Shown here one piece after another: positions 1-64,000 of a stretch of 64,000 nucleotides of DNA; the stretch's first letter is position 1; each line of letters starts with the position of its first letter. The stretch is from Parvibaculum indicum (GTDB lineage Bacteria; Pseudomonadota; Alphaproteobacteria; Parvibaculales; Parvibaculaceae). Location of the stretch: the NCBI RefSeq assembly GCF_011762095.1, contig NZ_JAASQO010000006.1, positions 124,001 through 188,000 of the forward strand. The letters run 5' to 3'. The notes under the pieces were generated by a model, which was not told where the DNA came from, did not search any database, and saw only the letters and a list, made by a program, of their open reading frames with translations. Made by a program: the position numbers and the translations under genes.

Positions 1-1
1 A

Positions 2-277
2 GCGCTCACACGCGATGACTTCTTCGACTTTGTAAGAGCGATCGGCCTCAGGGCACGCGGCAGGTCTGGTGAAGACGAAATCCTCAAGAACACCGGAGAG
101 GTCCTAAATGCGATCGCCGGGCTTGTGGATGAACTGCAGGGCGGACAAACGAAGCTGCTTGGCGACATGATCGCACACCAGGTCGAACGTATCTCGGAAG
201 TTCTGGGGCTCGAGACCGAGATTCCAGAGCGAGACGCCTTCCTGCTCAGAGGGGGTGGCTTCCGCCTGCAGAGCTGA
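2..277 (+). CDS. C-terminal end of an unrecognised protein (partial)
   Basis: An open frame enters from the left edge and reads 91 residues to a TGA at 275-277. It starts within a gene, so no start is visible. The fragment is mostly charged and helical in character (for example KNTGEVLNAIAGLVDELQGG and KLLGDMIAHQVERISEVLG), with no signal peptide or membrane segment. No family was recognised. Its place next to toxin-antitoxin genes suggests it belongs to the same accessory region, which is inference only. Confidence 0.5.
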   Translation, partial: ALTRDDFFDFVRAIGLRARGRSGEDEILKNTGEVLNAIAGLVDELQGGQTKLLGDMIAHQVERISEVLGLETEIPERDAFLLRGGGFRLQS

Positions 278-335
278 TGGGGAGGCTTAAATGGGCGTGG
301 ACGGTGAATTGCGACGGACAAGCAGGAGCGAAACC

Positions 336-641
336 CTACGCAGCTTCCAGAGGTTTGGCTCGGTTGATTCGTGCCTTTTCCTTCGGATCGTGCATGGCTT
401 TCCAGAGTTCGCTGCGGCGCTGCGTGTTCAGCCAGAAATCTGGCGTGTTGCCGAACACGCGGGCCAGAATGAGCGCGGTGGAGGCAGTCACATTTCTCTT
501 GTCATTGCAGAGTTCGTTGACGTGCTTGCGTTGTACACCCATGGCCTCGGCCAGTTCGGTCTGGGTAAGCCCGAGCGGCTCCATGAACTCCTCGGTCAGG
601 ATTTCGCCGACCGTGGCCGGTTTGCGCTTCGTCATCAACAT
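336..641 (-). CDS. higA: HigA-family antitoxin (XRE helix-turn-helix)
   Basis: The 101-residue protein has a central helix-turn-helix of the XRE/HigA type, centred on LTQTELAEAMGVQRKHVNEL, followed by the family's typical ARVFGNTPDFWLNTQ segment. In this family the protein neutralises the HigB mRNA interferase and represses the operon. The ATG at 641 is preferred because AGG stands nine bases upstream; an in-frame ATG follows at 635. The gene begins six bases after the end of the toxin gene, so the order is toxin then antitoxin, as is usual for hig loci. Reading further upstream in this frame would only overlap the toxin coding region. Confidence 0.88.
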   Translation of the reverse strand: MLMTKRKPATVGEILTEEFMEPLGLTQTELAEAMGVQRKHVNELCNDKRNVTASTALILARVFGNTPDFWLNTQRRSELWKAMHDPKEKARINRAKPLEAA

Positions 642-646
642 GAGCT

Positions 647-871
647 TTACCTGTAGCTGTGATCGTTCAGATCGATATTCCTCGCCTCGCCCCGGCTTGC
701 ATCCCACTGGAAAACCAGTCTCCATTGCTTGCTGACGCGGATTGAATGCCAGCCGGACAGCTTGCCCTGCAGCCGTTCGAAATGATTGCCGGGCGGGATA
801 CGAAGGTCCTCGTCGGCCATCGCGTCGTCAATCATCTGGAGCTTGCGAAACACCCGCAGCCTTTTTAGCAA
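647..871 (-). CDS. higB: HigB/RelE-family toxin, apparently N-terminally shortened
   Basis: The frame encodes the conserved core of HigB toxins (DLRIPPGNHFERLQG, then WHSIRVSKQWRLVFQW) and ends ten bases or less from higA. Known HigB proteins are about 92 residues and cleave mRNA on the ribosome. Here only 74 residues are available from a TTG at 871, because an in-frame TAA lies a few codons upstream. The usual opening segment (MIKSF...-like, about 18 residues) is absent in all three frames. The gene may therefore be an inactive remnant kept with its antitoxin, or translation may start at the internal ATG at 835. The family call is firm; activity is doubtful. Confidence 0.7.
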   Translation of the reverse strand: MLKRLRVFRKLQMIDDAMADEDLRIPPGNHFERLQGKLSGWHSIRVSKQWRLVFQWDASRGEARNIDLNDHSYR

Positions 872-904
872 AATGCGGGGTTACAAATCGCTAGCACCTT
901 ATGC

Positions 905-933
905 TTACGTATATGATTGTGGCCGATTATATT
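905..933 (+). promoter_or_regulatory. Candidate sigma-70 promoter for the hicAB locus
   Basis: TTACGT at 905-910 and TATATT at 928-933 are separated by 17 bases in an A/T-rich gap between the divergent hig and hic loci. The expected transcription start would fall close to the hicA ATG at 940, so the message would have little or no leader. This is a pattern match only. Confidence 0.4.
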
Positions 934-939
934 GCTTGC

Positions 940-1196
940 ATGAACAGCAAGCACAAAAGGACGCTCAAAGCTGTGTTTGCCGAGCCCGTCTCAGGAGCGA
1001 TTGAATGGGCGTCTATCGAGAGTCTGCTTGTTGCTGTCGGGGCGCCCGCGTGATCGAAGGCCGTGGCTCCCGCGTCCGGTTTGAGAAAGATGGTGTAGTC
1101 ATCTCGTTCCATCGGCCGCATCCGCGCAAGGAGGCCAAACGCTATCAGGTCCGCGACGCCTGCGAATTCCTCTCCCAGATTGGAGCGAGACCATGA
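940..1196 (+). pseudogene. hicA: hicA-type toxin gene broken by a frameshift
   Basis: The first frame from ATG 940 gives MNSKHKRTLKAVFAEPVSG and IEWASIESLLVAVGA, the standard opening of long HicA proteins, then hits TGA at 1051. The rest of HicA (GARVIEGRGSRVRFEKDGVV through FHRPHPRKEAKRYQVRD) continues in another frame to a TGA at 1194-1196. The two frames join at the GGGGCGCCC tract around 1039-1047. The family's uninterrupted consensus LLVAxGARVIEG fits two extra G bases there, or one lost base. HicA is an mRNA-binding ribonuclease toxin. The remaining sequence is well conserved, so the break is recent or is a sequencing error. Confidence 0.85.
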
Positions 1197-1537
1197 ACAC
1201 GATGACTTACAAGGGCTATTCGGCGCGGGTTGAATATGACGATGAAGATGAAATTTTTTTCGGCAAAATCGCCGGTATTTCCGATGTCATAGGGTTTCAC
1301 GCGGAGACTGTTGCTGATCTGAAGACAGCGTTCCATGAAGCGCTTGATGACTATCTTGCCACCTGCGCAAAGGTTGGTAAGGAGCCCCAAAAGCCCTATT
1401 CAGGCAAGATGATGTTCCGCGTGTCTCCGGATGTTCATCGTAAGGCTGCCGTAGCTGCAGAACTTTCCGGAAAGAGCCTCAACCAATGGGCCGAGGAAGC
1501 GCTGTCAAAGGCGGCCCAGCCGAATTCGGTCGGGTAG
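1193..1537 (+). CDS. hicB: HicB-family antitoxin with RHH-type C-terminus
   Basis: The 114-residue protein begins with the HicB fold (MTYKGYSARVEYDDEDEIFF, then DVIGFHAETVADLKTAFHEA) over about residues 4-55. It ends with an Arc/MetJ-like segment (FRVSPDVHRKAAVAAELSG, then SLNQWAEEALSKAA). In HicAB systems the N-terminal domain binds HicA and the C-terminal domain binds the operator. Its ATG overlaps the hicA stop (ATGA at 1193-1196), giving translational coupling. The antitoxin is intact although its toxin is frameshifted, so it may now serve only as a repressor or solitary antitoxin. Confidence 0.88.
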   Translation: MNTMTYKGYSARVEYDDEDEIFFGKIAGISDVIGFHAETVADLKTAFHEALDDYLATCAKVGKEPQKPYSGKMMFRVSPDVHRKAAVAAELSGKSLNQWAEEALSKAAQPNSVG

Positions 1538-1602
1538 CTTGCTGTGCCCGCAGCCTCGATTGCGCCGTTTGTCAGAAGATCATTTTTGGGTACTTTCGGG
1601 TG

Positions 1603-2457
1603 TCAAAACACCCGCATCCCATCCTTGAGAATATGCGTTTTGATGATGTCACGCGCGCTTTCGATCTCGACGACATCGCAGTCGATTTGCAGGTAGCGCT
1701 CGATCACCCGCTGCGTCTCCTGCCATATCGCGAAATAATCCCACCCGGTCACCCGCGTCTTGTCGGCATCGATTGCGATATCGATGTCACTGTCCGGTGT
1801 GGCGTCTCCTCGGACGAGGGATCCAAAAAGCCAGAGCGCTTGCACCCCGATACGCCGCAGTTCCGGCTCAAGTTCGCGCAACCCTTCGATGCATTCAGCC
1901 TTGTCGGGCACGCGCGGCCGCAGCTTTTCCAACGCGCTGTGTAACGCGCGGATCTCCGCTTCTTCCGCATGTATCAGCTCTATTCGCTGGTGGCCGACCC
2001 GCAGCCAGCGGCTCTGTCCGCTCGTGAGGTAGCGGTCTCCGGCCATGCTGTCGCCCGACCCTGACTTGTTGCTGCCCTGACCCATGCTGCCGGCGCTTGG
2101 CGAGAAGAGTTCGCCCCGGTACTTCGTAAGCGCGGCCAGGATATGTTCGGGCCGCGGAAATCGGCTTGTGTACCCGTCACCGGGCCGAATGTAGATCCCA
2201 TCCTCGATGTGATAGGCCTTTTCCTGCTCAGTGAGCTCGGCCAGGGCGGCTTCAACGGCGCCGCGCTCGCCAAGGTGCAGCAACTCGTTTGCTGTGACCG
2301 CGCCGCCGTCGGGGAACACGGCAACGTACGCCTCTACCTGCTGTGCCAGACTCATCGCGCTGTTCTCGAGGTTTCCGCTGCCGGTTTTGATGATCAGAAA
2401 CCGAGCATATCCGATGGAAACGCCAACAGGCCTTGATAATTCGGGTTTTCCGGACAT
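1603..2457 (-). CDS. DUF6088 (AbiEi-like) domain fused to a minimal nucleotidyltransferase
   Basis: Residues about 35-165 match the DUF6088/AbiEi-like antitoxin layout: an N-terminal winged-helix-like part, a G-I-Y strand (HIEDGIYIRPG), then RYLTSGQSRWLRVG and IELIHA. Residues about 185-284 are an MNT-type nucleotidyltransferase with GSLVRGDATPDSDIDI, a full GSx10DxD signature (G212-S213, D224, D226). Stand-alone MNT proteins act as antitoxins that AMPylate HEPN toxins, and AbiEi proteins pair with separate AbiEii nucleotidyltransferases; here the two kinds of domain share one chain. No HEPN gene is visible nearby. An in-frame ATG at 2355 (MSLAQQVEAYV) is an equally plausible start and would give 250 residues. 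It is transcribed divergently from the phosphatase gene at 2483. Confidence 0.78.
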   Translation of the reverse strand: MSGKPELSRPVGVSIGYARFLIIKTGSGNLENSAMSLAQQVEAYVAVFPDGGAVTANELLHLGERGAVEAALAELTEQEKAYHIEDGIYIRPGDGYTSRFPRPEHILAALTKYRGELFSPSAGSMGQGSNKSGSGDSMAGDRYLTSGQSRWLRVGHQRIELIHAEEAEIRALHSALEKLRPRVPDKAECIEGLRELEPELRRIGVQALWLFGSLVRGDATPDSDIDIAIDADKTRVTGWDYFAIWQETQRVIERYLQIDCDVVEIESARDIIKTHILKDGMRVF

Positions 2458-2482
2458 CTTTCAACTAGCAGAGGATTGAGAG

Positions 2483-3361
2483 ATGACCGTCGAGATTTCC
2501 GAATTCATGGCCGATGCCTTGGTGCAACCCGGGCCGGACAGGCGCGTCTTCGCGATCGGGGACGTGCATGGCCAGCACGAGGCCTTCCTTGATGTGCTCA
2601 AGGCCATGAACGCTGCGGCGGCAGAAAGCGCGGAACGCACCGAGCTCGTTCAGCTCGGCGATCTCATCGACCGGGGGCCGTCCTCCCTGCGCTGCATCGA
2701 TGAGATGATGAGGCCGGCTGAAACGTTGGGCTTCGACGAGAAAACCGTTCTGATGGCAAACCATGAGCAGCTCGCGCGCATCGTGATGGATGTGGATGCG
2801 GGCAAGATCGATCTGTGGCTTGAAAACGGCGCCAAGGCGATCTTTGCAGAATGCGGCGTGCCCGACGAAGTGCGCGCACATATGAACTGGGCCGAAAAGG
2901 CACGCGCGATGCGTGATTGCTGGGGCGCGGCGCGTCAGGCTTTTCTGCGTGAATTGCAGCCCTATCGCCGGATCGGAAACCTCCTCTTCGTGCATGCAGG
3001 CCTCAACCCGGATGTGCCGAAGGATGAGTTCCTTGCGCGCCCCTGGGATTACAGCTATCGCCCGACCCGCCCCGGTTTCGATGAGGATCACTGGGCGTGG
3101 ATCCGGTTTCCTTTCCTCAATCATGTCGGCGGATGGGGTGGCGATCTCGTGGTGCATGGGCACTCGCCCGAACCGCGGCTCATCGCCTATGAAGGCGAGG
3201 ATCCGCGCATGACACACCGCATTCGATATGACCGGCTCGATATCGATGGCGGGGCGGGCATGTCAGAGCCCGTGGCTGTGGCGGGCGCCGAGTTTATTGC
3301 GGGTGGGTATCGGATATATAAAGCGCGGATATCCGAGAGCCGTGCTCGGGCGCGGACATAG
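2483..3361 (+). CDS. PPP-family metallophosphatase
   Basis: The motifs of calcineurin-like serine/threonine phosphatases occur in order: GDVHG (residues 26-30), GDLIDRG (59-65), a variant ANHE at 92-95 where most have GNHE, then FVHAG and VVHGHSP. These residues bind a dinuclear metal centre that hydrolyses phosphate esters. The protein has 292 residues, near the usual size for bacterial PPP enzymes, and no signal peptide, so it is likely cytoplasmic. The substrate cannot be read from sequence. A second, distinct family member lies at 30850-31653 beside the polysaccharide export genes. Confidence 0.82.
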   Translation: MTVEISEFMADALVQPGPDRRVFAIGDVHGQHEAFLDVLKAMNAAAAESAERTELVQLGDLIDRGPSSLRCIDEMMRPAETLGFDEKTVLMANHEQLARIVMDVDAGKIDLWLENGAKAIFAECGVPDEVRAHMNWAEKARAMRDCWGAARQAFLRELQPYRRIGNLLFVHAGLNPDVPKDEFLARPWDYSYRPTRPGFDEDHWAWIRFPFLNHVGGWGGDLVVHGHSPEPRLIAYEGEDPRMTHRIRYDRLDIDGGAGMSEPVAVAGAEFIAGGYRIYKARISESRARART

Positions 3362-3383
3362 GTTGTGCGCGCCAGGGCCGCGC

Positions 3384-4754
3384 CTAGCTGTGGACCGGAT
3401 ATCCGGCCGCTTTCCACGCGCTCATCGATCCCATAAAAACGTCGACTTGCTTGAAGTCTTGTCGGCGCAGCATTGATGCCGCGATGGTGGAACGCGCACC
3501 GCTCTTGCACATCACGGTGTAGCGTCGTTGAGGGTCAAGTTCGCGCATCTTCTCTGCGATCTCGCCGACATAGATGTGCTGGGCGCCGTCAATGCGCTCC
3601 TCCGCCAATTCGTCTTTGCCGCGCACGTCAAGAAGGGTCCAGTCGTCTGGCGCTTCGTCGAGACGGCGGGCCACTTCGGGAACATCCACAACCGGCATGG
3701 ATTGAAACGCACCGGACATCGCAGCCCAGCCGGTTATGGACGGGGTGAGAAATCCTTTCACGCCGTCAAAACCGATCCGGGCGAGATGGCGCGACGCACA
3801 ACTGGCCTGATCCGCGTCGTTGGCGACGAGCAGGATTGCGTCCAACGGATCGAGGAACCAGCCCGCGAAAGCCGGGATCATGTCATCGGGCAGGGCGATC
3901 GCGCCGGGCAAATGCGCACCGAGATAGGCGGCGACCCCGCGAACATCGAGGATCGTGGCATCGCCTGCGGCGTCCTGCCAGGCCTTCGGTCCGAATGCGG
4001 GCGGTACGGTCGGTTCCTCAAGGCGCGGTCCGCCTTCCAGGTTGATCTCTTCCATCAGGCGGAAATAGGGCGGCTGGTCATGATGCTCGATGAGCTTGGT
4101 GTCGATGAAAGCGTCGCGATCGTTCATCCGGAGCATCGGGTTTGTCTGGCGTTCATAGCCGATGGTGGAGAATTCGCGGTCCGCCATATTATTGCCGCAG
4201 ACTGAGCCCGCGCCATGGGCGGGGTAGATAATGGCCTGGTCGCCGAGCGCGCAGATCTTCTGCAGGCTGTCGAATAGGTCGCCGGCGACGTTGCGCGCCC
4301 GATCCGGATAAAAGTCGGTGCGGCCCACATCGCCGACAAACAGCGTATCGCCAGTAAAGACGCCGACCGCGTTTTCGCCAAAAGCCTTGTCGTAGATAGC
4401 AAAGGACAGGCTGTCATCGGTATGTCCCGGCGTTTCCATCACGCAAAGCGTGAGACCCCCAAAGGTGAAATGATCGCCCTCCCGGACCGTTTCCGCATAG
4501 GTGACATCGAGTTTGTCATCGGGGCCGTGATGCACCCGGGCGCCTGTGATCGCGGCGAGGTCAGGCGCACCGGAGACGAGATCCTCGTTCCGGTGTGTCT
4601 CGAAAATATGCGTGATGCGGCATCCGCGGCGGTGCGCCATCTCCGCATAGACCGCGCAGTCGCGACGGGGATCGATGACGGCAGCTTCCGTGCCGTCTCC
4701 GATGAGCCATGAGAGATGAGCCAGGCCTTCGGTCTTGATCTTTTCCACAAACAC
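3384..4754 (-). CDS. Persulfide dioxygenase-like beta-lactamase-fold protein with two rhodanese domains
   Basis: The N-terminal metallo-beta-lactamase fold has ETHRNED (residues 52-58), GHTDD (H111), GDTLF (D136), GRTDF and YPAHGAGS (H180). The classical HxHxDH stretch keeps only its first histidine. This fits the single-iron 2-His/1-Asp site of ETHE1-type persulfide dioxygenases. Two rhodanese domains follow. The first (around DVRGVAAYLGAHLPGA) lacks a catalytic cysteine; the second carries CKSGARS with the sulfur-accepting C416. The protein should oxidise glutathione persulfide to sulfite and handle sulfane sulfur. The GTG at 4754 is chosen because GGAGA lies just upstream and the family usually opens with this FVEKI-like stretch. 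It has 456 residues. Confidence 0.85.
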   Translation of the reverse strand: MFVEKIKTEGLAHLSWLIGDGTEAAVIDPRRDCAVYAEMAHRRGCRITHIFETHRNEDLVSGAPDLAAITGARVHHGPDDKLDVTYAETVREGDHFTFGGLTLCVMETPGHTDDSLSFAIYDKAFGENAVGVFTGDTLFVGDVGRTDFYPDRARNVAGDLFDSLQKICALGDQAIIYPAHGAGSVCGNNMADREFSTIGYERQTNPMLRMNDRDAFIDTKLIEHHDQPPYFRLMEEINLEGGPRLEEPTVPPAFGPKAWQDAAGDATILDVRGVAAYLGAHLPGAIALPDDMIPAFAGWFLDPLDAILLVANDADQASCASRHLARIGFDGVKGFLTPSITGWAAMSGAFQSMPVVDVPEVARRLDEAPDDWTLLDVRGKDELAEERIDGAQHIYVGEIAEKMRELDPQRRYTVMCKSGARSTIAASMLRRQDFKQVDVFMGSMSAWKAAGYPVHS

Positions 4755-4849
4755 GCGCGATCTCCTCTCTGGGAATTCACTAGCCGGCTTGTGAATTAGG
4801 GGCCGGATGTGACGAGTTTTTGTCCGTGACGTGGTGAAGAAATGGAGTC

Positions 4850-5368
4850 TCAGGCCAGGGCCGGTTCGCTGCCGATCTCTCCGCGCCAGGGTATATCGAG
4901 AGTGTCGTGGCCCTTGAGCTGGATCCGGAAGAACCAGTCCAGCATGATCCGGGTCGTGTGTGGCAGCTCTGCGGTCCTGCCGCCAGACACGGTCAGGAAA
5001 TCGGCAACCGTGCAGATCGACGCTTGCGGACAAGTGAGGCACTGCATCTCACATTCGTCCGGCGAAGTGAGAAGAGAGCTTTGCACCACGACCGACCATT
5101 CGTCGAAACAGCGAGCCGGAATTTTCTCAAAGGCGACCCGTTTGACCGACCTGATGCGCCGGTCCGCTTCGAGGCGCTCTTCAAGCGCCCGAAGTTCGGC
5201 TTCGGCGCCTTCCACGATGTGGAAGAAGGCATTTTCCGCACAGAAGAGTGCACCCGTAATCGCGGCGAAATTGTTCCGGATCGCCGATCCTTCGAATATC
5301 TGTCGAAGGTCCCTGTCGCTTATCCGCTCACCCACCCAGGCGCTGAGGCACGCCATCTGGAAAATCAT
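4850..5368 (-). CDS. BLUF-like domain protein lacking the photoactive Tyr and Gln
   Basis: Residues 1-95 follow the BLUF (blue light using FAD) fold: SAIRNNFAAITGALF, FFHIVEGAEAEL, then ARCFDEWSV. Compared from memory with AppA and E. coli BluF, the flavin-binding asparagine is kept (N32/N33), the photoactive tyrosine is a cysteine (C7), and the essential glutamine of FFQ-LEG is a histidine (H50). Light sensing by the known hydrogen-bond switch is therefore unlikely. The C-terminal part has a cysteine group C106-x3-C110-x2-C113-x5-C119 that could bind a metal or iron-sulfur cluster. The ATG at 5368 is preferred because AAGGG stands eight bases before it. It has 172 residues and no output domain. 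Confidence 0.75.
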   Translation of the reverse strand: MIFQMACLSAWVGERISDRDLRQIFEGSAIRNNFAAITGALFCAENAFFHIVEGAEAELRALEERLEADRRIRSVKRVAFEKIPARCFDEWSVVVQSSLLTSPDECEMQCLTCPQASICTVADFLTVSGGRTAELPHTTRIMLDWFFRIQLKGHDTLDIPWRGEIGSEPALA

Positions 5369-5457
5369 TGTTATTACCCTTGTTTCCTCCCCGGGAAACA
5401 AGGGTCGCGTGATAGGCCTGAATAAACCGTATATCCCTGATCTATGTGGGGATTTTC

Positions 5458-6486
5458 TCAGTCCGCCTGCGGCCGCAACAGGTAATGGCTGACACCCCAG
5501 GCCGTGCCGTTCTCATGGCCGAAGAGCCCGGCCGTTGCGAGAAAGAAGAGCCGCCAGCGACGGAACCAGACGCCTGCCTCATTGCCATAGACGTCGCTCA
5601 ATATGCGGCGGATGGCGGGTGCATTCGCATCGTAGTTTTCCAGCCAGTCGAGCGCGGTGCGTTGATAATGTTTGCCGTTCCAGTTCCAGTCCTGCTCGAC
5701 CTCGAAAAGCTCGGGGAATTGTCGGATCAGGCCGTGGCTCGGCATATTACCGCCCGTGAAGAAATACTGGGCGATCCAGTCATTGCCGTCTTCATGGTCG
5801 AAGCGGTACGGCGCATTGCAATGCGAGAAGACATGGATGAAGAGGCGGCCTTCGGGGTTCAGCCATGTCCTGACGCGTTTCAGCAGATCGTACCAGTTCG
5901 TCATATGCTCGAACATTTCGATGCTGATCGCGCGGTCGAACTTGCGATCCGTCTCGAACACATTCATGTCCGCGGTGATGACTTCGAGGTTGTCGATGCC
6001 GCGCTTTTTTGCCTCCGCTTCGATGAAGGCGCGCTGCGAAGCGGAGTTGGAGACGGAGACGATGCGCGAATTCGGATAGGTCGCAGCCATGTAGAGCGAG
6101 AGCGATCCCCAGCCGCAGCCGAGTTCCAGAATATCCTGTCCGTCGGCAAGGCCTGCGCGCTCGCAGGTGATCCGCAGCGCGGCTTCTTCCGCCTCGTCCA
6201 GGCTAGCCCCGTCATGCTGGTAGAAGCAGCAGGAATATTTCAGATGCGAACCGAGCGCGAGCTTGAAGAAGTCGGCGGGTAGTTCGTAATGCTGTTCATT
6301 GGCTTCGTCGGTGAAAAGCGCGACAGGGCTTTGCCGCATCATTTCGGCGAAAGCGCGTTCCTCACTTGAGGGCAGATCCATCAATCGCCTGTTCGTGCTG
6401 GAGACGCGCATTCCGATCCCCGCCTTGAGCAGGCTGTCGGGAAGCGGCGCATGTTCGGCAAGCGAAACAGTCAGAGATTTCAGCAT
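5458..6486 (-). CDS. Cyclopropane-fatty-acyl-phospholipid synthase-family methyltransferase
   Basis: The 342-residue protein has a SAM-binding core with ILELGCGWGSLSLYMA (about residues 119-134), then VSNSASQRAFIEAEAKKRG and FDRAISIEMFEHM, which are characteristic of the CFA synthase superfamily. The segment NEQHYELPADFFKLALG also fits. The enzymes use SAM to modify unsaturated acyl chains of membrane phospholipids. The protein is shorter than classical Cfa (about 380-400) because the N-terminal domain is reduced. It is followed 19 bases upstream on the same strand by the DUF1295 gene, a pairing seen in stress-inducible lipid-modification operons of alphaproteobacteria. The exact product (cyclopropane or another methylated acyl chain) is not determined. 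Confidence 0.8.
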   Translation of the reverse strand: MLKSLTVSLAEHAPLPDSLLKAGIGMRVSSTNRRLMDLPSSEERAFAEMMRQSPVALFTDEANEQHYELPADFFKLALGSHLKYSCCFYQHDGASLDEAEEAALRITCERAGLADGQDILELGCGWGSLSLYMAATYPNSRIVSVSNSASQRAFIEAEAKKRGIDNLEVITADMNVFETDRKFDRAISIEMFEHMTNWYDLLKRVRTWLNPEGRLFIHVFSHCNAPYRFDHEDGNDWIAQYFFTGGNMPSHGLIRQFPELFEVEQDWNWNGKHYQRTALDWLENYDANAPAIRRILSDVYGNEAGVWFRRWRLFFLATAGLFGHENGTAWGVSHYLLRPQAD

Positions 6487-6504
6487 GATATTGTCCTGAA
6501 AAGA

Positions 6505-7329
6505 TCAGTTGGCGGAGGAAACCGGGCGGGTCGTATCCCCGCCGGAGGGCGGCAAGGGAATGAAGGCGCTGACGCGGGCCTGATAGGCTTCATAGGCGGC
6601 GCCCTTGGAGGCGAGCATCTCGCGCTCCAGCATGGGCACGCCGGATACCCGGGTCAGAAGCCAGTACATGAAGACAGGGCCGATGAGGGTCAGAAAGCCG
6701 GCGTAGTAGCCGTCCGTCAGGTTGATCGCGAAGACGGGATAGGCAAGCCAGCCCAGCCATTCGAAGAAATAGTTCGGGTGGCGCGACCAGCCCCAGAGAC
6801 CGGCATCGCAGACCTTGCCCTTGTTTGCCGGATCCGCCTTGAACCGGCGGAGCTGACGGTCCGCGAGGCTTTCGCCGAGAATGGCGCCGGCGAGGACGAG
6901 GATGCCGGCAATATCGGTCCAGCCAAGGCCGGGCGCGGGATTATGCGCGGCGAAGAAGACGGTGACGGCCAGAAGGAAGGCGGCGACGGCCTGTATCTGG
7001 AGAAAAAGCGCCATGCGGGGCGACCAGTAGGAGCCATATCTCTGGGCAAAAGCGACATAACGCGGATCGGGCTCGCTGATCAGCGTGCGCCGGAAAAGAT
7101 GCGTGGTCAGCCGGGCAGACCAGGCGCCAGCCAGGACGGCGATCAGCAGCTGGCGCTCGCTCAGCCCGCCCTCATGCGGGAAGAGAGCGGCTGCGACGCA
7201 GGCCAGGCCCGTCGCCAGCGACCAGACCACATCGACCGCGCCGCCATGCTTTGTGACGCCCTGAACCGCCCAGGCCAGAAGCATGGCGCCACTGACGCTA
7301 ACGGCTATCAGGCCCAATACTTCGGCCAT
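6505..7329 (-). CDS. DUF1295 integral membrane protein (steroid 5-alpha-reductase-like)
   Basis: The 274-residue protein is strongly hydrophobic with roughly seven membrane segments, beginning with AVSVSGAMLLAWAV. It carries the C-terminal signature of DUF1295/isoprenylcysteine-methyltransferase-like proteins: GLWGWSRHPNYFFEWLGWL, where the H-P-N-Y-F-E residues are typical of this fold's cofactor-binding region. It lies upstream of the CFA-like gene on the same strand with an 18-base gap, so both probably form one operon acting on membrane lipids. Members of the wider fold are reductases or methyltransferases; which activity applies here is not known. Confidence 0.8.
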   Translation of the reverse strand: MAEVLGLIAVSVSGAMLLAWAVQGVTKHGGAVDVVWSLATGLACVAAALFPHEGGLSERQLLIAVLAGAWSARLTTHLFRRTLISEPDPRYVAFAQRYGSYWSPRMALFLQIQAVAAFLLAVTVFFAAHNPAPGLGWTDIAGILVLAGAILGESLADRQLRRFKADPANKGKVCDAGLWGWSRHPNYFFEWLGWLAYPVFAINLTDGYYAGFLTLIGPVFMYWLLTRVSGVPMLEREMLASKGAAYEAYQARVSAFIPLPPSGGDTTRPVSSAN

Positions 7330-7474
7330 TTTCCCGGCTCCTCGTTCAATTTCGACTATCTGACTGAGCTATACGCCGGTCAGGCCGAGGCGGATCATTC
7401 CCGCGCGGCGTGATCCGGCTCCCGCTCAAATGCGTATCCCAGACAGTCGAAGCGTTACGCCAAGGAGGATCATC

Positions 7475-8158
7475 ATGCCGACCCGCCGCGCACTCCTGTT
7501 GGGCACAGGCGCTGCCATTCTGGTCTCGCGCCCGGTCTTTGCCGCCGCTCAAAACATCGTCGAGGCGTCAATGACGCCGCGCCGGCCGGCATCAAACGAA
7601 ATCGCTTTCGATATTTTCCGCAAGGGGTCGCAAATCGGGCATCACCGGCTGAGTTTTCAGGGCGGCGAGCAGGATTTTCAGGTCGCAATCGATGTGGAGA
7701 TGGTGGTGAAAATCGGTTTCATCCCTGTCTTTCGTTATGAGCACCAAAATCTGGAGCGCTGGGAGCAGGGGCGCTTTGTGGGCCTTGAAGCAAAAACCAA
7801 CAATGATGGCGACGACCTCGTGACGAAGGTCACCCAGACGGAGAAGGGCTACAGGGTCGAGTCGACGGGCAAGAAAACCTATGTCGCGCCCTCGCAGGCG
7901 CTGGCGGCGACGCATTGGAACATCGACGAGCTGAACGGCCCGATGATCAATCCGCAGAATGGCGAGTTGCTGACACCGGAGGTGGTGAAGCTGGGTGCAG
8001 ACAAGGTCGCGCTTGCCGATGGCGGGCATGTGCCCGCCGCCGGTTACAGGCTCGAGATGAAAGACCCGCTTTCGCTCTGGTATGACGGGCGGGAACAGTG
8101 GACGGCGCTCGACTTCACCGCAGGCGACGGATCCAGCGTGATCTACCGCAAGGTGTAA
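7475..8158 (+). CDS. DUF6134-family exported protein
   Basis: The 227-residue product opens with a twin-arginine-like signal peptide (MPTRRALLLGTGAAILVSRP, then VFAAAQ), so it is probably periplasmic. The mature part is beta-rich with no obvious catalytic motif (IAFDIFRKGSQIGHHRLSFQ and VVKIGFIPVFRYEHQ) and resembles DUF6134 proteins. An excellent ribosome site AAGGAGG lies seven bases before ATG 7475, which fixes the start over an upstream ATG at 7430. It is divergent from the DUF1295 and CFA genes and probably shares their control region (7330-7474). The function is unknown; a role in lipid or envelope stress is suggested by context only. Confidence 0.72.
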   Translation: MPTRRALLLGTGAAILVSRPVFAAAQNIVEASMTPRRPASNEIAFDIFRKGSQIGHHRLSFQGGEQDFQVAIDVEMVVKIGFIPVFRYEHQNLERWEQGRFVGLEAKTNNDGDDLVTKVTQTEKGYRVESTGKKTYVAPSQALAATHWNIDELNGPMINPQNGELLTPEVVKLGADKVALADGGHVPAAGYRLEMKDPLSLWYDGREQWTALDFTAGDGSSVIYRKV

Positions 8159-8167
8159 GCCTGAAGG

Positions 8168-10252
8168 TCAGAACCGCACCGTCGTGCCCGCATAGATCGC
8201 GCGGTCCTCGGCGGGGAAATAGCGCGCCGCGCCGCGGAAATAATCCGCCCGGTCGGCATAACGCGTGTCGAACAGATTCATCACCTTGCCGAAGACGCTC
8301 AAGTTCTCGTTGATGTCGTAGCTGGTCCGCAGGTTGAAGATGTCGTGGCCGGGGTATTTCTGCGTATTGGCCGCATCCATCCAGTACGAGCCGACATGTA
8401 CCCATTCGAGTTCCAGCCTTCCGCGATCCTCGTTGAAATTATAACCAAGCGCCACATTGGCCAGTGTGCGCGGCGCGGTGTCCACATCGTCGCCGGAACT
8501 GATCGACTCGGTGGTCAGCGGGACCGTGCTGATGGGGCGGTCGAACTCATAGCTGTGCCGGGCATAGGTGCCTGACGCCGCAATATCGAAGCCATAGGCG
8601 AGAGGGGCGGCGAGTTCGAGTTCGACGCCGACATGCTGGGTCTTGCCATTGGCGACATTGGTATCGTTGGCGTCGCGGAAATAGAAATTGTGCTTCTTCA
8701 TGAAGAAGGCCGTGGCGGAATAATTCAGACGGCCGATCCCGCCGCGCGCGCCGACTTCCACGCTGTCCAGAATTTCCGAATGCGCCGCGCCCGCGGTCTC
8801 GTTGATGCGCAGGCGGTAGAGGTCGCTTGTTTGCGGCGCGCGTGTGCCGCGCGCAAGCCGGATGAAACCGGTCAGATCCTCGTTGAACCGGTGGACAAGG
8901 CCAAGCTTGGGCGAGATGTCGGCGAAGGTGCTGATCTCGCTCGGGATCCGCAATGCCTTGCCGAGCGATCCGTTCGCGGTCCGGTTTTCATAATCGTAGC
9001 GCGTGAACTCAAAGCGTGCGCCGGCGTCGAGCGTCGTTGCCTCGTCCAGCTTCCATTCGCTCTGAAGGTAGGGGGCGAGCACAAGCGCGTTGACGGCATA
9101 GTCGTAATGCGTGCCCTGCACATAGGAAAAGACGGTGGGTTCGTCCTGGATTTCCGTCAGCGTGCCGCGCGTATAGTCCACGTCGAAACCGGCGATGATG
9201 CGGTGCCCGCCATCGAGATTGAAGACGTAGCTCGATTGCATGCCGCCGCCGGTCTGCTGGTTTTCCTCGACGGGCGAGCCCGGCAGGAAGTGCATGCGGA
9301 AATCCATATAGGTTCGCCGCGCATAAGGGGTGATGACCAGCATCTGGTCATCCGAAATGCGTCTTTCGATGCGGATCATGGCGCGTCCGGAAAAGGCGTC
9401 GCGATAGGCTTCCGGATTGGGATTGGCCTTGTAGATGCCCGGATCCTTGTAGGAGCTGGCATAGGTCGCCGTTTCCTGATTGACGTTTACATAGGTCAGC
9501 GTCGCCATGACATTCGTGTCGGCGGAATTATAGTCATAGCGCAGCCGCGCCTTCTGCTGGTCATAACCCGACGCGTCGCGGAAGCCGCCGTCATGACCGA
9601 ATACGAAACTTGCCCGCATGCCATGGCTCGTTCCGTTGTCGCCCGACACGGTCGTACTCGCCGTGCCCTGGAGGCGCAACACGTCATGCGGTCCGGCCCA
9701 GGCAGTGACTTCGCCGCCCGGCTCTTCGGCGGGCGGCCGGCTCAGAACATTGATGAGGCCATGCACCGCATTGGAGCCATAGCGGGCGCTGGCCGGACCG
9801 CGCACGATTTCGATGCCGCCATTGATTTCCGGCATGGATTCCATCAGCGCGTTCACATTGCCGAAGCCCGCTGCGCGCAAGGGCACACTGTCTTCCAGAT
9901 AGAGAAACGACCCTGCGCCGGCGCCGCCGGTCAGCACAGGCGAGCGGATGGCCGTCAGATGTTCGACGCCGAAGCCCTGTTCGATATTGACACCGGGGAG
10001 CCGATTGAGTGCTTCGGCGGGCTGGTCGGGCGCGATGAAGTCGTACCGGTAGGGCGGGAGTTTTGCGATATTGCCGCTATGGGTGGCGCGCGGCGTGCCC
10101 GGCACGCTCGAGGTCACGACGATGGCACTCTCGGTGTCCTCTTGCGAGGCACGGTTCTCCGCGGCGCGGGCCGGGGCCCATGCGGTCGAAAGTACGAAAA
10201 TGGCGGCGGCGGCCGAAATACGGCGGCGCGTCATGAATATGGCTTCAGACAC
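8168..10252 (-). CDS. TonB-dependent outer-membrane receptor
   Basis: The 694-residue protein has a signal peptide (about residues 7-30), a TonB-box-like stretch ESAIVVTSS, a plug domain (LNRLPGVNIEQGFG, then GIEIVRGPASARYGSNAVHG and INVLSR) and a long beta-barrel ending in YAGTTVRF, a typical C-terminal aromatic signature. Such receptors import iron chelates, cobalamin, copper chelates or other scarce ligands with energy from TonB. The GTG at 10252 is favoured by GGAGG ten bases upstream; ATG 10234 is an alternative. No riboswitch is recognised in the leader. The divergent neighbour is the copper-chaperone-like CtaG, so a metal-related substrate is possible but unproven. Confidence 0.88.
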   Translation of the reverse strand: MSEAIFMTRRRISAAAAIFVLSTAWAPARAAENRASQEDTESAIVVTSSVPGTPRATHSGNIAKLPPYRYDFIAPDQPAEALNRLPGVNIEQGFGVEHLTAIRSPVLTGGAGAGSFLYLEDSVPLRAAGFGNVNALMESMPEINGGIEIVRGPASARYGSNAVHGLINVLSRPPAEEPGGEVTAWAGPHDVLRLQGTASTTVSGDNGTSHGMRASFVFGHDGGFRDASGYDQQKARLRYDYNSADTNVMATLTYVNVNQETATYASSYKDPGIYKANPNPEAYRDAFSGRAMIRIERRISDDQMLVITPYARRTYMDFRMHFLPGSPVEENQQTGGGMQSSYVFNLDGGHRIIAGFDVDYTRGTLTEIQDEPTVFSYVQGTHYDYAVNALVLAPYLQSEWKLDEATTLDAGARFEFTRYDYENRTANGSLGKALRIPSEISTFADISPKLGLVHRFNEDLTGFIRLARGTRAPQTSDLYRLRINETAGAAHSEILDSVEVGARGGIGRLNYSATAFFMKKHNFYFRDANDTNVANGKTQHVGVELELAAPLAYGFDIAASGTYARHSYEFDRPISTVPLTTESISSGDDVDTAPRTLANVALGYNFNEDRGRLELEWVHVGSYWMDAANTQKYPGHDIFNLRTSYDINENLSVFGKVMNLFDTRYADRADYFRGAARYFPAEDRAIYAGTTVRF

Positions 10253-10464
10253 GAAACGATTTCCTCCCCATGCGTCTCGTCCCGCCGGGCGCCCGTTCTG
10301 TCGGGGCCGTTACCGGCCGGATGCGAAGTGATAGCACGACCGGGCATGGCGCCGAAACGGCGCAAAACGGCATCTCGCAGGGGAAACCCTTCGTTTTCTG
10401 CGAGACAATCGGTCACGGGGTTCCGGGAGCTGCGCCAGCTTGCCGCAGGGCGATCCGGCTCTTA

Positions 10465-11127
10465 ATGTCCGGCTTCATGAAACGTATTCGCGACAATATC
10501 GTCCCGCTCGGCATTTCGTTCGTGCTGCTGGCCATCACGACGACGGCAGTCGTCTATGCGCCGACGCTTTACCGGTTGTTCTGTCAGGCGACGGGCTATG
10601 GCGGTGCGGTTACCGTGAAGCGGGACGTCAATCCGGGCGTCGACAGGATCGGCCGCGCGATTACGGTTCGTTTCGACGCCAATGTGGCCAATGACCTGCC
10701 CTGGACCTTCAAGCCGGCGCAGCGAGAGGTGAAGACCCATATCGGGCTTCCTACCAAGGTCTATTACACCGCGACCAATAATTCAGACCGCACGATCGTC
10801 GGCCGGGCGGTCTACAATGTGACGCCGGACGCGGCGGGCTATTATTTCACCAAGACGCAGTGCTTCTGCTTCAACGAGCAGAAACTCGCGCCGGGTGAAA
10901 CGGCAAAAATGCCGATCATGTTCTATGTCGATCCGGAGTTCGAGACCGATATCGACACAAAGACCATCCAGGCCATCACGCTCTCCTACACCTTCTTCCA
11001 GCTCAAGTCGGACAAGGAGGCGGTTGCCCGGGCGACCTCGCTGAAGGATGAAGGGGCGGCGCGCGACAAGGACCTCTCCACAGCCAAGACGGCGGAGTTC
11101 GAGGGGCCGCGCCCCTTGCGCAAGTAG
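10465..11127 (+). CDS. ctaG: Cytochrome c oxidase assembly protein CtaG/Cox11
   Basis: The 220-residue protein has one N-terminal membrane anchor (VPLGISFVLLAITTTAVVYA), then the periplasmic Cox11 domain. This includes RLFCQATGYGG, RFDANVANDLPWTFKPAQ and the copper-binding CFCFNEQ followed by LAPGE. Cox11 proteins deliver copper to the CuB centre of aa3-type oxidases. The gene is usually placed between ctaB and ctaE; here those partners are absent and it sits between a TonB receptor and kup. This could be a relocated or second copy. ATG 10465 (MSGFMK) is chosen; ATG 10477 is possible. Upstream in-frame codons have no sensible protein. Confidence 0.88.
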   Translation: MSGFMKRIRDNIVPLGISFVLLAITTTAVVYAPTLYRLFCQATGYGGAVTVKRDVNPGVDRIGRAITVRFDANVANDLPWTFKPAQREVKTHIGLPTKVYYTATNNSDRTIVGRAVYNVTPDAAGYYFTKTQCFCFNEQKLAPGETAKMPIMFYVDPEFETDIDTKTIQAITLSYTFFQLKSDKEAVARATSLKDEGAARDKDLSTAKTAEFEGPRPLRK

Positions 11128-11187
11128 TGGCGGTCCGAGGCTCTCCTTTCGGCTGCGATTAGGCTCCATCCATCGGTCGGGATATAA

Positions 11188-13113
11188 ATGCCGGCGGACG
11201 GATCAGGCGGATTTCACGGCAAAGAGGCCCGGATGCCGGAAGGTCAGCAGGAAGAGGGGCAGCGGAAGCTGCCGGTTCTCGCCCTTGGCGCGCTGGGCAT
11301 CGTCTATGGCGATATCGGCACGAGCCCGCTCTATGCGTTTCGGCAGGCGCTGTCGGATCTTCAGCCCACCCCTTCTCATGTACTCGGCATTCTGTCGCTC
11401 ATCGTCTGGGCGCTCATCATCGTCATCTCGCTCAAATATCTCGTGCTTGTCATGAAGGCGGACAACAAGGGCGAGGGCGGCATACTGGCATTGCTGGCGC
11501 TGCTCAATCCCTGGCGGGGCGGGGAGACGCGCGGCAAGACCATGCTGATCGTCTTCGGCATATTCGGTGCGGCGCTGCTTTACGGCGACGGGATGATCAC
11601 GCCGGCGATTTCGGTGCTGAGCGCGGTGGAAGGGCTGGAAACCACCGCGCATGGGATCGATCCTTATGTGATACCGATCACGCTGGTCATTCTGGTGGCC
11701 CTCTTCTCGCTACAATCGCGCGGCACCTCCAGTGTCGGAGCGTTTTTCGGTCCGGTGACGCTTGTCTGGTTCATCACCATCGGCGTGCTGGGGGCTGTCC
11801 AGATCGTCCGCAATCCGACGGTTCTGCTTGCGTTCAACCCGCTTTACGCGATCGAGTTCTGCGCTCAGGCGGGCAGTGTGGCGCTCCCCGTTCTGGGGGC
11901 CGTCTTTCTGGTGGTGACCGGCGGCGAGGCGCTCTACGCCGATATGGGGCATTTCGGACGTGCGCCGATCCGGCTTGCCTGGTTCGCCTGTGCCTTTCCC
12001 TGTCTCATCCTCAATTATTTCGGGCAGGGGGCGCTGGTGCTGGCCGATCCCGCACAGGCAAGCCATCCCTTCTACCATCTGGCGCCCGGTTGGGCTCTTT
12101 ATCCGCTGATTGCGCTTGCCACGGCGGCGACGGTCATCGCCTCGCAGGCGGTGATATCCGGCGCGTTCTCATTGACCCGGCAGGCGGTGCAACTGGGGCA
12201 GTGCCCGCGCGTCAGGATCATACAAACCTCGTCGGAGGAAACCGGTCAGGTTTATGTGCCCGCGGTCAATGTAGCGCTGGGGCTTGCGACGGTGGGGCTG
12301 GTGCTGGGCTTCAGGACATCCGGCAATCTCGCCGCCGCCTATGGCATCGCGGTCAGCTCCACCATGGTCATCACCACCGTTCTGACCTTCTATGTGATGC
12401 GCAAACAGTGGAAGTGGAGCGGCTGGGTGGCGGGCGGCATCGCGCTCGTATTTCTGCCGATCGATTTGCTCTTCTTCGGCGCGAATATTCTCAAGATCGG
12501 CGAGGGAGGCTGGTTCCCGCTATTGGTCGGCGGCGGCGTGTTCTTGCTGATGCGGACATGGTGGCGGGGGCGCAAGCTGCTGCATGAGCGGCTGACCGAG
12601 GACGAGCAGGGGCTGGACGAGTTCATCGGCGAACTGAAAGAGCACGACCTGGCGCGCGTTCCCGGCACCGCCGTTTTCATGGTCGGACCCTCGCCGAAAA
12701 TGCCGCCCATTCTGCCGCATCACATCGCGCATAATCAGGTGCTGCATGAGCAGGTTCTGCTCGTCACCGTGGTGACCGAGGATGTACCGAGGGTGAGCGC
12801 GCAGGACAGGCTGGAGGTGGAGGCGCTGGGAGAGGGCTTCCACCGTATCCTTCTGCATTACGGTTTCATGCAGTCGCCGGATATTCCCGTCGCCTTGAGA
12901 CTGGCGGACGAATTGGGGATGACCATCGATCTCGACAGCCTGACCTATTATGTCGGGCGCGAAACCATTATTCCCACCGACGACGTGCCGGGCATGCCGC
13001 TCTGGCGGGAGAAGATCTTCGCCTTTCTCTCGCGCAATGCGATGGATGCCACCACATTCTACAAACTGCCCGCCGACAGGGTGGTGGAACTCGGCATTCA
13101 GGTGCCGATATAG
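11188..13113 (+). CDS. kup: Kup-family low-affinity potassium transporter
   Basis: The 641-residue protein matches Kup/HAK proteins: LGALGIVYGDIGTSPLYAFR at the first membrane helix, KADNKGEGGILALLALL, LLYGDGMITPAISVLSAVEG, and about twelve membrane segments with a cytoplasmic C-terminal domain (from about residue 460). It imports K+ with protons at the inner membrane. The ATG at 11188 has a weak ribosome site; ATG 11233 (MPEGQQ) preceded by AGAGG is a good alternative. It is followed after 12 bases by the rhomboid gene on the same strand, suggesting cotranscription. Confidence 0.95.
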   Translation: MPADGSGGFHGKEARMPEGQQEEGQRKLPVLALGALGIVYGDIGTSPLYAFRQALSDLQPTPSHVLGILSLIVWALIIVISLKYLVLVMKADNKGEGGILALLALLNPWRGGETRGKTMLIVFGIFGAALLYGDGMITPAISVLSAVEGLETTAHGIDPYVIPITLVILVALFSLQSRGTSSVGAFFGPVTLVWFITIGVLGAVQIVRNPTVLLAFNPLYAIEFCAQAGSVALPVLGAVFLVVTGGEALYADMGHFGRAPIRLAWFACAFPCLILNYFGQGALVLADPAQASHPFYHLAPGWALYPLIALATAATVIASQAVISGAFSLTRQAVQLGQCPRVRIIQTSSEETGQVYVPAVNVALGLATVGLVLGFRTSGNLAAAYGIAVSSTMVITTVLTFYVMRKQWKWSGWVAGGIALVFLPIDLLFFGANILKIGEGGWFPLLVGGGVFLLMRTWWRGRKLLHERLTEDEQGLDEFIGELKEHDLARVPGTAVFMVGPSPKMPPILPHHIAHNQVLHEQVLLVTVVTEDVPRVSAQDRLEVEALGEGFHRILLHYGFMQSPDIPVALRLADELGMTIDLDSLTYYVGRETIIPTDDVPGMPLWREKIFAFLSRNAMDATTFYKLPADRVVELGIQVPI

Positions 13114-13125
13114 GCGGACGGGATC

Positions 13126-13875
13126 ATGTTTCCGATTTCCGACGATAATTCGCGGCCCGGTACGCCCTATGTGACATGGGGCTTCATCGCCGCCTGCGTC
13201 CTCGTTTTCCTGTGGGAACTGAGCCTGCCGGACAAGGCGCTGGAAGCGGTCTTCTATCGCTATGGCGCGGTGGCGGCCCAGCTTACCGGCACCGGCGAGC
13301 AGGCCATGGGCGCGCCGGCAGTGAATGTCTCCGGGGATTGGTCCACGCTCGTGACATCCATGTTCCTGCATGGCGGTCTCGCCCATATCGCGGGCAATAT
13401 GCTCTATCTTTGGATATTCGGGGACAATGTGGAACTGGCCATGGGGCGTGTGCGCTTCTTCCTTTTCTACATAGCTTGCGGCGTTGCGGCGGCGCTTGCG
13501 CAGATCTGGATGAGCCCGGCCTCCGCCTTTCCGATGATCGGGGCGAGCGGGGCGATTTCCGGTGTGCTGGGCGCCTATCTGATGCTCTACCCCTATGGCC
13601 GGGTGCGCGTTCTTATCCTGCCTTTTCCGATCATCATTCTTCGCGTGATCGAAGTGCCGGCCATGCTGGTGCTGGGTTTCTGGTTCGTACTCCAATTGCT
13701 GAGCGGGCTTTTCAGCAATCCGGCGGAACCGGGCGTCGCCTTTGCGGCGCATGTGGGCGGGTTTCTTGCGGGAATGATACTGGTGCTGGTCGCAAGGCAG
13801 CCGGGGGTCCCGCTCTTCGAGAAGCCGCGCCCGCGTTCACCCTGGGAAAGGCGCAGGCGTGGGCCCTGGGGGTGA
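13126..13875 (+). CDS. Rhomboid-family intramembrane serine protease
   Basis: The 249-residue polytopic protein carries the rhomboid signatures in order: HGGLAHIAGNMLYLWIFGDN, the serine motif GASGAISGVLGAY, and HVGGFLAGM with the catalytic histidine. Six membrane segments are apparent. Rhomboids cut membrane proteins within or near their membrane segments. The gene is just downstream of kup and convergent with gmhB, with only four bases between stops. The substrate is unknown. Confidence 0.92.
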   Translation: MFPISDDNSRPGTPYVTWGFIAACVLVFLWELSLPDKALEAVFYRYGAVAAQLTGTGEQAMGAPAVNVSGDWSTLVTSMFLHGGLAHIAGNMLYLWIFGDNVELAMGRVRFFLFYIACGVAAALAQIWMSPASAFPMIGASGAISGVLGAYLMLYPYGRVRVLILPFPIIILRVIEVPAMLVLGFWFVLQLLSGLFSNPAEPGVAFAAHVGGFLAGMILVLVARQPGVPLFEKPRPRSPWERRRRGPWG

Positions 13876-13879
13876 ACGC

Positions 13880-14509
13880 CTAGAAGCGATCCCGAAGCAA
13901 TTTCAGCGTGTCGCGGAGGTCGTCCGCAGGGAGTACGTCGAATGTCTCCGTTGCCAGTGATAGCGCCTTGTCGCGATGGGATTTGCCGTGACCGGTCAGG
14001 ACATGAACCGCGCCCCTGAGACCGGCGGCGCGGGCGGCCTCGACATCGCTGGTCTTGTCGCCGACAAGCCAGCTTGCCGCGAGGTCGATTTCCATCATCT
14101 TCTCGGCAAGCTCCAGCATGGCGGGACCGGGCTTGCGCCAGCGCGCTTCCTCCTCGCCATAGCCGGGCGTGAAATCGGGATGAAACGGGCAAGCGACGAC
14201 CAGGTCGAAGGCCGTGTCCCGGTCCGCCAGTTGCCGGGCGATTTCCGCTTCCACCGCTTCCAGAGCCTTCAGGCCGAAGCGGCCCCTTGCGATACCGGAT
14301 TGGTTGGTCGGACAGACCATGGCGATATCCCCGTCGCGCGCCCAGCGCATCAGCTCGGCAGCCCCTTTTTCGAGCGCGACGTCCGCAGGGTCCGACAGAT
14401 AGTCCCGTTCGACAACGATCACGCCGTCGCGATCCAGAAAGAGGGCCGGGCGGCCCGGCATCGGGCGGGGCCTCTCGGTCGAAATCCAGATGCCATTGTC
14501 GATGAGCAT
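13880..14509 (-). CDS. gmhB: GmhB-like D-glycero-heptose-1,7-bisphosphate phosphatase (HAD)
   Basis: The 209-residue HAD-type phosphatase has the nucleophile motif FLDRDGVI (D26, D28), TNQSGIARG, KPGPAM and LVGDKTSDVEAARAAG. This set matches histidinol-phosphate/heptose-bisphosphate phosphatases. Beside hldE and gmhA it should remove the 7-phosphate of heptose-1,7-bisphosphate in ADP-heptose synthesis. The usual zinc loop of GmhB (CPHHP followed by CxCRKP) is only half present: CPFHP (107-111) is followed by RWRKP (123-127), so two zinc cysteines are missing. It is transcribed opposite to hldE, with which it shares a divergent control region. Confidence 0.85.
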   Translation of the reverse strand: MLIDNGIWISTERPRPMPGRPALFLDRDGVIVVERDYLSDPADVALEKGAAELMRWARDGDIAMVCPTNQSGIARGRFGLKALEAVEAEIARQLADRDTAFDLVVACPFHPDFTPGYGEEEARWRKPGPAMLELAEKMMEIDLAASWLVGDKTSDVEAARAAGLRGAVHVLTGHGKSHRDKALSLATETFDVLPADDLRDTLKLLRDRF

Positions 14510-14685
14510 GAGAGGGACGCTGTGCGTGGCGGGAAGGGCCGCATTCTGCCCGTATTCGGGAAGTCTGGCCAGCCGTAGGGCGTTTCTCCGATTTTACTGC
14601 GTGACAATATTGTGGATGCTATATCCGGTTAGCCCCGGTGGAAGGGGCGTTCGCGGTCTTGAAGCAAATCCGGGCATCGATCCTC

Positions 14686-16146
14686 ATGAGCGATATTTCC
14701 AGGCAAGTCCATGTCGGCGCCTTGAGCGGCGCACGTATCGTTTGCGTGGGCGATGTGATGCTCGACCGCTTCGTCTATGGACAGGTGGAACGGATATCGC
14801 CGGAAGCGCCGATCCCTGTTCTCAGGGTACGCGATGAAAGATCCATGCCGGGCGGCGCAGGCAATGTCGTGCGCAACCTGGCGGCGCTGGATGCGACCGT
14901 CTCTTTCGTTTCGGTCGTGGGCGACGACGAGGCGGGCCGCTCGCTTTCGGAAATTTTCGACGATTTGGGCGGTGTGACGGCGGAACTGGTGGCCGACCCG
15001 GGACGCCCGACCACGATCAAGACACGGTACATCTCGATGGGGCAGCAAATGTTGCGCGCGGATCGCGAGACTGCGGAAGCGATTGCCGACGAGACCGCCG
15101 ATGTCGTCGTTGCCGCCGTCGCCCAGCATTTGCCCAAGGCAGACATTCTGGTTCTTTCCGACTACGGCAAGGGCGTCTTTACGCCTTATGTCTGCGAAGT
15201 GGTGATCAAGGCCGCCAGGGAAGCGGGGGTGCCGGTGCTGGTCGACCCCAAGGGGCGGGATTATGCGCGCTATCGCGGCGCCGATGTCATCACGCCGAAC
15301 CGGCAGGAGCTTGCCGAGGCGAGCGACATGCCGGTGGATAGCGATGCGGCGGTCGTCGCCGCGGCGCGCGCTGTCATGGACACGGCCGATATCGGCGCGG
15401 TCGTCGCGACGCGCAGCGAAGACGGCATGTCCGTGGTGCGCGGTGAAAACGATGCGATCCATTTCCCGGCCGAGGCGAGAGAGGTTTTCGATGTCTCCGG
15501 CGCGGGCGATACGGTTGTCGCCACCCTGGCTGCTGCGTGGGCGGGCGGGCTTTCGCTGCCGCAAGCGGCGCTGCTGGCCAATGCGGCGGCGGGGATCGTC
15601 GTCGGCAAGGTCGGAACGGCGGTCGTCTATCGCGACGAACTGGAGGCGAAGCTCCGCGACGAGGAACTGTCGAGCATCGAAGAGAAAGTGGTCGGGCTGC
15701 CCACGGCCTGCGATCTGGTGGCCGGCTGGCAGGCCGCCGATCTCGAGGTGGGTTTTACCAATGGCTGTTTCGACTTGCTGCACCCGGGCCACGTCACGCT
15801 GTTGGAAAAATCGCGCGCGCAATGCGACCGGCTTGTCGTCGGTCTCAACAGCGATGCGTCGGTGAAACGGCTCAAGGGGCCGGAGCGGCCCGTTCAGCCC
15901 GATATCGCGCGGGCGACGGTGCTCGCGGCGCTGGGCTCGGTCGATCTCGTGGTCATCTTCGAGGAGGATACGCCCGCAAAATTGATCGAAGCCTTGCGGC
16001 CCGATGTGCTCATCAAGGGCGGGGATTACACGGTCGAGACGATTGTCGGGGCGGAATTCGTGAAGGCGCAGGGCGGACGGGTGGAAATCATCGACCTCGT
16101 GCCGGGGTTCTCGACGACACAGACCATCGAAAAACTCGGAAAGTAG
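14686..16146 (+). CDS. hldE: Bifunctional heptose 7-phosphate kinase/heptose 1-phosphate adenylyltransferase HldE
   Basis: An N-terminal PfkB-type kinase domain (residues about 1-310) shows [34 protein letters not shown] and the catalytic [13 protein letters not shown]-terminal cytidylyltransferase-like domain (about 335-486) has [17 protein letters not shown] and [13 protein letters not shown]. These two activities phosphorylate heptose-7-phosphate and later add AMP, giving ADP-heptose for the lipopolysaccharide core. ATG 14686 gives 486 residues, close to the family length; a GTG 48 bases upstream is less likely. It ends seven bases from the convergent gmhA stop. Confidence 0.95.
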
Positions 16147-16153
16147 TCCGCGC

Positions 16154-16735
16154 TTACTCTTCGACCAGTCCCAGCTTTTGCTCAATGGCCGCGCACAGCA
16201 TGTGGCCAAGCGTGATGTGCATTTCCTGGATGCGGGCCGTGGTGCGCGAAGGGACCTCCAGAATATGATCGGTGAAGTCCTTCATGGGGCCGCCATCGGC
16301 GCCGGACAGGCCGATGGTGACCATGCCTTGCGTCTTTGCCTTGTCGAGCGCGCGCAGCACATTCGGGCTTTTGCCCGAAGTCGAGATGCCGATGGCGACA
16401 TCGCCCGGCCGGCCCAGAGCCTCGATCTGGCGGGAAAAGACCTGTTCATAACCCATATCGTTGGCCGCGGCGGTCAGCACTGAACTGTCGGTGGTGATGG
16501 CGATGGCGGCGATGGCCGGGCGGTCCTTGATGTAGCGCACGGAAAGCTCCGTCGCGAGATGCTGGGCGTCCGAAGCGCTGCCGCCATTGCCGAAAAACAT
16601 GATCTTGCCGCCGCCGGAAATCGCCTCCACGCAGGAGGCCGCGGCATGAGTGAATTCCTCTTCCAGGCCATCCATTTCCTCCATCACGCGACGGTGTTCG
16701 GCAAGGTTGTTCTGGAAGATCGTTGAGAAGAGCAT
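16154..16735 (-). CDS. gmhA: Sedoheptulose-7-phosphate isomerase GmhA
   Basis: The 193-residue single SIS-domain protein has MFFGNGGSASDAQHLATELS, ISTSGKSPNVLRAL and a C-terminal EMHITLGHMLC segment, all typical of GmhA. It converts sedoheptulose-7-phosphate to D-glycero-D-manno-heptose-7-phosphate, the first step before HldE. ATG 16735 (MLFSTIFQNNLAEH) gives the normal size and is preceded by GAGAG; the longer frame to 16855 has no family counterpart. Confidence 0.93.
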   Translation of the reverse strand: MLFSTIFQNNLAEHRRVMEEMDGLEEEFTHAAASCVEAISGGGKIMFFGNGGSASDAQHLATELSVRYIKDRPAIAAIAITTDSSVLTAAANDMGYEQVFSRQIEALGRPGDVAIGISTSGKSPNVLRALDKAKTQGMVTIGLSGADGGPMKDFTDHILEVPSRTTARIQEMHITLGHMLCAAIEQKLGLVEE

Positions 16736-16927
16736 TCGCCGGGTCTCTCGATGGTTTGTGCCTCGGGACTTCAATCTATCCAATGCGGAGGCAAGAGGCG
16801 AGGGCAAGGGAGGCGTTTTGCCCGTTCGCGGCTGTGGCGGAACCATATTGAACACGAATCCCGCACGAGCCTGCGTGATGGCCTGCTACTGATTCCGGAT
16901 TGGATCGCGAGCCGGGAGGGCTGACCT

Positions 16928-17554
16928 TTGAGTATTGCCGACAACAAATCATCCCCTGAAAAGCTTCCGCCTGAGAAAGCGTCATCCGACAAACCCTCGT
17001 CCGGTGAGAAGCATGCCGCCGGCGCAGAGGCGCGATCGGCGAATGTCCACGTCCTGCGAGCCGGCAATGAAGATATTGTGGTCGGCGACAACAGTTCCCT
17101 GGAGGGGTCGTTCGATACGAACGGTTCCATGTTTGTGGACGGGCTCGTCCGTCGGGCCGAACTCCGCGCCAATCTCCTCTCGATCAGTGCGTCCGGGCGC
17201 GTGGAGGGCGAGGCTTTCGTCCAGCGGGCGGAAATCGCAGGCGAGTTCGAGGGAACGCTGACCTGCGCGGGCGAGGTGATCATGCGATCCACCGGCCGCG
17301 TGAGCGGGCACATCACCTGCGGACAGTTGGTTACCCATCGCGGTGCCGGCGTCGATGCGCATATCAATGTGACCGGGGTTGAGGAGCTTCGCGAAGCATC
17401 GTCCGGCTCTTCTCACGGATCGGCACGCGGTGCCGGCGGGCGTCGGGGCTTCCGGCCCTCGCTTCGCTGGCATGTTCGTCAGATGGCGCCGATCATGTTC
17501 GGCGTAATCATCGCGCTGGGCTCCATCGGCCTTTTGTCGCTGATGCCCGGTTAA
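16928..17554 (+). CDS. Bactofilin-family protein with C-terminal membrane segment
   Basis: The 208-residue protein has a polar N-terminal tail (1-45), then a bactofilin (DUF583-like) beta-helix core, including EGSFDTNGSMFVDGLVRRAE and VEGEAFVQRAEIAGEFEG. After a basic Gly/Arg linker there is one membrane helix near the C-terminus (MFGVIIALGSIGLLSLMP). Bactofilins polymerise into filaments that position envelope machinery. A TTG at 16928 is the start because GGGAGGG lies seven bases before it and no ATG fits. A terminal membrane anchor is unusual, as most bactofilins attach through N-terminal residues. Confidence 0.8.
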   Translation: MSIADNKSSPEKLPPEKASSDKPSSGEKHAAGAEARSANVHVLRAGNEDIVVGDNSSLEGSFDTNGSMFVDGLVRRAELRANLLSISASGRVEGEAFVQRAEIAGEFEGTLTCAGEVIMRSTGRVSGHITCGQLVTHRGAGVDAHINVTGVEELREASSGSSHGSARGAGGRRGFRPSLRWHVRQMAPIMFGVIIALGSIGLLSLMPG

Positions 17555-17737
17555 ACCGGCCCGCCGCGCCCGATATTCAGGGTGCACCCCCCGGTATCAA
17601 ACATCTGCTGACGCATTTTTAGCCCAAATGGATCATGCGGGCGGAACTGCGATTTCACTAGCCTGACCCCCGTTTCCCGCCCTGCCGAGACGACTCGGCG
17701 CGCGGGAAGAGTGATCGATGTGATGGGGGTGACACAG

Positions 17738-19153
17738 ATGAATATCGGGAATGTTTCCCTGCGCCGGGCTAGGTCCCGTCGTGGGGCCGTGCCGTTTCGG
17801 CGGGGCGCGGCGCGACCTTCGATGCGGTCGGGTCTCTTCGGCGCGGGGCTGGCCATCGCGGCGGCGATTTCCGCCGCCGGGGTCGCAGCGGCGGGCACAC
17901 TGGAGAATGCGAAAGCACTGATCGACAGGGGTAATGCCCCGGCAGCCTATAAGATATTGAAGCCTGAAGAGCGCGCCCGGGCGGGCGAGCCTGGTTTCGA
18001 TTATGTGCTGGGTGTCGCCGCCATGGACAGCGGCAAGCCGGCGGAAGCGGTCGCGGCCTTTGAGCGGGTTCTGGCCGTGAACCCCGACCATCTGCAGGCA
18101 CGGGCGGAATTGGGGCGGGCCTATATCGCGCTCAACGAGCCGGAAGCGGCGCGCCGCGAACTTGCCGCGGTCGAAGCGCAAGAGAGCGTGCCGCCCGGCG
18201 TCAAGGAGACCATTGCGCGCTATGTCGATGCGCTGGATACCGGGCTTTCCGGCGGCGGGACGACACTCAAAAGCCACCTGGAAATCACCGCTGGCTATGA
18301 TTCCAATGTCAATAATTCGACCAGCGACAGCCGTATCCTGATCCCGGCCTTTTCCGGGCTCGGCTTTGCCACGCTGTCGTCGGGCGCCACGGGACAGGAA
18401 GACGGATTTGCGGAGGTGGCGGGCCGAATGTCGCTGACGCATGGTCTTGGCCTCGACCGTTCGCTGTTTGCCGATGTGAACGCCTCCTACCGAGGAAATT
18501 GGGAAGAGGACCAGTTCAATCAGGCGATTGCCGGTTTCAATATCGGTGCGACGCAGCGTACCCCGGATTGGGGATCGTTCTCGCTTTCCGCGCAAGGGCA
18601 GTCCTACTGGGTCGACGGTCAGCCCTATCGCTACACGGTCGGCGGTCTCGGCCAGTGGAATTATCGCAGCGACGGCGAAACCGATTACGGCGTTTATCTG
18701 CAATATGCCCATCTGAGCTACCCGTCCAGTCAGGCGCAGAATGCCGACCGCTATACCGCCGGTGTAACCCTCGGCCAGAGCTTTGGCGGTGCACGGGAGC
18801 CCTATGCCTACGCAGGCATTTACGGCGGCTATGAAAAGACCACGGACAGCAATTTCGACCATCTGACGAACGGGTTTCTCGGCGGACGGTTGGGGGCCGA
18901 GATCACGCTCATGCCGCGCCTGCGCGGATATGCGAATGCGGCGGTAGAGGTTGCCGATTACAAGGACCCGGATCCGCTTTTCCTGACAGAGCGGCATACG
19001 GTCCGCACCGATGCAACGCTCGGCGTGCGCTATGCGCTGAACGATGCGTTCACGCTCGGCGCCAAGGTTTCCTACACCAATTCAGACAGCAACATCGTGC
19101 TCTACGAGTATGACCGCGTCGTCGCGGGTCTCTCGTTGGGCGTGGATTTCTGA
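17738..19153 (+). CDS. Slam-like TPR plus DUF560 outer-membrane protein (candidate T11SS translocator)
   Basis: After a long basic leader and a hydrophobic signal (FGAGLAIAAAISAAGVAAAG), residues about 55-165 form TPR-like helices (AFERVLAVNPDHLQARAELG). Residues about 185-471 are a beta-barrel with alternating strands, opening with LEITAGYDSNVNNSTS and ending in the aromatic LSLGVDF. This is the architecture of surface lipoprotein assembly modifiers (DUF560), the outer-membrane component of type XI secretion. In such systems the protein moves specific cargo, often containing TbpB-like barrels, across the outer membrane. The next gene, 16 bases downstream, encodes a matching exported repeat protein. 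ATG 17738 is preferred (GGGGGTG upstream); GTG 17711 and ATG 17822 are alternatives. Confidence 0.72.
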   Translation: MNIGNVSLRRARSRRGAVPFRRGAARPSMRSGLFGAGLAIAAAISAAGVAAAGTLENAKALIDRGNAPAAYKILKPEERARAGEPGFDYVLGVAAMDSGKPAEAVAAFERVLAVNPDHLQARAELGRAYIALNEPEAARRELAAVEAQESVPPGVKETIARYVDALDTGLSGGGTTLKSHLEITAGYDSNVNNSTSDSRILIPAFSGLGFATLSSGATGQEDGFAEVAGRMSLTHGLGLDRSLFADVNASYRGNWEEDQFNQAIAGFNIGATQRTPDWGSFSLSAQGQSYWVDGQPYRYTVGGLGQWNYRSDGETDYGVYLQYAHLSYPSSQAQNADRYTAGVTLGQSFGGAREPYAYAGIYGGYEKTTDSNFDHLTNGFLGGRLGAEITLMPRLRGYANAAVEVADYKDPDPLFLTERHTVRTDATLGVRYALNDAFTLGAKVSYTNSDSNIVLYEYDRVVAGLSLGVDF

Positions 19154-19169
19154 AGCGAGGATATTCGAT

Positions 19170-22100
19170 ATGACCAGGCATTTTCGTAACACTCTGCTGG
19201 CTTCGGCTCTTCTCGTTCCGTTGGCGGGCGTCACCAACGCCGAGGCGCTGCCGGTTCTGTTCGGCAGCGATGCGGCAAACATTCAACCCGGCGAAACGGT
19301 GACGGCGGAAGGTTCCATCCTTCAGCTTCAGGCTCCGGACGGGTCGATCATCTCCTTTTCCGAAGGTTCGACATTCAAGATCACGGGCGAGGGGGATTCG
19401 CTGTCCTTCGAACTCGTCTCGGGTTCCATGCGTGTAGCCTCGCAGGGCATGCCGATTTCGGTGACGCGCGGCGGTGTGACGGTGTCGTCAACGGGCGGTG
19501 CCTTCTCGGCATTCGCGACGCAGGGAAGGGGGCTCGACGGCCGCGTCAATGACGGAACGGCGAGTGTTTCCAATGGCGGCGAGACGCGGGAATTCGCCCG
19601 TGGCGACGGCTATGAGGCAGACGGTACGGATATCGCGGGCACCTTCACGCCACCCGTGCCGACGACGACCCAGGTCGCCTCGAATACATCCAATGGAACC
19701 GATACGGATTACTCGCCTGCCGATCAGCAGGGCAGCGGCGGGTCGAGCGTTGCCGAAGACGCGGCGGGCGGCCCGGGCGGAGGCGGCTCGGGCGGCGGCA
19801 ATTATGGCGGTACGCCGCCGGTGACCGGCGTGGTCAACCCGGTGACGGGCACGGAGGATACGGGCTATTCCATCGCCTATGCGGCCGATGCGCTTGGTAT
19901 CGATACGCGCACCGATGTCACCGTGACTGTCGGCAGCGGTGGGGAACTCAACCGCTACAAGGTCGGTACCGGCACGGATGAGGATCTGGAGCGCAACTCC
20001 AACTCGTCGCTGGAGCGCGGCAATGCGGGCAATGCGATCTTCATCGAACGCTGGGCGGGCGGCGAGACGCATGGCAACTACTACAACGCCTATAACGGCA
20101 CGACCTTTTCGGAGCTCGGGCGAACAAGCCATCAAGGATTTCATCTGGCTTATGGTCGGCCTGCAACATCGCTGCCGACGCAGGGCGTGGCGCAATACAC
20201 GCTCGCCGCGGCGACCTCTCCCACTATTGACGACGGCAGCTTTGCGCCGGGGACGTTCACCGGCACGCTGGGCATCGCTTTCGGGCCGGCTTTCAAGGTG
20301 GGGGTGGATTTCTCCGTCGACATGCCGGGAGACCACACTTATGTGATCCAGACCAGCGGCGGATCGGCCACACCCAGCGGCTCGGTGAACTACACCGATC
20401 TTGCCAATGGCGTTTTCGTTCTCAGTTCCGTCAATATGGCGCAGGGCGGAGCGGCCTGTCCGAGCGCGAACTGCCAGGCTTTCGTCGACGGTATTCTGGG
20501 CGGTGCGAGCGGCGAGTATGTCGGCATCGCCTACAATATCTACGACTCGTCGGCAGCGACCGACAGCAGTTTCCGCGGCAAACGCATTTCCGGCACGGCG
20601 GCCTTCTCTCAGTCCTCCTATGATGCGGGCGCAAGCGGCGGCGGAGGCGGTGGAGGCGGTTCGACGCCGCCCGAGGAAAGCGGTTTGCTGGATGCCGAAC
20701 CGATCATGGTCTTCGACTCGGAGATCAATTCCTTCCTCTATTTTGCGGCTCCGAATAATTCCCGGAGCAAGCCGAGCGCCAGCCGGGATTTCGCCTTCGA
20801 TAGCGAAGGAGAGTTCGCCGGGTTCGGTACGATTAGCGGCGGATACAGGGTTTACGACCGCAACGATGCGGTGACGGCGGATCTGGCAGGAACCGAATAT
20901 TTCCAGATCGGTCGGTGGAATGGTGGCGACATCGAGATAACCGGTGTGGAAGACGAGACCTATTCCGTGTCGGGCGATGAAGGCCTCGTCTATCTGGTGA
21001 GGGCGGGTTATGACAGCCAGCTTATCCCCGTATCCGGTACCGCCCACTATGCGCTCAAGGCGGCCACGCGGCCGATCTACAAGACGGGCATCGGCTATGA
21101 CGGGACATTCTCCGGGGAGATGGCGATCCTGTTCGACCCGGCCGGTTCGAAAGTCGGTCTCGATGCTCTGGTGACGATGGAGGAACCCGGCGGCGATGTC
21201 GTCTACGATCTTTCAACGGCGGGCGGCGCGAGCGATCCGTCCAATGGCGGGCTCGACTTCTATTCCTCCAATGGCAGCTTCAGCACCTATTCGAACCTGA
21301 ATTCGAACGGTCTGGCCTGTGGCGGAAGCTGCTCCTACCAGATCACCGGTTATGTGAGCGGCCCCGGCGGCAGGGATTCAGGACTTGCCTATGTCATCGG
21401 CAGTGGCTCCGAGGAGCTTGCCGGCGCGGCGCTCTTTCAGCGGGACGACGATGCTTCCCTGTCGAACCAGACCGCCTTCATGTCGGGTGTGTTGGAGAGT
21501 CCGGGCAAACCGGCCCTGGACAATGGTGTGGGCGATTACAGCTATTCGTCCAATGGGCTTGTGACCTTCGATGAGAGCACCGGTGCCATCGTCGCGGTCG
21601 AGGATCCGGGCTACAGCAATGCCGCCTTCGCCCAGGGCGATGCGACGATTGCCGATGCGGGGAGCGACGGTCCGATATCCTGGGCTCGCTGGACGAACGG
21701 TCAGCTTGGCGGGACCTATTTCGGCAATCCCATGCCCGTTATGCCCGAGGATGGAGGCATGCACCTTGCCCTCGGTCCTCTGGCTACGAACGTCCCGGTA
21801 TCGGGGACGGCGCAGTACGGTCTCGTCGGGGCAACGCAACCGACCACGTCCGACGGTTCGGTTGCGCCGGGTACCTTTACCGGCGATCTCGCGGTCGCTT
21901 TCGGTGCCAACTATCTGACGGCCCGTGTCGGGTTCGACTTCAATGTCTCCATTGGCGGCCACGACTATGCCTTCGCATCGACGGGCGGTGTGGCCGATCC
22001 GAGCCAGTCCGAGCTCAGCCTGCACGGTGCGAGTTTCGGCACGGCGGCGGGCCAGCTTGCGGAGTCCAAGTTCGACACCAATCCCGGCGGACCGGCCTGC

Positions 22101-22259
22101 CCCAACAACAGCTGCAAAGCCGTGGTCGGCGGCTTCCTGTCTGGTAACGGGGCGACCCACGCAGCGGTGGGCTACCGGATTTCCGAGACCGGTTCGCCGA
22201 ATAATGACGGCGTGGTGCAGGGCACGGCAGTCTTCAGTCAGGCAGCTGCGATACCTTGA
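19170..22259 (+). CDS. Large exported FecR-domain protein with three TbpB-barrel-like repeats (candidate T11SS cargo)
   Basis: The 1029-residue product has a Sec signal peptide (MTRHFRNTLLASALLVPLAG, then VTNAEA). A FecR-like beta domain follows (about residues 27-150; IISFSEGSTFKITGEGDSLS, SVTRGGVTVSSTGGAFSAFA). A glycine-rich linker and three divergent repeats of about 240-260 residues come next. Each repeat has an A-x-Y-x-L-x-x-AT-x-P segment, a G-x-F-x-G-x-x-A-x-x-F strand pair, a close cysteine pair, and a final G-x-A-x-F-x-Q strand. That ending resembles the TbpB beta-barrel. No lipobox is seen, so the protein is probably soluble or surface-held. GCGAGG precedes ATG 19170. Coupling to the Slam-like gene suggests it is its cargo; domain names are by recognition, not by search. 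Confidence 0.7.
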   Translation: MTRHFRNTLLASALLVPLAGVTNAEALPVLFGSDAANIQPGETVTAEGSILQLQAPDGSIISFSEGSTFKITGEGDSLSFELVSGSMRVASQGMPISVTRGGVTVSSTGGAFSAFATQGRGLDGRVNDGTASVSNGGETREFARGDGYEADGTDIAGTFTPPVPTTTQVASNTSNGTDTDYSPADQQGSGGSSVAEDAAGGPGGGGSGGGNYGGTPPVTGVVNPVTGTEDTGYSIAYAADALGIDTRTDVTVTVGSGGELNRYKVGTGTDEDLERNSNSSLERGNAGNAIFIERWAGGETHGNYYNAYNGTTFSELGRTSHQGFHLAYGRPATSLPTQGVAQYTLAAATSPTIDDGSFAPGTFTGTLGIAFGPAFKVGVDFSVDMPGDHTYVIQTSGGSATPSGSVNYTDLANGVFVLSSVNMAQGGAACPSANCQAFVDGILGGASGEYVGIAYNIYDSSAATDSSFRGKRISGTAAFSQSSYDAGASGGGGGGGGSTPPEESGLLDAEPIMVFDSEINSFLYFAAPNNSRSKPSASRDFAFDSEGEFAGFGTISGGYRVYDRNDAVTADLAGTEYFQIGRWNGGDIEITGVEDETYSVSGDEGLVYLVRAGYDSQLIPVSGTAHYALKAATRPIYKTGIGYDGTFSGEMAILFDPAGSKVGLDALVTMEEPGGDVVYDLSTAGGASDPSNGGLDFYSSNGSFSTYSNLNSNGLACGGSCSYQITGYVSGPGGRDSGLAYVIGSGSEELAGAALFQRDDDASLSNQTAFMSGVLESPGKPALDNGVGDYSYSSNGLVTFDESTGAIVAVEDPGYSNAAFAQGDATIADAGSDGPISWARWTNGQLGGTYFGNPMPVMPEDGGMHLALGPLATNVPVSGTAQYGLVGATQPTTSDGSVAPGTFTGDLAVAFGANYLTARVGFDFNVSIGGHDYAFASTGGVADPSQSELSLHGASFGTAAGQLAESKFDTNPGGPACPNNSCKAVVGGFLSGNGATHAAVGYRISETGSPNNDGVVQGTAVFSQAAAIP
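19855..20622 (+). repeat. Repeat unit 1 of the exported FecR-domain protein
   Basis: The unit runs from the EDTGYS stretch to GTAAFSQ. It contains GVAQYTLAAATSPT, GTFTGTLGIAFGP, VGVDFSVDM and the cysteine pair CPSANC. Poly-glycine linkers lie on both sides. Confidence 0.6.
20680..21465 (+). repeat. Repeat unit 2 of the exported FecR-domain protein
   Basis: The unit contains GTAHYALKAATRPI, GTFSGEMAILFDP, VGLDALVTM, the cysteine pair CGGSC and the terminal AGAALFQ strand. It is the most divergent of the three at its N-terminal half. Confidence 0.6.
21521..22256 (+). repeat. Repeat unit 3 of the exported FecR-domain protein
   Basis: The unit contains GTAQYGLVGATQPT, GTFTGDLAVAFGA, VGFDFNVSI, the cysteine pair CPNNSC, GFLSGNGATHAAVGYRI and the terminal GTAVFSQ strand that ends the protein. 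Confidence 0.6.
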
Positions 22260-22281
22260 TCTGCGCTCACCAGGAAACGGG

Positions 22282-22311
22282 AATGGCCGGGCAATTGCCC
22301 GGCCATTTTCG
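22282..22311 (+). terminator. Rho-independent terminator after the FecR-domain gene
   Basis: A perfect 26-base palindrome at 22282-22307 (arm AATGGCCGGGCAA) ends in T-rich TTTTC. It lies 22 bases after the stop of the exported protein gene and also before the convergent kdsD stop. Confidence 0.85.
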
Positions 22312-22331
22312 TTGGCGGAGTATCGCGTGCC

Positions 22332-23360
22332 CTACATCACACCGGCGCGCAGGAAGTCGTGGATATGGACAAGTCCGACGGGCTTGCCGTTGTCGACGAC
22401 GAAGAGGCTGGTGATCTTCTTGTCGTTCAGGATGTTGAGCGCTTCGGAGGCCAGCATGGAGGGCGGGATCGATTTGGGCGCGGGTGTCATGACCTCGCCC
22501 GCCGTCTTGGTCAGCAGGTTTTCGCCCATGTGACGACGCAAATCGCCATCGGTGATGATGCCGGCGAGTGCGCCCTTTTCGTCCGTGATGCCGATACAGC
22601 CGAAGCTTTTCTCCGACATGATGATCAGCGCCTGGCTCATCGGCATGGACTGATCGGCGAGCGGCAGGGCCGCGCCCGCATGCATGATTTCGCGCACATG
22701 GCGGAGCATCGCGCCGAGTTTGCCGCCGGGATGGAAGACACCGAAATCGCTTGCCGTGAAGCCCTGGCGTTCCAGGAGCGCGATGGCCAGCGCGTCGCCG
22801 AGTGCGAGCTGCATGGTGGTCGAGGTGGTGGGCGCAAGGCCGTTGGGGCAGGCTTCCTCCGCGCGGGGAAGCACCAGCGGAACTGTCGCGGCCTTGCCGA
22901 GCGCGCTCGTGTCGACCGAGGTAATCCCGATCAGCGGAATCGAAAACCGTTTGGCGAAGGTGATGATCGAGGTGAGCTCGGCGCTTTCACCGGACCAGGA
23001 GAGCGCCAGAATGGCGTCCGCCGGTGTAATCATGCCGAGATCGCCATGGGAGGCCTCTCCGGGATGAACGAACTGGGCGGGGGTTCCGGTGGAGGCGAGC
23101 GTCGCGGCGATCTTGCGGCCTACATGGCCGGATTTCCCCATGCCGGTGACGACGACGCGGCCTGCGCGACGCTGACCATCGCCATCCTCGCCCCGAACGC
23201 CCGCCAGCAATTCGACAGCGTCGGAAAACGGACCGTCCAGCGAGGCGGCCATCTGCTTCAGCCCGTCGATCTCCAGCTCCAGCGTCCGCCTGGCGGAGGC
23301 GAGGTGATCGTATGACGGGCTTTCGTCCGGTGAGGCGGCGCCGGCCTTGCTCTTCGACAA
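22332..23360 (-). CDS. kdsD: KpsF/KdsD-type arabinose-5-phosphate isomerase (SIS plus CBS pair)
   Basis: The 342-residue protein has an N-terminal SIS domain (VVVTGMGKSGHVGRKIAATL, ALSWSGESAELTSII, ALGDALAIALLERQGF) and two C-terminal CBS motifs (about residues 215-342, including GIITDGDLRRHM). It converts ribulose-5-phosphate to arabinose-5-phosphate for KDO synthesis. It sits among heptose and polysaccharide genes, which fits this role. A TTG start at 23360 is supported by AGGAG seven bases upstream and by normal protein length. Confidence 0.92.
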   Translation of the reverse strand: MSKSKAGAASPDESPSYDHLASARRTLELEIDGLKQMAASLDGPFSDAVELLAGVRGEDGDGQRRAGRVVVTGMGKSGHVGRKIAATLASTGTPAQFVHPGEASHGDLGMITPADAILALSWSGESAELTSIITFAKRFSIPLIGITSVDTSALGKAATVPLVLPRAEEACPNGLAPTTSTTMQLALGDALAIALLERQGFTASDFGVFHPGGKLGAMLRHVREIMHAGAALPLADQSMPMSQALIIMSEKSFGCIGITDEKGALAGIITDGDLRRHMGENLLTKTAGEVMTPAPKSIPPSMLASEALNILNDKKITSLFVVDNGKPVGLVHIHDFLRAGVM

Positions 23361-23579
23361 ATCGGTCTCCTGAAAGGTTGGGTCTTCCGCTCCGGCCGAT
23401 TCGCATATGGCCGCCGGTTTCCCGTTGTTTGCCTCATCTTATAGCAGGGGACAGGCAATCAACGGAATTGTCCAAAAGGCGAAGAAAGATCGCGGAATTC
23501 TGCACTTTGGGGGTCGTTTCTTTGTTAACCCCTGTTCATTAGACTGATCGGCGGGCGCGAAATTGAGGTTCGGTATCAG

Positions 23580-24584
23580 ATGCGGCGTATCTCCCAAAGC
23601 TGGCGGCAGGGAGCGATCACGGTAACGGTGCTGGCCCTTGTCGGCTATCTCGCGCTGTCCGTCATCGCGGATGGCGATCGCCTCATGGAGTCCCTGGCGG
23701 CGATCGGCTGGGGCCGGCTCGCCCTGGTGCTGATGCTTTCCCTGGCCAATTACGCTTTGCGCTTCTGGCGCTGGCAGCTTTATCTCGGCTGGCTTGGCCA
23801 TGCCGTGCCAGCATGGCGCAGTCTTCTCGTCTATCTGAGCGGATTTGCGCTTACCGTGAGCCCCGGCAAGGCCGGTGAGGCGGTGCGGTGCCTCTATCTG
23901 CGGCGCGACGGCGTTCCCTATTCCACGGGGCTGGCGATGATGTTCGTGGAGCGGCTGCTCGACCTTATCGCTATCCTGGTTCTGGCATCCTTCATCCTTC
24001 TGGCGCGGCGGGATCTGGCCTGGACGGTCGGCTTCTTTGCCCTATGCGTCGCATTCGGGCTGGTCGTGCTGCATAACCGTCGCACACCGGGTCTGCTGGT
24101 TGCGCTGGGGGCTCGTTTCGGCGCGCGCGCGGCCGGGGTCGCGGATTGGCTGTCCACGACGCTTATGCATGCCCGCGAGTTGCTGCGCTGGGGGCGTCTT
24201 GTGCCTGTCCTGGCAATTGCGATCCTCTCTTGGGGGGCGGAGGGGGTCGGTGTCTGGGTTCTTGCAAGCGCTTTTCCGGCGAGCCCCGATCTTGTCTTTT
24301 CCATCGGCGTGTACGGACTGGCGATCCTGGCCGGCGCGGCGGCGGTGTTCCTGCCTGCCGGGCTCGGCGGCACCGAAGCTGCCATGACTGGTCTTTTGCT
24401 GGCTGCCGGGCTCTCCCTGCCGGAAGCGGTGGCGGTCACCCTGATCTGTCGGCTTGCAACGTTGTGGTTTGCCGTTGGCTTGGGCGCGGTCGCGCTTCTC
24501 TGGCTCGAATATCGCGGAGGCGACGGTGAGGATTTGGGCAAAGCTCGCCCTGCCGAGCTGCATCCGGGGGAGGCCTCCCAATGA
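23580..24584 (+). CDS. YbhN/LPG-synthase-type transmembrane protein
   Basis: The 334-residue protein has about eight membrane segments and the family signature region SGFALTVSPGKAGEAVRCLY and FLPAGLGGTEAAMTGLLLAAG, seen in the flippase-like membrane domain of lysylphosphatidylglycerol synthases (UPF0104). It is the first gene of a tightly overlapping set with the UbiA-like enzyme, DprE1 and DprE2 (ATGA overlap at 24581). Its position suggests a role in moving or handling decaprenyl-phospho-arabinose or another polyprenyl-linked product across the inner membrane, which is inference. A GAGG lies about eleven bases before the ATG. Confidence 0.8.
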   Translation: MRRISQSWRQGAITVTVLALVGYLALSVIADGDRLMESLAAIGWGRLALVLMLSLANYALRFWRWQLYLGWLGHAVPAWRSLLVYLSGFALTVSPGKAGEAVRCLYLRRDGVPYSTGLAMMFVERLLDLIAILVLASFILLARRDLAWTVGFFALCVAFGLVVLHNRRTPGLLVALGARFGARAAGVADWLSTTLMHARELLRWGRLVPVLAIAILSWGAEGVGVWVLASAFPASPDLVFSIGVYGLAILAGAAAVFLPAGLGGTEAAMTGLLLAAGLSLPEAVAVTLICRLATLWFAVGLGAVALLWLEYRGGDGEDLGKARPAELHPGEASQ

Positions 24585-26023
24585 ATGAAACGCCCCAGTT
24601 TGCGACGGAATCTGTTCTCTGCGTAGATCTCGACGGCACATTGTCGCGTACGGACACTCTGATCGAAACCCTGCTGATGCTGGTAAAGCAAAGGCCCTTG
24701 GCGGTGTTGCTTCTACCGTTCTGGCTGATGCGCGGCCGGGCGGCCTTCAAGGCGGCGATTGCGCGCGCGGTCCGTTTCGATCCGGAGAGCCTTGCCTATA
24801 ATGAGGAGCTGGTCGACTGGCTGCGCGCTGAAAAAGCGGCAGGACGGCGTATCGTGCTGGCAACCGCGGCAGATGAGCGGATCGCCCGGCCTATTGCGGC
24901 GCATCTGGGTATCTTCGATGATGTGATCGCCAGCGACGGCTCGGCCAACCGCAAGGGCAAGGCCAAGGCGGCAGCGCTGCGCAACGCCTATGGCAGTTTC
25001 GTCTATGTCGCGAATGCCGATGTGGACGTGCCCGTCTGGGAAGCGGCCGACGGGGCCGTGCTTGTCGCGGGCTCGCCGCGTATTGCGAGGCGACTTTCGG
25101 GCCGAGTGTCGTTCGCGCGTGTATTCGGTCCGTCTTCGGAGCGTCCGGCCTGGCGTTTGTGGCTGCGGCAGTTGCGGGTGCATCAATGGGCGAAGAACGC
25201 GCTCATTTTCGTGCCGCTGGTGCTCGCGCATCAGATCACCAATCCGGAAAAGCTTTCCATCGCCGCGATGGCGTTCCTTGCCTTCAGTCTTTGTGCCTCA
25301 AGCGTCTATGTGCTGAACGACCTTCTGGATCTGGGATCCGATCGCCGGCATGTCACAAAGAAGAGCAGGCCCTTCGCAGCCGGTGCTCTGCCGCTGGCGG
25401 CAGGGTTCACGATGATCCCGCTTCTGCTCGTGCCGGCCTTTGCGATTTCTTTCGCGCTCGATATCGGTTTTGCAGCTGTGCTTGCGGGCTATTACGCGCT
25501 CACGCTGGCTTATTCGCTTGAGCTCAAGCGGCAGCCGGTGGTCGATGTCTTCACGCTTGCGGGCCTTTATACGATCCGGCTTTTCGCCGGTGGTGTGGTC
25601 GCCGGCGTACATCTTTCACCTTGGCTGCTGGCGTTTTCGATTTTCCTTTTTCTGAGCCTCGCTATCGTTAAGCGTGTGGGCGAGTTGCAGGGGCTTCCCC
25701 GTGACAGCGCGCCTGCGCTGCACGGTCGGGGCTATGGGCGGGACGATCTACCGATCCTGACCGCGCTCGGTGTTGCCTCGGGCTATGCAAGCGTGGTGAT
25801 CTTTTCGCTCTATATCAATGCACCGGACAGCCGGGCGCTTTATCCTCATCACGAGTTTCTATGGCTTTTCGTGCCCCTTATTCTCTTCTGGATCAGCAGG
25901 GTCTGGCTCAAGACCTGGCGCGGCGAAATGCATGATGACCCCATCGTATTTGCGCTGAAAGACAGGGTGAGCCAGTTGACGGCTTTGGCCGCAGGTGGCG
26001 TTCTTCTGGGATCGGCGCTTTAG
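24581..26023 (+). CDS. HAD phosphatase fused to UbiA-type decaprenyl-phosphate phosphoribosyltransferase
   Basis: Residues about 10-190 are a HAD phosphatase (VDLDGTLSRTDTL, D16 and D18). Residues about 195-480 are a UbiA prenyltransferase with nine or so membrane segments. They include the metal-binding motif NDLLDLGSDRRHVTKKSRP and a second region YSLELKRQPVVDVFTLAGLY. This is the arrangement of decaprenyl-phosphate 5-phosphoribose synthase joined to the phosphatase that removes the 5-phosphate. The product, decaprenyl-phospho-ribose, is the substrate for the DprE1/DprE2 pair encoded next. Comparable genes occur in mycobacteria and in the Azorhizobium noeC region. The start overlaps the preceding stop by four bases. 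Confidence 0.85.
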   Translation: MNETPQFATESVLCVDLDGTLSRTDTLIETLLMLVKQRPLAVLLLPFWLMRGRAAFKAAIARAVRFDPESLAYNEELVDWLRAEKAAGRRIVLATAADERIARPIAAHLGIFDDVIASDGSANRKGKAKAAALRNAYGSFVYVANADVDVPVWEAADGAVLVAGSPRIARRLSGRVSFARVFGPSSERPAWRLWLRQLRVHQWAKNALIFVPLVLAHQITNPEKLSIAAMAFLAFSLCASSVYVLNDLLDLGSDRRHVTKKSRPFAAGALPLAAGFTMIPLLLVPAFAISFALDIGFAAVLAGYYALTLAYSLELKRQPVVDVFTLAGLYTIRLFAGGVVAGVHLSPWLLAFSIFLFLSLAIVKRVGELQGLPRDSAPALHGRGYGRDDLPILTALGVASGYASVVIFSLYINAPDSRALYPHHEFLWLFVPLILFWISRVWLKTWRGEMHDDPIVFALKDRVSQLTALAAGGVLLGSAL

Positions 26024-26024
26024 A

Positions 26025-27338
26025 ATGCCTGATGATCTCCAAAGCTGGGGGCGTTTTCCAGCAGATCCCCACCAGAAAGCGGTCGCATGGCGTGATCGTC
26101 GCCAGATGCCCATGCTTGACGACGGTCCGGTTCTCGCGCGCGGCAATGGACGTTCCTATGGCGATGTCTGCCTGAACGATGAGGGCACGCTTCTCACCAC
26201 GCGCGCTCTCGACAAGTTCGTCCTGTTTGATGCAGAGGCAGGCGAGCTGGTGTGCGAGCCGGGCGTGCTCCTCTCAGACATTCTCGATCTTGTAGTGCCG
26301 AAGGGCTGGTTTCTGCCGGTCGTGCCGGGCACAAGGCTCGTGACGGTGGGGGGTGCGATTGCCAATGATGTTCATGGCAAGAACCATCACCGTTTTGGAA
26401 CCTTCGGTACCAATGTTCTCGACTTCCGCCTGTTGCGGTCCGACGGGACCGCGCTCACCTGCTCCCGGGACGAGAATGCCGAGCTTTTCGCCGCGACGAT
26501 TGGCGGGCTCGGGCTGACGGGGCTCATTGCCGAGGCGCGGCTGAAGCTTCGCCCTATCGCCTCGAGCTATCTGGAAGGCGAGCAATTCCGTTTCGATACG
26601 CTGGACGAGTTTTTTGCCCTGTCGGAGGCATCGGAAGCGTCTCACGAATATACGGCTGCCTGGATCGACTGTCTGGCGGAAGGTGACAGGCTGGGGCGGG
26701 GGCATTTCATGCGCGCCAATCATGCGGCGGATGGGGGGCTCGATCCGGCCGCCCGGTCCCTGCCGCTTGCCGTGCCGCTGACACCGCCCTTGTCGCTCGT
26801 CAACCGGGCAAGCCTGCGTGTCTTCAACACGCTCTATTACGAGCGCCAGCGGGCGCATGAGGTGTCGCGGCGCTGGCATTTCGACCCTTATCTCTTTCCG
26901 CTCGACAGCATTGCGAACTGGAACCGGCTCTATGGCCCCAAAGGGTTCCTGCAATATCAATGCGTGGTGCCGGGCAATGAGGCGCGGGCGGCTTCTGCGG
27001 AACTGCTCAAGGAAATCAGCCGGTCGGGCCAGGGCTCCCCGCTGGTTGTCTTCAAGATGTTCGGCGATGTCGCGTCGCCAGGCCTGCTGTCCTTCCCCAT
27101 GAAGGGCGCGACTCTGGCGCTCGATTTCCCCCTTCTCGGCGAGCGGACGTTCGAACTGCTCGACCGGCTGGACGCAATCGTCCGGCAAGCCGGCGGGCGG
27201 CTATATCCGGCCAAGGATGCGAGGATGAGCGCGGAGATGTTCGAAAAGGGCTATCCGGCGCTGGACCGTTTCATGAAGCAGATCGATCCGGTATTCGGGT
27301 CCGGCTTCCAACGCCGTGTGATGGGGAGGGCGCGATGA
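26025..27338 (+). CDS. dprE1: DprE1-like decaprenylphosphoryl-ribose oxidase subunit
   Basis: The 437-residue FAD-linked oxidase has the PCMH-type FAD motif (GNGRSYGDVCLND, PVVPGTRLVTVGGAIANDVH) and the C-terminal PAKDARMSAEMFEKGYP stretch. That stretch matches the active-site lysine region of mycobacterial DprE1. It oxidises the 2-hydroxyl of decaprenyl-phospho-ribose; DprE2 then reduces the keto product to the arabinose epimer. ATG 26025 lies one base after the UbiA stop, implying coupled translation; a GTG at 25995 is a weaker alternative. The stop overlaps the dprE2 start (ATGA). Confidence 0.9.
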   Translation: MPDDLQSWGRFPADPHQKAVAWRDRRQMPMLDDGPVLARGNGRSYGDVCLNDEGTLLTTRALDKFVLFDAEAGELVCEPGVLLSDILDLVVPKGWFLPVVPGTRLVTVGGAIANDVHGKNHHRFGTFGTNVLDFRLLRSDGTALTCSRDENAELFAATIGGLGLTGLIAEARLKLRPIASSYLEGEQFRFDTLDEFFALSEASEASHEYTAAWIDCLAEGDRLGRGHFMRANHAADGGLDPAARSLPLAVPLTPPLSLVNRASLRVFNTLYYERQRAHEVSRRWHFDPYLFPLDSIANWNRLYGPKGFLQYQCVVPGNEARAASAELLKEISRSGQGSPLVVFKMFGDVASPGLLSFPMKGATLALDFPLLGERTFELLDRLDAIVRQAGGRLYPAKDARMSAEMFEKGYPALDRFMKQIDPVFGSGFQRRVMGRAR

Positions 27339-28072
27339 CGCGCATTGTGATTTTCGGCGCCACATCGGCGATCGCGCAGGCCGCTGCCCGGCAATGGGCG
27401 GCCGCAGGCGGTGCCCGCTTTGTGCTGGTGGGACGTAATGAGACCGCGCTGGGCGATATCGCCGCTGATCTGGTCGCACGCGGTGCCGAGGAAGCGACGA
27501 CGAAGCCCGCCGATCTGGCGGCGCTGGACGCACTCGGCGGTCTCTGTGCGGAGGCGGAAGAGGCGCTGGGCGGGATCGATATCGCGCTCATCGCCCATGG
27601 CGTCCTGCCCGACCAGGCCGAGGTGACCGCCTCGGCGGACGCCCTTCTCACAAATCTCGGCGTCAATGCGTTAAGCCCGGCCGCGCTGATGGTCGAACTC
27701 GGCCGGATCATGAAACGCCAGGGGCATGGGAATCTCGTTGTCATCTCATCCGTGGCGGGTGACCGGGGACGACCGAGCAACTGGGCCTATGGGGGCGCGA
27801 AGGCCATGCTCTCCGTGATGGGGGAGGGGATGGGCCTGGAACTCGACAGTGCCGGGGTCAATGTCCTCGTCGTAAAGCCCGGCTTCGTTGATACGCCGAT
27901 GACGGCGGATTTCCCGAAGGGGCCTTTATGGGCCTCGGCCGATCAGGTGGCCGGATCGATCGTGCGGGCGGTGCGGAGAAAACGGGGCGGTGTGTTATAT
28001 GCGCCGGGATGGTGGCGCTGGATCATGCTGGTGGTAGCTTTCGCGCCCGGCTTTCTGGTGAAGCGGCTCTGA
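27335..28072 (+). CDS. dprE2: DprE2-like decaprenylphosphoryl-2-keto-ribose reductase (SDR)
   Basis: The 245-residue short-chain dehydrogenase has the nucleotide motif IVIFGATSAIAQ (a TGxxxGxG variant), VISSVAGDRGR and the catalytic YGGAK. The C-terminus is hydrophobic (WWRWIMLVVAFAPGFLVKRL), as in DprE2 proteins that associate with membrane substrates. With DprE1 it completes the ribose-to-arabinose epimerisation on the decaprenyl carrier. It is the last gene of the operon; the IS1595-type element is inserted about 130 bases downstream. Confidence 0.9.
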   Translation: MTRIVIFGATSAIAQAAARQWAAAGGARFVLVGRNETALGDIAADLVARGAEEATTKPADLAALDALGGLCAEAEEALGGIDIALIAHGVLPDQAEVTASADALLTNLGVNALSPAALMVELGRIMKRQGHGNLVVISSVAGDRGRPSNWAYGGAKAMLSVMGEGMGLELDSAGVNVLVVKPGFVDTPMTADFPKGPLWASADQVAGSIVRAVRRKRGGVLYAPGWWRWIMLVVAFAPGFLVKRL

Positions 28073-28194
28073 GCCCGCGGAACGACGGGCTCTCCTGAAG
28101 AGGGCGTACGCATTAGGGCCGGAGCGGGCCGCTCGGTGCTCTGATACCGCATTCGACGACGGCGCACCCCTTGTATGAGCCCGAAGCGCTCATA

Positions 28195-28202
28195 AGGTTT
28201 AT
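28195..28202. repeat. Left copy of 8-bp target-site duplication
   Basis: AGGTTTAT directly precedes the left end of the mobile element and recurs at 30758-30765 directly after its right end. Confidence 0.9.
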
Positions 28203-28235
28203 CGGAACTATCGTCTTGCCACACAGAGCCACAAG
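28203..28235 (+). repeat. Left terminal inverted repeat
   Basis: Thirty-three bases matching the right end in inverted orientation, with the shared blocks ACTATCG and AGCCACAAG. It lies 15 bases before the transposase start. Confidence 0.85.
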
Positions 28236-28250
28236 CCCTATGTTGAGAAC

Positions 28251-29207
28251 ATGAGGAGAACGAACCTCACGCTGCGCGAGTTCAATGCGCTGTTTCCGGA
28301 CGAGGACGCCGCTCGGACGTGGTTCGAGCGCGCCCGTTGGCCGGATGGCCCGACGTGCTATCACTGCGGCGTGGTGAACGAGGCGCGGCGGATCGAGAGC
28401 CGCGGCATCTGGCGATGCCGGGCGTGCGGGAGACAGTTCTCGGTGACGGCCGGGACTCCGATGCACAAGACGCATCTGCCGCTGCTGACCTGGGCGCAGG
28501 CCATCTACCTGATCGTCTCGTCGTCCAAGGGCATCTCGTCGATGAAGCTCAGCGAGATGCTCGGCCTGCCCTACAGCACTGCCTGGCATCTGTCGCATCG
28601 CATCCGGGCGATGATGGCGGAGGACAGCCCGCTGCTGGCGGGCGTCGTCGAGATCGACGAGACTTACGGAGACGCTCCGCCGCGCAAGCGCGCCAAGTCG
28701 AGGCGCGATGACGACGGTCCGCCGCCGTCGGATCCGACCGGCCGAGGCACGAAACGGCCGCTCCTTCTGGTCGCGGCCGAACGTGATGGCGACGTCTTCA
28801 CCAGCATCATCCCGACGCATGGCCGCAAGGCGATCTCCGAGGCCCTGCAAGGTGTTCTGGATGCCTCAGCGGTCGTCATGACCGACGGCCTGCCCGCCTA
28901 CAAGCATCTGCGCAAGGACCGGGCGCACCTCGCGGTCAACCACAGCCAGCGGAAGTACGCCCGTACCGACGAGGCAACCGGGCGCCGCGTCCATGTCAAT
29001 CGCGTGGAGTCCTTCAACGGGTTCCTGGGCCGGGCCGTCGTCGGCGTCTTTCACTTCGTCTCGCCGAAGCACCTGGGTCGCTACGCGGGCGAGGCCGCGT
29101 TCTGCTGGAACCGGAAGAAGAGTTCCTGCCTTGATCGCATGGTCTCGCTGATCCGCAACGGCGAGGGTCGCATGCTGCCCTGCGACTTCCTGACGGCGGC
29201 GGCGTGA
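28251..29207 (+). CDS. IS1595-family (ISXO2-like) transposase
   Basis: The 318-residue protein begins with a zinc ribbon (CYHCG, about 28 residues later CRACG), then a helix-turn-helix-like part (SSMKLSEMLGLPYSTAWHLS). The catalytic domain has GVVEIDETYG, VVMTDGLPAYKHL and HVNRVESFNGFLGR, giving the acidic residues expected of ISXO2-like DDE-type enzymes. It has the usual length and appears intact. Its TGA overlaps the ATG of the next gene (TGATG), so the downstream nuclease is translationally coupled to it. Confidence 0.93.
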   Translation: MRRTNLTLREFNALFPDEDAARTWFERARWPDGPTCYHCGVVNEARRIESRGIWRCRACGRQFSVTAGTPMHKTHLPLLTWAQAIYLIVSSSKGISSMKLSEMLGLPYSTAWHLSHRIRAMMAEDSPLLAGVVEIDETYGDAPPRKRAKSRRDDDGPPPSDPTGRGTKRPLLLVAAERDGDVFTSIIPTHGRKAISEALQGVLDASAVVMTDGLPAYKHLRKDRAHLAVNHSQRKYARTDEATGRRVHVNRVESFNGFLGRAVVGVFHFVSPKHLGRYAGEAAFCWNRKKSSCLDRMVSLIRNGEGRMLPCDFLTAAA

Positions 29208-30739
29208 TGGCGAAGAAACCCGAACACCGGCCTATCCATCGCACGGACCTGCTGCCGTCGAACATGACCGCTGGCAAGGAAGCGGCCGTGCGCGAGATGC
29301 TGGCAGCCTACCGGACTGGCGCCGTCATGCTCGGCCGTGAGCAATGGCGTCTGTTCTTCGAGACCGGTCGGTTCAACAAGAACTTCGACAAGGACAAGAA
29401 AACCTACGCCGCGGTCATCGGCGCAGCCAACCGCGTGCAGATGTGCCGCTACCAGGTCGTCGGGGCCTTGCAGTCCTGGGTCTCAAACCGTTCCAACGAG
29501 TTCCGCGAGACCGTCGTCCGCTCGTCGCTGCCGCCCGAGACGAAGCACATGCTGCACGTCGTCAACAAGGCCGGAGCGTGCTTCAGCAAGGACGACGTGT
29601 TCATGCCGAAGAGCGGAGAAGTCATCCCGGACGACCTCCGCCGCCTGGCGCGTTCCATCATGCGGCACGTCATGGCGAAGCATCGGCGGCCGAACCTGTC
29701 TCGTATCTCCATGCGCCTCGACCGCCGCGCCGGGGCGATCTCGCGCCCGGCGGCGGCCGACCAGAACGGCCGGGTCGGCTGGTGGGTGCGGCTCTCCACC
29801 ATGGAGAAAGGCCGCAAGATCGACGCTCCGCTGCTGACCTACGACTTCCACGAAAAGCGCCCCGGCCGAGTCACCGACGGCATCCAGATCAACCTGGACC
29901 GCGACGGACGGCTGACGTTCGGCGTGGTCACCGACATGGGCGAAGCGTGTGCCGCAAGCCGCGACGCCTATGACGGCAATGGGGAAATCGCCCTCGACTT
30001 TGGGCTCTCGACGCTCTTCGCCACGTCCGAAGGCCAGCTCCTCGGCCAGGGCTGGCTCAAGGAGCTACGCCGCTACGATGAGCGCATCACGAAGATCGCC
30101 CGCGGCATGCAGCGCCGCGGACTCAAGCCGCGGCAAAGCCGACGCTACAAGAATGCCGTCACGGCCCTGCGCGGCTTCCTGCGCACCGAGATCGGCCGCG
30201 TGTTCAACAAACTGGTCGAGCAAGGTCAACCGAAGGAGCTGGTCCTGGAGCGGCTGGACTTCCGGAACCCAACCCTGTCCCGGCGCCTGAACCGCATCCT
30301 CCAGAACGCCGGACGGTCGATCATCCATGCCAAGCTGCAAGACCTCGAAGAGCGCCTTGGCATCACCTCGACCGAGGTCAACCCGGCCTACACGTCGCAG
30401 ACCTGCTCGTGCTGCGGCTACCTGGACAAGAAAAACCGCCGCGACCAGAAGACTTTCCGCTGTCTCTGGTGCGGCCACGTCATGCACGCCGACCTCAATG
30501 CGGCACGGAACATCGGCGAGCGCCGTGCGCTCGCCATCGGCTCCGGGTTCCACGGGAAGGCGGCGGTCCTTGCCGAACTGGTGCGCCAGTTCGGTGAGCG
30601 ACGGGTCTATTCGACTCGATCCGGTGGGCGGGGCTCCACCGTCGACCCGCTCTCAACCAACCCCTACTTCAAGGGCAAGGTCGAACGCGGCTCGGATGTC
30701 GCCAAAGCTCGGCCGTCACAAAATCTTGTGGCTGCGTGA
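29207..30739 (+). CDS. tnpB: TnpB-like RuvC endonuclease inside the IS1595 element
   Basis: The 510-residue protein has the TnpB/Cas12-type catalytic layout near its C-terminus: ALDFGLSTLFA with D264 (RuvC-I), LVLERLDF with E348 (RuvC-II), a four-cysteine zinc finger (C400, C403, C419, C422) and HADLNAARNIGER with D429 (RuvC-III). The N-terminal 250 residues are basic and would hold the nucleic-acid-binding lobe. It is longer than common IS605-type TnpB (about 400). TnpB proteins are RNA-guided DNA nucleases that help IS200/IS605 and IS607 elements persist; a link to an IS1595 transposase is uncommon. All active-site residues are present, so it may be functional. Confidence 0.88.
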   Translation: MAKKPEHRPIHRTDLLPSNMTAGKEAAVREMLAAYRTGAVMLGREQWRLFFETGRFNKNFDKDKKTYAAVIGAANRVQMCRYQVVGALQSWVSNRSNEFRETVVRSSLPPETKHMLHVVNKAGACFSKDDVFMPKSGEVIPDDLRRLARSIMRHVMAKHRRPNLSRISMRLDRRAGAISRPAAADQNGRVGWWVRLSTMEKGRKIDAPLLTYDFHEKRPGRVTDGIQINLDRDGRLTFGVVTDMGEACAASRDAYDGNGEIALDFGLSTLFATSEGQLLGQGWLKELRRYDERITKIARGMQRRGLKPRQSRRYKNAVTALRGFLRTEIGRVFNKLVEQGQPKELVLERLDFRNPTLSRRLNRILQNAGRSIIHAKLQDLEERLGITSTEVNPAYTSQTCSCCGYLDKKNRRDQKTFRCLWCGHVMHADLNAARNIGERRALAIGSGFHGKAAVLAELVRQFGERRVYSTRSGGRGSTVDPLSTNPYFKGKVERGSDVAKARPSQNLVAA

Positions 30740-30757
30740 GCTAAAGCGATAGTGCCT
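30725..30757 (-). repeat. Right terminal inverted repeat
   Basis: Inverted partner of the left end, overlapping the last codons of the TnpB-like gene. Only 18 bases separate the gene's stop from the element's end. Confidence 0.85.
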
Positions 30758-30765
30758 AGGTTTAT
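30758..30765. repeat. Right copy of 8-bp target-site duplication
   Basis: AGGTTTAT immediately after the right end, identical to 28195-28202. Confidence 0.9.
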
Positions 30766-30849
30766 GGTATGTGTTTCAGGCACATGCACCGGCGCGACAG
30801 CACGGTCCAATGATGAGCAAGCGGCCCTCGGGCCGGAACAGAGGCAGGC

Positions 30850-31653
30850 GTGATCAAGGGTCTGGTCGGACGGCTTCAGAATGCGATGAGCGGGGGACGG
30901 CGTGCCGGTCCGCCGGCTACGCCCGAGAACATGCGTCTTTATGCGATCGGGGATATTCACGGGCGTGATGACCTTCTGGCGGATCTGATGATGCGCCTCG
31001 CCGAGGATGGTGCCCGCCATCCGGACCGGCACAAGTTGTTGATTTTCCTTGGTGATTATGTTGATCGCGGGCTTCAATCCAAGGCTGTTCTGGACCGGCT
31101 GATCGCGGGGCCGCCGCCCGGTTTCGAGGCGGTGCATCTCAAGGGCAATCACGAAGAGGCCATGCTTCAGTTCCTGGACGATGCCCAGTTCGGCCGGGAA
31201 TGGAAATATTACGGCGGACTGGAGACGCTTCACTCCTACGGGGTGAACGAGGTCACGCGTTCCGACGATCCGCGGGATTTCGAGCGTGCGCGGGACCATT
31301 TCGAGCAGGTGCTGCCCGAGGCACATCTGGAGTTTCTGCGCCGCGCGCAGGCTTTCGTGGAATTCGGGGATTATTTCTTCGCTCATGCCGGTGTGCGGCC
31401 GGGTATCCCGCTGAACCGCCAGGTCGAGCATGACCTGCTCTGGATCCGGGAGGATTTCCTGTCCTGGACCGGTTCGTTTGACAAGTTTGTTGTCCACGGA
31501 CACACGCCCAGTGAAGAGGTTGTTGTGCGTGACAACCGGATTGGCGTCGATACCGGCGCCTACATCACCGGCGTGCTGAGCGCCCTTGTGCTGGACGGCA
31601 CCGGGCGCGAGCTTGTCCAGACCGGGGTGCCGGCCGAGCATATGTCGGCCTGA
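30850..31653 (+). CDS. PPP-family serine/threonine-type phosphatase
   Basis: The 267-residue protein has GDIHGRDDLLADL, LGDYVDRG, LKGNHEEAML, FFAHAGVRPG and VVHGHTP, the complete metal-site set of PPP phosphatases. Such genes are frequent next to exopolysaccharide loci and could reverse phosphorylation on the Wzc-type kinase or another protein, but that is inference. It is the first gene after the IS1595 element, which sits in its upstream region (end at 30757) and may have separated it from its former promoter. It resembles the phosphatase at 2483-3361 only in the family motifs. Confidence 0.85.
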   Translation: MIKGLVGRLQNAMSGGRRAGPPATPENMRLYAIGDIHGRDDLLADLMMRLAEDGARHPDRHKLLIFLGDYVDRGLQSKAVLDRLIAGPPPGFEAVHLKGNHEEAMLQFLDDAQFGREWKYYGGLETLHSYGVNEVTRSDDPRDFERARDHFEQVLPEAHLEFLRRAQAFVEFGDYFFAHAGVRPGIPLNRQVEHDLLWIREDFLSWTGSFDKFVVHGHTPSEEVVVRDNRIGVDTGAYITGVLSALVLDGTGRELVQTGVPAEHMSA

Positions 31654-31918
31654 GCGGGACGACAGGCAGCGGTGATACTCCGTGTGAGCAGTGCTTGAAG
31701 CCGCTCTTAAGCTTAACGGCAGGTTCGGCGCCTGGTAACGGGTCCCGCGATTAATTTCCCCCTTACCTCTCGCTGAAATGATGCTAAGAGCAGGATGCGG
31801 GGTATGCAACGGCGCGCTACAACGATGCGCGGGGCTTCAATGTGCTGATCCGAAACGGGTTTTCCGCCCGGGTGATCTTTCGCGCTTTGGGGCCTGGTTC
31901 AGTGAGGAGATTGCTGTC
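31654..31918. other. Intergenic region before the Wza-like gene
   Basis: This 265-base gap between the phosphatase and the export gene holds an A/T-rich patch near 31745-31770 suited to a promoter. No hairpin terminator or known regulatory motif was identified. Confidence 0.3.
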
Positions 31919-32572
31919 ATGGCTTTTCGGGGCATCTGTCACATCATCACAGGCAAGGTTGCAATGCCGGTGCTGCGCGCGCTGACGCTTTCGATCACGC
32001 TTGCCATGGCCGGGTTTGTTGTCGCCGCGCCGGCCCAGGCGCAGGACAACCAGCCCGCTGCGGCGCCCGCGTCGACCGGCACAGCCGCTAGCAGCGAGGT
32101 CCACAAGGCTCGTACGCTCGACTACCGGCTCGGCTCAGGCGACAAGCTGCGTGTTATTGTTTTCGGCGAGGAAGATCTCTCCGGCGAATTCGATGTGACC
32201 GGCGCCGGCATGGTTTCGCTGCCTCTCATCGGTCAGGTACGCGCCCAGGGGCTCACGGTTGATGAGTTCGAGAACGCGATCCGGAACAAGCTCCTGGATG
32301 GCTATCTCAAGAACCCCCGCGTCAGCGTCGAGGTGCTGAACTACCGGCCTTTCTACATCATCGGCGAGGTCAATAGTCCCGGTCAGTATCCCTATACAAG
32401 CGGGATGACGGTGTTGAATGCCGTAGCGGTGGCCGCAGGGTATACCTATCGAGCCAATGAAGACCGGGTTTATATCACCCGCGGGGATGGCGAAGAAGAA
32501 GCTTATGCTGCTGATCAGACCGTCAAGGTCCTGCCCGGCGATGTGATACGCGTACCAGAGCGGTTTTTCTGA
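31919..32572 (+). CDS. Wza/ExoF-type polysaccharide export protein
   Basis: The 217-residue protein has a signal peptide (RALTLSITLAMAGFVVAAPA, then QAQ), then the Poly_export domain (LDYRLGSGDKLRVIVFGEED, VSLPLIGQVRAQGLTVDEFE) and one SLBB-type domain (FYIIGEVNSPGQYPYTSGMT). There is no lipobox cysteine and only one SLBB domain, so it is a short periplasmic/outer-membrane export protein of the kind found in Wzx/Wzy loci with a separate outer-membrane barrel. GAGGAGA lies nine bases before ATG 31919. Confidence 0.9.
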   Translation: MAFRGICHIITGKVAMPVLRALTLSITLAMAGFVVAAPAQAQDNQPAAAPASTGTAASSEVHKARTLDYRLGSGDKLRVIVFGEEDLSGEFDVTGAGMVSLPLIGQVRAQGLTVDEFENAIRNKLLDGYLKNPRVSVEVLNYRPFYIIGEVNSPGQYPYTSGMTVLNAVAVAAGYTYRANEDRVYITRGDGEEEAYAADQTVKVLPGDVIRVPERFF

Positions 32573-32943
32573 CTATCATTTGATATCGTCAGAGATGTGC
32601 TTGGCAGCACGCTGCGCCCGGAAATGCGCGGAACTTTCTCGGCTCATGGCCGATGACAGAGTTAAAAAAGTTAATTATTTGGGTTAACGGAGCGATCCAT
32701 GGTGCGTGGTTGCAACGGATGTGAGTTAAATAGGCTTTTTCGGCACTTAATGCAAAGTTGACTTTCAATAATCAGTTCAGCCGCTCCTGCCGATGTGCTA
32801 ACGTTTGAAGCAATCCGGAGTGGGAATGACTCCCGAAAGTAGTGCGACTGACCTTCTTGCTTATGCGGGCTGATAGGTGACCATAGATGGCACCGGAAGA
32901 GTCGGCATATGGGCCAGTCCCAGAGAGCGAACGGGGATTTAAC
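32573..32943. other. A/T-rich intergenic region before the small secreted protein gene
   Basis: The 371-base gap has a locally A/T-rich stretch at about 32655-32770 with several TTAA words and a TTGACT hexamer near 32757. It probably contains the promoter for the next gene. No -10 element could be placed with good spacing, and no conserved RNA was recognised. Confidence 0.35.
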
Positions 32944-33471
32944 ATGATTAAGAAGCTGCTTACCGCATCCGTCTGCGCTGCGGCTCTGCTGGCCGCGCCG
33001 GCCGTGACCGGCAAGTCGCTGGTGAGTAAGGCCTACGCGGCTGATCCTGCCCAGACAAGCGCAGCGGATGCGCTTGAAGAATATCTGGCCTCAGAGATGT
33101 CTCTTGGGGACGCCCTTGAGCAGCTTGTGAAGGACGGTTATCCGGCGGCCGATGTTGTTGCAGCTGCAAACAGTCTCGCCTCGGACAATCCCGACATGGT
33201 AGCTTCAATCGGTTCGACGCTTGCTGCGCTGGCTAACGAACTCGCCGCTTCAGATGATAGTTCGTGTCAGGGGTATCTGGGGGGGGCTAGCGATGTTTGT
33301 CAGGAATACGCAGCCGCGCTGGATGGGGCTGTTGCGGGGACTCAGCTCGCGGATGCTTATGGTGATGCCCGCGGAACAACCGGGTCCATCAATGGCGGGG
33401 CCGGGGAAGTGAGCCCCAGCAATGTAGGCAACACGACCAATACCAATGAGGCTCCTGCCAGCTCGAGCTAG
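32944..33471 (+). CDS. Small exported protein of unknown function in the export cluster
   Basis: The 175-residue protein has a clear Sec signal (MIKKLLTASVCAAALLAAPA, cleavage probably near SKAYA-AD). The mature part is alanine-rich and helical (ALEEYLASEMSLGDALEQLV, AADVVAAANSLASDNPDMVA), with two cysteines (SSCQGYLGGASDVCQEYAAA) that could form a disulfide. It ends in a low-complexity Ser/Asn/Thr tail. GGGGA lies before ATG 32944. No family is recognised. Its place between the Wza-like protein and the outer-membrane barrel suggests a role in polysaccharide export or anchoring. Confidence 0.65.
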   Translation: MIKKLLTASVCAAALLAAPAVTGKSLVSKAYAADPAQTSAADALEEYLASEMSLGDALEQLVKDGYPAADVVAAANSLASDNPDMVASIGSTLAALANELAASDDSSCQGYLGGASDVCQEYAAALDGAVAGTQLADAYGDARGTTGSINGGAGEVSPSNVGNTTNTNEAPASSS

Positions 33472-33599
33472 GAAGGCCGAACCGCGCCCCCTTGGTCAGT
33501 TGGACAAAGACGAAGTGAGAGTGGAGGGGGAGTGTTGTTCTCCGCCCACCTTCGAATATCTCTGAAATTCGCGGAATTAACGTTACCGGAGGAGCAACC

Positions 33600-34838
33600 A
33601 TGCGTCCGAGCCCTTACCCTGATTTCAAGCTGCTGGGAGCTGTGCTGCTCGCGGCAAGCTTGGCCTCTGCCCCCGCACTCGCCCAGCAGGCTGGCGCCAG
33701 CCCCAGCGATGGCACAGGCGTTCATGTCGGGGCGTTTATGGTCTATCCGCAAGCCTCCTATAGCGGCACCTATAACGACAATATCTACGCAGACGCCAAC
33801 AATGAGCAGGAAGACTATATTTCGACGTTGAAGGCTGCCGTGGACGTGAGCTCGACCTGGAGCCGCCATGCGTTGAACCTGACGGGCTCGATCACGAAAT
33901 CCCTTTATGCGGATCGCTCTTCCGAAAACCGTTTGGACTGGAATATCGGCGCTGATGGCCGGCTCGATATTACCCGCAACAGCAATCTGACGGCGGGGAC
34001 TTCTTATTCCCGGAACCATGAGGATCGCGGGTCGGCCAATGCTGCGATCGGTGCTATCCGCCCCTCGGAGCCGATCGAGTACGACCTGTTTACGACGGAA
34101 GCGAAGTTCCACCAGGGCTTCAACAGGCTGTTTGCGGAAATGGGTGGCAAGTACTCGAATTATGACTACAAGAATGCCACATCGGTAACAGGTACAGCGC
34201 TTCCTCAGGATTACCGCGACCGTGAGCGTTGGGATGAAAGTCTCCGTCTGGGGTACATGGTATCTCCCGACACCAATGTGTTTGTCGAGGGCTCGCTCAA
34301 TCAGCGCACCTATGACAAGAAACCGCCTGCTGTGGCGGTAAACCGCGACTCAGATGGATATGCCATCGTTGGCGGTGCGCAGTTTCGCTTGACGAATCTG
34401 GTTACGGGGGAGATCTCTGCCGGTTATCAAGAACAGCATTATGACGCAGGTAGTGACGTCAGCGGGCTCAAATATGGCGCGTCCGTTACGTGGTCTGCGA
34501 CGACCCTCACAACTGTGACGCTGAACGCAAACTCGTCGATTGAAGAAACCACCGCCGTCGGAGCTCCGGCCTACAAGAACCAGAATGTCGAGGTCGTGGT
34601 TCAGCATGAGCTTACGCGTAATATCATCCTGACCGGGAATGCTGGCTATACCAATGATGATTTCGAAAGTATTACCCGCAATGACGATATTATCGATGCC
34701 GGGCTCGGCGTACGCTACCTCGTGAATCGCAACGCGGATGTTCAGATCGGGTATGATTTCACGGATCGGAACTCGGATGTTGCCGGCTATGATTATACCC
34801 GCAATCAGATCGGCTTTACCCTGAGGCTTAAGCTCTGA
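33600..34838 (+). CDS. Outer-membrane beta-barrel protein of the exopolysaccharide locus (EpsL/VpsM-like)
   Basis: The 412-residue protein starts with a signal peptide (LGAVLLAASLASAPALAQQA) and consists of repeated amphipathic strands (SYSGTYNDNIYADANNEQED, NSNLTAGTSYSRNHEDRGS). It ends in NQIGFTLRLKL, consistent with an outer-membrane barrel. Barrels of this type accompany Wza proteins and are thought to help secrete exopolysaccharide. GGAGGAG directly precedes ATG 33600. A terminator follows at 34862. Confidence 0.8.
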   Translation: MRPSPYPDFKLLGAVLLAASLASAPALAQQAGASPSDGTGVHVGAFMVYPQASYSGTYNDNIYADANNEQEDYISTLKAAVDVSSTWSRHALNLTGSITKSLYADRSSENRLDWNIGADGRLDITRNSNLTAGTSYSRNHEDRGSANAAIGAIRPSEPIEYDLFTTEAKFHQGFNRLFAEMGGKYSNYDYKNATSVTGTALPQDYRDRERWDESLRLGYMVSPDTNVFVEGSLNQRTYDKKPPAVAVNRDSDGYAIVGGAQFRLTNLVTGEISAGYQEQHYDAGSDVSGLKYGASVTWSATTLTTVTLNANSSIEETTAVGAPAYKNQNVEVVVQHELTRNIILTGNAGYTNDDFESITRNDDIIDAGLGVRYLVNRNADVQIGYDFTDRNSDVAGYDYTRNQIGFTLRLKL

Positions 34839-34861
34839 TATCAGAGCACAACGGAAGATTG

Positions 34862-34896
34862 ATGGCAGAAGCGGTACACCGTTTCTGCCATTTTTG
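34862..34896 (+). terminator. Rho-independent terminator after the barrel gene
   Basis: A 13-base arm ATGGCAGAAGCGG pairs with CCGTTTCTGCCAT (one G-T pair) around a short loop and runs into TTTTTG. It separates the export genes from the Wzc-like gene. Confidence 0.8.
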
Positions 34897-34969
34897 TGTG
34901 TGATGCGTTAGGATTCTCGCAATGTATCGCGCCCTAGAAAATTGCTGAGAGTAAAGGGATTTGGCCAGA

Positions 34970-37246
34970 ATGAATGCGCCTACGACATCCGGACAACAGG
35001 TTGCCCCAGGCTATGGTTATTCAGGAGATCAGCATGCCGATCACCTGGGCTCGCCGGAATTGGATATTCGCGCAATCTTCAAAACCTTGCGAAAGCGCAT
35101 GGGCCTGATCATTTCCATCACAATGGGGATGACAATTCTTGTTATGGTGGCGGTCTACCAGATGACCCCGATCTACACGGGCAAGGCACAGATTCTGCTC
35201 CAGGCCCAAAAAGAAAATGTCGTGGATATCGAATCTGTCATGTCGGGTCAGCCGAGCGATAGTGCGGCGATCGACAGTCAGGTGGCGATCCTGGAGTCGC
35301 GTTCTCTGGCGGGGCGCGTTGTCGATGAATTGAATCTTGTGAACGATCCAGAGTTCAACTCGTCTCTGACCTCGCCCTCGATTTTTCGTTGGCTCGATCC
35401 ACAGCGCTGGCCGGGTGAAATTGCGTCGCTTTTCAAATCAACCCAGTTCTCTGAGGCGGGGAGTGAAGAAGAGTCGAGTGGGCAAGAGCGTAATGCGGTG
35501 ATCAGTGCGTTTATGGGCCATATGGACGTCTCGCGCCAGAGTCGGACCTATGTGCTGTCGGTGGAATTTCGTTCCCGCGATGCAAAAAAGGCGGCGCGTA
35601 TCGCTAACAAAATTGCTGACACCTACATTGTCGATCAACTCGAAGCGAAATTCGACGCGACAAAGCAGGCAAATGACTGGCTTTCGAAGCGGTTGCAAAG
35701 CCTGCGTCAACAGGTACAAGCTTCCGAACGTGCCGTTGAGATTTATCGCTCGAAAAACGGGCTGGAAACTGCCAAGGGCACGACGGTCAACGAACAACAA
35801 CTCTCCGAACTCAACGCGCAGCTTATTCTTGCCAAGGCTAATCTTGCGGAAAAGCAGGCGAACTATGACCGTGCGCGGCAGGCCCTTCATGGGAGCGGCG
35901 ATATCGAATCCGTGGCCTCGGTGATGCAATCCGGCACGATTTCAGGTCTGCGTCAGCAGGAGGCTCAACTCGCACGAGAGCAGGCGGATCTCTCCTCGAA
36001 ATATGGGCCCAGACATCCCGCGATCATCAAAATCGAGGCTCAGCGTGCGGACATAACACAGCAGATCAAAACCGAGGCCCGACGGGTTGTCGACAGTATC
36101 AAAAATCAGGCCGATGTCGCCAGATCACGGGTGGACGCGCTCCAAAGGAGCCTAGATCAGCTCAAGGCGAAGACCTCGGAAAATGATCAGGCTGAAATTC
36201 GGCTCCGTGAGTTGCAGCGCGAAGCGGATGCGAACAAGACGGTTTATGAGTCTTTTCTAAACCGATTCAAGCAGACCTCTCAACAGGCCAACCTTCAGAC
36301 GCCGGATGCGCGCGTGATCAGTGAGGCAATGGCTCCCGGCGCACCTTCAAGTCCGAAGAAGGGGCTTATCGGCGGCGCGAGCCTTGTCTTATCGCTGATG
36401 ATCGGTGTGGGAGTGGCCTTTCTTCTTGAGCAGCTCGACAATGGGATCGAGACCGGTCGCGCTTTGGAAGAATTCCTCGAGATTCCTAATTTGGCGTCTG
36501 TCCCGGCCATTCCGAGCGAGAAAGGCGAAGATGGCAAAACCTTGTTGCCTGAACGCTATGTTCTTGCAAAGCCGCTATCGGCATTCTCGGAATCCATTCG
36601 GAGCCTGCGCAGCGCGCTTCAATTGTCAAATGTTGATAACCCGCCTAAGATTGTCGCATTTACCTCGGCACTTCCCAACGAAGGCAAGACGACAATTGCG
36701 GCCTGTTTCGCGCGGGCTGCGGCCGTCTCGGGTCTAAAGGTCGTGCTGGTTGATTGTGATCTTCGTCATCCCTCTGTTCAGAAAACATTCGAATTGGAGA
36801 GTGCCAAAACGGGGCTAGTTGAGCTCCTTGCGGGGCGTCTCGAACCGTCTTCCGTCTTGATCCGTGATCCCCTGACCACTCTTGATATTCTTCCAGTGGC
36901 GTCCGGCGCTGCCAACCCTCCCGACGTACTGGGCTCTAAGCAGATGAAGCGGCTATTGCAGGAATTGAGGAACACCTATGATCTCGTTGTTCTCGATACG
37001 GCACCGGTCCTGCCGGTATCGGACTCGCGTGTGCTGTCGCGTCTCGCTGATGAAACCGTCTTTGTAGTTCGTTGGAGCGTCACCCCGAAAGATGCTGCTC
37101 TTTCTGCGTTGCGGGAACTTCGTAACTTTAACGCCGGTATTGCCGGGGCTGTTTTGAGCGTCGTCGATACGTCAAAGCAGGCCAGATATGGCTACGGGGA
37201 CAGCGGTTACTATTATCGTCAATACAGCAAATACTATGTCAACTAG
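34970..37246 (+). CDS. Wzc/ExoP-type chain-length determinant and tyrosine autokinase
   Basis: The 758-residue protein has an N-terminal Wzz domain with a membrane helix (LIISITMGMTILVMVAVYQM), a long periplasmic coiled coil (about 190-420), a second membrane helix (LIGGASLVLSLMIGVGVAFL) and a C-terminal BY-kinase domain. The kinase shows ALPNEGKTTIA (Walker A), VVLVDCDLRHP (Walker A') and YDLVVLDTAPV (Walker B). It ends in a tyrosine cluster (YGYGDSGYYYRQYSKYY), the expected autophosphorylation site. It regulates polymer length and export. ATG 34970 is ten bases after AAAGGGA; a TTG at 34961 is possible. The next gene overlaps its end. Confidence 0.93.
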   Translation: MNAPTTSGQQVAPGYGYSGDQHADHLGSPELDIRAIFKTLRKRMGLIISITMGMTILVMVAVYQMTPIYTGKAQILLQAQKENVVDIESVMSGQPSDSAAIDSQVAILESRSLAGRVVDELNLVNDPEFNSSLTSPSIFRWLDPQRWPGEIASLFKSTQFSEAGSEEESSGQERNAVISAFMGHMDVSRQSRTYVLSVEFRSRDAKKAARIANKIADTYIVDQLEAKFDATKQANDWLSKRLQSLRQQVQASERAVEIYRSKNGLETAKGTTVNEQQLSELNAQLILAKANLAEKQANYDRARQALHGSGDIESVASVMQSGTISGLRQQEAQLAREQADLSSKYGPRHPAIIKIEAQRADITQQIKTEARRVVDSIKNQADVARSRVDALQRSLDQLKAKTSENDQAEIRLRELQREADANKTVYESFLNRFKQTSQQANLQTPDARVISEAMAPGAPSSPKKGLIGGASLVLSLMIGVGVAFLLEQLDNGIETGRALEEFLEIPNLASVPAIPSEKGEDGKTLLPERYVLAKPLSAFSESIRSLRSALQLSNVDNPPKIVAFTSALPNEGKTTIAACFARAAAVSGLKVVLVDCDLRHPSVQKTFELESAKTGLVELLAGRLEPSSVLIRDPLTTLDILPVASGAANPPDVLGSKQMKRLLQELRNTYDLVVLDTAPVLPVSDSRVLSRLADETVFVVRWSVTPKDAALSALRELRNFNAGIAGAVLSVVDTSKQARYGYGDSGYYYRQYSKYYVN

Positions 37247-37973
37247 GGGAACTCAGATTTCGACGAGTGACCTAACTAGGTTGCCGGTGGCGGCTTTTGT
37301 TTTGCTCGTATCGATGGTGCTTATTGTACTTTCGCTACCCCGTATCATCGCTGCCGGGCAGACCCTGCCTGTGAGGGATGAGGCACAAGCGATTGCGAAC
37401 GGAGACGGCGCTGCCTCGCCGTTGGCCTTGGCACGCTCGGTCAAGGCTTATTCCCGAGCGGCATGGTGGATGCCGGGCGATGCTCGTATGCAGGAGACCT
37501 TGGCGCGTCTCTATATCGCGGAAGCAAATAAGTATGCCGGGGCGGGGCGGGAGATCGATGATCTTCAGATGGCCCTGACACATATGGATGCTTCGTTGAG
37601 GCATGCGCCTAATCGGACTTTTGGCTGGGCCTTGCGCGCAGAAACCCTCAGGCGTTTGAACGAACCGGTGAAAGAGATAGAGCGAGCCCTGCATTTGTCT
37701 TATCTGCTGGGGCCACGCGAGGCATCAGCCATGCTACTCCGGGCCGGTGTTATCCTTGATATATGGGGAGCAACTAACTCTAACATACACGATATAGCGG
37801 AAAACGATCTCATGGAACTCTGGGCATCCCCTCGTTCTCGCGTTTCCCTCGCTCAACTGTATCTTAGGAAGCCTCTCGGTGGCCGGCTACGTTTACGGCG
37901 CCTCATATTGTCGTCACCGGAGGACGTAGCGAAATTCAATACGCTCGTCAAAAGCGTGCATAACCGGTCCTAG
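37236..37973 (+). CDS. Membrane-anchored TPR-like protein of the polysaccharide locus
   Basis: The 245-residue protein has one N-terminal membrane segment (LPVAAFVLLVSMVLIVLSLP) and then helical repeats resembling TPRs (ETLARLYIAEANKYAGAG, MALTHMDASLRHAPNRTFGW). It overlaps the end of the Wzc-like gene by 11 bases, so translation is coupled. Proteins of this layout occur beside O-antigen ligases and Wzc proteins and may act as scaffolds. Its 3' end overlaps the convergent ligase/polymerase gene by 26 bases. Confidence 0.65.
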   Translation: MSTRGTQISTSDLTRLPVAAFVLLVSMVLIVLSLPRIIAAGQTLPVRDEAQAIANGDGAASPLALARSVKAYSRAAWWMPGDARMQETLARLYIAEANKYAGAGREIDDLQMALTHMDASLRHAPNRTFGWALRAETLRRLNEPVKEIERALHLSYLLGPREASAMLLRAGVILDIWGATNSNIHDIAENDLMELWASPRSRVSLAQLYLRKPLGGRLRLRRLILSSPEDVAKFNTLVKSVHNRS

Positions 37974-39396
37974 ATGGAACGCGGGCGTCGGGAGATCGGC
38001 TTTGCGCGGCAGCAAATCCCATGATGAAAGCATAGAGAACAGAGACGGCCGGTATCTCCAGACTAAAATCGACAAGCGAGTGTAGTGCCACGAGCAGAGT
38101 AGTAGCTACCCCGAGGGCGGGAAGATATTTCATCCTTCGCCTGCGAAAAGTGCCTCGCCAGCAGATAAAAAATAGTGTTGCCAAGCTCAGATGGAGAAGG
38201 AAGGCGACCGGGACACCGAGTTCAAAAGTGCTTTCGAGATAGGTATTATGGGCATAGCCTACTCTTGTCATGGGGCTGATATCATCCTGCTTGTATGCGG
38301 GATAGGCATCCTCAAACGAGCCGAAGCCGACGCCCTGCCAGGCGGCGGACAAAATGCCATTCACTGTGGAGTTGTAAATCGACGCGCGAAGCGTGGTGCT
38401 TTCACCTTCGCCAACCTGTCCCAGGCGACCCAGAAATGATCCGCCCGCAGCAATGAGTACCGCAAGAAGGATGCCCAAGAGCGGGGTCCAGACACTCAGA
38501 CTGTTTTGTTTTTGGGTTTTGTTCCGGCTAAGAAGAAAAATCAGCGCAAACAGTGCGAAGAGACTCGCAAGAACCCCACCGCGCGACGTCGTAAGGAAAA
38601 GGGCGAGCAGCATCAGCAATATGGCACCGGTTTCCCAGCGCCTCGCCACAAAAACATGTTCAATCAGCAATGCGAAGGTCTGCGATCTCGTACGCCGTTG
38701 TTCGATCAGGGGCTGAAGCTTGTGAAACATTTGCGCGGTGCCGCATAGCAGGCACAGGCCGACAAAAGTGGCAAAGTGATTGCGATTGGCAAAGGTGCTT
38801 TTGAGTGACCCTCCGTCCAGCGGCACCTGAAATGACAGAAATTGGGATCCGGCACAAAAATGAGTAATGAAACCAATAATGCTGTAGATGGCTCCGAGTA
38901 GCAGGATTGCCGCAACTGATCTCCGAGCAATAACGGCATTTTCGGACAATCGAAAACTGAGCCAGAAGACTGAAAAATAGGTGAGTAGCCGCATCAGCGC
39001 TGACATCGTGGCCGGGGGGGCGATGGAAATGTGTGACGGGACACGGGGCATGCCAAGGTGTTCCGCTGCGATTGCCCAAATTGGATCACCCCAGGACCTG
39101 GGTAGTGGAACCAGAGCCTGGAAGGTGATCCAGAAGGTTACGATTGCAAAAAGGAAGAATGGCAGTTTCAGGTCGGACCGTAGTGCCTCTTTTGCGGTGC
39201 TATTTACCGCGCCCGACGAGACATAGCCAAGAATGAGCACTGCCGATGCCAGAGCCAGAAGAGCTGACGACAGAGGGCGGTTGCTGCCATAGTCCCAGGG
39301 GGCCAAAAAGAGTAGGGCGAGCAGGAACGAGAAAGCCACTTTTTCTCGATGGGATGGATTTGTCGGGCGCTTTCGAGCCGCGTTGAGTTCCTGCAT
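37948..39396 (-). CDS. O-antigen ligase/polymerase family protein (Wzy_C)
   Basis: The 482-residue protein has about twelve membrane segments and the Wzy_C region (LFLTTSRGGVLASLFALFAL), followed by a large loop with YAHNTYLESTFELGVP. That loop is the hallmark of O-antigen ligases and Wzy polymerases. With Wzx and Wzc-like genes nearby it most probably polymerises the repeat unit or ligates the chain. It is the only gene read leftward in the 30.8-47.8 kb stretch other than the IS, and it overlaps the TPR gene's stop. Confidence 0.85.
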   Translation of the reverse strand: MQELNAARKRPTNPSHREKVAFSFLLALLFLAPWDYGSNRPLSSALLALASAVLILGYVSSGAVNSTAKEALRSDLKLPFFLFAIVTFWITFQALVPLPRSWGDPIWAIAAEHLGMPRVPSHISIAPPATMSALMRLLTYFSVFWLSFRLSENAVIARRSVAAILLLGAIYSIIGFITHFCAGSQFLSFQVPLDGGSLKSTFANRNHFATFVGLCLLCGTAQMFHKLQPLIEQRRTRSQTFALLIEHVFVARRWETGAILLMLLALFLTTSRGGVLASLFALFALIFLLSRNKTQKQNSLSVWTPLLGILLAVLIAAGGSFLGRLGQVGEGESTTLRASIYNSTVNGILSAAWQGVGFGSFEDAYPAYKQDDISPMTRVGYAHNTYLESTFELGVPVAFLLHLSLATLFFICWRGTFRRRRMKYLPALGVATTLLVALHSLVDFSLEIPAVSVLYAFIMGFAAAQSRSPDARVPSRTGYARF

Positions 39397-39684
39397 ATTC
39401 TATCCCCACAAATGAGCGTAAAGCTGGGTGGTGATTTCAGCACGGAACCAGATTTGCGTCTTATGCCGAAACTGAGTGGTGGCCGATCCGTTATGTCGGT
39501 AGACCACCGGTTATTGCGACTGTTGACGGTCTTCTGTTTTTGGTCCGGCGTGAGGCCCAGTTCACGGTTTGAGGTCTTATCGTCGCTTTTGTCCTGCCCA
39601 AATCTATACAAGCCTACAAGTGTTCGAGCTGCAGGAATATCTGTACCATATAAGATGGAAGCGGTAGCAACGCTGTGTTGGGGC
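39397..39684. other. Intergenic region between ligase/polymerase gene and IS5 insertion
   Basis: The 288-base gap should hold the leftward promoter of the ligase gene and, before the IS inserted, the rightward promoter of the hexose-1-phosphate transferase gene. Apart from GCGGTAGC at 39661, no clear element is seen. Confidence 0.3.
39661..39668 (+). promoter_or_regulatory. ops-like core GCGGTAGC upstream of the sugar-transferase operon
   Basis: The eight bases equal the core of the E. coli ops element recognised by RfaH (GGCGGTAGCGT). It lies 19 bases before the IS5 insertion. Without the IS it would be about 140 bases before the transferase start. A second copy lies upstream of the MarR-type gene at 48703. 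An eight-base match can arise by chance. Confidence 0.25.
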
Positions 39685-39687
39685 TAA

Positions 39688-40621
39688 GAGTCGGACTCAA
39701 AATTAATACCCATTGATTTCAAGCCCTTGCGATGAGCCTTGTGGAGCGTCGGATGGAGGCGATCAGGAGCCATGCATCGGAGGATGCGATGGTTGCTTCC
39801 CAGTCCTTGGCGAGACGGCGGCAGCGGCCGAGCCAGGCAAGGGTGCGCTCGACGACCCAGCGGCGGGCGATGACGACGAAGCCCGTTGCCCCATTGGGCC
39901 GCTTGACGATCTCGATGCTCGGCCCATCCATGTTCTGCAAGGCGTTTTCCAGCTTGTCGCCTCCATAGCCGCCGTCGGCGAACAGATGAACGAGCGTGGG
40001 GAAGCTCTGCATGGTGTCGGCGATGACACCCGGCGCGCCATCGCGATCCTGAATGTCGGCGGTGTGCGTGATCGCGCCCAGCATGTTGCCTTGCGTATCG
40101 GTGAGGATATGGCGCTTGCGCCCCTTGATCTTCTTGCCGGCATCATAGCCCGCCGGGCCGCCGCTTTCGGTGGTTTTCACGCTTTGGCTGTCGATCACGC
40201 CTGCTGTCGGCTCCGCCGCCCGACCGGCCAGAAGGCGCGTGGACATCACCAGCGTCTCGTTGATGATGTCGAACAGGCCGCTGTCGCGAAGCCGGTAGAA
40301 ATAATGCTGAACCGTCGTAAAAGGCGGGAAGTCTTTCGGCAGCATCGCCCATTGGCAGCCCGCCGCCGCGATATACTGGATGGCGTTCCATATCTCGCGC
40401 ATCGCCCATTTGCGAGGTCGGCCGACCTTGCTCGGCACAGGCATGAATGGTTCGATCAACGCCCACTCCTCGTCTGTGCAGTCGCTTGCGTAACGCAGGT
40501 GTCTGCGGTCATAGTGCTCCCGAGTGATTTCAGTCCAGGCCATCTGATCCTCCGTAGTCTTCGCAAACCACAGAGAATCATAAGCCACTGAAATCACTCA
40601 ACTTAATTTTCGGTTGGGCTC
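39688..40621 (-). mobile_element. IS5-family insertion sequence
   Basis: The 934-bp element is bordered by related inverted ends (GAGTCGGACTC on the left, GAGCCCAACCG on the right, both followed by AAAATTAA and, further in, TGATTTCA). A 3-bp TAA duplication is at 39685-39687 and 40622-40624. That duplication length fits the IS1031-type group of IS5. It holds one intact leftward transposase gene and sits between the ligase gene and the sugar-transferase gene, in the likely leader of the latter. Confidence 0.85.
39719..40543 (-). CDS. IS5-family transposase
   Basis: The 274-residue protein has an N-terminal DUF4096-like segment (CTDEEWALIEPFMP, GRPRKWAMREIWNAIQYI) and a DDE catalytic domain (GVIDSQSVKT, LFADGGYGG, VVERTLAWLGRCRRLAKDWE). 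It appears intact in a single frame. ATG 40543 is preceded by GGAGG at a normal distance, making it a better start than the GTG at 40597. Confidence 0.93.
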   Translation of the reverse strand: MAWTEITREHYDRRHLRYASDCTDEEWALIEPFMPVPSKVGRPRKWAMREIWNAIQYIAAAGCQWAMLPKDFPPFTTVQHYFYRLRDSGLFDIINETLVMSTRLLAGRAAEPTAGVIDSQSVKTTESGGPAGYDAGKKIKGRKRHILTDTQGNMLGAITHTADIQDRDGAPGVIADTMQSFPTLVHLFADGGYGGDKLENALQNMDGPSIEIVKRPNGATGFVVIARRWVVERTLAWLGRCRRLAKDWEATIASSDAWLLIASIRRSTRLIARA

Positions 40622-40744
40622 TAAGGGGCGCACGACGAATTCCGCTATATTCGCATTTTTGTCGGTGGATGCTGATGAAGACTTGATGTTTTCGTTACAT
40701 TTTATCGTGTAGAGTAAAGATGGGGATTATCTGGAGTTGGGGCA

Positions 40745-42094
40745 ATGTTTTTGGAGGATCCTGACCGCGTTGTCGGGGCTGAGCCCGAGCGCAGTCGCGG
40801 CAAGAATGGTTCGCGCGGGACCAATATAGGGCGAATGGTCATAGCCCGCATTCTTGAGAGCAGTGCCTTTCTGGTTGTCAGCACAATCGGTGTCGCGATC
40901 TTTGGACCGCTTCTGGCCCGGTTTGGGGTGTCGCCCCTCTTCTTGTCGGGCGATTATTTCTGGAATGCTATCGTCGGTGGATCCTGCGCGATATTCCTTG
41001 GTGTCTATGCGTATAAGAATGTCGCTGTTTTTCCCGGTGGCGCCAAGATTCAGTATGTTTTTACCTCCGTTTCCCTTGCATTTTTGTGCGTGACCGCTGT
41101 TTTGCTCTCATTCCGAATGAGCTACAGCCTTTATGTTCTCGGTTGCGGTTTTGTCATCTCTGTTATCTGGCTCTCATTATGCGACCTGCTGCGTCAGAGG
41201 ATTGCGGTGCGCCGACTGGCTCTGGTGCCGGGCGGGGGGACCGATCGGCTTACCGCGCTCTCTGGGGCAGATTGGCTTGAACTACGAGATCCGACGATTG
41301 AGGACATCCAGTGCGATGCACTCGTAGCCGATTTACGGTCCGGGATGGCCCCGGAATGGGAAAGGCTGCTTACAGATGCGGTTCTCGCCGGAATTCCCGT
41401 ATTTCACTACAAGCAGATTTACGAGGGGTTCACAGGCCGTGTCGAGATCGAGCATCTTTCGGAGAACAATTTGGGGTCCTTGGTTCCGAGTACTGCATAC
41501 TCTGGCCTGAAGCGGATTTTCGATATGGCGCTTGCACTCCCCTTATCAGTTTTGCTCTCTCCCCTGTTTGCCTTGCTGGCTCTCCTGATCAAAATGGATT
41601 CGCCCGGTCCGGCGATCTTTACTCAGAAACGGGTGGGATTCGGGGGCAAGGAGTTCGTGATTTTCAAGTTCCGAACCATGAAGGTTGCGGCCGTTGAAGA
41701 GGACGTCGACAAACGCGATCAGGCTATGACCCAAGACGGGGACCCGCGGATTACAAAACTCGGGAAGTTCCTTCGGAGAACACGTCTCGATGAACTGCCG
41801 CAAATCGTCAATATTCTGAAAGGGGAGATGAGCTGGATCGGGCCTCGCCCCGAAGCGGTTGCCCTCTCGTCATGGTACCGGAAGGAGCTACCTTTTTATA
41901 TGTACAGGCATATTGTCAGGCCGGGTATTACCGGTTGGGCACAGGTCAATCAGGGTCATGTTGTTGATGCGGATGATGTGCTTGAAAAGCTTCATTACGA
42001 TTTCTTCTATATAAGATATTTTTCATTCTGGCTCGACGTTCTCATCTTTGTCAGGACAGTGCGTATCGTCTTGTCCGGCTTCGGGGCCAAATAA
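40745..42094 (+). CDS. Polyprenyl-phosphate hexose-1-phosphate transferase (initiating sugar transferase)
   Basis: The 449-residue protein has four or five N-terminal membrane segments, a central soluble part and a C-terminal catalytic domain. The catalytic domain has the motifs KRIFDMALALPLSVLLSPLF, KFRTMKV, RRTRLDELPQIVNILKGEMS, IGPRPE and the HIVRPGITGWAQVNQG region. This is the WbaP/PssY-type enzyme that loads the first sugar phosphate on undecaprenyl phosphate and starts repeat-unit assembly. GGAG lies before ATG 40745. glmU follows 17 bases downstream. The IS5 element ends about 120 bases upstream and could influence its expression. Confidence 0.93.
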   Translation: MFLEDPDRVVGAEPERSRGKNGSRGTNIGRMVIARILESSAFLVVSTIGVAIFGPLLARFGVSPLFLSGDYFWNAIVGGSCAIFLGVYAYKNVAVFPGGAKIQYVFTSVSLAFLCVTAVLLSFRMSYSLYVLGCGFVISVIWLSLCDLLRQRIAVRRLALVPGGGTDRLTALSGADWLELRDPTIEDIQCDALVADLRSGMAPEWERLLTDAVLAGIPVFHYKQIYEGFTGRVEIEHLSENNLGSLVPSTAYSGLKRIFDMALALPLSVLLSPLFALLALLIKMDSPGPAIFTQKRVGFGGKEFVIFKFRTMKVAAVEEDVDKRDQAMTQDGDPRITKLGKFLRRTRLDELPQIVNILKGEMSWIGPRPEAVALSSWYRKELPFYMYRHIVRPGITGWAQVNQGHVVDADDVLEKLHYDFFYIRYFSFWLDVLIFVRTVRIVLSGFGAK

Positions 42095-42111
42095 AGAGTT
42101 TTTAGGATTTT

Positions 42112-43482
42112 ATGGGCGGTATGGCGAGAGAGACGGTCACAGCAATCATTCTCTCAGCGGGGAAGGGCACGCGGATGAAGTCGCGGCTGCCCAAGGTCCT
42201 GCACAAGATTGCCGGACGGCCGATGCTCGGCCACGTGCTTTCTGTCGTCAGCGAATTGCCCAATGCGCGTTCCGTGCTGGTGGTCGGGCCGGATATGGAG
42301 GAGGTCGCGACCTATGCGAAGGGCCTTGCTCCCGACACGGGCATTGCCGTCCAGGCCGAGCAGCTTGGTACCGCTCATGCCGCACTGATGGCCCAATCCG
42401 AAATCTCCGAGCGGGAGGGCGTTGTCCTTGTGATCTTCGGCGATACGCCGCTGATGCACCCCGAAACACTTGCCGACATGGCCAATACCTGCCGCGAAGA
42501 AGCCGATATCGTCGTTCTGGGCTTCCGGCCTACGGATCCGGCCGCCTATGGGCGACTTGTGCTTGATGAGGCCGGTAGACTTCAGAAGATCGTCGAATTC
42601 AAGGACGCAAGCGCGCCCGAGAGGGCTATTACCCTGTGCAACGGCGGCGCGATGGCGGTTCGTGCCGAATACCTTTTCGATCTCCTTTCCAAGGTCGGCA
42701 ATGACAATGCAGCGGGCGAGTTTTATCTGCCGGACATTGTCGGTCTCGCTCGCTCGCAAGGTCTCACCTGCCGCGTGCAGGAAGGTGAGGAAGAGGAAGT
42801 GCAAGGGGTCAATAGCCGGGCCGATCTCGCCGCAGCGGAAGCGGTCATGCAGCGCCGCTTGCGACAGGCGGCAATGGCGGGCGGTGCAACGCTCACCGAC
42901 CCTGATAGCGTTTATTTCAGCTTCGACACGGTGCTGGGGCAGGACGTGGTCGTCGGCCAGAACGTGGTCTTCGGACCGGGCGTAAAGGTTGCAGATGGCG
43001 CGATGATCAAGCCTTTTTCTCACCTGGAAGGAGCGATTGTCGCTGCCGATGCAGAAATCGGTCCGTTTGCACGTATTCGTCCGGGATCTTCCATCGGCAC
43101 GGGCGCCAAGATCGGCAATTTCGTGGAAACGAAAAAGGCCGAGATCGAAGAAGGCGCGAAGGTCAGTCACCTGTCCTATATCGGCGACGCGCGTGTCGGC
43201 GCTCATGCCAATATCGGTGCGGGCACAATCACCTGCAACTACGACGGCTACAACAAGTTCTTCACCGATATCGGGGCCGGGGCGTTTGTCGGCTCCAACT
43301 CTGCGCTGGTCGCACCGGTGAAAATCGGCGACGGGGCCTATCTCGGATCGGGCAGCGTCATCACCAAGGACGTTACGCCGGATGCGCTCGCCTTTACGCG
43401 GCCAAAACAAATCGAGAAGTCCGGATGGGCCGCCACATTCCGTGCAAAGAATGAATCTCCCGACAAAAATACGAAGGACTGA
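42112..43482 (+). CDS. glmU: Bifunctional GlcN-1-P acetyltransferase/uridylyltransferase GlmU
   Basis: The 456-residue protein has an N-terminal uridylyltransferase domain (AIILSAGKGTRMKSRLPKVL, AEQLGTAHAALMA) and a C-terminal left-handed beta-helix (from about residue 255). The helix has the acetyltransferase signature SHLSYIGDARVGAHANIGAG, then TITCNYDGYNK. It makes UDP-GlcNAc from glucosamine-1-phosphate. Start could be ATG 42112 or 42121. glmS follows three bases after the stop, and both are inside the polysaccharide locus, giving a local supply of UDP-GlcNAc. Confidence 0.96.
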   Translation: MGGMARETVTAIILSAGKGTRMKSRLPKVLHKIAGRPMLGHVLSVVSELPNARSVLVVGPDMEEVATYAKGLAPDTGIAVQAEQLGTAHAALMAQSEISEREGVVLVIFGDTPLMHPETLADMANTCREEADIVVLGFRPTDPAAYGRLVLDEAGRLQKIVEFKDASAPERAITLCNGGAMAVRAEYLFDLLSKVGNDNAAGEFYLPDIVGLARSQGLTCRVQEGEEEEVQGVNSRADLAAAEAVMQRRLRQAAMAGGATLTDPDSVYFSFDTVLGQDVVVGQNVVFGPGVKVADGAMIKPFSHLEGAIVAADAEIGPFARIRPGSSIGTGAKIGNFVETKKAEIEEGAKVSHLSYIGDARVGAHANIGAGTITCNYDGYNKFFTDIGAGAFVGSNSALVAPVKIGDGAYLGSGSVITKDVTPDALAFTRPKQIEKSGWAATFRAKNESPDKNTKD

Positions 43483-43485
43483 GCT

Positions 43486-45309
43486 ATGTGCGGCATTGTC
43501 GGGATCATTGGAAAACAGGATGTTGCGCCGGTCATACTCGAGGCCCTGAAGCGTCTCGAGTATCGCGGCTATGACAGTGCAGGCATCGCAACGCTCGACA
43601 ACGGTCAGCTCACACGGCGCCGTGCGGAAGGCAAGCTCTTCAACCTCGAAACAGCGCTTACAGCCCAGCCCCTTCATGGAGAGCTCGGTATCGGCCATAC
43701 GAGATGGGCAACTCATGGTGCGCCGACCGAAAACAACGCGCATCCACATGTGACCGACCGGGCTGCTATCGTCCATAACGGGATCATCGAAAACTTTCGC
43801 GAATTGCGGCAGATGCTGCTGGAGAAGGGGTTTTCTTTCTCTACCGATACCGATTCCGAAATCATCGCCCATCTGGTGACCGATCATCTGAACCGGGGTA
43901 AGGATCCCCGGAAGGCCGCTGCCGATGCGTTACGCGAGCTGGAAGGCGCATTTGCCGTTGCCATCATTTTCTCCGGCGAGGAGGATTTGATGATCGGTGC
44001 GCGGAGGGGTAGCCCGCTTGCCGTCGGCTATGGCGACAATGCGATGTATCTCGGTTCGGACGCGTTTGCGCTGGCCCCGATGACGAACCGCGTCTCCTTT
44101 CTGGAAGAGGGGGATCGCGTCGAACTTAGCCGCACAGGCGCTGTCGTTTACGACGCGGCGGACCAGCTCGTAGAACGTCCCGTCAAGATCACCGATGTTT
44201 CCGCCGCGCTGGTGGACAAGGGAAATCATCGTCATTTCATGGCGAAGGAAATCTTCGAGCAGCCTGAAGTGATCGGTCATACGCTGTCTGAATATCTCGA
44301 TCTGGTGAACGAAAAGCTTCATCTGCCGGATTTGCCGGTCGACCTTGCCACGGCACCGCGCATCACGATCATCGCCTGCGGGACAGCGTTTTATGCCGGG
44401 CTCGTCGCTAAATACTGGTTCGAAAAGCTTGCGCGCATTTCGGTAGAGGTCGATATCGCGTCGGAGTTCCGCTATCGCGAAGCCGCATTGCCGGAAGGCG
44501 GGCTCGCGATTTTCATTTCGCAGTCCGGTGAAACCGCCGACACGCTGGCCGCGCTTCATTACTGTAAATCGCAGGGCCAGAAGACTCTGTCCGTCGTCAA
44601 TGTGGTGGAGTCGAGTATTGCGCGCGCATCGGATGTCATCCTGCCGACTTTTGCCGGGCCGGAAATCGGAGTGGCTTCGACCAAGGCCTTCACTTGCCAG
44701 CTCGCCACGCTGGTCGTGCTCGCGGTTAGGGCTGCCATCGCACGCGGACAAATCGATACGGAAGAAGAACGCCGGATCGTTCATACACTGATCGAAACGC
44801 CGAGACATGTCGCGGAGGCGCTCGGAGCCGACGACGCCATCCGGGACCTGAGTGTCGATCTCGCGAAGGCGCGCGACGTGCTCTATCTCGGGCGAGGCCA
44901 TAATTATCCGATTGCCCTTGAGGGGGCGCTCAAGCTCAAGGAAATCTCATATATCCATGCCGAGGGCTACGCTGCGGGTGAGCTCAAGCACGGCCCCATC
45001 GCTCTCATCGACGAGAACGTGCCCGTGATCGTGATCGCGCCGATGGACCAGCTCTATGAGAAAACAGTGTCCAACATGCACGAAGTCATCGCGCGCGGCG
45101 GCAGGGTGCTTTTGATCGGCGACAAGGCCGGGATCGACCATGCGGGCGAAGGATTGTGGGAATCGATAGAGATTCCGTCGGTCGATCCCCTGATCGCTCC
45201 TATTATCAACGCCATTCCGGTGCAGCTCTTGGCCTATCACACGGCCGTTTCCAAAGGCACCGATGTCGATCAGCCGCGAAATCTGGCAAAATCCGTCACA
45301 GTAGAATGA
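43486..45309 (+). CDS. glmS: Glucosamine-6-phosphate synthase GlmS
   Basis: The 607-residue protein starts with the glutaminase nucleophile (MCGIVGIIG, Cys2) and has RLEYRGYDSAGIA, HTRWATHGAP, two SIS domains (ACGTAFYAGLVAKYW, ISQSGETADTLAAL, VASTKAFTCQLATL) and the C-terminal QPRNLAKSVTVE. It makes glucosamine-6-phosphate from fructose-6-phosphate and glutamine. This full-length enzyme is likely the cell's main GlmS, cotranscribed with glmU. Confidence 0.97.
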   Translation: MCGIVGIIGKQDVAPVILEALKRLEYRGYDSAGIATLDNGQLTRRRAEGKLFNLETALTAQPLHGELGIGHTRWATHGAPTENNAHPHVTDRAAIVHNGIIENFRELRQMLLEKGFSFSTDTDSEIIAHLVTDHLNRGKDPRKAAADALRELEGAFAVAIIFSGEEDLMIGARRGSPLAVGYGDNAMYLGSDAFALAPMTNRVSFLEEGDRVELSRTGAVVYDAADQLVERPVKITDVSAALVDKGNHRHFMAKEIFEQPEVIGHTLSEYLDLVNEKLHLPDLPVDLATAPRITIIACGTAFYAGLVAKYWFEKLARISVEVDIASEFRYREAALPEGGLAIFISQSGETADTLAALHYCKSQGQKTLSVVNVVESSIARASDVILPTFAGPEIGVASTKAFTCQLATLVVLAVRAAIARGQIDTEEERRIVHTLIETPRHVAEALGADDAIRDLSVDLAKARDVLYLGRGHNYPIALEGALKLKEISYIHAEGYAAGELKHGPIALIDENVPVIVIAPMDQLYEKTVSNMHEVIARGGRVLLIGDKAGIDHAGEGLWESIEIPSVDPLIAPIINAIPVQLLAYHTAVSKGTDVDQPRNLAKSVTVE

Positions 45310-45412
45310 GGTATAAGAGCTTGTGCTGGGTTCGGGATCATCATCGGTTTGAAGCTTCACAAGCTCTATTTTGGAGTGTCTCTGGTATGGAAATTGAAGC
45401 CGAGGGTAGTGC

Positions 45413-46399
45413 GTGACGACACTTGTAACAGGTGGTGCCGGCTATATCGGCAGCCATGCGGTGATTGAGCTCTTGGAGGCAGGTGAAGAGGTCATTGTGC
45501 TCGACAACTTCTCCACTGGCTTCGAATGGTCAGTGCACCCTGATGCTCGCGTCGTTCAAGGCGATGTTGCAGACCGGGCCTTGCTGGACCGTCTGCTTGC
45601 TAAGTCTGCCATTGATGCGGTCCTGCATTTTGCCGGTTCTATAGTGGTGCCTGAATCGGTAGAGAAACCACTTGAATACTATTCCAACAACACCACCAAA
45701 TCCCGCGATTTGATCGCAGCATGTGTCGATTACGACGTGCGGCATTTCATTTTCTCCTCGACCGCCGCCGTCTATGGAACACCTTCTGCGACCCTAGTTA
45801 CCGAACGCGAGCAGCCGCATCCGCAATCGCCCTATGGACGCTCAAAACTCATGACCGAGTGGATGCTAGCTGATACGGCATTTGCGCACCCGATGCGATT
45901 CGTCGCCTTGCGCTATTTCAACGTGGCCGGAGCAGATCCCAGGGGGCGCACAGGGCAGTCAACGGCTAATGCTACACATTTGATCAAGGTGGCTTGCGAG
46001 ACGGCCCTCGGCCAGCGCGGCCATATCGATATTTTTGGTACGGACTATCCCACTCATGATGGGACCTGTATTCGGGACTACATCCATGTAGCCGACCTTG
46101 CCGCTGCGCATCGTCAGGCGCTCGACTATTTGCGCTCGGGCGGCGAATCCCTGATTGCAAATTGCGGCTATGGACACGGATTTTCGGTTCGGCAGGTTCT
46201 GGCCGCCGTGGAGCGTGTTTCGGGTAGAACGCTGGACATAAGAGAGGGACCAAGAAGGGCCGGCGATGTTACCGAGATTGTCGCTGACCCGAAACTTGTT
46301 AAGGACAGGCTCGGATGGACGCCGGCTTTTGATGATTTGGACCGTATCGTTTTTCATGCGCTTTCTTGGGAAGAAAAGCTTGATGCTCGAAACACTTGA
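45413..46399 (+). CDS. galE: UDP-glucose 4-epimerase GalE
   Basis: The 328-residue extended SDR has TLVTGGAGYIGSHAVIELLE, LHFAGSIVVPESVEKPLEYY, the catalytic SSTAAVYG and SPYGRSK (YxxxK), and LRYFNVAGADPRGRTGQ. These are GalE-specific. It interconverts UDP-glucose/UDP-galactose, and often the N-acetyl forms, providing galactose or GalNAc for the polymer. The start is GTG 45413, about 100 bases after glmS. Confidence 0.92.
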   Translation: MTTLVTGGAGYIGSHAVIELLEAGEEVIVLDNFSTGFEWSVHPDARVVQGDVADRALLDRLLAKSAIDAVLHFAGSIVVPESVEKPLEYYSNNTTKSRDLIAACVDYDVRHFIFSSTAAVYGTPSATLVTEREQPHPQSPYGRSKLMTEWMLADTAFAHPMRFVALRYFNVAGADPRGRTGQSTANATHLIKVACETALGQRGHIDIFGTDYPTHDGTCIRDYIHVADLAAAHRQALDYLRSGGESLIANCGYGHGFSVRQVLAAVERVSGRTLDIREGPRRAGDVTEIVADPKLVKDRLGWTPAFDDLDRIVFHALSWEEKLDARNT

Positions 46400-46641
46400 A
46401 TAGTACCAAAAGCGGCCGGGTCATCGGGGTCGACAGGGAACTGTTCTGTCGATGCCGGTCGAGATTTTTCGTAGCAGGCTTTTCTGGCAACGGGTTTGAG
46501 AATTTGAGCTGCTATCTTTAATTGCGGTGTGTCCATCGGGTTTTGGAGGCACTCTAATCCTCTCCAAAAAGGTACGAAGGAGGCCCGCCGCAAAGCGTAT
46601 AATCCTTGATTTGGTAAAATCATCTGTAGGCTGATTGACTT

Positions 46642-47757
46642 ATGCATATCCTTATGACGGCGAATGCAGCCTGGAATATCTGGAACTTTCGGAAAGCGGT
46701 TGTGCAGAATCTGATTTCTGAAGGGCATGACGTGACCATACTTTCACCGGCGGATGACAGCGTCGCTGATCTGGAAGCTATTGGATGCAGGTTTATGCCG
46801 CTCGAGATGAGCGTTAAGGGGCTGAACCCGATAAGCGATCTGGCGCTTATGCGCCGATTCAGGCGCGTCTTCAGGGTTGCGCGTCCTGACGTCGTATTAA
46901 GCTACACAATAAAGAACAACATATACGGTGCGTTTGCTGCACGTCTTGCTGGTATCCCGTTTGTGCCCAACGTAACAGGGCTTGGTACCGCTTTTCTTTC
47001 CGGAGGTTGGCTCCAAGGGATTGCCGAAGCGCTCTATCGAACTGCTTTCAGTCGATTATCTGTCGTCTTTTTTCAGAATGAGGATGACCGGGATTTATTT
47101 CTCGGGCGACGCCTCATAAGTTCGGATCAGGCTCATCTCCTGCCAGGTTCCGGCATCGATCTCGCTCATTTCAACGCGGTTCCTCTGCCGCCGGCAGAGG
47201 AGGGCGTTTCCTTTTTGCTGATCGCTCGGCTTCTGCGTGACAAGGGGGTTGTCGAGTTCGTGGAAGCGGCAAGAAAGATAAAAGCGAGTCGACCCGATGT
47301 GAGCTTTCGGCTTTTGGGGGCGGCCGGATCCCAGAACCGATCAGCAATTGATAGAGCGACTGTTCAAAACTGGCAGGAAGAGGGAGTTATTGAATATCTT
47401 GGAACCACAAAGGACGTAAGGCCATTTATCGAAGCGTCAACGTGCATCGTGCTTCCGTCCTATCGGGAGGGAGCGCCAAGGACGTTAATCGAAGCCGCAT
47501 CGATGGCTCGTCCTGTGATCGCCACCGATGTGCCTGGCTGTCGAGCGGTTGTGGAGCATGGCGAAACCGGCTTTTTATGCGTGGTCCGAAGTTCGGAAAG
47601 CCTGGCGCGTATGATGGAGCGGTTTCTCGGGCTCTCCCGCGAGGCACGTGTCGCGATGGGGCAGGCCGGTCGCAATAAGATGGAGCGCGAGTTTGACAAA
47701 CATCTTGTCGTCGAAGCCTACCGCAATGCCATTTTGAAAACTGTGCAGTTGCGGTGA
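46642..47757 (+). CDS. Family 4 glycosyltransferase
   Basis: The 371-residue GT-B enzyme has an N-terminal acceptor domain (MHILMTANAAWNIWNFRKAV, NVTGLGTAFLSGGWLQG) and a C-terminal GT4 domain (LLIARLLRDKGVVEFVEAAR, VLPSYREGAPRTLIEAASMA, RPVIATDVPGCRAVVEHGETG). It is related to galactosyl/N-acetylgalactosaminyl transferases of capsule and O-antigen loci. It probably adds a sugar to the lipid-linked repeat in the cytoplasm; donor and linkage are not readable. The 242-base gap before it holds no recognisable element. Confidence 0.9.
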   Translation: MHILMTANAAWNIWNFRKAVVQNLISEGHDVTILSPADDSVADLEAIGCRFMPLEMSVKGLNPISDLALMRRFRRVFRVARPDVVLSYTIKNNIYGAFAARLAGIPFVPNVTGLGTAFLSGGWLQGIAEALYRTAFSRLSVVFFQNEDDRDLFLGRRLISSDQAHLLPGSGIDLAHFNAVPLPPAEEGVSFLLIARLLRDKGVVEFVEAARKIKASRPDVSFRLLGAAGSQNRSAIDRATVQNWQEEGVIEYLGTTKDVRPFIEASTCIVLPSYREGAPRTLIEAASMARPVIATDVPGCRAVVEHGETGFLCVVRSSESLARMMERFLGLSREARVAMGQAGRNKMEREFDKHLVVEAYRNAILKTVQLR

Positions 47758-47840
47758 CAATTGACCTGCCACTGAACTTTCCCCCAGGAGGGATTAGAGT
47801 TTCGGCATATTACCTGACAGGCCGATGACGTTCCCTTGCC

Positions 47841-48347
47841 TCATGCAGGCCTCAACGCGTTCGCCGCAATGGTCGTCCGCGTGTTGCCACCCATTACCTC
47901 CATGAGGATCCAGATCCGCTGGTCGGATTCCAGCGTTTCTATTGTGGTGATCATCTCTGCGAACGGGCCTTTCGTCACGCGAACCAGATCGCCTTCTTGC
48001 AGCTTTGCTGTTGACTGAAACAGGCCCGTCGCGTCGCAGCGCGCCATCAGCTCGGAGATCAGGGGCGACGGGACTTCCGCGGGCTCTCTGCCGAAGCTTA
48101 CGAGGCGTGTTATGCCGTGGGTTGCATTGATTGCGGGCCAGCGTGCGTCCTTCTTGTCGAATGCCACAAAAATATATCCGGGGAAGAGTGGTGCCGGGGC
48201 TGTGACGAATTTTCCCCGGACCCGTCGTGTCTTCTCCTCCCTTGGAAGAAAGGAGCGGAAGCCTTGTTGCCGGAGATTGCGTTCGGCAATCCGTGCGCTG
48301 TTCGCCTTGTGCTGGGCGACAAACCAGTTTTCACCTTGCGATTGCAT
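47841..48347 (-). CDS. NusG/RfaH-type transcription antitermination protein
   Basis: The 168-residue protein has an NGN domain (NWFVAQHKANSARIAERNLR, RRVRGKFVTAPAPLFPGYIF) and a C-terminal KOW-like part (LQEGDLVRVTKGPFAEMITT). Its composition is that of locus-specific NusG paralogues such as RfaH, which bind an ops site and let polymerase read through long polysaccharide operons. ATG 48347 (MQSQGENW) follows a GGGGGA ribosome site; the longer frame is unlikely. It is divergent from the MarR-type gene and is well placed to control this locus. Confidence 0.88.
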   Translation of the reverse strand: MQSQGENWFVAQHKANSARIAERNLRQQGFRSFLPREEKTRRVRGKFVTAPAPLFPGYIFVAFDKKDARWPAINATHGITRLVSFGREPAEVPSPLISELMARCDATGLFQSTAKLQEGDLVRVTKGPFAEMITTIETLESDQRIWILMEVMGGNTRTTIAANALRPA

Positions 48348-48715
48348 GGTTCCCCCGTTGCTTGTTGATCTCGCCGTTTGAACAGGGCGACGGCCTTTTC
48401 TTCTGGCTAGGACTATCGGCGCACCTCGATTTGGAGTTTGCGATCGCAATTAAGTCTGATGGTCTATTTCAATATTTTAATATTTTAAAAATCTTCACCT
48501 AAGACTATGAAGTATTTATGATCTCCTTCCTTCGAATTGGTCCTGCTCACCAAGATCCCACTCTCAAAAATCTTAACCATGGACTTGAATAGTGGCTTCT
48601 CAGGCACGTCGAGATATGGTAACGCTCATACTTGAGCAATTATGGATATATGTGGGCACATTGTAAATCATTCTTCAGGGGCCCCGCCGGGGGACTCCTT
48701 GTGCGGTAGCTATGG
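48348..48715. other. Divergent control region between the NusG-like and MarR-type genes
   Basis: The 368-base gap is A/T-rich at 48440-48520 (TTTCAATATTTTAATATTTT), which suits promoters for both directions. Near its right end there is a GC-rich hairpin-like stretch (GGGGCCCCGCCGGGGG, about 48678-48693), then GCGGTAGC at 48703. Confidence 0.45.
48703..48710 (+). promoter_or_regulatory. ops-like core GCGGTAGC just before the MarR-type gene
   Basis: An exact match to the core of the RfaH recruitment element. It lies in the transcribed leader of the rightward cassette and about 350 bases from an RfaH/NusG-type gene. A hairpin-like GC stretch precedes it. The spacing to the start codon is very short, so the function is tentative. 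Confidence 0.3.
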
Positions 48716-49093
48716 GTGAACCGTCCTTCCATGGTTGACCGGTCCGACACAGAAGATGCGCAGTTCCGAATTCTGCGCTTGCTTGAAAACAATCCGGAAC
48801 TCTCCCAGCGCGAACTTGCAAATGCTGTCGGCATCAGCAACGGCAGCGTGCACTATCTTCTCAAAGCATTGGTTGAGAAGGGTCTTTTGAAGTTCTCGAA
48901 TTTTTCCTCATCACGGGACAAGCGACGCTACGCCTATGTATTGACGCCTCAGGGACTTGCGCAGAAGGCGGTCCTCACAAGACGCTTTTTGACTCGGAAG
49001 CTCGATGAATATGAGGCGCTCAAGGCAGAAATAAGGGCCTTGGAAAAAGAAATAGTGTCCGACCCTGTTGGCGACACGAAGAGCGGAGACTGA
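48716..49093 (+). CDS. MarR-family EPS-associated transcriptional regulator
   Basis: The 125-residue protein has a winged helix (QFRILRLLENNPELSQRELA, GISNGSVHYLLKALVEKGLL, SSSRDKRRYAYVLTPQG) and a C-terminal coiled-coil-like tail (LDEYEALKAEIRALEKEIV). This is the short MarR type repeatedly found at the head of exopolysaccharide operons. It probably senses an unknown signal and controls the cassette that follows. The start may be GTG 48716 or the ATG at 48731. The epimerase gene starts 24 bases downstream. Confidence 0.88.
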   Translation: MNRPSMVDRSDTEDAQFRILRLLENNPELSQRELANAVGISNGSVHYLLKALVEKGLLKFSNFSSSRDKRRYAYVLTPQGLAQKAVLTRRFLTRKLDEYEALKAEIRALEKEIVSDPVGDTKSGD

Positions 49094-49117
49094 GTTGAAA
49101 AAAGGGGATGTCCTCGA

Positions 49118-50131
49118 ATGACGCGCAAGGTCCTTGTGACCGGAACGGCCGGATTCATCGGCTATCACCTCGCCAAGCTGTTGCTCGCAGAAGGCTTTCG
49201 GGTTCATGGCTATGACGGGATGACGGATTACTACGATGTCACTCTGAAGCAGAAGCGCCACTCCATGCTGCTGCAGCACCCGAACTTCTCGGCAGACGAA
49301 GGGATGCTGGAAGATGTCGTATTGCTGGACAGGGTTGCGGACGAATTTTCTCCCGATATTATCGTCCACCTCGCCGCTCAGGCTGGCGTCCGCTACAGTC
49401 TGGAGAACCCCCGGACCTATATTGACGCGAATGTTGTTGGCACCTTCAACGTGATGGAGGCAGCTCGCCGGCTGAACGTACAACATCTTCTCATGGCCTC
49501 GACCAGTTCAGTGTATGGGGCGAATGAGAGTATGCCGTTCACTGAGACGGAGAAGGCCGACACGCAGCTGACGATCTATGCGGCGACTAAGAAGGCCAAT
49601 GAAAGCATGGGCCATGCCTATGCCCATCTGTGGAACCTGCCCACCACGATGTTCCGTTTCTTTACGGTCTATGGCCCCTGGGGGCGGCCCGACCTCGCGC
49701 TGTACAAATTCGTCGATGCGATCCTCGATGATCGGCCCATCGATATCTACAACCATGGCGACATGTACCGCGACTTCACCTATGTCGATGATCTCGTGCG
49801 CGGCATTCGCCTGCTCATCGACTCGGTGCCCGAACGACCCGAGGATGGTGTGGTGCCCGGGGGAGACAGCCTGTCGCCAGTTGCCCCCTTCCGCGTCGTA
49901 AATATTGGCAATTCCGACAAAGTGCGGCTGCTCGACTTTGTCGACGCAATTGAGGAGAGCCTCGGGAAAAAGGCGATCCGCAACTACATGCCGATGCAGA
50001 TGGGCGACGTGCCCGCCACCTGGGCGGATGCCACGCTGCTGCAAAGGCTGACAGGGTATCGCCCGCAGACAGATTTCAGGGACGGGATTGCACGGTTCGT
50101 CGATTGGTTCCGCGATTACTATGGGAAGTGA
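49118..50131 (+). CDS. UDP-glucuronate 4-epimerase-like NAD-dependent epimerase
   Basis: The 337-residue extended SDR has [20 protein letters not shown], the [11 protein letters not shown] stretch typical of LspL/CapI-type UDP-glucuronate epimerases, [28 protein letters not shown] and [10 protein letters not shown] (YxxxK). It converts UDP-glucuronic (or N-acetylated uronic) acid to the galacto form. Beside a TviB-type dehydrogenase it may act on the N-acetylated product. AAAAGGGG lies before the ATG. Confidence 0.9.
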
Positions 50132-50135
50132 TTGA

Positions 50136-51410
50136 ATGGCTCTGTCTCACGACACCATCGCCGTCATCGGCCTTGGCTATGTCGGACTGCCGCTGGCGGT
50201 CGAATTCGGCAAGCAGCGAGCCGTCATCGGCTTTGACATCAACGCAGCCCGCATCGCCGAACTGCGCGCGGGCAGCGACCAGACGCGCGAGGTCTCGCCA
50301 GATGAGCTGGCCGAGGCGCGACACCTGACCCTGACAGCGGACCCTGGCGATCTGGCTGCTGCCACGATTTTCATCGTCACCGTCCCCACGCCGATCGACG
50401 CGCACAAGCGGCCCGATCTGACCCCGCTCATCAAGGCATCCGAGACCGTGGGGCGTGCGCTTAAGAGGGGCGACACCGTCATTTACGAAAGCACAGTCTA
50501 TCCCGGTGCAACGGAGGAGGATTGCGTGCCTGTCCTCGAACGCGGCTCGGGTCTGATCTACAACGTCGATTTTTTCTGTGGCTACAGCCCCGAACGGATC
50601 AACCCCGGAGATAAGACACACCGGCTGACCACGATCCGTAAGGTCACGTCCGGCTCCACCCCCGAGGTCGCCGAGATGGTCGATGCCCTCTATGCCGGTA
50701 TAATTACCGCCGGCACCTACAAGGCCGAAAGTATCCGCGTGGCCGAGGCAGCCAAGGTGATCGAGAACACGCAACGCGATCTCAACATTGCCTTGGTCAA
50801 CGAACTTGCCATCATTTTCAACCGCATGGGCCTTGATACCGACGCGGTGCTGCGCGCGGCGGGGACCAAGTGGAACTTCCTCCCCTTCCGGCCCGGCCTT
50901 GTCGGTGGTCACTGCATCGGCGTGGACCCCTATTACCTCACCCACAAGGCCGAGGCTCTGGGGTATCATCCGCAGGTGATCCTTGCCGGACGGCGGATCA
51001 ATGACGGGATGGGCGCCTACGTGGCGGGCCAGATGGTCAAGGCCATGCTGAAACGGCGCATCCAGGTGGATGGCGCGCGGGTGCTGGTGCTGGGGCTGAC
51101 CTTCAAGGAAAACTGCCCCGACCTGCGCAACACCCGCGTCGTTGATGTGGTGGCGGAGCTGCGAGATTATGGCGTGCAGGTGGATGTGCACGACCCTTGG
51201 GTCGATTCGGAAGAGGCCCGCGCCAATTACGCGCTGGATCTGGTGGCCAACCCCGAGGCCGGCACCTATGACGGCATCGTTTTGGCAGTCGCGCATGACG
51301 CGTTCTGCGACAAGGGCAGTGAGGTGCTGCGCCGCTATGGCCGGGACGCCGCCGTATTCTGTGACCTGAAAAGCGTCTTCGCGCCGCTAGACAGCGATCT
51401 GAGGCTGTGA
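50136..51410 (+). CDS. TviB/WbpO-type UDP-N-acetylhexosamine 6-dehydrogenase
   Basis: The 424-residue protein has the NAD motif [54 protein letters not shown], the catalytic cysteine region [20 protein letters not shown] and a C-terminal UDP-binding domain. This matches nucleotide-sugar dehydrogenases of the Vi-antigen TviB type, which oxidise UDP-GlcNAc or UDP-GalNAc to the uronic acid. It starts four bases after the epimerase stop. Its TGA overlaps the ATG of the acetyltransferase gene. Confidence 0.92.
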
Positions 51411-51964
51411 TGGTTTCCGAGACCCTAGCCCGGGTCGAGGGCCCGAACCTAACGCTGCGCTTGATCCAGCCCGAGGATGCGGAATATGTCCACGGCCTGC
51501 GCACCGACCCGGCCTACAACCGCCATTTGTCCGAGGTGCGTGGCACGGTCGAGGACCAGCGCCGCTGGATCGAAGCCTACAAGGCGCGCGAGGCCGCGCT
51601 GAGCGAGCTGTACTACGTGATCGAACGCAAGGACGGCACTCGCTGCGGCGTGGTGCGCCTCTATGACATTGTGACCGACAGCTTTATCTGGGGCAGCTGG
51701 ATCCTCGATCAGAACAAGACGCCGAAGGCGGCGCTGGAAAGTGCGGTGCTATCCTTCGGCATCGGTTTCGACGGTCTTGAACGATCCTTGGCGTATGTCG
51801 ATGTACGGATCAGCAACGCGAAGGCCTATGCGTTCTACGTTAGATTTGGCATGACCGAGATCTGCCGTGACGACCGCGACATCTGTTTTACCTACCCGCG
51901 TCAGCGCTTTGAAGCCGACCACGCCGGATATTTGGCAATCCTTGAAGGGGGGGCTGAGGGATGA
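51410..51964 (+). CDS. GNAT-family N-acetyltransferase
   Basis: The 184-residue protein shows a GNAT layout: LTLRLIQPEDAEYVHGLRTD, a central beta sheet (CGVVRLYDIVTDSFIWGSW) and ISNAKAYAFYVRFGMTEICR at the acetyl-CoA side. It resembles sugar N-acetyltransferases in surface polysaccharide loci. In this operon it could acetylate the amino sugar produced by the aminotransferase at 52719. Both ends overlap neighbours (TGATG and ATGA). Confidence 0.8.
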   Translation: MVSETLARVEGPNLTLRLIQPEDAEYVHGLRTDPAYNRHLSEVRGTVEDQRRWIEAYKAREAALSELYYVIERKDGTRCGVVRLYDIVTDSFIWGSWILDQNKTPKAALESAVLSFGIGFDGLERSLAYVDVRISNAKAYAFYVRFGMTEICRDDRDICFTYPRQRFEADHAGYLAILEGGAEG

Positions 51965-52722
51965 TCGATAACACCCTGGATTGCATTATCCCGGATAGCG
52001 CGAAAATTGCGGAAGGGGTGACACTCGGCCCTAGGGTCGTCCTTGCCGGAGACGGAGTTGTGCTGGGACAAAATGCACGCATCGACGCGGCTGCCGTGAT
52101 CGGTGCTGAGGTGACAATCGGACAGGGGGCATGGGTCAAGGCAGGCGCGGTCGTTCTTCGGTCTGTTCCGCCAAACGCCATCGTCGAAGGAAATCCCGCC
52201 CAAGTCGCAGGCTATCTTGACGGCGATGGCGCATGGCGGAAGCCAGATCCGAAACATGTCGATTTTCACAGCTTCAAACATTTGGCGCGTCCCTCCAAAG
52301 TCGAACTGGGTGTTGGCGCTTCCACACTGTTTCTTATGCGGCGCATCACCGATGCGCGGGGGGCGCTGACTGTCGGCGAAGTACCGAACGAGGTGCCGTT
52401 TTCTCCTGTCCGCTACTTTGTGGTGTTCGATGTTCCTTCGATGGAGCTTCGGGGTGAACACGCCCACAAGCAGTGCCAGCAATTCCTGATATGCCTGCAC
52501 GGTTCCTGTCGTGTGCTGCTCGATGATGGCTATAATCGCTGCGAGGTCACCCTCGACAGTCCGGACATGGGGGTGTTCATGCCGGCAATGATCTGGGGCA
52601 CGCAGTATCGCTACAGCTCGGACGCGGTTCTGCTGGTTTTCGCCTCCCGGACATATGAGCCGGACGACTATCTTAGAACCTACGACGATTTTCTCGCAGA
52701 GCTCGAAGGGCGCAAGGCATGA
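51961..52722 (+). CDS. WxcM-like fusion: hexapeptide acyltransferase plus dTDP-sugar 3,4-ketoisomerase
   Basis: Residues about 1-85 are a left-handed beta-helix acyltransferase (AKIAEGVTLGPRVVLAGDGV, NAIVEGNPAQVAGY). Residues about 115-253 are a FdtA/QdtA-type cupin (YFVVFDVPSMELRGEHAHKQ, CQQFLICLHGSCRVLLDDGY). Together they match bifunctional WxcM proteins: the cupin moves the keto group of dTDP-4-keto-6-deoxyglucose, and the hexapeptide domain N-acetylates the 3-amino sugar. The aminotransferase for the middle step is the next gene, with a four-base overlap. The rmlA/rmlB precursor genes are not in this window. Confidence 0.87.
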   Translation: MIDNTLDCIIPDSAKIAEGVTLGPRVVLAGDGVVLGQNARIDAAAVIGAEVTIGQGAWVKAGAVVLRSVPPNAIVEGNPAQVAGYLDGDGAWRKPDPKHVDFHSFKHLARPSKVELGVGASTLFLMRRITDARGALTVGEVPNEVPFSPVRYFVVFDVPSMELRGEHAHKQCQQFLICLHGSCRVLLDDGYNRCEVTLDSPDMGVFMPAMIWGTQYRYSSDAVLLVFASRTYEPDDYLRTYDDFLAELEGRKA

Positions 52723-53816
52723 CTATCCCCTTCCTAGACCTTGGCGCGGCCTATCGCGAACTCAAGACGGAGATTGATGCCGCGATCCATCGCGTTCTCG
52801 ACTCGGGCTGGTACATCCTCGGCCCCGAGGTCGAAGCTTTCGAGGCAGAGTGGGCGGCCTATTGCGAGGCGGATCATGCAGTGGGGGTCGCCAATGGTCT
52901 GGACGCGCTGATCCTTGCACTCCGTTCGCTGGATGTAGGCCCGGGCGACGAGGTAATCGTACCCTCGAACACCTACATCGCCACGTGGCTTGCTGTGACG
53001 GCAGTGGGCGCGAGGCCAATACCAGTCGAGCCCGATCCGGCCACCCACAACATCGACCCGACTGGCATCGCGGAGATGATCACTCCGTCAACGAAGGTCA
53101 TCCTACCTGTTCACCTCTACGGCCAGCCAACCGATCTTGACCCGATCCTCGCGCTTGCGCGCAGCCGCGGGATCGCGGTGGTCGAGGATGCCGCCCAGGC
53201 CCATGGTGCGTGCTACAAAGGGCGGCGCATCGGTGCGCATGGCGATGTGGTTTGCTGGAGCTTCTATCCCGGCAAGAACCTCGGCGCGTTGGGGGATGGC
53301 GGGGCGGTGACGACCAATCGAGCCGATCTGTCCGACCGCATCCGCGTACTGCGCAACTATGGCAGCCGAGTGAAATACGTAAACGAGGTCCAGGGCGAGA
53401 ACTCGCGCCTCGACCCGATCCAGGCAGCGGTGCTGCGGGCCAAGCTGCCCCACCTCGACGCCTGGACCGAGCGACGGCTTGCGATCGCCGAGGCATATGC
53501 GGACGGCCTCGCGGGTCTCGGTCTCATCCTGCCGAATGTGCCGAACTGGGCCGACCCCGCCTGGCACCTCTATGTGGTGCGCACCAAGAACCGTGCGGCG
53601 CTTCAGAAGCGTCTCGCCGCAGTCGGCGTCGGTACGCTGATCCACTACCCGATCCCTCCGCACATGCAGGCGGCTTATGCCGATCTCGGCCTTGCGCCCG
53701 AAGCTCTGCCGATCGCTCGCGACCTCGCCGAGGAAGTGCTGAGCCTGCCGATAGGACCGCAACTCGACCTGCCGGCGGCGCAGAAGGTCATTGCCGGACT
53801 AGTCGATGCCCTCTGA
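52719..53816 (+). CDS. DegT/DnrJ/EryC1-type sugar aminotransferase (FdtB/QdtB-like)
   Basis: The 365-residue PLP enzyme has PFLDLGAAYRELKTEIDAAI, GVANGLDALILALRSL, VVEDAAQAHGACYKGRRIGA and the lysine region CWSFYPGKNLGALGDGGAVT. This sequence is typical of dTDP-3-amino-3,6-dideoxyhexose transaminases. Placed directly after the ketoisomerase, it should form a 3-amino sugar such as Fuc3N or Qui3N. The sulfotransferase gene begins inside its last codons (overlap 53806-53816). Confidence 0.92.
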   Translation: MTIPFLDLGAAYRELKTEIDAAIHRVLDSGWYILGPEVEAFEAEWAAYCEADHAVGVANGLDALILALRSLDVGPGDEVIVPSNTYIATWLAVTAVGARPIPVEPDPATHNIDPTGIAEMITPSTKVILPVHLYGQPTDLDPILALARSRGIAVVEDAAQAHGACYKGRRIGAHGDVVCWSFYPGKNLGALGDGGAVTTNRADLSDRIRVLRNYGSRVKYVNEVQGENSRLDPIQAAVLRAKLPHLDAWTERRLAIAEAYADGLAGLGLILPNVPNWADPAWHLYVVRTKNRAALQKRLAAVGVGTLIHYPIPPHMQAAYADLGLAPEALPIARDLAEEVLSLPIGPQLDLPAAQKVIAGLVDAL

Positions 53817-54696
53817 TTATCTCTGCAACCTTGTCGTGCCCGGCGCAGCTAAGAGCGGCACCTCGTCGCTGCACGACTATCTCGGCGCACATCCGATGAT
53901 AGCCATGAGCGCAGAGAAGGAACCGCACCATTTTTGTCGCGACGACCGCTATGCCCGCGGCGCCCAGGCCCACAACGCCTTGTTCACTTCAGTCCCTAGA
54001 CTTCGCTACTATGGCGAAAGTTCCACCGGCTACCTGCCGTGGCCGGTCGCGGCCCAGCGTGTCGCGCACGACCTCGACGATCCGAAGGCGCTCATCGTGC
54101 TGCGGCATCCGGTTGCGCGCACGTTCTCTCACTACCGCTGGCGTTACCGCCTTGGCCTGGAGCGCCGCAGCTTCCTCGAAGCGCTGCACGCCGACGGATT
54201 CGGCTACGACCCCGACCGACCGGACCGGTTCGGCTACATGGCGTATCTCGAATTCTCGCAATATGCTCGCCAAGTCGAAGCCTGGGAGGTTGCGCTGGGC
54301 GCCTCCAACTGCCTGCTGATCTCCGCCGGAGATCTCCAATCCGACCATGCCAGCACGATGGCGCGCTGCTTCGGTTTTCTCGGCCTTCCCCCGCTCGAGG
54401 ACGTTGCTGCTCGCCCGGACGGTGCGCCTCGCAGCAACGTGACCGCCGTGCAGGGGCGCCGTCCACCCAAGGCGATGGCCGCGCTGGCGCGTGTCCTGCC
54501 GAAGGGGCTCAAGGATATGAGGCTCTACAAGAGCCTCAAGCTGGGGGCGCTCCGCGTCGGCGCGCCGGTGCCACCGGCCATGATGACAGATGAAGAGCGC
54601 ACCTTCGTCGAAACCGCGCTCGCCGACGACATCGCCTGGTTCGAGGCCAAGTTCGGGGCTCGCAACGGAGTGTCGAAAGAGATGGTCGACACGTGA
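53806..54696 (+). CDS. PAPS-dependent sulfotransferase
   Basis: The 296-residue protein has the 5'-phosphosulfate loop VPGAAKSGTSSLHDYLGAHP near its N-terminus, and the 3'-phosphate motif LIVLRHPVARTFSHYRWRYR around residue 100. A C-terminal segment (MTDEERTFVETALADDIAWF) is typical of the family. It probably sulfates a sugar of the polymer, or a small molecule, in the cytoplasm. No PAPS synthesis genes are nearby. It is fully embedded in the operon, with overlaps at both ends. Confidence 0.87.
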   Translation: MPSDYLCNLVVPGAAKSGTSSLHDYLGAHPMIAMSAEKEPHHFCRDDRYARGAQAHNALFTSVPRLRYYGESSTGYLPWPVAAQRVAHDLDDPKALIVLRHPVARTFSHYRWRYRLGLERRSFLEALHADGFGYDPDRPDRFGYMAYLEFSQYARQVEAWEVALGASNCLLISAGDLQSDHASTMARCFGFLGLPPLEDVAARPDGAPRSNVTAVQGRRPPKAMAALARVLPKGLKDMRLYKSLKLGALRVGAPVPPAMMTDEERTFVETALADDIAWFEAKFGARNGVSKEMVDT

Positions 54697-56210
54697 CCGA
54701 AACTCCTGCCCACAGCTACCGCACCCTCCTGCGCTCGTCCTCGATCATGGGCGCGGCCTCTATGCTCAACATCCTGTCGGGCCTGGTCAAGATGAAGGTC
54801 GCTGCCCTTCTGCTCGGCCCCGCCGGCGTCGGCCTGATCGGGATTTACCAGAACCTGATGCAAACCGCTTCGACCGTCTCGGCGCTCGGGTTCAACAATA
54901 TCGGCACCCGCCAGGTGGCCTCGGCCAGTGCTGCCGGCGAAGACGACGCCCTCCTGCTAGTGCGTCAGGCGCTGCTGTGGGGGACAGTCGGACTGGCGCT
55001 CATTGGCGCCGGCGTCGTCTGGCTCACCAGCCCGTGGATCGCGCGCCGCATCCTCGACGATCCGGGCGCTGCGGGCGACGTCGCCTGGCTCGGGCTCGGT
55101 GTCGCGCTGACCGTCGCGGCCGGGTCGCAGACCGCCTATCTCACCGGGCTCAGGCGGATCGGCGACGTCGCGCGGGTGAACGTGCTGTCCGGCGTGGCCG
55201 CCGCCACGTTGGGCATTCTCGCGATCTGGCTCTGGGGCCACCCCGGCGTGCTAGTGTTGGTGCTGATGGTGCCGACCACCGGCTTTCTCGCCGGGCACTG
55301 GTTCGTGTCGCGGCTCGAACAGCCGGCGGGCCGCCAGCCGACCGCCGCTGAACTCGCGGGCGAATGGCGCAAACTGGCCCTGCTCGGCGCCGCTTTTATG
55401 TTGAGCGCGCTGGCTATGACGGTCGCGCAGCTCGCCGTGCGCAGCCTCGTGCAGCACCGGCTCGGCGTTGACGCGCTCGGGCAGTTCCAAGCCTCGTGGT
55501 CAATCGGGATGATCTATCTCACCTTGATCCTCGGCGCGATGGCTACCGACTATTACCCGAGGCTCGCCGGCGCCATCGCCGACCACGCGAGCGCCGCCCG
55601 GATCGTCAACGAACAGACCGAGGTCGCTCTCCTGCTGATCGGTCCGGTGCTGCTGGCGATGCTGTCGCTCGCACCCTGGGTAATCCATCTGCTCTATTCC
55701 GCCGAGTTCGCGACCGCGTCCGGCATCCTGCGCTGGCAGATTCTGGGCGACATCCTCAAGGTCGTGACCTGGCCGCTCGGCTTCGTCGTCTTGTCGATGG
55801 GTGCGGGGCGAGTCTTCATCCTGAGTCAGTCGCTGGGCGCCCTGGCTATGGTCGGGGTCACCTGGGCCGCCCTGCCGCTGATGGGCGTCACCGCCACCGG
55901 CGTGGCCTTCATCGCGATGTATGCAGTAATCCTGCCGATCAATTTCGTCGCCGCGCGGGTCTGGCTCGCGTTCCGCTGGACGCCCACAGTGCTGATCCAA
56001 GTCTGTGTCCTCACGCTGGCCGCCGTCCTCGTGACCGTTCTCGCCCGCCGCTCCGATATGCTCGCAGCCGCCGTGGGTGTCCCGCTGTCGCTCGGCTTCG
56101 GGATCCACGCCCTGACGCGGCTCGCGAAGATGGCAGGCCTTGGCGGCAGGGTCGGCAAGATCGCCGAAGCGAGCAACCGGTTCTTCAAGCGCATCGGACT
56201 GGTCAGATGA
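54693..56210 (+). CDS. Wzx-type O-antigen flippase
   Basis: The 505-residue protein has about twelve to fourteen membrane segments and the opening of the Wzx/MATE-like family (LLRSSSIMGAASMLNILSGL, VKMKVAALLLGPAGVGLIGI). It moves the lipid-linked repeat unit across the inner membrane. A GTG at 54693 overlaps the sulfotransferase stop. The C-terminal third has a decayed second copy at 56979-57559, with matching stretches such as EQTEVALLL and WPLGFV. Confidence 0.9.
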   Translation: MTETPAHSYRTLLRSSSIMGAASMLNILSGLVKMKVAALLLGPAGVGLIGIYQNLMQTASTVSALGFNNIGTRQVASASAAGEDDALLLVRQALLWGTVGLALIGAGVVWLTSPWIARRILDDPGAAGDVAWLGLGVALTVAAGSQTAYLTGLRRIGDVARVNVLSGVAAATLGILAIWLWGHPGVLVLVLMVPTTGFLAGHWFVSRLEQPAGRQPTAAELAGEWRKLALLGAAFMLSALAMTVAQLAVRSLVQHRLGVDALGQFQASWSIGMIYLTLILGAMATDYYPRLAGAIADHASAARIVNEQTEVALLLIGPVLLAMLSLAPWVIHLLYSAEFATASGILRWQILGDILKVVTWPLGFVVLSMGAGRVFILSQSLGALAMVGVTWAALPLMGVTATGVAFIAMYAVILPINFVAARVWLAFRWTPTVLIQVCVLTLAAVLVTVLARRSDMLAAAVGVPLSLGFGIHALTRLAKMAGLGGRVGKIAEASNRFFKRIGLVR

Positions 56211-56978
56211 CCGACCGCCCTTCCCCCGACACCCGCCCGCGCGTCACTCTCGGGGTGTTCGTCTTCCACCAGGAGGCGATCGTCTGCCAGGCGATCGAGA
56301 ACGCCTTCGCCCAGACCTATGCGTGGCTCGATATCATACTGTCCGACGATTAGTCGAACGAAGGGACCTTCGCGATCATGCAGCAAATGACGGATGCAAA
56401 CCGTGGGCCGCGCAAGGTCATCGCACGGCGCAACGATTTCAACCTCGGCACCGCGCTGCACGTACAGTCGGCGTTCAGCGCCTCGTCCGGCCGGCTGTTC
56501 GTGATCGCGGCCGGCGACGACGTCTCGACGCCCGACTGGCTAACCCGAGGGCGCGGTGCATTCCGGTCGCGAAAGTTTCTGCCACGGCCAGAAACTCACG
56601 CGGCTTCCGGCAAAACCCTACCACTTCTTCGATTGCCTTCTAGAAGGTTACTCCCGTGCCTACTGGCTTCCCGCGGCCCAACGTGCGCCTATACGCGTGG
56701 GGTTTTCGAGCATTTCGGCCCGTTGAGCGGCGGCAGCATCATCAAGGATAATCCGTTGCGGCTTCGCGCTGCGCTGATCGGTGAGTTTGTCGCCTGCGAT
56801 CAACTGCTGGTGGCCAGCGCATGCGCGACGACAATACCGGCCCGGCTACACGAGCGCGTTGCCGGCGGCGCTGAAACCGGTTCATCCAGAGCAAGGCGAC
56901 CGCGTTCCGGACGATGCAGAAGGACCTCGCCAACGGCACGGCAGAGATCGACCCAGCTTTGCAGCAGAGGATTGAGCG
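56207..56978 (+). pseudogene. Decayed family 2 glycosyltransferase
   Basis: Reading from ATG 56207 (overlapping the flippase stop), VTLGVFVFHQEAIVCQAIEN and AFAQTYAWLDIILSDD lead to an in-frame TAG at 56351. The intact gene at 57552 has a cysteine there. The same frame then continues with FNLGTALHVQSAFS and FVIAAGDD. A deletion and several frameshifts follow, but pieces remain recognisable in other frames: GAVHSGRE, PTCAYTRGVFEHFGPLSGGS, RLRAALIGEF, FRTMQKDLANGTAEIDPAL. It is a diverged copy of the glycosyltransferase at 57552-58631. Confidence 0.88.
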
Positions 56979-57559
56979 GCGCCCGCGCTGCTGTTCGACG
57001 AACAAACCGAGGTCGCGCTCCTTCTCTGTGCTCCGGTCCTCGTTGCGACGTTGGGCTGCGCGCCCTATGCGATCCGCCTGCTCTATTCGGCCGGGTTCGA
57101 GCCGGCGGTCGAAATCCTGCGCTGGCTACTCCTCGGCGACCTGCTCGGGGTGATGGGCTGGCCTTTGGGCTTCGTCATCCTCATCGCGGGGGCGGGCAAG
57201 ACCTTTGTCCTGACCGATTCGCTAGGGATCGGCGTCATAGTCTTGGGCGTCTGGGTCGGCCTGCCGATGCTTGGGGTCACGGGACCGGAGTGGCGTTTTT
57301 GGCGCTTTACATGGCCTATCTGCCCCTCGTCTGGTGGTTCGGAGGCCGCATCGGTTTTGCGTGGAGCCGGGCGGTCAAGGTGCAGGCGCTGTCGGTGGAG
57401 GCAGCGGCGCGGCAATCGGATCTGGGTGGGGCTGCGGCGGGCCTGGTTCTGGGCGGTGCGCTCGGGCTCTGGTCACTGGTGCAGCTTGCGTCTCGAACGA
57501 CAGCGGGCGGTAAGCTCGGTCGGATTGCGACTGTGGGAGAGAGGGAAAAGGATGGATAA
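56979..57559 (+). pseudogene. C-terminal remnant of a second Wzx flippase
   Basis: Right after the broken glycosyltransferase the sequence encodes DEQTEVALLL, YAIRLLYSAGFEPAVEILRW and GWPLGFVILIAGAGKTFVL. These align with the C-terminal third of the intact flippase (EQTEVALLL, VIHLLYSAEFATASGILRW, TWPLGFVVLSMGAGRVFIL). A frameshift near 57283 moves the rest (GVAFLALYMAYLPLVWWFGG) into another frame, ending at 57559. No N-terminal part exists. The end overlaps the start of the intact glycosyltransferase by eight bases. Confidence 0.87.
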
Positions 57560-58631
57560 CACCGAAATCCTGAAGACATACGGCAACATCGGCTTGCCCG
57601 ATGGGACAGAGAATCGCCCCCTCGTGACCTTTGTGGTCTTTGCCTACAATCAAGAGAAATACATCTGCGAGGCGGTAGAGGGCGCGTTTGCCCAGCGATA
57701 TTCGCCGCTCGAGATCATCCTGTCGGACGATTGTTCCAGCGACCGCACCTTCGAGATAATGGAGGAAATGGCGGAGGCATATAAGGGGCCGCACAAAGTC
57801 AGAGTGAGGCGGAACGCTTTTAACCTTGGAACAGCTTTGCACGTGCAGTCAGCGTTTGTGGTCTCTACGGGAAAGCTGTTTGTCGTCGCTGCTGGCGATG
57901 ATATCTCGATTGACAATCGCGTGTCGGTTCTGGTTGATGCTTGGGTCTCCGCCGGTAGCCCTGAAGGTGCAGTCCATTCTGGGCGTGAGCTCTTCCGCAA
58001 TGATCAGACCATCAAGACCGTGCCAGCCAACCACCACCGCTATTCCGATATTGTGTTGGACGGCTATGCGCACGGCTATTGGCTGCCCGCTGCGGCACCG
58101 ACTTGCGCCTATACACGGGGTGTGTTTGAGCGCTTTGCCCCATTGATCGGGGGCTCGATCATCGAAGACGCGCCGTTGCAGCTGAGAGCGGCCTTGCTGG
58201 GCACGTTACTCCCATGCGACGAAGCACTCGTGCGCACACGCTTGCATGATGACAATTCCGGCACTGGATATGACATCAGCCAACCCGCCCGTTGGAATCG
58301 TTTCATTCAGAGCAAGGTCATCGCGTTCCGCACAATGCAAAGAGACCTTGCAAACTGGCAAGGGCAGATTGATCCAGCTCTGCGTCAGCGGATTGAACGT
58401 CAGGTCCTCGCCGTCCTGCATTCAACTTCGGGGCTAATGCTACCCGAAACACGCTCTGTTGGCCCGCTCGAACGGAGCCTTCTCGCATTGCGAATGGCGA
58501 CGGCGCTCGCAGTCGCAAGCAATCTTCGGCTGCGCGTCGAATATGCACTGAGTTTTTTAGGGTTCGAGGCTCATGTGCGCCTCAAGAACTACATTCGGCA
58601 GCTATCAAAACCAAAAACCACGCAGTTCTGA
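57552..58631 (+). CDS. Family 2 glycosyltransferase
   Basis: The 359-residue GT-A enzyme begins PLVTFVVFAYNQEKYICEAV, with EIILSDDCSSDRTFEIMEEM and VVAAGDDIS as the nucleotide-sugar region. The remainder (HGYWLPAAAPTCAYTRGVFE, GGSIIEDAPLQLRAALLG) is shared with the decayed copy upstream. It should transfer one sugar of the repeat unit. ATG 57552 follows GAGGGAAAAGG, a good ribosome site. It probably replaces the broken paralogue. A 185-base gap with no evident element follows. Confidence 0.88.
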   Translation: MDNTEILKTYGNIGLPDGTENRPLVTFVVFAYNQEKYICEAVEGAFAQRYSPLEIILSDDCSSDRTFEIMEEMAEAYKGPHKVRVRRNAFNLGTALHVQSAFVVSTGKLFVVAAGDDISIDNRVSVLVDAWVSAGSPEGAVHSGRELFRNDQTIKTVPANHHRYSDIVLDGYAHGYWLPAAAPTCAYTRGVFERFAPLIGGSIIEDAPLQLRAALLGTLLPCDEALVRTRLHDDNSGTGYDISQPARWNRFIQSKVIAFRTMQRDLANWQGQIDPALRQRIERQVLAVLHSTSGLMLPETRSVGPLERSLLALRMATALAVASNLRLRVEYALSFLGFEAHVRLKNYIRQLSKPKTTQF

Positions 58632-58816
58632 CACAGAGCGGTGTGCTGATTTGTCGTGCCGTGACAATAATGGCCTAGTGATCGATCTCTCAAACCATTG
58701 TCTTTGAATGCCTGAAAAAATAACACATCTGACTTCCAGTGTACGCGACGGGTGTTTGTTTATGACGTTTTTGACAATACCGACACCGGGCGCCCCGAAC
58801 TCCAGTAGGTGCTAGA

Positions 58817-59263
58817 ATGATTAGGAAAATCCGACACATTCTTCTTCAACTGAAGGGCAGGTATACCTTCGGCAAGAAGGTCGGGATTTTAGGAGATTTC
58901 ACTGTCGTGAATCCCCAAAAAGTGACCATTGGCAACCATTGCGGGGTTAACCACGGCGTCTTCATTCTCGGTCATCACAAGGTGGAAATCGGCTCCTATG
59001 TGGTGCTGTCCGCGCGGTGCATGCTAATCGATACTGGCCTCGATAAGCATGAGTTCCTCGAAAAGGACTTTCCGAAGCACTTGGACGGCCCGATCCGGAT
59101 CGAAGACGGAGTATGGATCGGGGCCGGGGCTATCATACTTGCGGGAGTAACTGTTGGCCGAAAAGCCATAATTGGGGCCGGGGCCGTCGTGACCCGCGAT
59201 GTGCCACCATATTCGATTGCAGCGGGCAACCCGGCGAAGGTCATAGGTCGGACCGATGCCTGA
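58817..59263 (+). CDS. Left-handed beta-helix acyltransferase
   Basis: The 148-residue protein is built of hexapeptide repeats ([60 protein letters not shown], then NPAKVIG), as in WcaF/NodL-type O-acetyltransferases. It probably O-acetylates a sugar in the polymer. It overlaps the next glycosyltransferase gene by eight bases. It belongs to the same cassette but to a different branch from the fused acyltransferase at 51961. Confidence 0.88.
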
Positions 59264-60251
59264 TCCGGTCTCCGTTGTCGTCACATGTTACAACCTCGAA
59301 CGCTTCATCGGCGAGGCGATCCGTTCGGTTCGAGAGCAGGACTACGAGGGCGAAATTCAAATTGTCGTGATCGATGATTGTTCCACAGATCGGAGCCTCA
59401 AGATTCTGGCCGACACACCCGGCATTGAGATCGTGCAGCATATTGAGAACGGCGGGGTCATGCGGGCAATGATCTCGGGGTTGCGCGTAGCGCGGCACGA
59501 CATGGTTTTTTTTCTCGACGGCGACGATGTCTGGCACCATAGAAAACTGTCGTGTTGCATGGCGCAGGTAACTGCCGAGACGAAACTTTGCACCCACGAT
59601 TTATGGTACTTAGACAGCAATGGAAAACAAATCCCGCGACGGAGCCGGGTCGGCGAAGTGTTAGGTCTGGCGGAACCGCTTGACCGCAGCGGTCTGATCG
59701 AGAAAGGCCTCCTCGAACACGGTGATTACGTTTGGCTGGGCAGCGCTTTCGGCGTGTCACGGTCGCGAGGCGACGTTGACGCGTTCATAGCGTTCTGCGA
59801 GCAGCGGGACTACCTCGACACATGCTATCAGGATTGGCCCCTGGCGGTTTGGGTGGCGCTCGAGCCGGGCGGTGGGATGGCGTTTGCCGAGGAGAAGCTG
59901 TTCGGCTACCGGCTTCACGGCAACAACTACAGTGGCGCGAGCCAGACACTCGAGAAGTTGCGGCGAAACCTTGGCAAGTCGCGCGACACCTTCCGGCTAA
60001 TCGAAGAGATGGTCATTGAGAAAGGTGGATCACAGGCTGTCGCTCGGACCTATCAGCAGGTAACGGCGCATTACGACCTCCGTCTCGCCTCTACGGAGCC
60101 TGGACGAGGACGCCTGATTGGTCACCTTCTGCGGAACGTCCCAGCGCTCCGGGCGGACCGTGAAAGTGTGCTTCTCCTGTTACGGGCCGCCCTGACGTTG
60201 ATCCTCGGCCCCCAGCGCGCGCACTGGGTTGTGGAACGCCGGACGAAATGA
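59256..60251 (+). CDS. Family 2 glycosyltransferase
   Basis: The 331-residue protein has [38 protein letters not shown] and [16 protein letters not shown] (DxD region), then a lengthy C-terminal helical part. It is a GT-A sugar transferase for repeat-unit assembly and is distinct from the enzyme at 57552. The donor is not determined. Confidence 0.88.
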
Positions 60252-60289
60252 CTAGCAGCCGTAGAACGTGTATCGAGGAAGCGAATTGA

Positions 60290-62269
60290 ATGTGTGGGTT
60301 GGCTGGGATACTCGATGGAAACAGGTCCAACGACACGCTGCGATCACGCATCGGTCCTATGATTTCCGCGCTCGAACACCGGGGGCCAGACGATGAGGCG
60401 GTCTGGGTTAAGGACGGGGTCGCGCTTGCGCACCGGCGGCTGTCAATCATCGAACTTTCCAAGGCTGGAGCGCAGCCTATGGTATCCGCCTGCGGGCGAT
60501 ACGTTCTCGTCTACAACGGTGAGATCTACAATCACCTCGACCTGCGCGAAAGGCTTGCGGCTGAGGGCGCCGCGCCCGAATGGCGCGGCCATTCCGACAC
60601 AGAGACGCTTTTGGCCGGGATCGCACATTGGGGTCTCGATGAGACCCTGCGCAGGTCCTACGGCATGTTCGCGCTCGCCCTTTTCGATAAGCGCGAGCGG
60701 CGTCTTTCGCTGGCGCGCGACCGGATGGGAGAAAAACCGCTCTACTGGGGCTGGGCCGGCCGGGCGCTTGTGTTCGGCTCGGAGCTGAAGGCGATCCGTA
60801 AACACCACGACGCCACGAGGGAGATTTGCCGTGAGGCGTTGGCCCTGTATCTCCGCTTCGCCTACGTGCCCGCGCCGCGCAGCATTCATCCTGGGATCTT
60901 CAAGCTCGAGCCGGGCGCGATTCTGGAAACCCCGATGTCTTTCCCCGCGACCGCGCCGGAGCAGGTGTTGCGGCCCGGCGATCGTCACGGCGAGCTTACG
61001 ATGCGCCGGTACTGGTCGATCGAGGACGCCTTGGCTGCAGGCGCGGCGCGGCGGTTTGCCGACGACGCGGACGTGACACCTGAGATCGAACGGACCCTCG
61101 GCGATGCCGTCGAACGGCAGATGCTGTCCGATGTGCCGCTTGGCGCCTTTCTGTCGGGCGGAATCGACAGTTCGCTGATTGTCGCCCTGATGCAGCAGCG
61201 TTCGGCGCGCCCGATCAAAACCTTCACCGTTAGGGTGGAAAACGCCGCTTACAACGAAGCGCCACACGCGGCCGCGGTTTCTGCCCATCTCGGCACCGAC
61301 CACACCGAGGTGATGGTCACCGAGGCCGAGGCGCAGCAGGTCATCCCGCGGCTACCAACCCTCTACGACGAACCGTTTGCCGACAGTTCGCAGATCCCGA
61401 CGTTCTTGGTGAGCAAGATCGCGCAGTCGCACTTGGCCGTCGCGCTATCGGGGGATGCCGGCGACGAACTGTTCTGCGGTTACGACCGATATTTCTGGGG
61501 CGGCAGGATCTGGAGCCGCCTTGCCTGGATGCCCTACCCGGCGCGAGCCCGGCTGGGCGCGTCCATCGGCGCGGTCCCGGTCGCGGCCTGGGACCGCGCC
61601 GGGGCACTCCTGAAGCTCCGCGGTAGCCGCCATGCCGGCATTGGCGACAAGGTGCATCGGCTTGCGGTCCGGATGCAACGGGTGCGCACGCTCGATGACC
61701 TCTACCGAAGCCTGGTCACAGAATGGCCGGACGGCACGTTGGTGCCCGACGTCGGCGCATGCCTCGACAGCCGGCTGAACGACCCGGTGCCCGAGGCGCT
61801 TGCCGATGACCCGGTTGGACGGATGATGTTGCAGGACATGCGAACCTACCTGCCCGGCGATATCCTTTGCAAGGTGGACCGGGCGGCGATGGGCGTCGGC
61901 CTCGAAACGCGGGTGCCGTTTCTCGACCCCGAGGTGATCGATATAGCCGCACGTTTGCCGGTGTCGATGCGCGCGCGCGACGGGCGCGGCAAATGGGCGC
62001 TGCGACAGGTGCTCTACAAGCACGTGCCTCGGGAGATCATCGACCGCCCCAAGTCGGGGTTCGGGATCCCGATCGGCGCCTGGCTGCGGGGGCCGATGCG
62101 GGAGTGGGCCGAGACGCTTTTGGCGCCGGGAGCACTTGCCCGAGCGGGCTACCTCGAGCCGGCGCCGATCCGTGATGCGTGGCGCGAGCATCTGTGCGGG
62201 CAGCGGGACTGGACCAACAGGCTCTGGATCGTGCTCATGTTCCAGGCGTGGCTGGAGGATATGCGGTGA
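60290..62269 (+). CDS. asnB: AsnB-type glutamine-dependent amidotransferase
   Basis: The 659-residue protein has the glutaminase nucleophile MCGLAGI (Cys2), LEHRGPDDEAVW, LVYNGEIYNHLDLRERLA, a C-terminal synthetase domain with FLSGGIDSSLIVALM (ATP loop), and VKVDRAAMGVG/LETRVPFLD-type motifs. This is the asparagine-synthetase fold used in polysaccharide loci, where some members (such as WbpS) amidate uronic acids. The local TviB-type dehydrogenase would provide such a substrate. It is longer than classical AsnB by about 50-100 residues. The start is ATG 60290. Confidence 0.88.
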   Translation: MCGLAGILDGNRSNDTLRSRIGPMISALEHRGPDDEAVWVKDGVALAHRRLSIIELSKAGAQPMVSACGRYVLVYNGEIYNHLDLRERLAAEGAAPEWRGHSDTETLLAGIAHWGLDETLRRSYGMFALALFDKRERRLSLARDRMGEKPLYWGWAGRALVFGSELKAIRKHHDATREICREALALYLRFAYVPAPRSIHPGIFKLEPGAILETPMSFPATAPEQVLRPGDRHGELTMRRYWSIEDALAAGAARRFADDADVTPEIERTLGDAVERQMLSDVPLGAFLSGGIDSSLIVALMQQRSARPIKTFTVRVENAAYNEAPHAAAVSAHLGTDHTEVMVTEAEAQQVIPRLPTLYDEPFADSSQIPTFLVSKIAQSHLAVALSGDAGDELFCGYDRYFWGGRIWSRLAWMPYPARARLGASIGAVPVAAWDRAGALLKLRGSRHAGIGDKVHRLAVRMQRVRTLDDLYRSLVTEWPDGTLVPDVGACLDSRLNDPVPEALADDPVGRMMLQDMRTYLPGDILCKVDRAAMGVGLETRVPFLDPEVIDIAARLPVSMRARDGRGKWALRQVLYKHVPREIIDRPKSGFGIPIGAWLRGPMREWAETLLAPGALARAGYLEPAPIRDAWREHLCGQRDWTNRLWIVLMFQAWLEDMR

Positions 62270-63597
62270 TGCTCGAAACAGTTGCTAAGGTCGAGCGTCC
62301 CGAAGTCGGAGCTGACGCAAGCTTGCCCCCCACGCTCTATCTGTCGCGCACCGGCATGCTCGAACCGCTCGGGCAGAGCCAGGTGCTCGCCTATCTGCGC
62401 GGGTTGTCGTCAGACCATGCCGTCACGCTAATTAGCTTCGAGCGCGACGCTGACCTAGCCAACCGTGCTCACCTCGCCCAGATCGAGGCTATCTGCTCCG
62501 CGCATGGGATCCGCTGGGTGCGTCTGCGTTACCGGAGCCGACCGCGGCTCCTAGCCTCGGCTTGGAATCTCGGCGCGCTTTTCTGGCATAGCTGGCGTGA
62601 GGCGCGGCGTCGCAAGGTACGACTGATCCACGCGCGCTCCTACATCCCTGCCGCGGCTGCTTGGGCGGTTTCACGGCTGACAGGCATACCCTATGTCTTT
62701 GATATGCGCTCACTTTGGCCTGAAGAACTCATTACCTCGCACCGGCTCCGCCGCGGTTCTTGGCTGCACGGAGTGATTTTCCGGGCAGAAAGACGTCTGC
62801 TCGCCGATGCTGGCATTGTCGTTTCGTTGACCCGAGCGGGGGCGCGTTATCTTTGCGACGTACATCCTGGTGCGCTCACAGATGAAAGGCTTCGGGTGAT
62901 CCCCACCTGTGCCGATCTCGACCGATTTCGCCCCGCGCCCGACACGCGCGAAGGTGGACCGCTCATTGGATGCCACGGCTCGCTTACCAGTGGCTGGTTC
63001 CGGGTAGATCTGCTGGCAACGATGTTCGACCTGATCGCCGAGCGCCTGCCGAGCGCCCGATTCGAGATCATCACCCGCGAGGATCCCGCGGAGGTGCTCC
63101 GGGCCCTCGATACGTCGCGGGACCGCGCCGCCTCCAGCGGGGCTGGCGACGTGACCCCCGGCAGAGCCCCCAACTGGCGTTCCGGACTATCAATTAGTGC
63201 GGCCAAGGCCTCCAACATCCATGAACGGCTGCAACGGCAGGATCTATCGATGTTATTCTACGCCTCAGGTGCGGCTTCAGAACTCGGACGTTCCCCGACC
63301 CGGATGGGCGAGGTGCTTGGCTGCGGCGTGCCGGTTGTTACCAACGATGGGATCGGCGACGTGACCGAGATCGTGCGTGGTGGCGGAGTCGGCATTGTAA
63401 TTGATAGTGAGGATCCCCCGGCGCTGGTCCAGGCCGCCGACGAGGCAGTTGCGCTTCTGCAAGACCCGAAAGTGGTCAGGCGCTGCCGGCAGGTGGCTGA
63501 AGAAAACTACTCGCTTGAAGCGGGGATCGATGGCTACCGCGAGATTTACCGCAGGCTTAGTTCGGCCGATGACCAGAGCGGTCGTGTGCCCAATTGA
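62269..63597 (+). CDS. Family 4 glycosyltransferase
   Basis: The 442-residue GT-B protein starts at ATG 62269, overlapping the amidotransferase stop (TGATG). It has PTLYLSRTGMLEPLGQSQVL, IHARSYIPAAAAWAVSRLTG, VFDMRSLWPEELITSHRLRR and a C-terminal segment with RMGEVLGCGVPVVTNDGIGD. The acidic donor-site region is divergent but consistent with GT4. It probably acts in the repeat-unit pathway. Confidence 0.87.
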   Translation: MLETVAKVERPEVGADASLPPTLYLSRTGMLEPLGQSQVLAYLRGLSSDHAVTLISFERDADLANRAHLAQIEAICSAHGIRWVRLRYRSRPRLLASAWNLGALFWHSWREARRRKVRLIHARSYIPAAAAWAVSRLTGIPYVFDMRSLWPEELITSHRLRRGSWLHGVIFRAERRLLADAGIVVSLTRAGARYLCDVHPGALTDERLRVIPTCADLDRFRPAPDTREGGPLIGCHGSLTSGWFRVDLLATMFDLIAERLPSARFEIITREDPAEVLRALDTSRDRAASSGAGDVTPGRAPNWRSGLSISAAKASNIHERLQRQDLSMLFYASGAASELGRSPTRMGEVLGCGVPVVTNDGIGDVTEIVRGGGVGIVIDSEDPPALVQAADEAVALLQDPKVVRRCRQVAEENYSLEAGIDGYREIYRRLSSADDQSGRVPN

Positions 63598-63636
63598 ATA
63601 GTTAGCTTAAATGATGTGAAAGACTGGAGTAGAGCA

Positions 63637-64000
63637 TTGTTGAATGTACTCATTACGGGAGGGGCCGGGTTCATCGGCAAGCGCCTTGCGCTATCGTTGA
63701 GCGGCGCCGGCCACGGCGTTGCCGTGTTCGACAATCTCCAACCACAGGTGCATCCAGACCCAGAGGGCACGGTTCAAGAACTTAGACAGGCTGGGGTAAG
63801 GTTCACCGTGGGCAACGTACTGGACGGCGCTGCGCTTACCGAGGCAATTACGGCCGCAGATGCGGACATGATCGTCCACCTCGCCGCCGAGACCGGCACG
63901 GGCCAATCCTACGAGCTGCCGACGCATTACTGCGACGTTAACGTCACGGGCACTGCACGGCTGATTGAAGCTATCCGCGCGGCGCGGAACAAGGGCACCG
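63637..64000 (+). CDS. NAD-dependent nucleotide-sugar epimerase/dehydratase (5' part)
   Basis: The frame runs from a TTG at 63637 (GGAG seven bases upstream; a second TTG at 63640) off the window edge, for at least 121 residues. It has NVLITGGAGFIGKRLALSLS (Rossmann GxxGxxG), VFDNLQPQVH, and IVHLAAETGTGQSYELPTHY with NVTGTARLIEA, a standard extended SDR beginning. The substrate depends on the missing C-terminal part. It continues the sugar cassette. Confidence 0.85.
   Translation, partial: MLNVLITGGAGFIGKRLALSLSGAGHGVAVFDNLQPQVHPDPEGTVQELRQAGVRFTVGNVLDGAALTEAITAADADMIVHLAAETGTGQSYELPTHYCDVNVTGTARLIEAIRAARNKGT

What the first reader, a model, noticed from the sequence alone, without database searches (positions are those of the whole stretch)
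28203..30757. Intact IS1595 element that carries an overlapping TnpB-like nuclease
The inverted ends and the 8-bp AGGTTTAT duplication enclose both the ISXO2-like transposase and a TnpB-like protein with all RuvC and zinc-finger residues. The two reading frames overlap as TGATG. TnpB is classically tied to IS200/IS605 and IS607 transposases; here it travels with an unrelated DDE-type transposase that leaves a target duplication. A homing or retention nuclease may have been captured by a different transposition chemistry.
Basis: seen in the sequence. Interest (0 to 1): 0.8.

Follow-up and report, generated by a model that had tools for sequence, protein, structure and literature searches.

The report
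Cut-and-paste transposon carrying RNA-guided nuclease
A bacterial jumping gene of the cut-and-paste type carries its own probable RNA-guided DNA scissors (TnpB), apparently reprogrammed at each new landing site, a tool usually found in bacteria with two unrelated kinds of jumping gene.

Summary
Window 28203-30757 is an IS1595 element (imperfect inverted ends, 8-bp AGGTTTAT duplication) enclosing an IS1595 transposase gene and a full-length TnpB-type gene overlapping as TGATG. It is not a one-off: of 22 loci whose TnpB is at least 40% identical, 16 have an IS1595 transposase directly upstream, and one more distant locus (L184) does too. The two proteins diverged together (Mantel r 0.94, 0 of 5000 permutations). 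The TnpB is nearest IS607-type TnpBs, not the IS605 rows used. Two findings suggest how it works. (1) In 14 of 14 elements with definable ends the two bases before the left target duplication are TA; TnpB-less IS1595 elements show this in 1 of 21, and the right flank in 1 of 14. (2) The 3' end of tnpB plus the right inverted end can form a hairpin domain whose outer stem pairs coding sequence with the transposon end. I infer an omegaRNA whose guide starts in the target duplication, with TA as TAM, cutting empty sites. Cleavage is untested, and a TA preference of the transposase itself is not excluded.

The parts
28193..28194 (+). TA dinucleotide just upstream of the left target-site duplication; candidate TAM
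   Evidence: 14 of 14 TnpB-bearing elements, 1 of 21 TnpB-less
28195..28202 (.). left copy of the 8-bp target-site duplication AGGTTTAT
28203..28213 (+). left terminal inverted repeat (imperfect)
28251..29207 (+). tnpA: IS1595-family (ISXO2-like) DDE transposase, 318 aa
29205..29209 (+). TGATG stop/start overlap of tnpA and tnpB
29207..30739 (+). tnpB: full-length TnpB/Cas12f-like nuclease, 510 aa, RuvC triad D264/E348/D429 and four-cysteine zinc finger intact
30698..30757 (+). predicted 3' domain of the omegaRNA scaffold: outer stem, middle stem, hairpin, 7-nt tail; overlaps the tnpB 3' end and the right inverted repeat
30747..30757 (-). right terminal inverted repeat; it also holds most of the 3' strand of the outer RNA stem
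30758..30765 (.). right copy of the target-site duplication; predicted first bases of the RNA guide
   Evidence: inference
30766..30777 (+). flanking host DNA predicted to be the rest of the guide (length assumed from known TnpBs, recalled)
   Evidence: inference

Best explanation
This is an IS1595-type cut-and-paste transposon lineage that acquired an RNA-guided TnpB nuclease of the IS607 lineage and kept it. Shown by sequence: both genes lie between the ends; the pair has diverged together; tnpB is under purifying selection with its catalytic residues kept; the element's 3' terminus can form an RNA domain, similar in most of the main group, that uses the right inverted repeat as one strand; and insertions sit immediately 3' of TA. 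Inferred: the transcript through the tnpB 3' end is an omegaRNA whose scaffold ends at or one base past the transposon end, so the guide is the target duplication plus the following host DNA, and TA (perhaps TA plus one A/T) is the TAM. The empty allele (TA + duplication + flank) is then a full target. In the filled allele the right junction has lost TA (the element ends CC or CT) and the left junction matches only about 8 bases, so neither is cut. Cutting empty copies after excision or on a sister replicon would favour repair from the filled copy, which retains and spreads the transposon, as reported for IS200/IS605 TnpB in plasmids.
For: Architecture in 16 of 22 loci at 40% TnpB identity or more, plus L184. 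Mantel r 0.938, 0 of 5000 permutations, n=13. tnpB dN/dS 0.08-0.31 in 8 pairs. Catalytic and zinc residues invariant in 11 of 11 rows. N-terminal half of the AlphaFold model matches Cas12f and TnpB: residues 12-245 on 8dzj_B Z 12.6, rmsd 3.2 over 167; 9-242 on ISDra2 TnpB 8ex9_A Z 10.8, rmsd 3.2 over 151. TA upstream of the left duplication in 14 of 14, against 1 of 14 on the right and 1 of 21 TnpB-less controls (Fisher one-sided 6e-9); background TA rate 628 of 29750 in flanks of 12 elements. The last 2 of the 14 were found after the rule was noted (notes; finds). First base of the left duplication copy is A/T in 14 of 14 (read). Outer-stem complementarity beats re-pairing among elements (3 of 5000 in 13 elements, 0 of 5000 in 17), while a control region does not (4875 of 5000). 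Gene-drive precedent: abstract of PMC11870625, a preprint.
Against: No RNA or cleavage data. The TnpB-less controls come from other transposase clades, so a TA preference belonging to this transposase clade is not excluded; one control (L089) does have TA. On a fixed 65-nt window, folding energy at the right end (mean z -2.25; L004 +0.45) does not clearly exceed an internal control (-1.55; Wilcoxon p 0.11). Sequence-only alignments gave no RNAalifold consensus at 64 nt. No Rfam hit. In four Rhodobacter-type elements the outer stem is not convincing. NCBIfam guided_TnpB scores 90.4 against a cut-off of 100. The structure model is middling (mean pLDDT 69.9, pTM 0.50; much of the part after residue 392 under 50), and alignments reaching residue 436 have rmsd above 10 A. 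D429 is not among the conserved columns once four IS607-type or solo relatives are added.
Confidence: 0.7

Rival explanations
1. The TA is the asymmetric target preference of this clade of IS1595 transposases. TnpB is a true RNA-guided nuclease, but its TAM is elsewhere or merely coincides with the transposase's target, as in IS200/IS605 elements.
For: The TnpB-bearing transposases sit in one neighbourhood of the tree (L005, L020, L184 and L186 were not in that tree). No TnpB-less member of it with definable ends was found; L086, the nearest, is followed by a second transposase gene (IS256-like by eye) and its ends were not found. A complete 14 of 14 is stronger than selection after insertion might be expected to give.
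Against: The signal is one-sided (left 14 of 14, right 1 of 14), while a symmetric DDE strand-transfer complex would be expected to show it on both sides. The TnpB-less IS1595 elements kept as controls mostly lack it (20 of 21).
Confidence: 0.25
2. tnpB is a passive passenger or an accidental neighbour with no role in the element's life cycle.
For: 6 of 22 loci have tnpB without an IS1595 transposase match beside it; several copies have frameshifts or stops (L005, L017, L018, L020, L023).
Against: tnpB lies inside the same ends as tnpA in 14 elements, some with broken gene copies; co-divergence and purifying selection.
Confidence: 0.03
3. The protein is a nuclease-dead, RNA-guided repressor (TldR-like) that regulates the transposase or host genes.
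For: [quoted passage not shown] that they derive from TnpB is recalled).
Against: D264, E348 and D429 are all kept in 11 of 11 aligned members. That TldRs have lost these residues is recalled.
Confidence: 0.02

Closest known systems
IS607 elements with TnpB (Thermus L007, Bifidobacterium L008)
   Same: nearest transposase-linked TnpBs by tree (100/99 clade); similar length; tnpB directly follows the transposase gene
   Different: transposase is annotated as IS607 (a serine recombinase), not DDE; [quoted passage not shown] RAGATH-18-type IS607 TnpBs use the TAMs AGGAG or GAGGG (PMC11061315, passages)
IS200/IS605 elements with TnpB (ISDra2 type)
   Same: predicted logic: TAM beside the left end, guide from the right flank, retention or gene drive (abstract of PMC11870625)
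   Different: Y1 transposase without target duplication (recalled); TnpB outside this clade (three IS605 rows)
Fanzor2* and Fanzor1 in eukaryotic DDE transposons
   Same: a TnpB-family nuclease inside a transposon with inverted repeats and target duplications (PMC10711439 passages)
   Different: eukaryotic; there the duplication is reported to be included in the RNA scaffold, whereas here TA precedes a variable 8-bp duplication, which implies the duplication is in the guide
TnpB-less IS1595 elements such as ISPepr2 (L087)
   Same: same transposase family; near-identical outer end (CGGAACTATC) and 8-bp duplication
   Different: no tnpB and no TA before the duplication

Membership tests
IS1595 insertion sequences | IS1595 DDE transposase domain | tested here: met
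   NF033547 153.6 bits (cut-off 75), PF12762 99.9 (cut-off 27)
IS1595 insertion sequences | terminal inverted repeats and 8-bp target duplication (feature recalled) | tested here: met
TnpB RNA-guided nucleases | RuvC D/E/D triad and four-cysteine zinc finger | tested here: met
   PF07282 65.5 bits (cut-off 26.3); D264/E348/D429 and C400/C403/C419/C422 invariant in 11 of 11
TnpB RNA-guided nucleases | score above the NCBIfam guided_TnpB cut-off | tested here: not met
   90.4 against 100 for the window protein; a distant member, L184, reaches 119.2. A score threshold, not a structural feature; I therefore call it a divergent TnpB
TnpB RNA-guided nucleases | TnpB/Cas12f fold including the N-terminal half | tested here: met
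   N-terminal half matches at 3.2 A; Foldseek's best rows are Cas12f and TnpB (E 7.7e-13, but TM-scores only 0.2-0.3); the model after about residue 392 is mostly poor
TnpB RNA-guided nucleases | omegaRNA at the right end | tested here: inconclusive
   recurring architecture and complementarity test positive; fixed-window energy test not significant; no RNA data
TnpB RNA-guided nucleases | RNA-guided DNA cleavage next to a TAM | not testable with these tools
   TA candidate from 14 of 14 insertions
IS607 elements | serine recombinase transposase | tested here: not met
   the transposase of this element is IS1595 type
IS200/IS605 elements | Y1 transposase, no target duplication | tested here: not met
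TldR-type repressors | loss of RuvC catalytic residues (recalled) | tested here: not met
   triad intact

The most novel reading that the evidence does not exclude
The TnpB-omegaRNA complex not only cuts empty sites but also shapes where the DDE transposon is kept or inserted: an RNA-guided nuclease and a DDE transposase act as one system in which each new insertion rewrites the guide from its own target duplication, and the element survives almost only beside TA. A second TnpB type beside an IS1595 transposase (L097, a broken record) would make such capture recurrent in bacteria.
Probability: 0.25. Interest if true: 0.9.

Novelty: new variant of a known kind. Interest (0 to 1): 0.8.

Why it matters
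[quoted passage not shown] This lineage is a bacterial exception with a DDE transposase, seen in records of several phyla (two of them known only from MAGs). It makes the question testable: how does a TnpB adapt to a transposase that duplicates its target? The sequences give a sharp prediction (guide starts in the duplication, TAM is TA outside it, the inverted repeat doubles as RNA scaffold). It also offers a TnpB with a possibly very short TAM, from a clade without a close solved relative (best PDB sequence match E 2.6e-13).

Tried and rejected
Rejected: chance neighbourhood (16 of 22 loci share it); IS605 origin of this TnpB (three IS605 rows, two of them long branches); nuclease-dead repressor; TAM inside the target duplication, as expected if the duplication were scaffold (only its first base is clearly biased).

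Led nowhere: Rfam (no hit); a single-protein scan of genome contigs (no confirmed relative); RNAalifold on MAFFT alignments (no consensus at 64 nt); exact empty site in genus-mates; test of one clade for the IS1595-borne TnpBs (lnL difference 3.17, p-AU 0.315, undecided); L089 checked for tnpB remnants, no significant match; IS605-like TnpB beside other IS1595 transposases among loci fetched by then (none besides L097; the only other hit is a separate TnpB in L014); a further family of 394 genomes gave only the deleted copy L183/L186.

Error of mine: three control rows (L028, L057, L034) of the transposase tree were translated on the wrong strand; that tree is discarded and one search is used.

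Rows dropped before counts: the 22 loci are those with a TnpB match of 40% identity or more: window, L003-L006, L010, L012-L026, L186; L010, L021 and L025 are fragments. Left out as below 40%: L184, L007, L008, L009, L011, L182/L185; of these only L184 has an IS1595 transposase, L007 and L008 an IS607 one. Repeat views of one locus are not counted (L095, L096 = L026; L181 = L184; L183 = L186). TA test: 14 of the 17 IS1595-borne elements; L013 and L020 (contig starts inside tnpA) and L015 (no left end recognised) dropped. L005 has a 6/8 duplication and L184 7/8; both kept. L005 and L019 left ends were placed by eye. Controls: 21 kept of 123 loci scanned (3 of 48, 6 of 9, 12 of 66, where L096 and L097 were set aside); L090 and L091 have 7/8 duplications; near misses L101, L103, L105 (18/24 repeat match) left out, none with TA.

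Literature: full-text searches in a library of open papers. One search (TnpB with ISXO2) gave no paper; one search (TnpB with IS1595) gave five, seen only as a listing; 96 listed 30 of 44 and 121 listed 15 of 28. By titles and abstract starts none describes TnpB in an IS1595 element. Passages were seen of PMC10711439, PMC3627910, PMC9956272 and PMC11061315, one section of PMC10711439 and the abstract and section list of PMC11870625. The 2023 PNAS survey of TnpB diversity (known to me by recall) is not held, so novelty is not checked against it.

Full report
Observation. The element at 28203-30757 is as described: an exact 8-bp duplication, imperfect inverted ends, an IS1595 transposase gene and a TnpB-type gene overlapping by TGATG. 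One copy was found in its genome, and the gene is rare: 2 of 40 genomes of the family, 1 of 385 of the class, 3 of 398 of the phylum (at E 1e-20, 1e-30 and 1e-40), each count including the window's own genome.

The protein. PF07282 is clear; PF01385 is only marginal (E 0.014, below its cut-off). The best solved sequence match is a Cas12f (9nzq, E 2.6e-13). The AlphaFold model is middling (mean pLDDT 69.9, pTM 0.50, 11 rows). Its N-terminal half matches Cas12f and ISDra2 TnpB at about 3 A over 150-170 residues; longer alignments run to residue 436 but with rmsd above 10 A, so the placement of the two halves is not settled. The catalytic and zinc residues are invariant in 11 of 11 rows of the group; D429 drops out of the conserved columns when four more distant IS607-type or solo rows are added. 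Pairwise NG86 dN/dS is 0.08-0.31 (8 tnpB pairs) and 0.08-0.22 (5 tnpA pairs).

A family of such elements. Of 22 loci with a TnpB match of at least 40% identity, 16 have an IS1595 transposase directly upstream; L184, at 32%, is a 17th such element. Several are damaged: L186 carries an internal deletion, L004 and L005 broken tnpA, five tnpBs frameshifts or stops. Other relatives at 30-36% identity are IS607-linked (L007, L008) or lack an IS1595 transposase (L009, L011, L185). Record titles of IS1595-borne members include Acidocella, Caenispirillum, Marivita, Paracoccus, Methylacidimicrobium (Verrucomicrobiota), a Trueperaceae MAG and a Gemmatimonadetes MAG; MAG binning may be wrong for mobile DNA. 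In the transposase tree the 13 tnpB-bearing rows cluster, with L086 (no tnpB) and L097 in the same neighbourhood (support 87/70). In the TnpB tree they join IS607-type TnpBs (100/99) to the exclusion of the three IS605 rows used, two of which are long branches; whether the IS1595-borne TnpBs alone form one clade is undecided. Pairwise distances of the two proteins correlate at r 0.938 (13 elements).

Target sites. With ends fixed by inverted repeats and duplications, every IS1595-TnpB element with definable ends (14 of 17) has TA immediately before the left duplication. I saw this in the first three elements; the next nine agreed; two more, found after the rule was noted, also agreed. The first base of the left duplication copy is A or T in all 14. 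The right side shows TA in 1 of 14, and TnpB-less IS1595 elements with clear ends in 1 of 21. The last two bases of the element are CC in 13 and CT in 1, never TA. This pattern fits a TAM outside the duplication and a guide that starts at it or one base later. [quoted passage not shown]

RNA. The last 52-60 nt before the right end fold, in the 13 main-group elements, into an outer stem, a middle stem, a hairpin and an unpaired tail, despite diverged sequence (start points chosen by eye; L003 and L004 fit least well). Of 12 folded with shuffles, z ranged from -1.3 to -5.1. The outer stem pairs the tnpB 3' coding region with the inverted repeat. Re-pairing strands among elements reaches the observed complementarity in 3 of 5000 permutations (13 elements) and 0 of 5000 (17 elements), while an upstream control region shows no excess (4875 of 5000). 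Related sequences make these permutations optimistic. A fixed 65-nt energy test on 17 right ends was weaker (mean z -2.25 against -1.55 in an internal control region that may itself be part of the RNA; p 0.11). Rfam gave nothing.

Empty sites. At L004 the joined flanks with one duplication give an open reading frame through the junction. At the window's locus, genus-mate G015 keeps both neighbouring genes without the element.

Interpretation. The best reading is an IS1595 transposon that took up an IS607-lineage TnpB whose RNA scaffold was rebuilt around the inverted repeat. Each insertion would write a new guide beginning with its own target duplication; filled sites would be spared because the right junction lacks TA and the left junction matches only the first eight bases or so. 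The benefit would be retention and spread by cutting empty copies, as reported for IS200/IS605 in plasmids (abstract of PMC11870625). The main rival is that TA belongs to the transposase; the decisive test is TnpA-only transposition.

Novelty. I found no paper on TnpB in an IS1595 or other bacterial DDE element in the searches made ([quoted passage not shown] The main survey of TnpB diversity was not held. The eukaryotic parallel (Fanzors in DDE transposons) is known, so this is a new variant of a known kind rather than a new category.

Noticed in passing
L097 4007-6091 (IMG/VR contig): An IS1595 transposase (48% identical) directly followed by a different, IS605-like TnpB (HTH_OrfB_IS605, OrfB_IS605, TNB domains); N bases sit at the junction (4929) and inside tnpB (5470-5472), and the contig ends soon after, so it may be a second capture or an assembly join.
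   Followed up: partly
L184 1320-4215: Divergent IS1595-TnpB element (transposase 42%, TnpB 32% identical) with a 7/8 duplication and TA upstream; it widens the group.
   Followed up: partly
L186 2048-3453: Internally deleted, presumably non-autonomous copy that keeps both ends, the tnpB 3' part and an exact duplication.
   Followed up: partly
L003 and L014: Identical TnpB without a transposase upstream in a genus-mate (G036) and an uncultured alphaproteobacterial MAG, the right transposon end retained.
   Followed up: no
window 24581-28072: Genes resembling a UbiA-family prenyltransferase, DprE1 (366 bits, cut-off 500) and DprE2 (168 bits, cut-off 250) lie just upstream of the element.
   Followed up: no
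L168 386-2666: Thermus plasmid with a TnpB gene about 70 bp downstream of an IS630-type transposase gene; whether they share ends was not tested.
   Followed up: no
L164 2977-5456: Roseomonas plasmid IS1595 transposase with an overlapping hypothetical ORF and a PIN-domain gene downstream; possibly other passengers of IS1595 elements.
   Followed up: no
   Followed up: no
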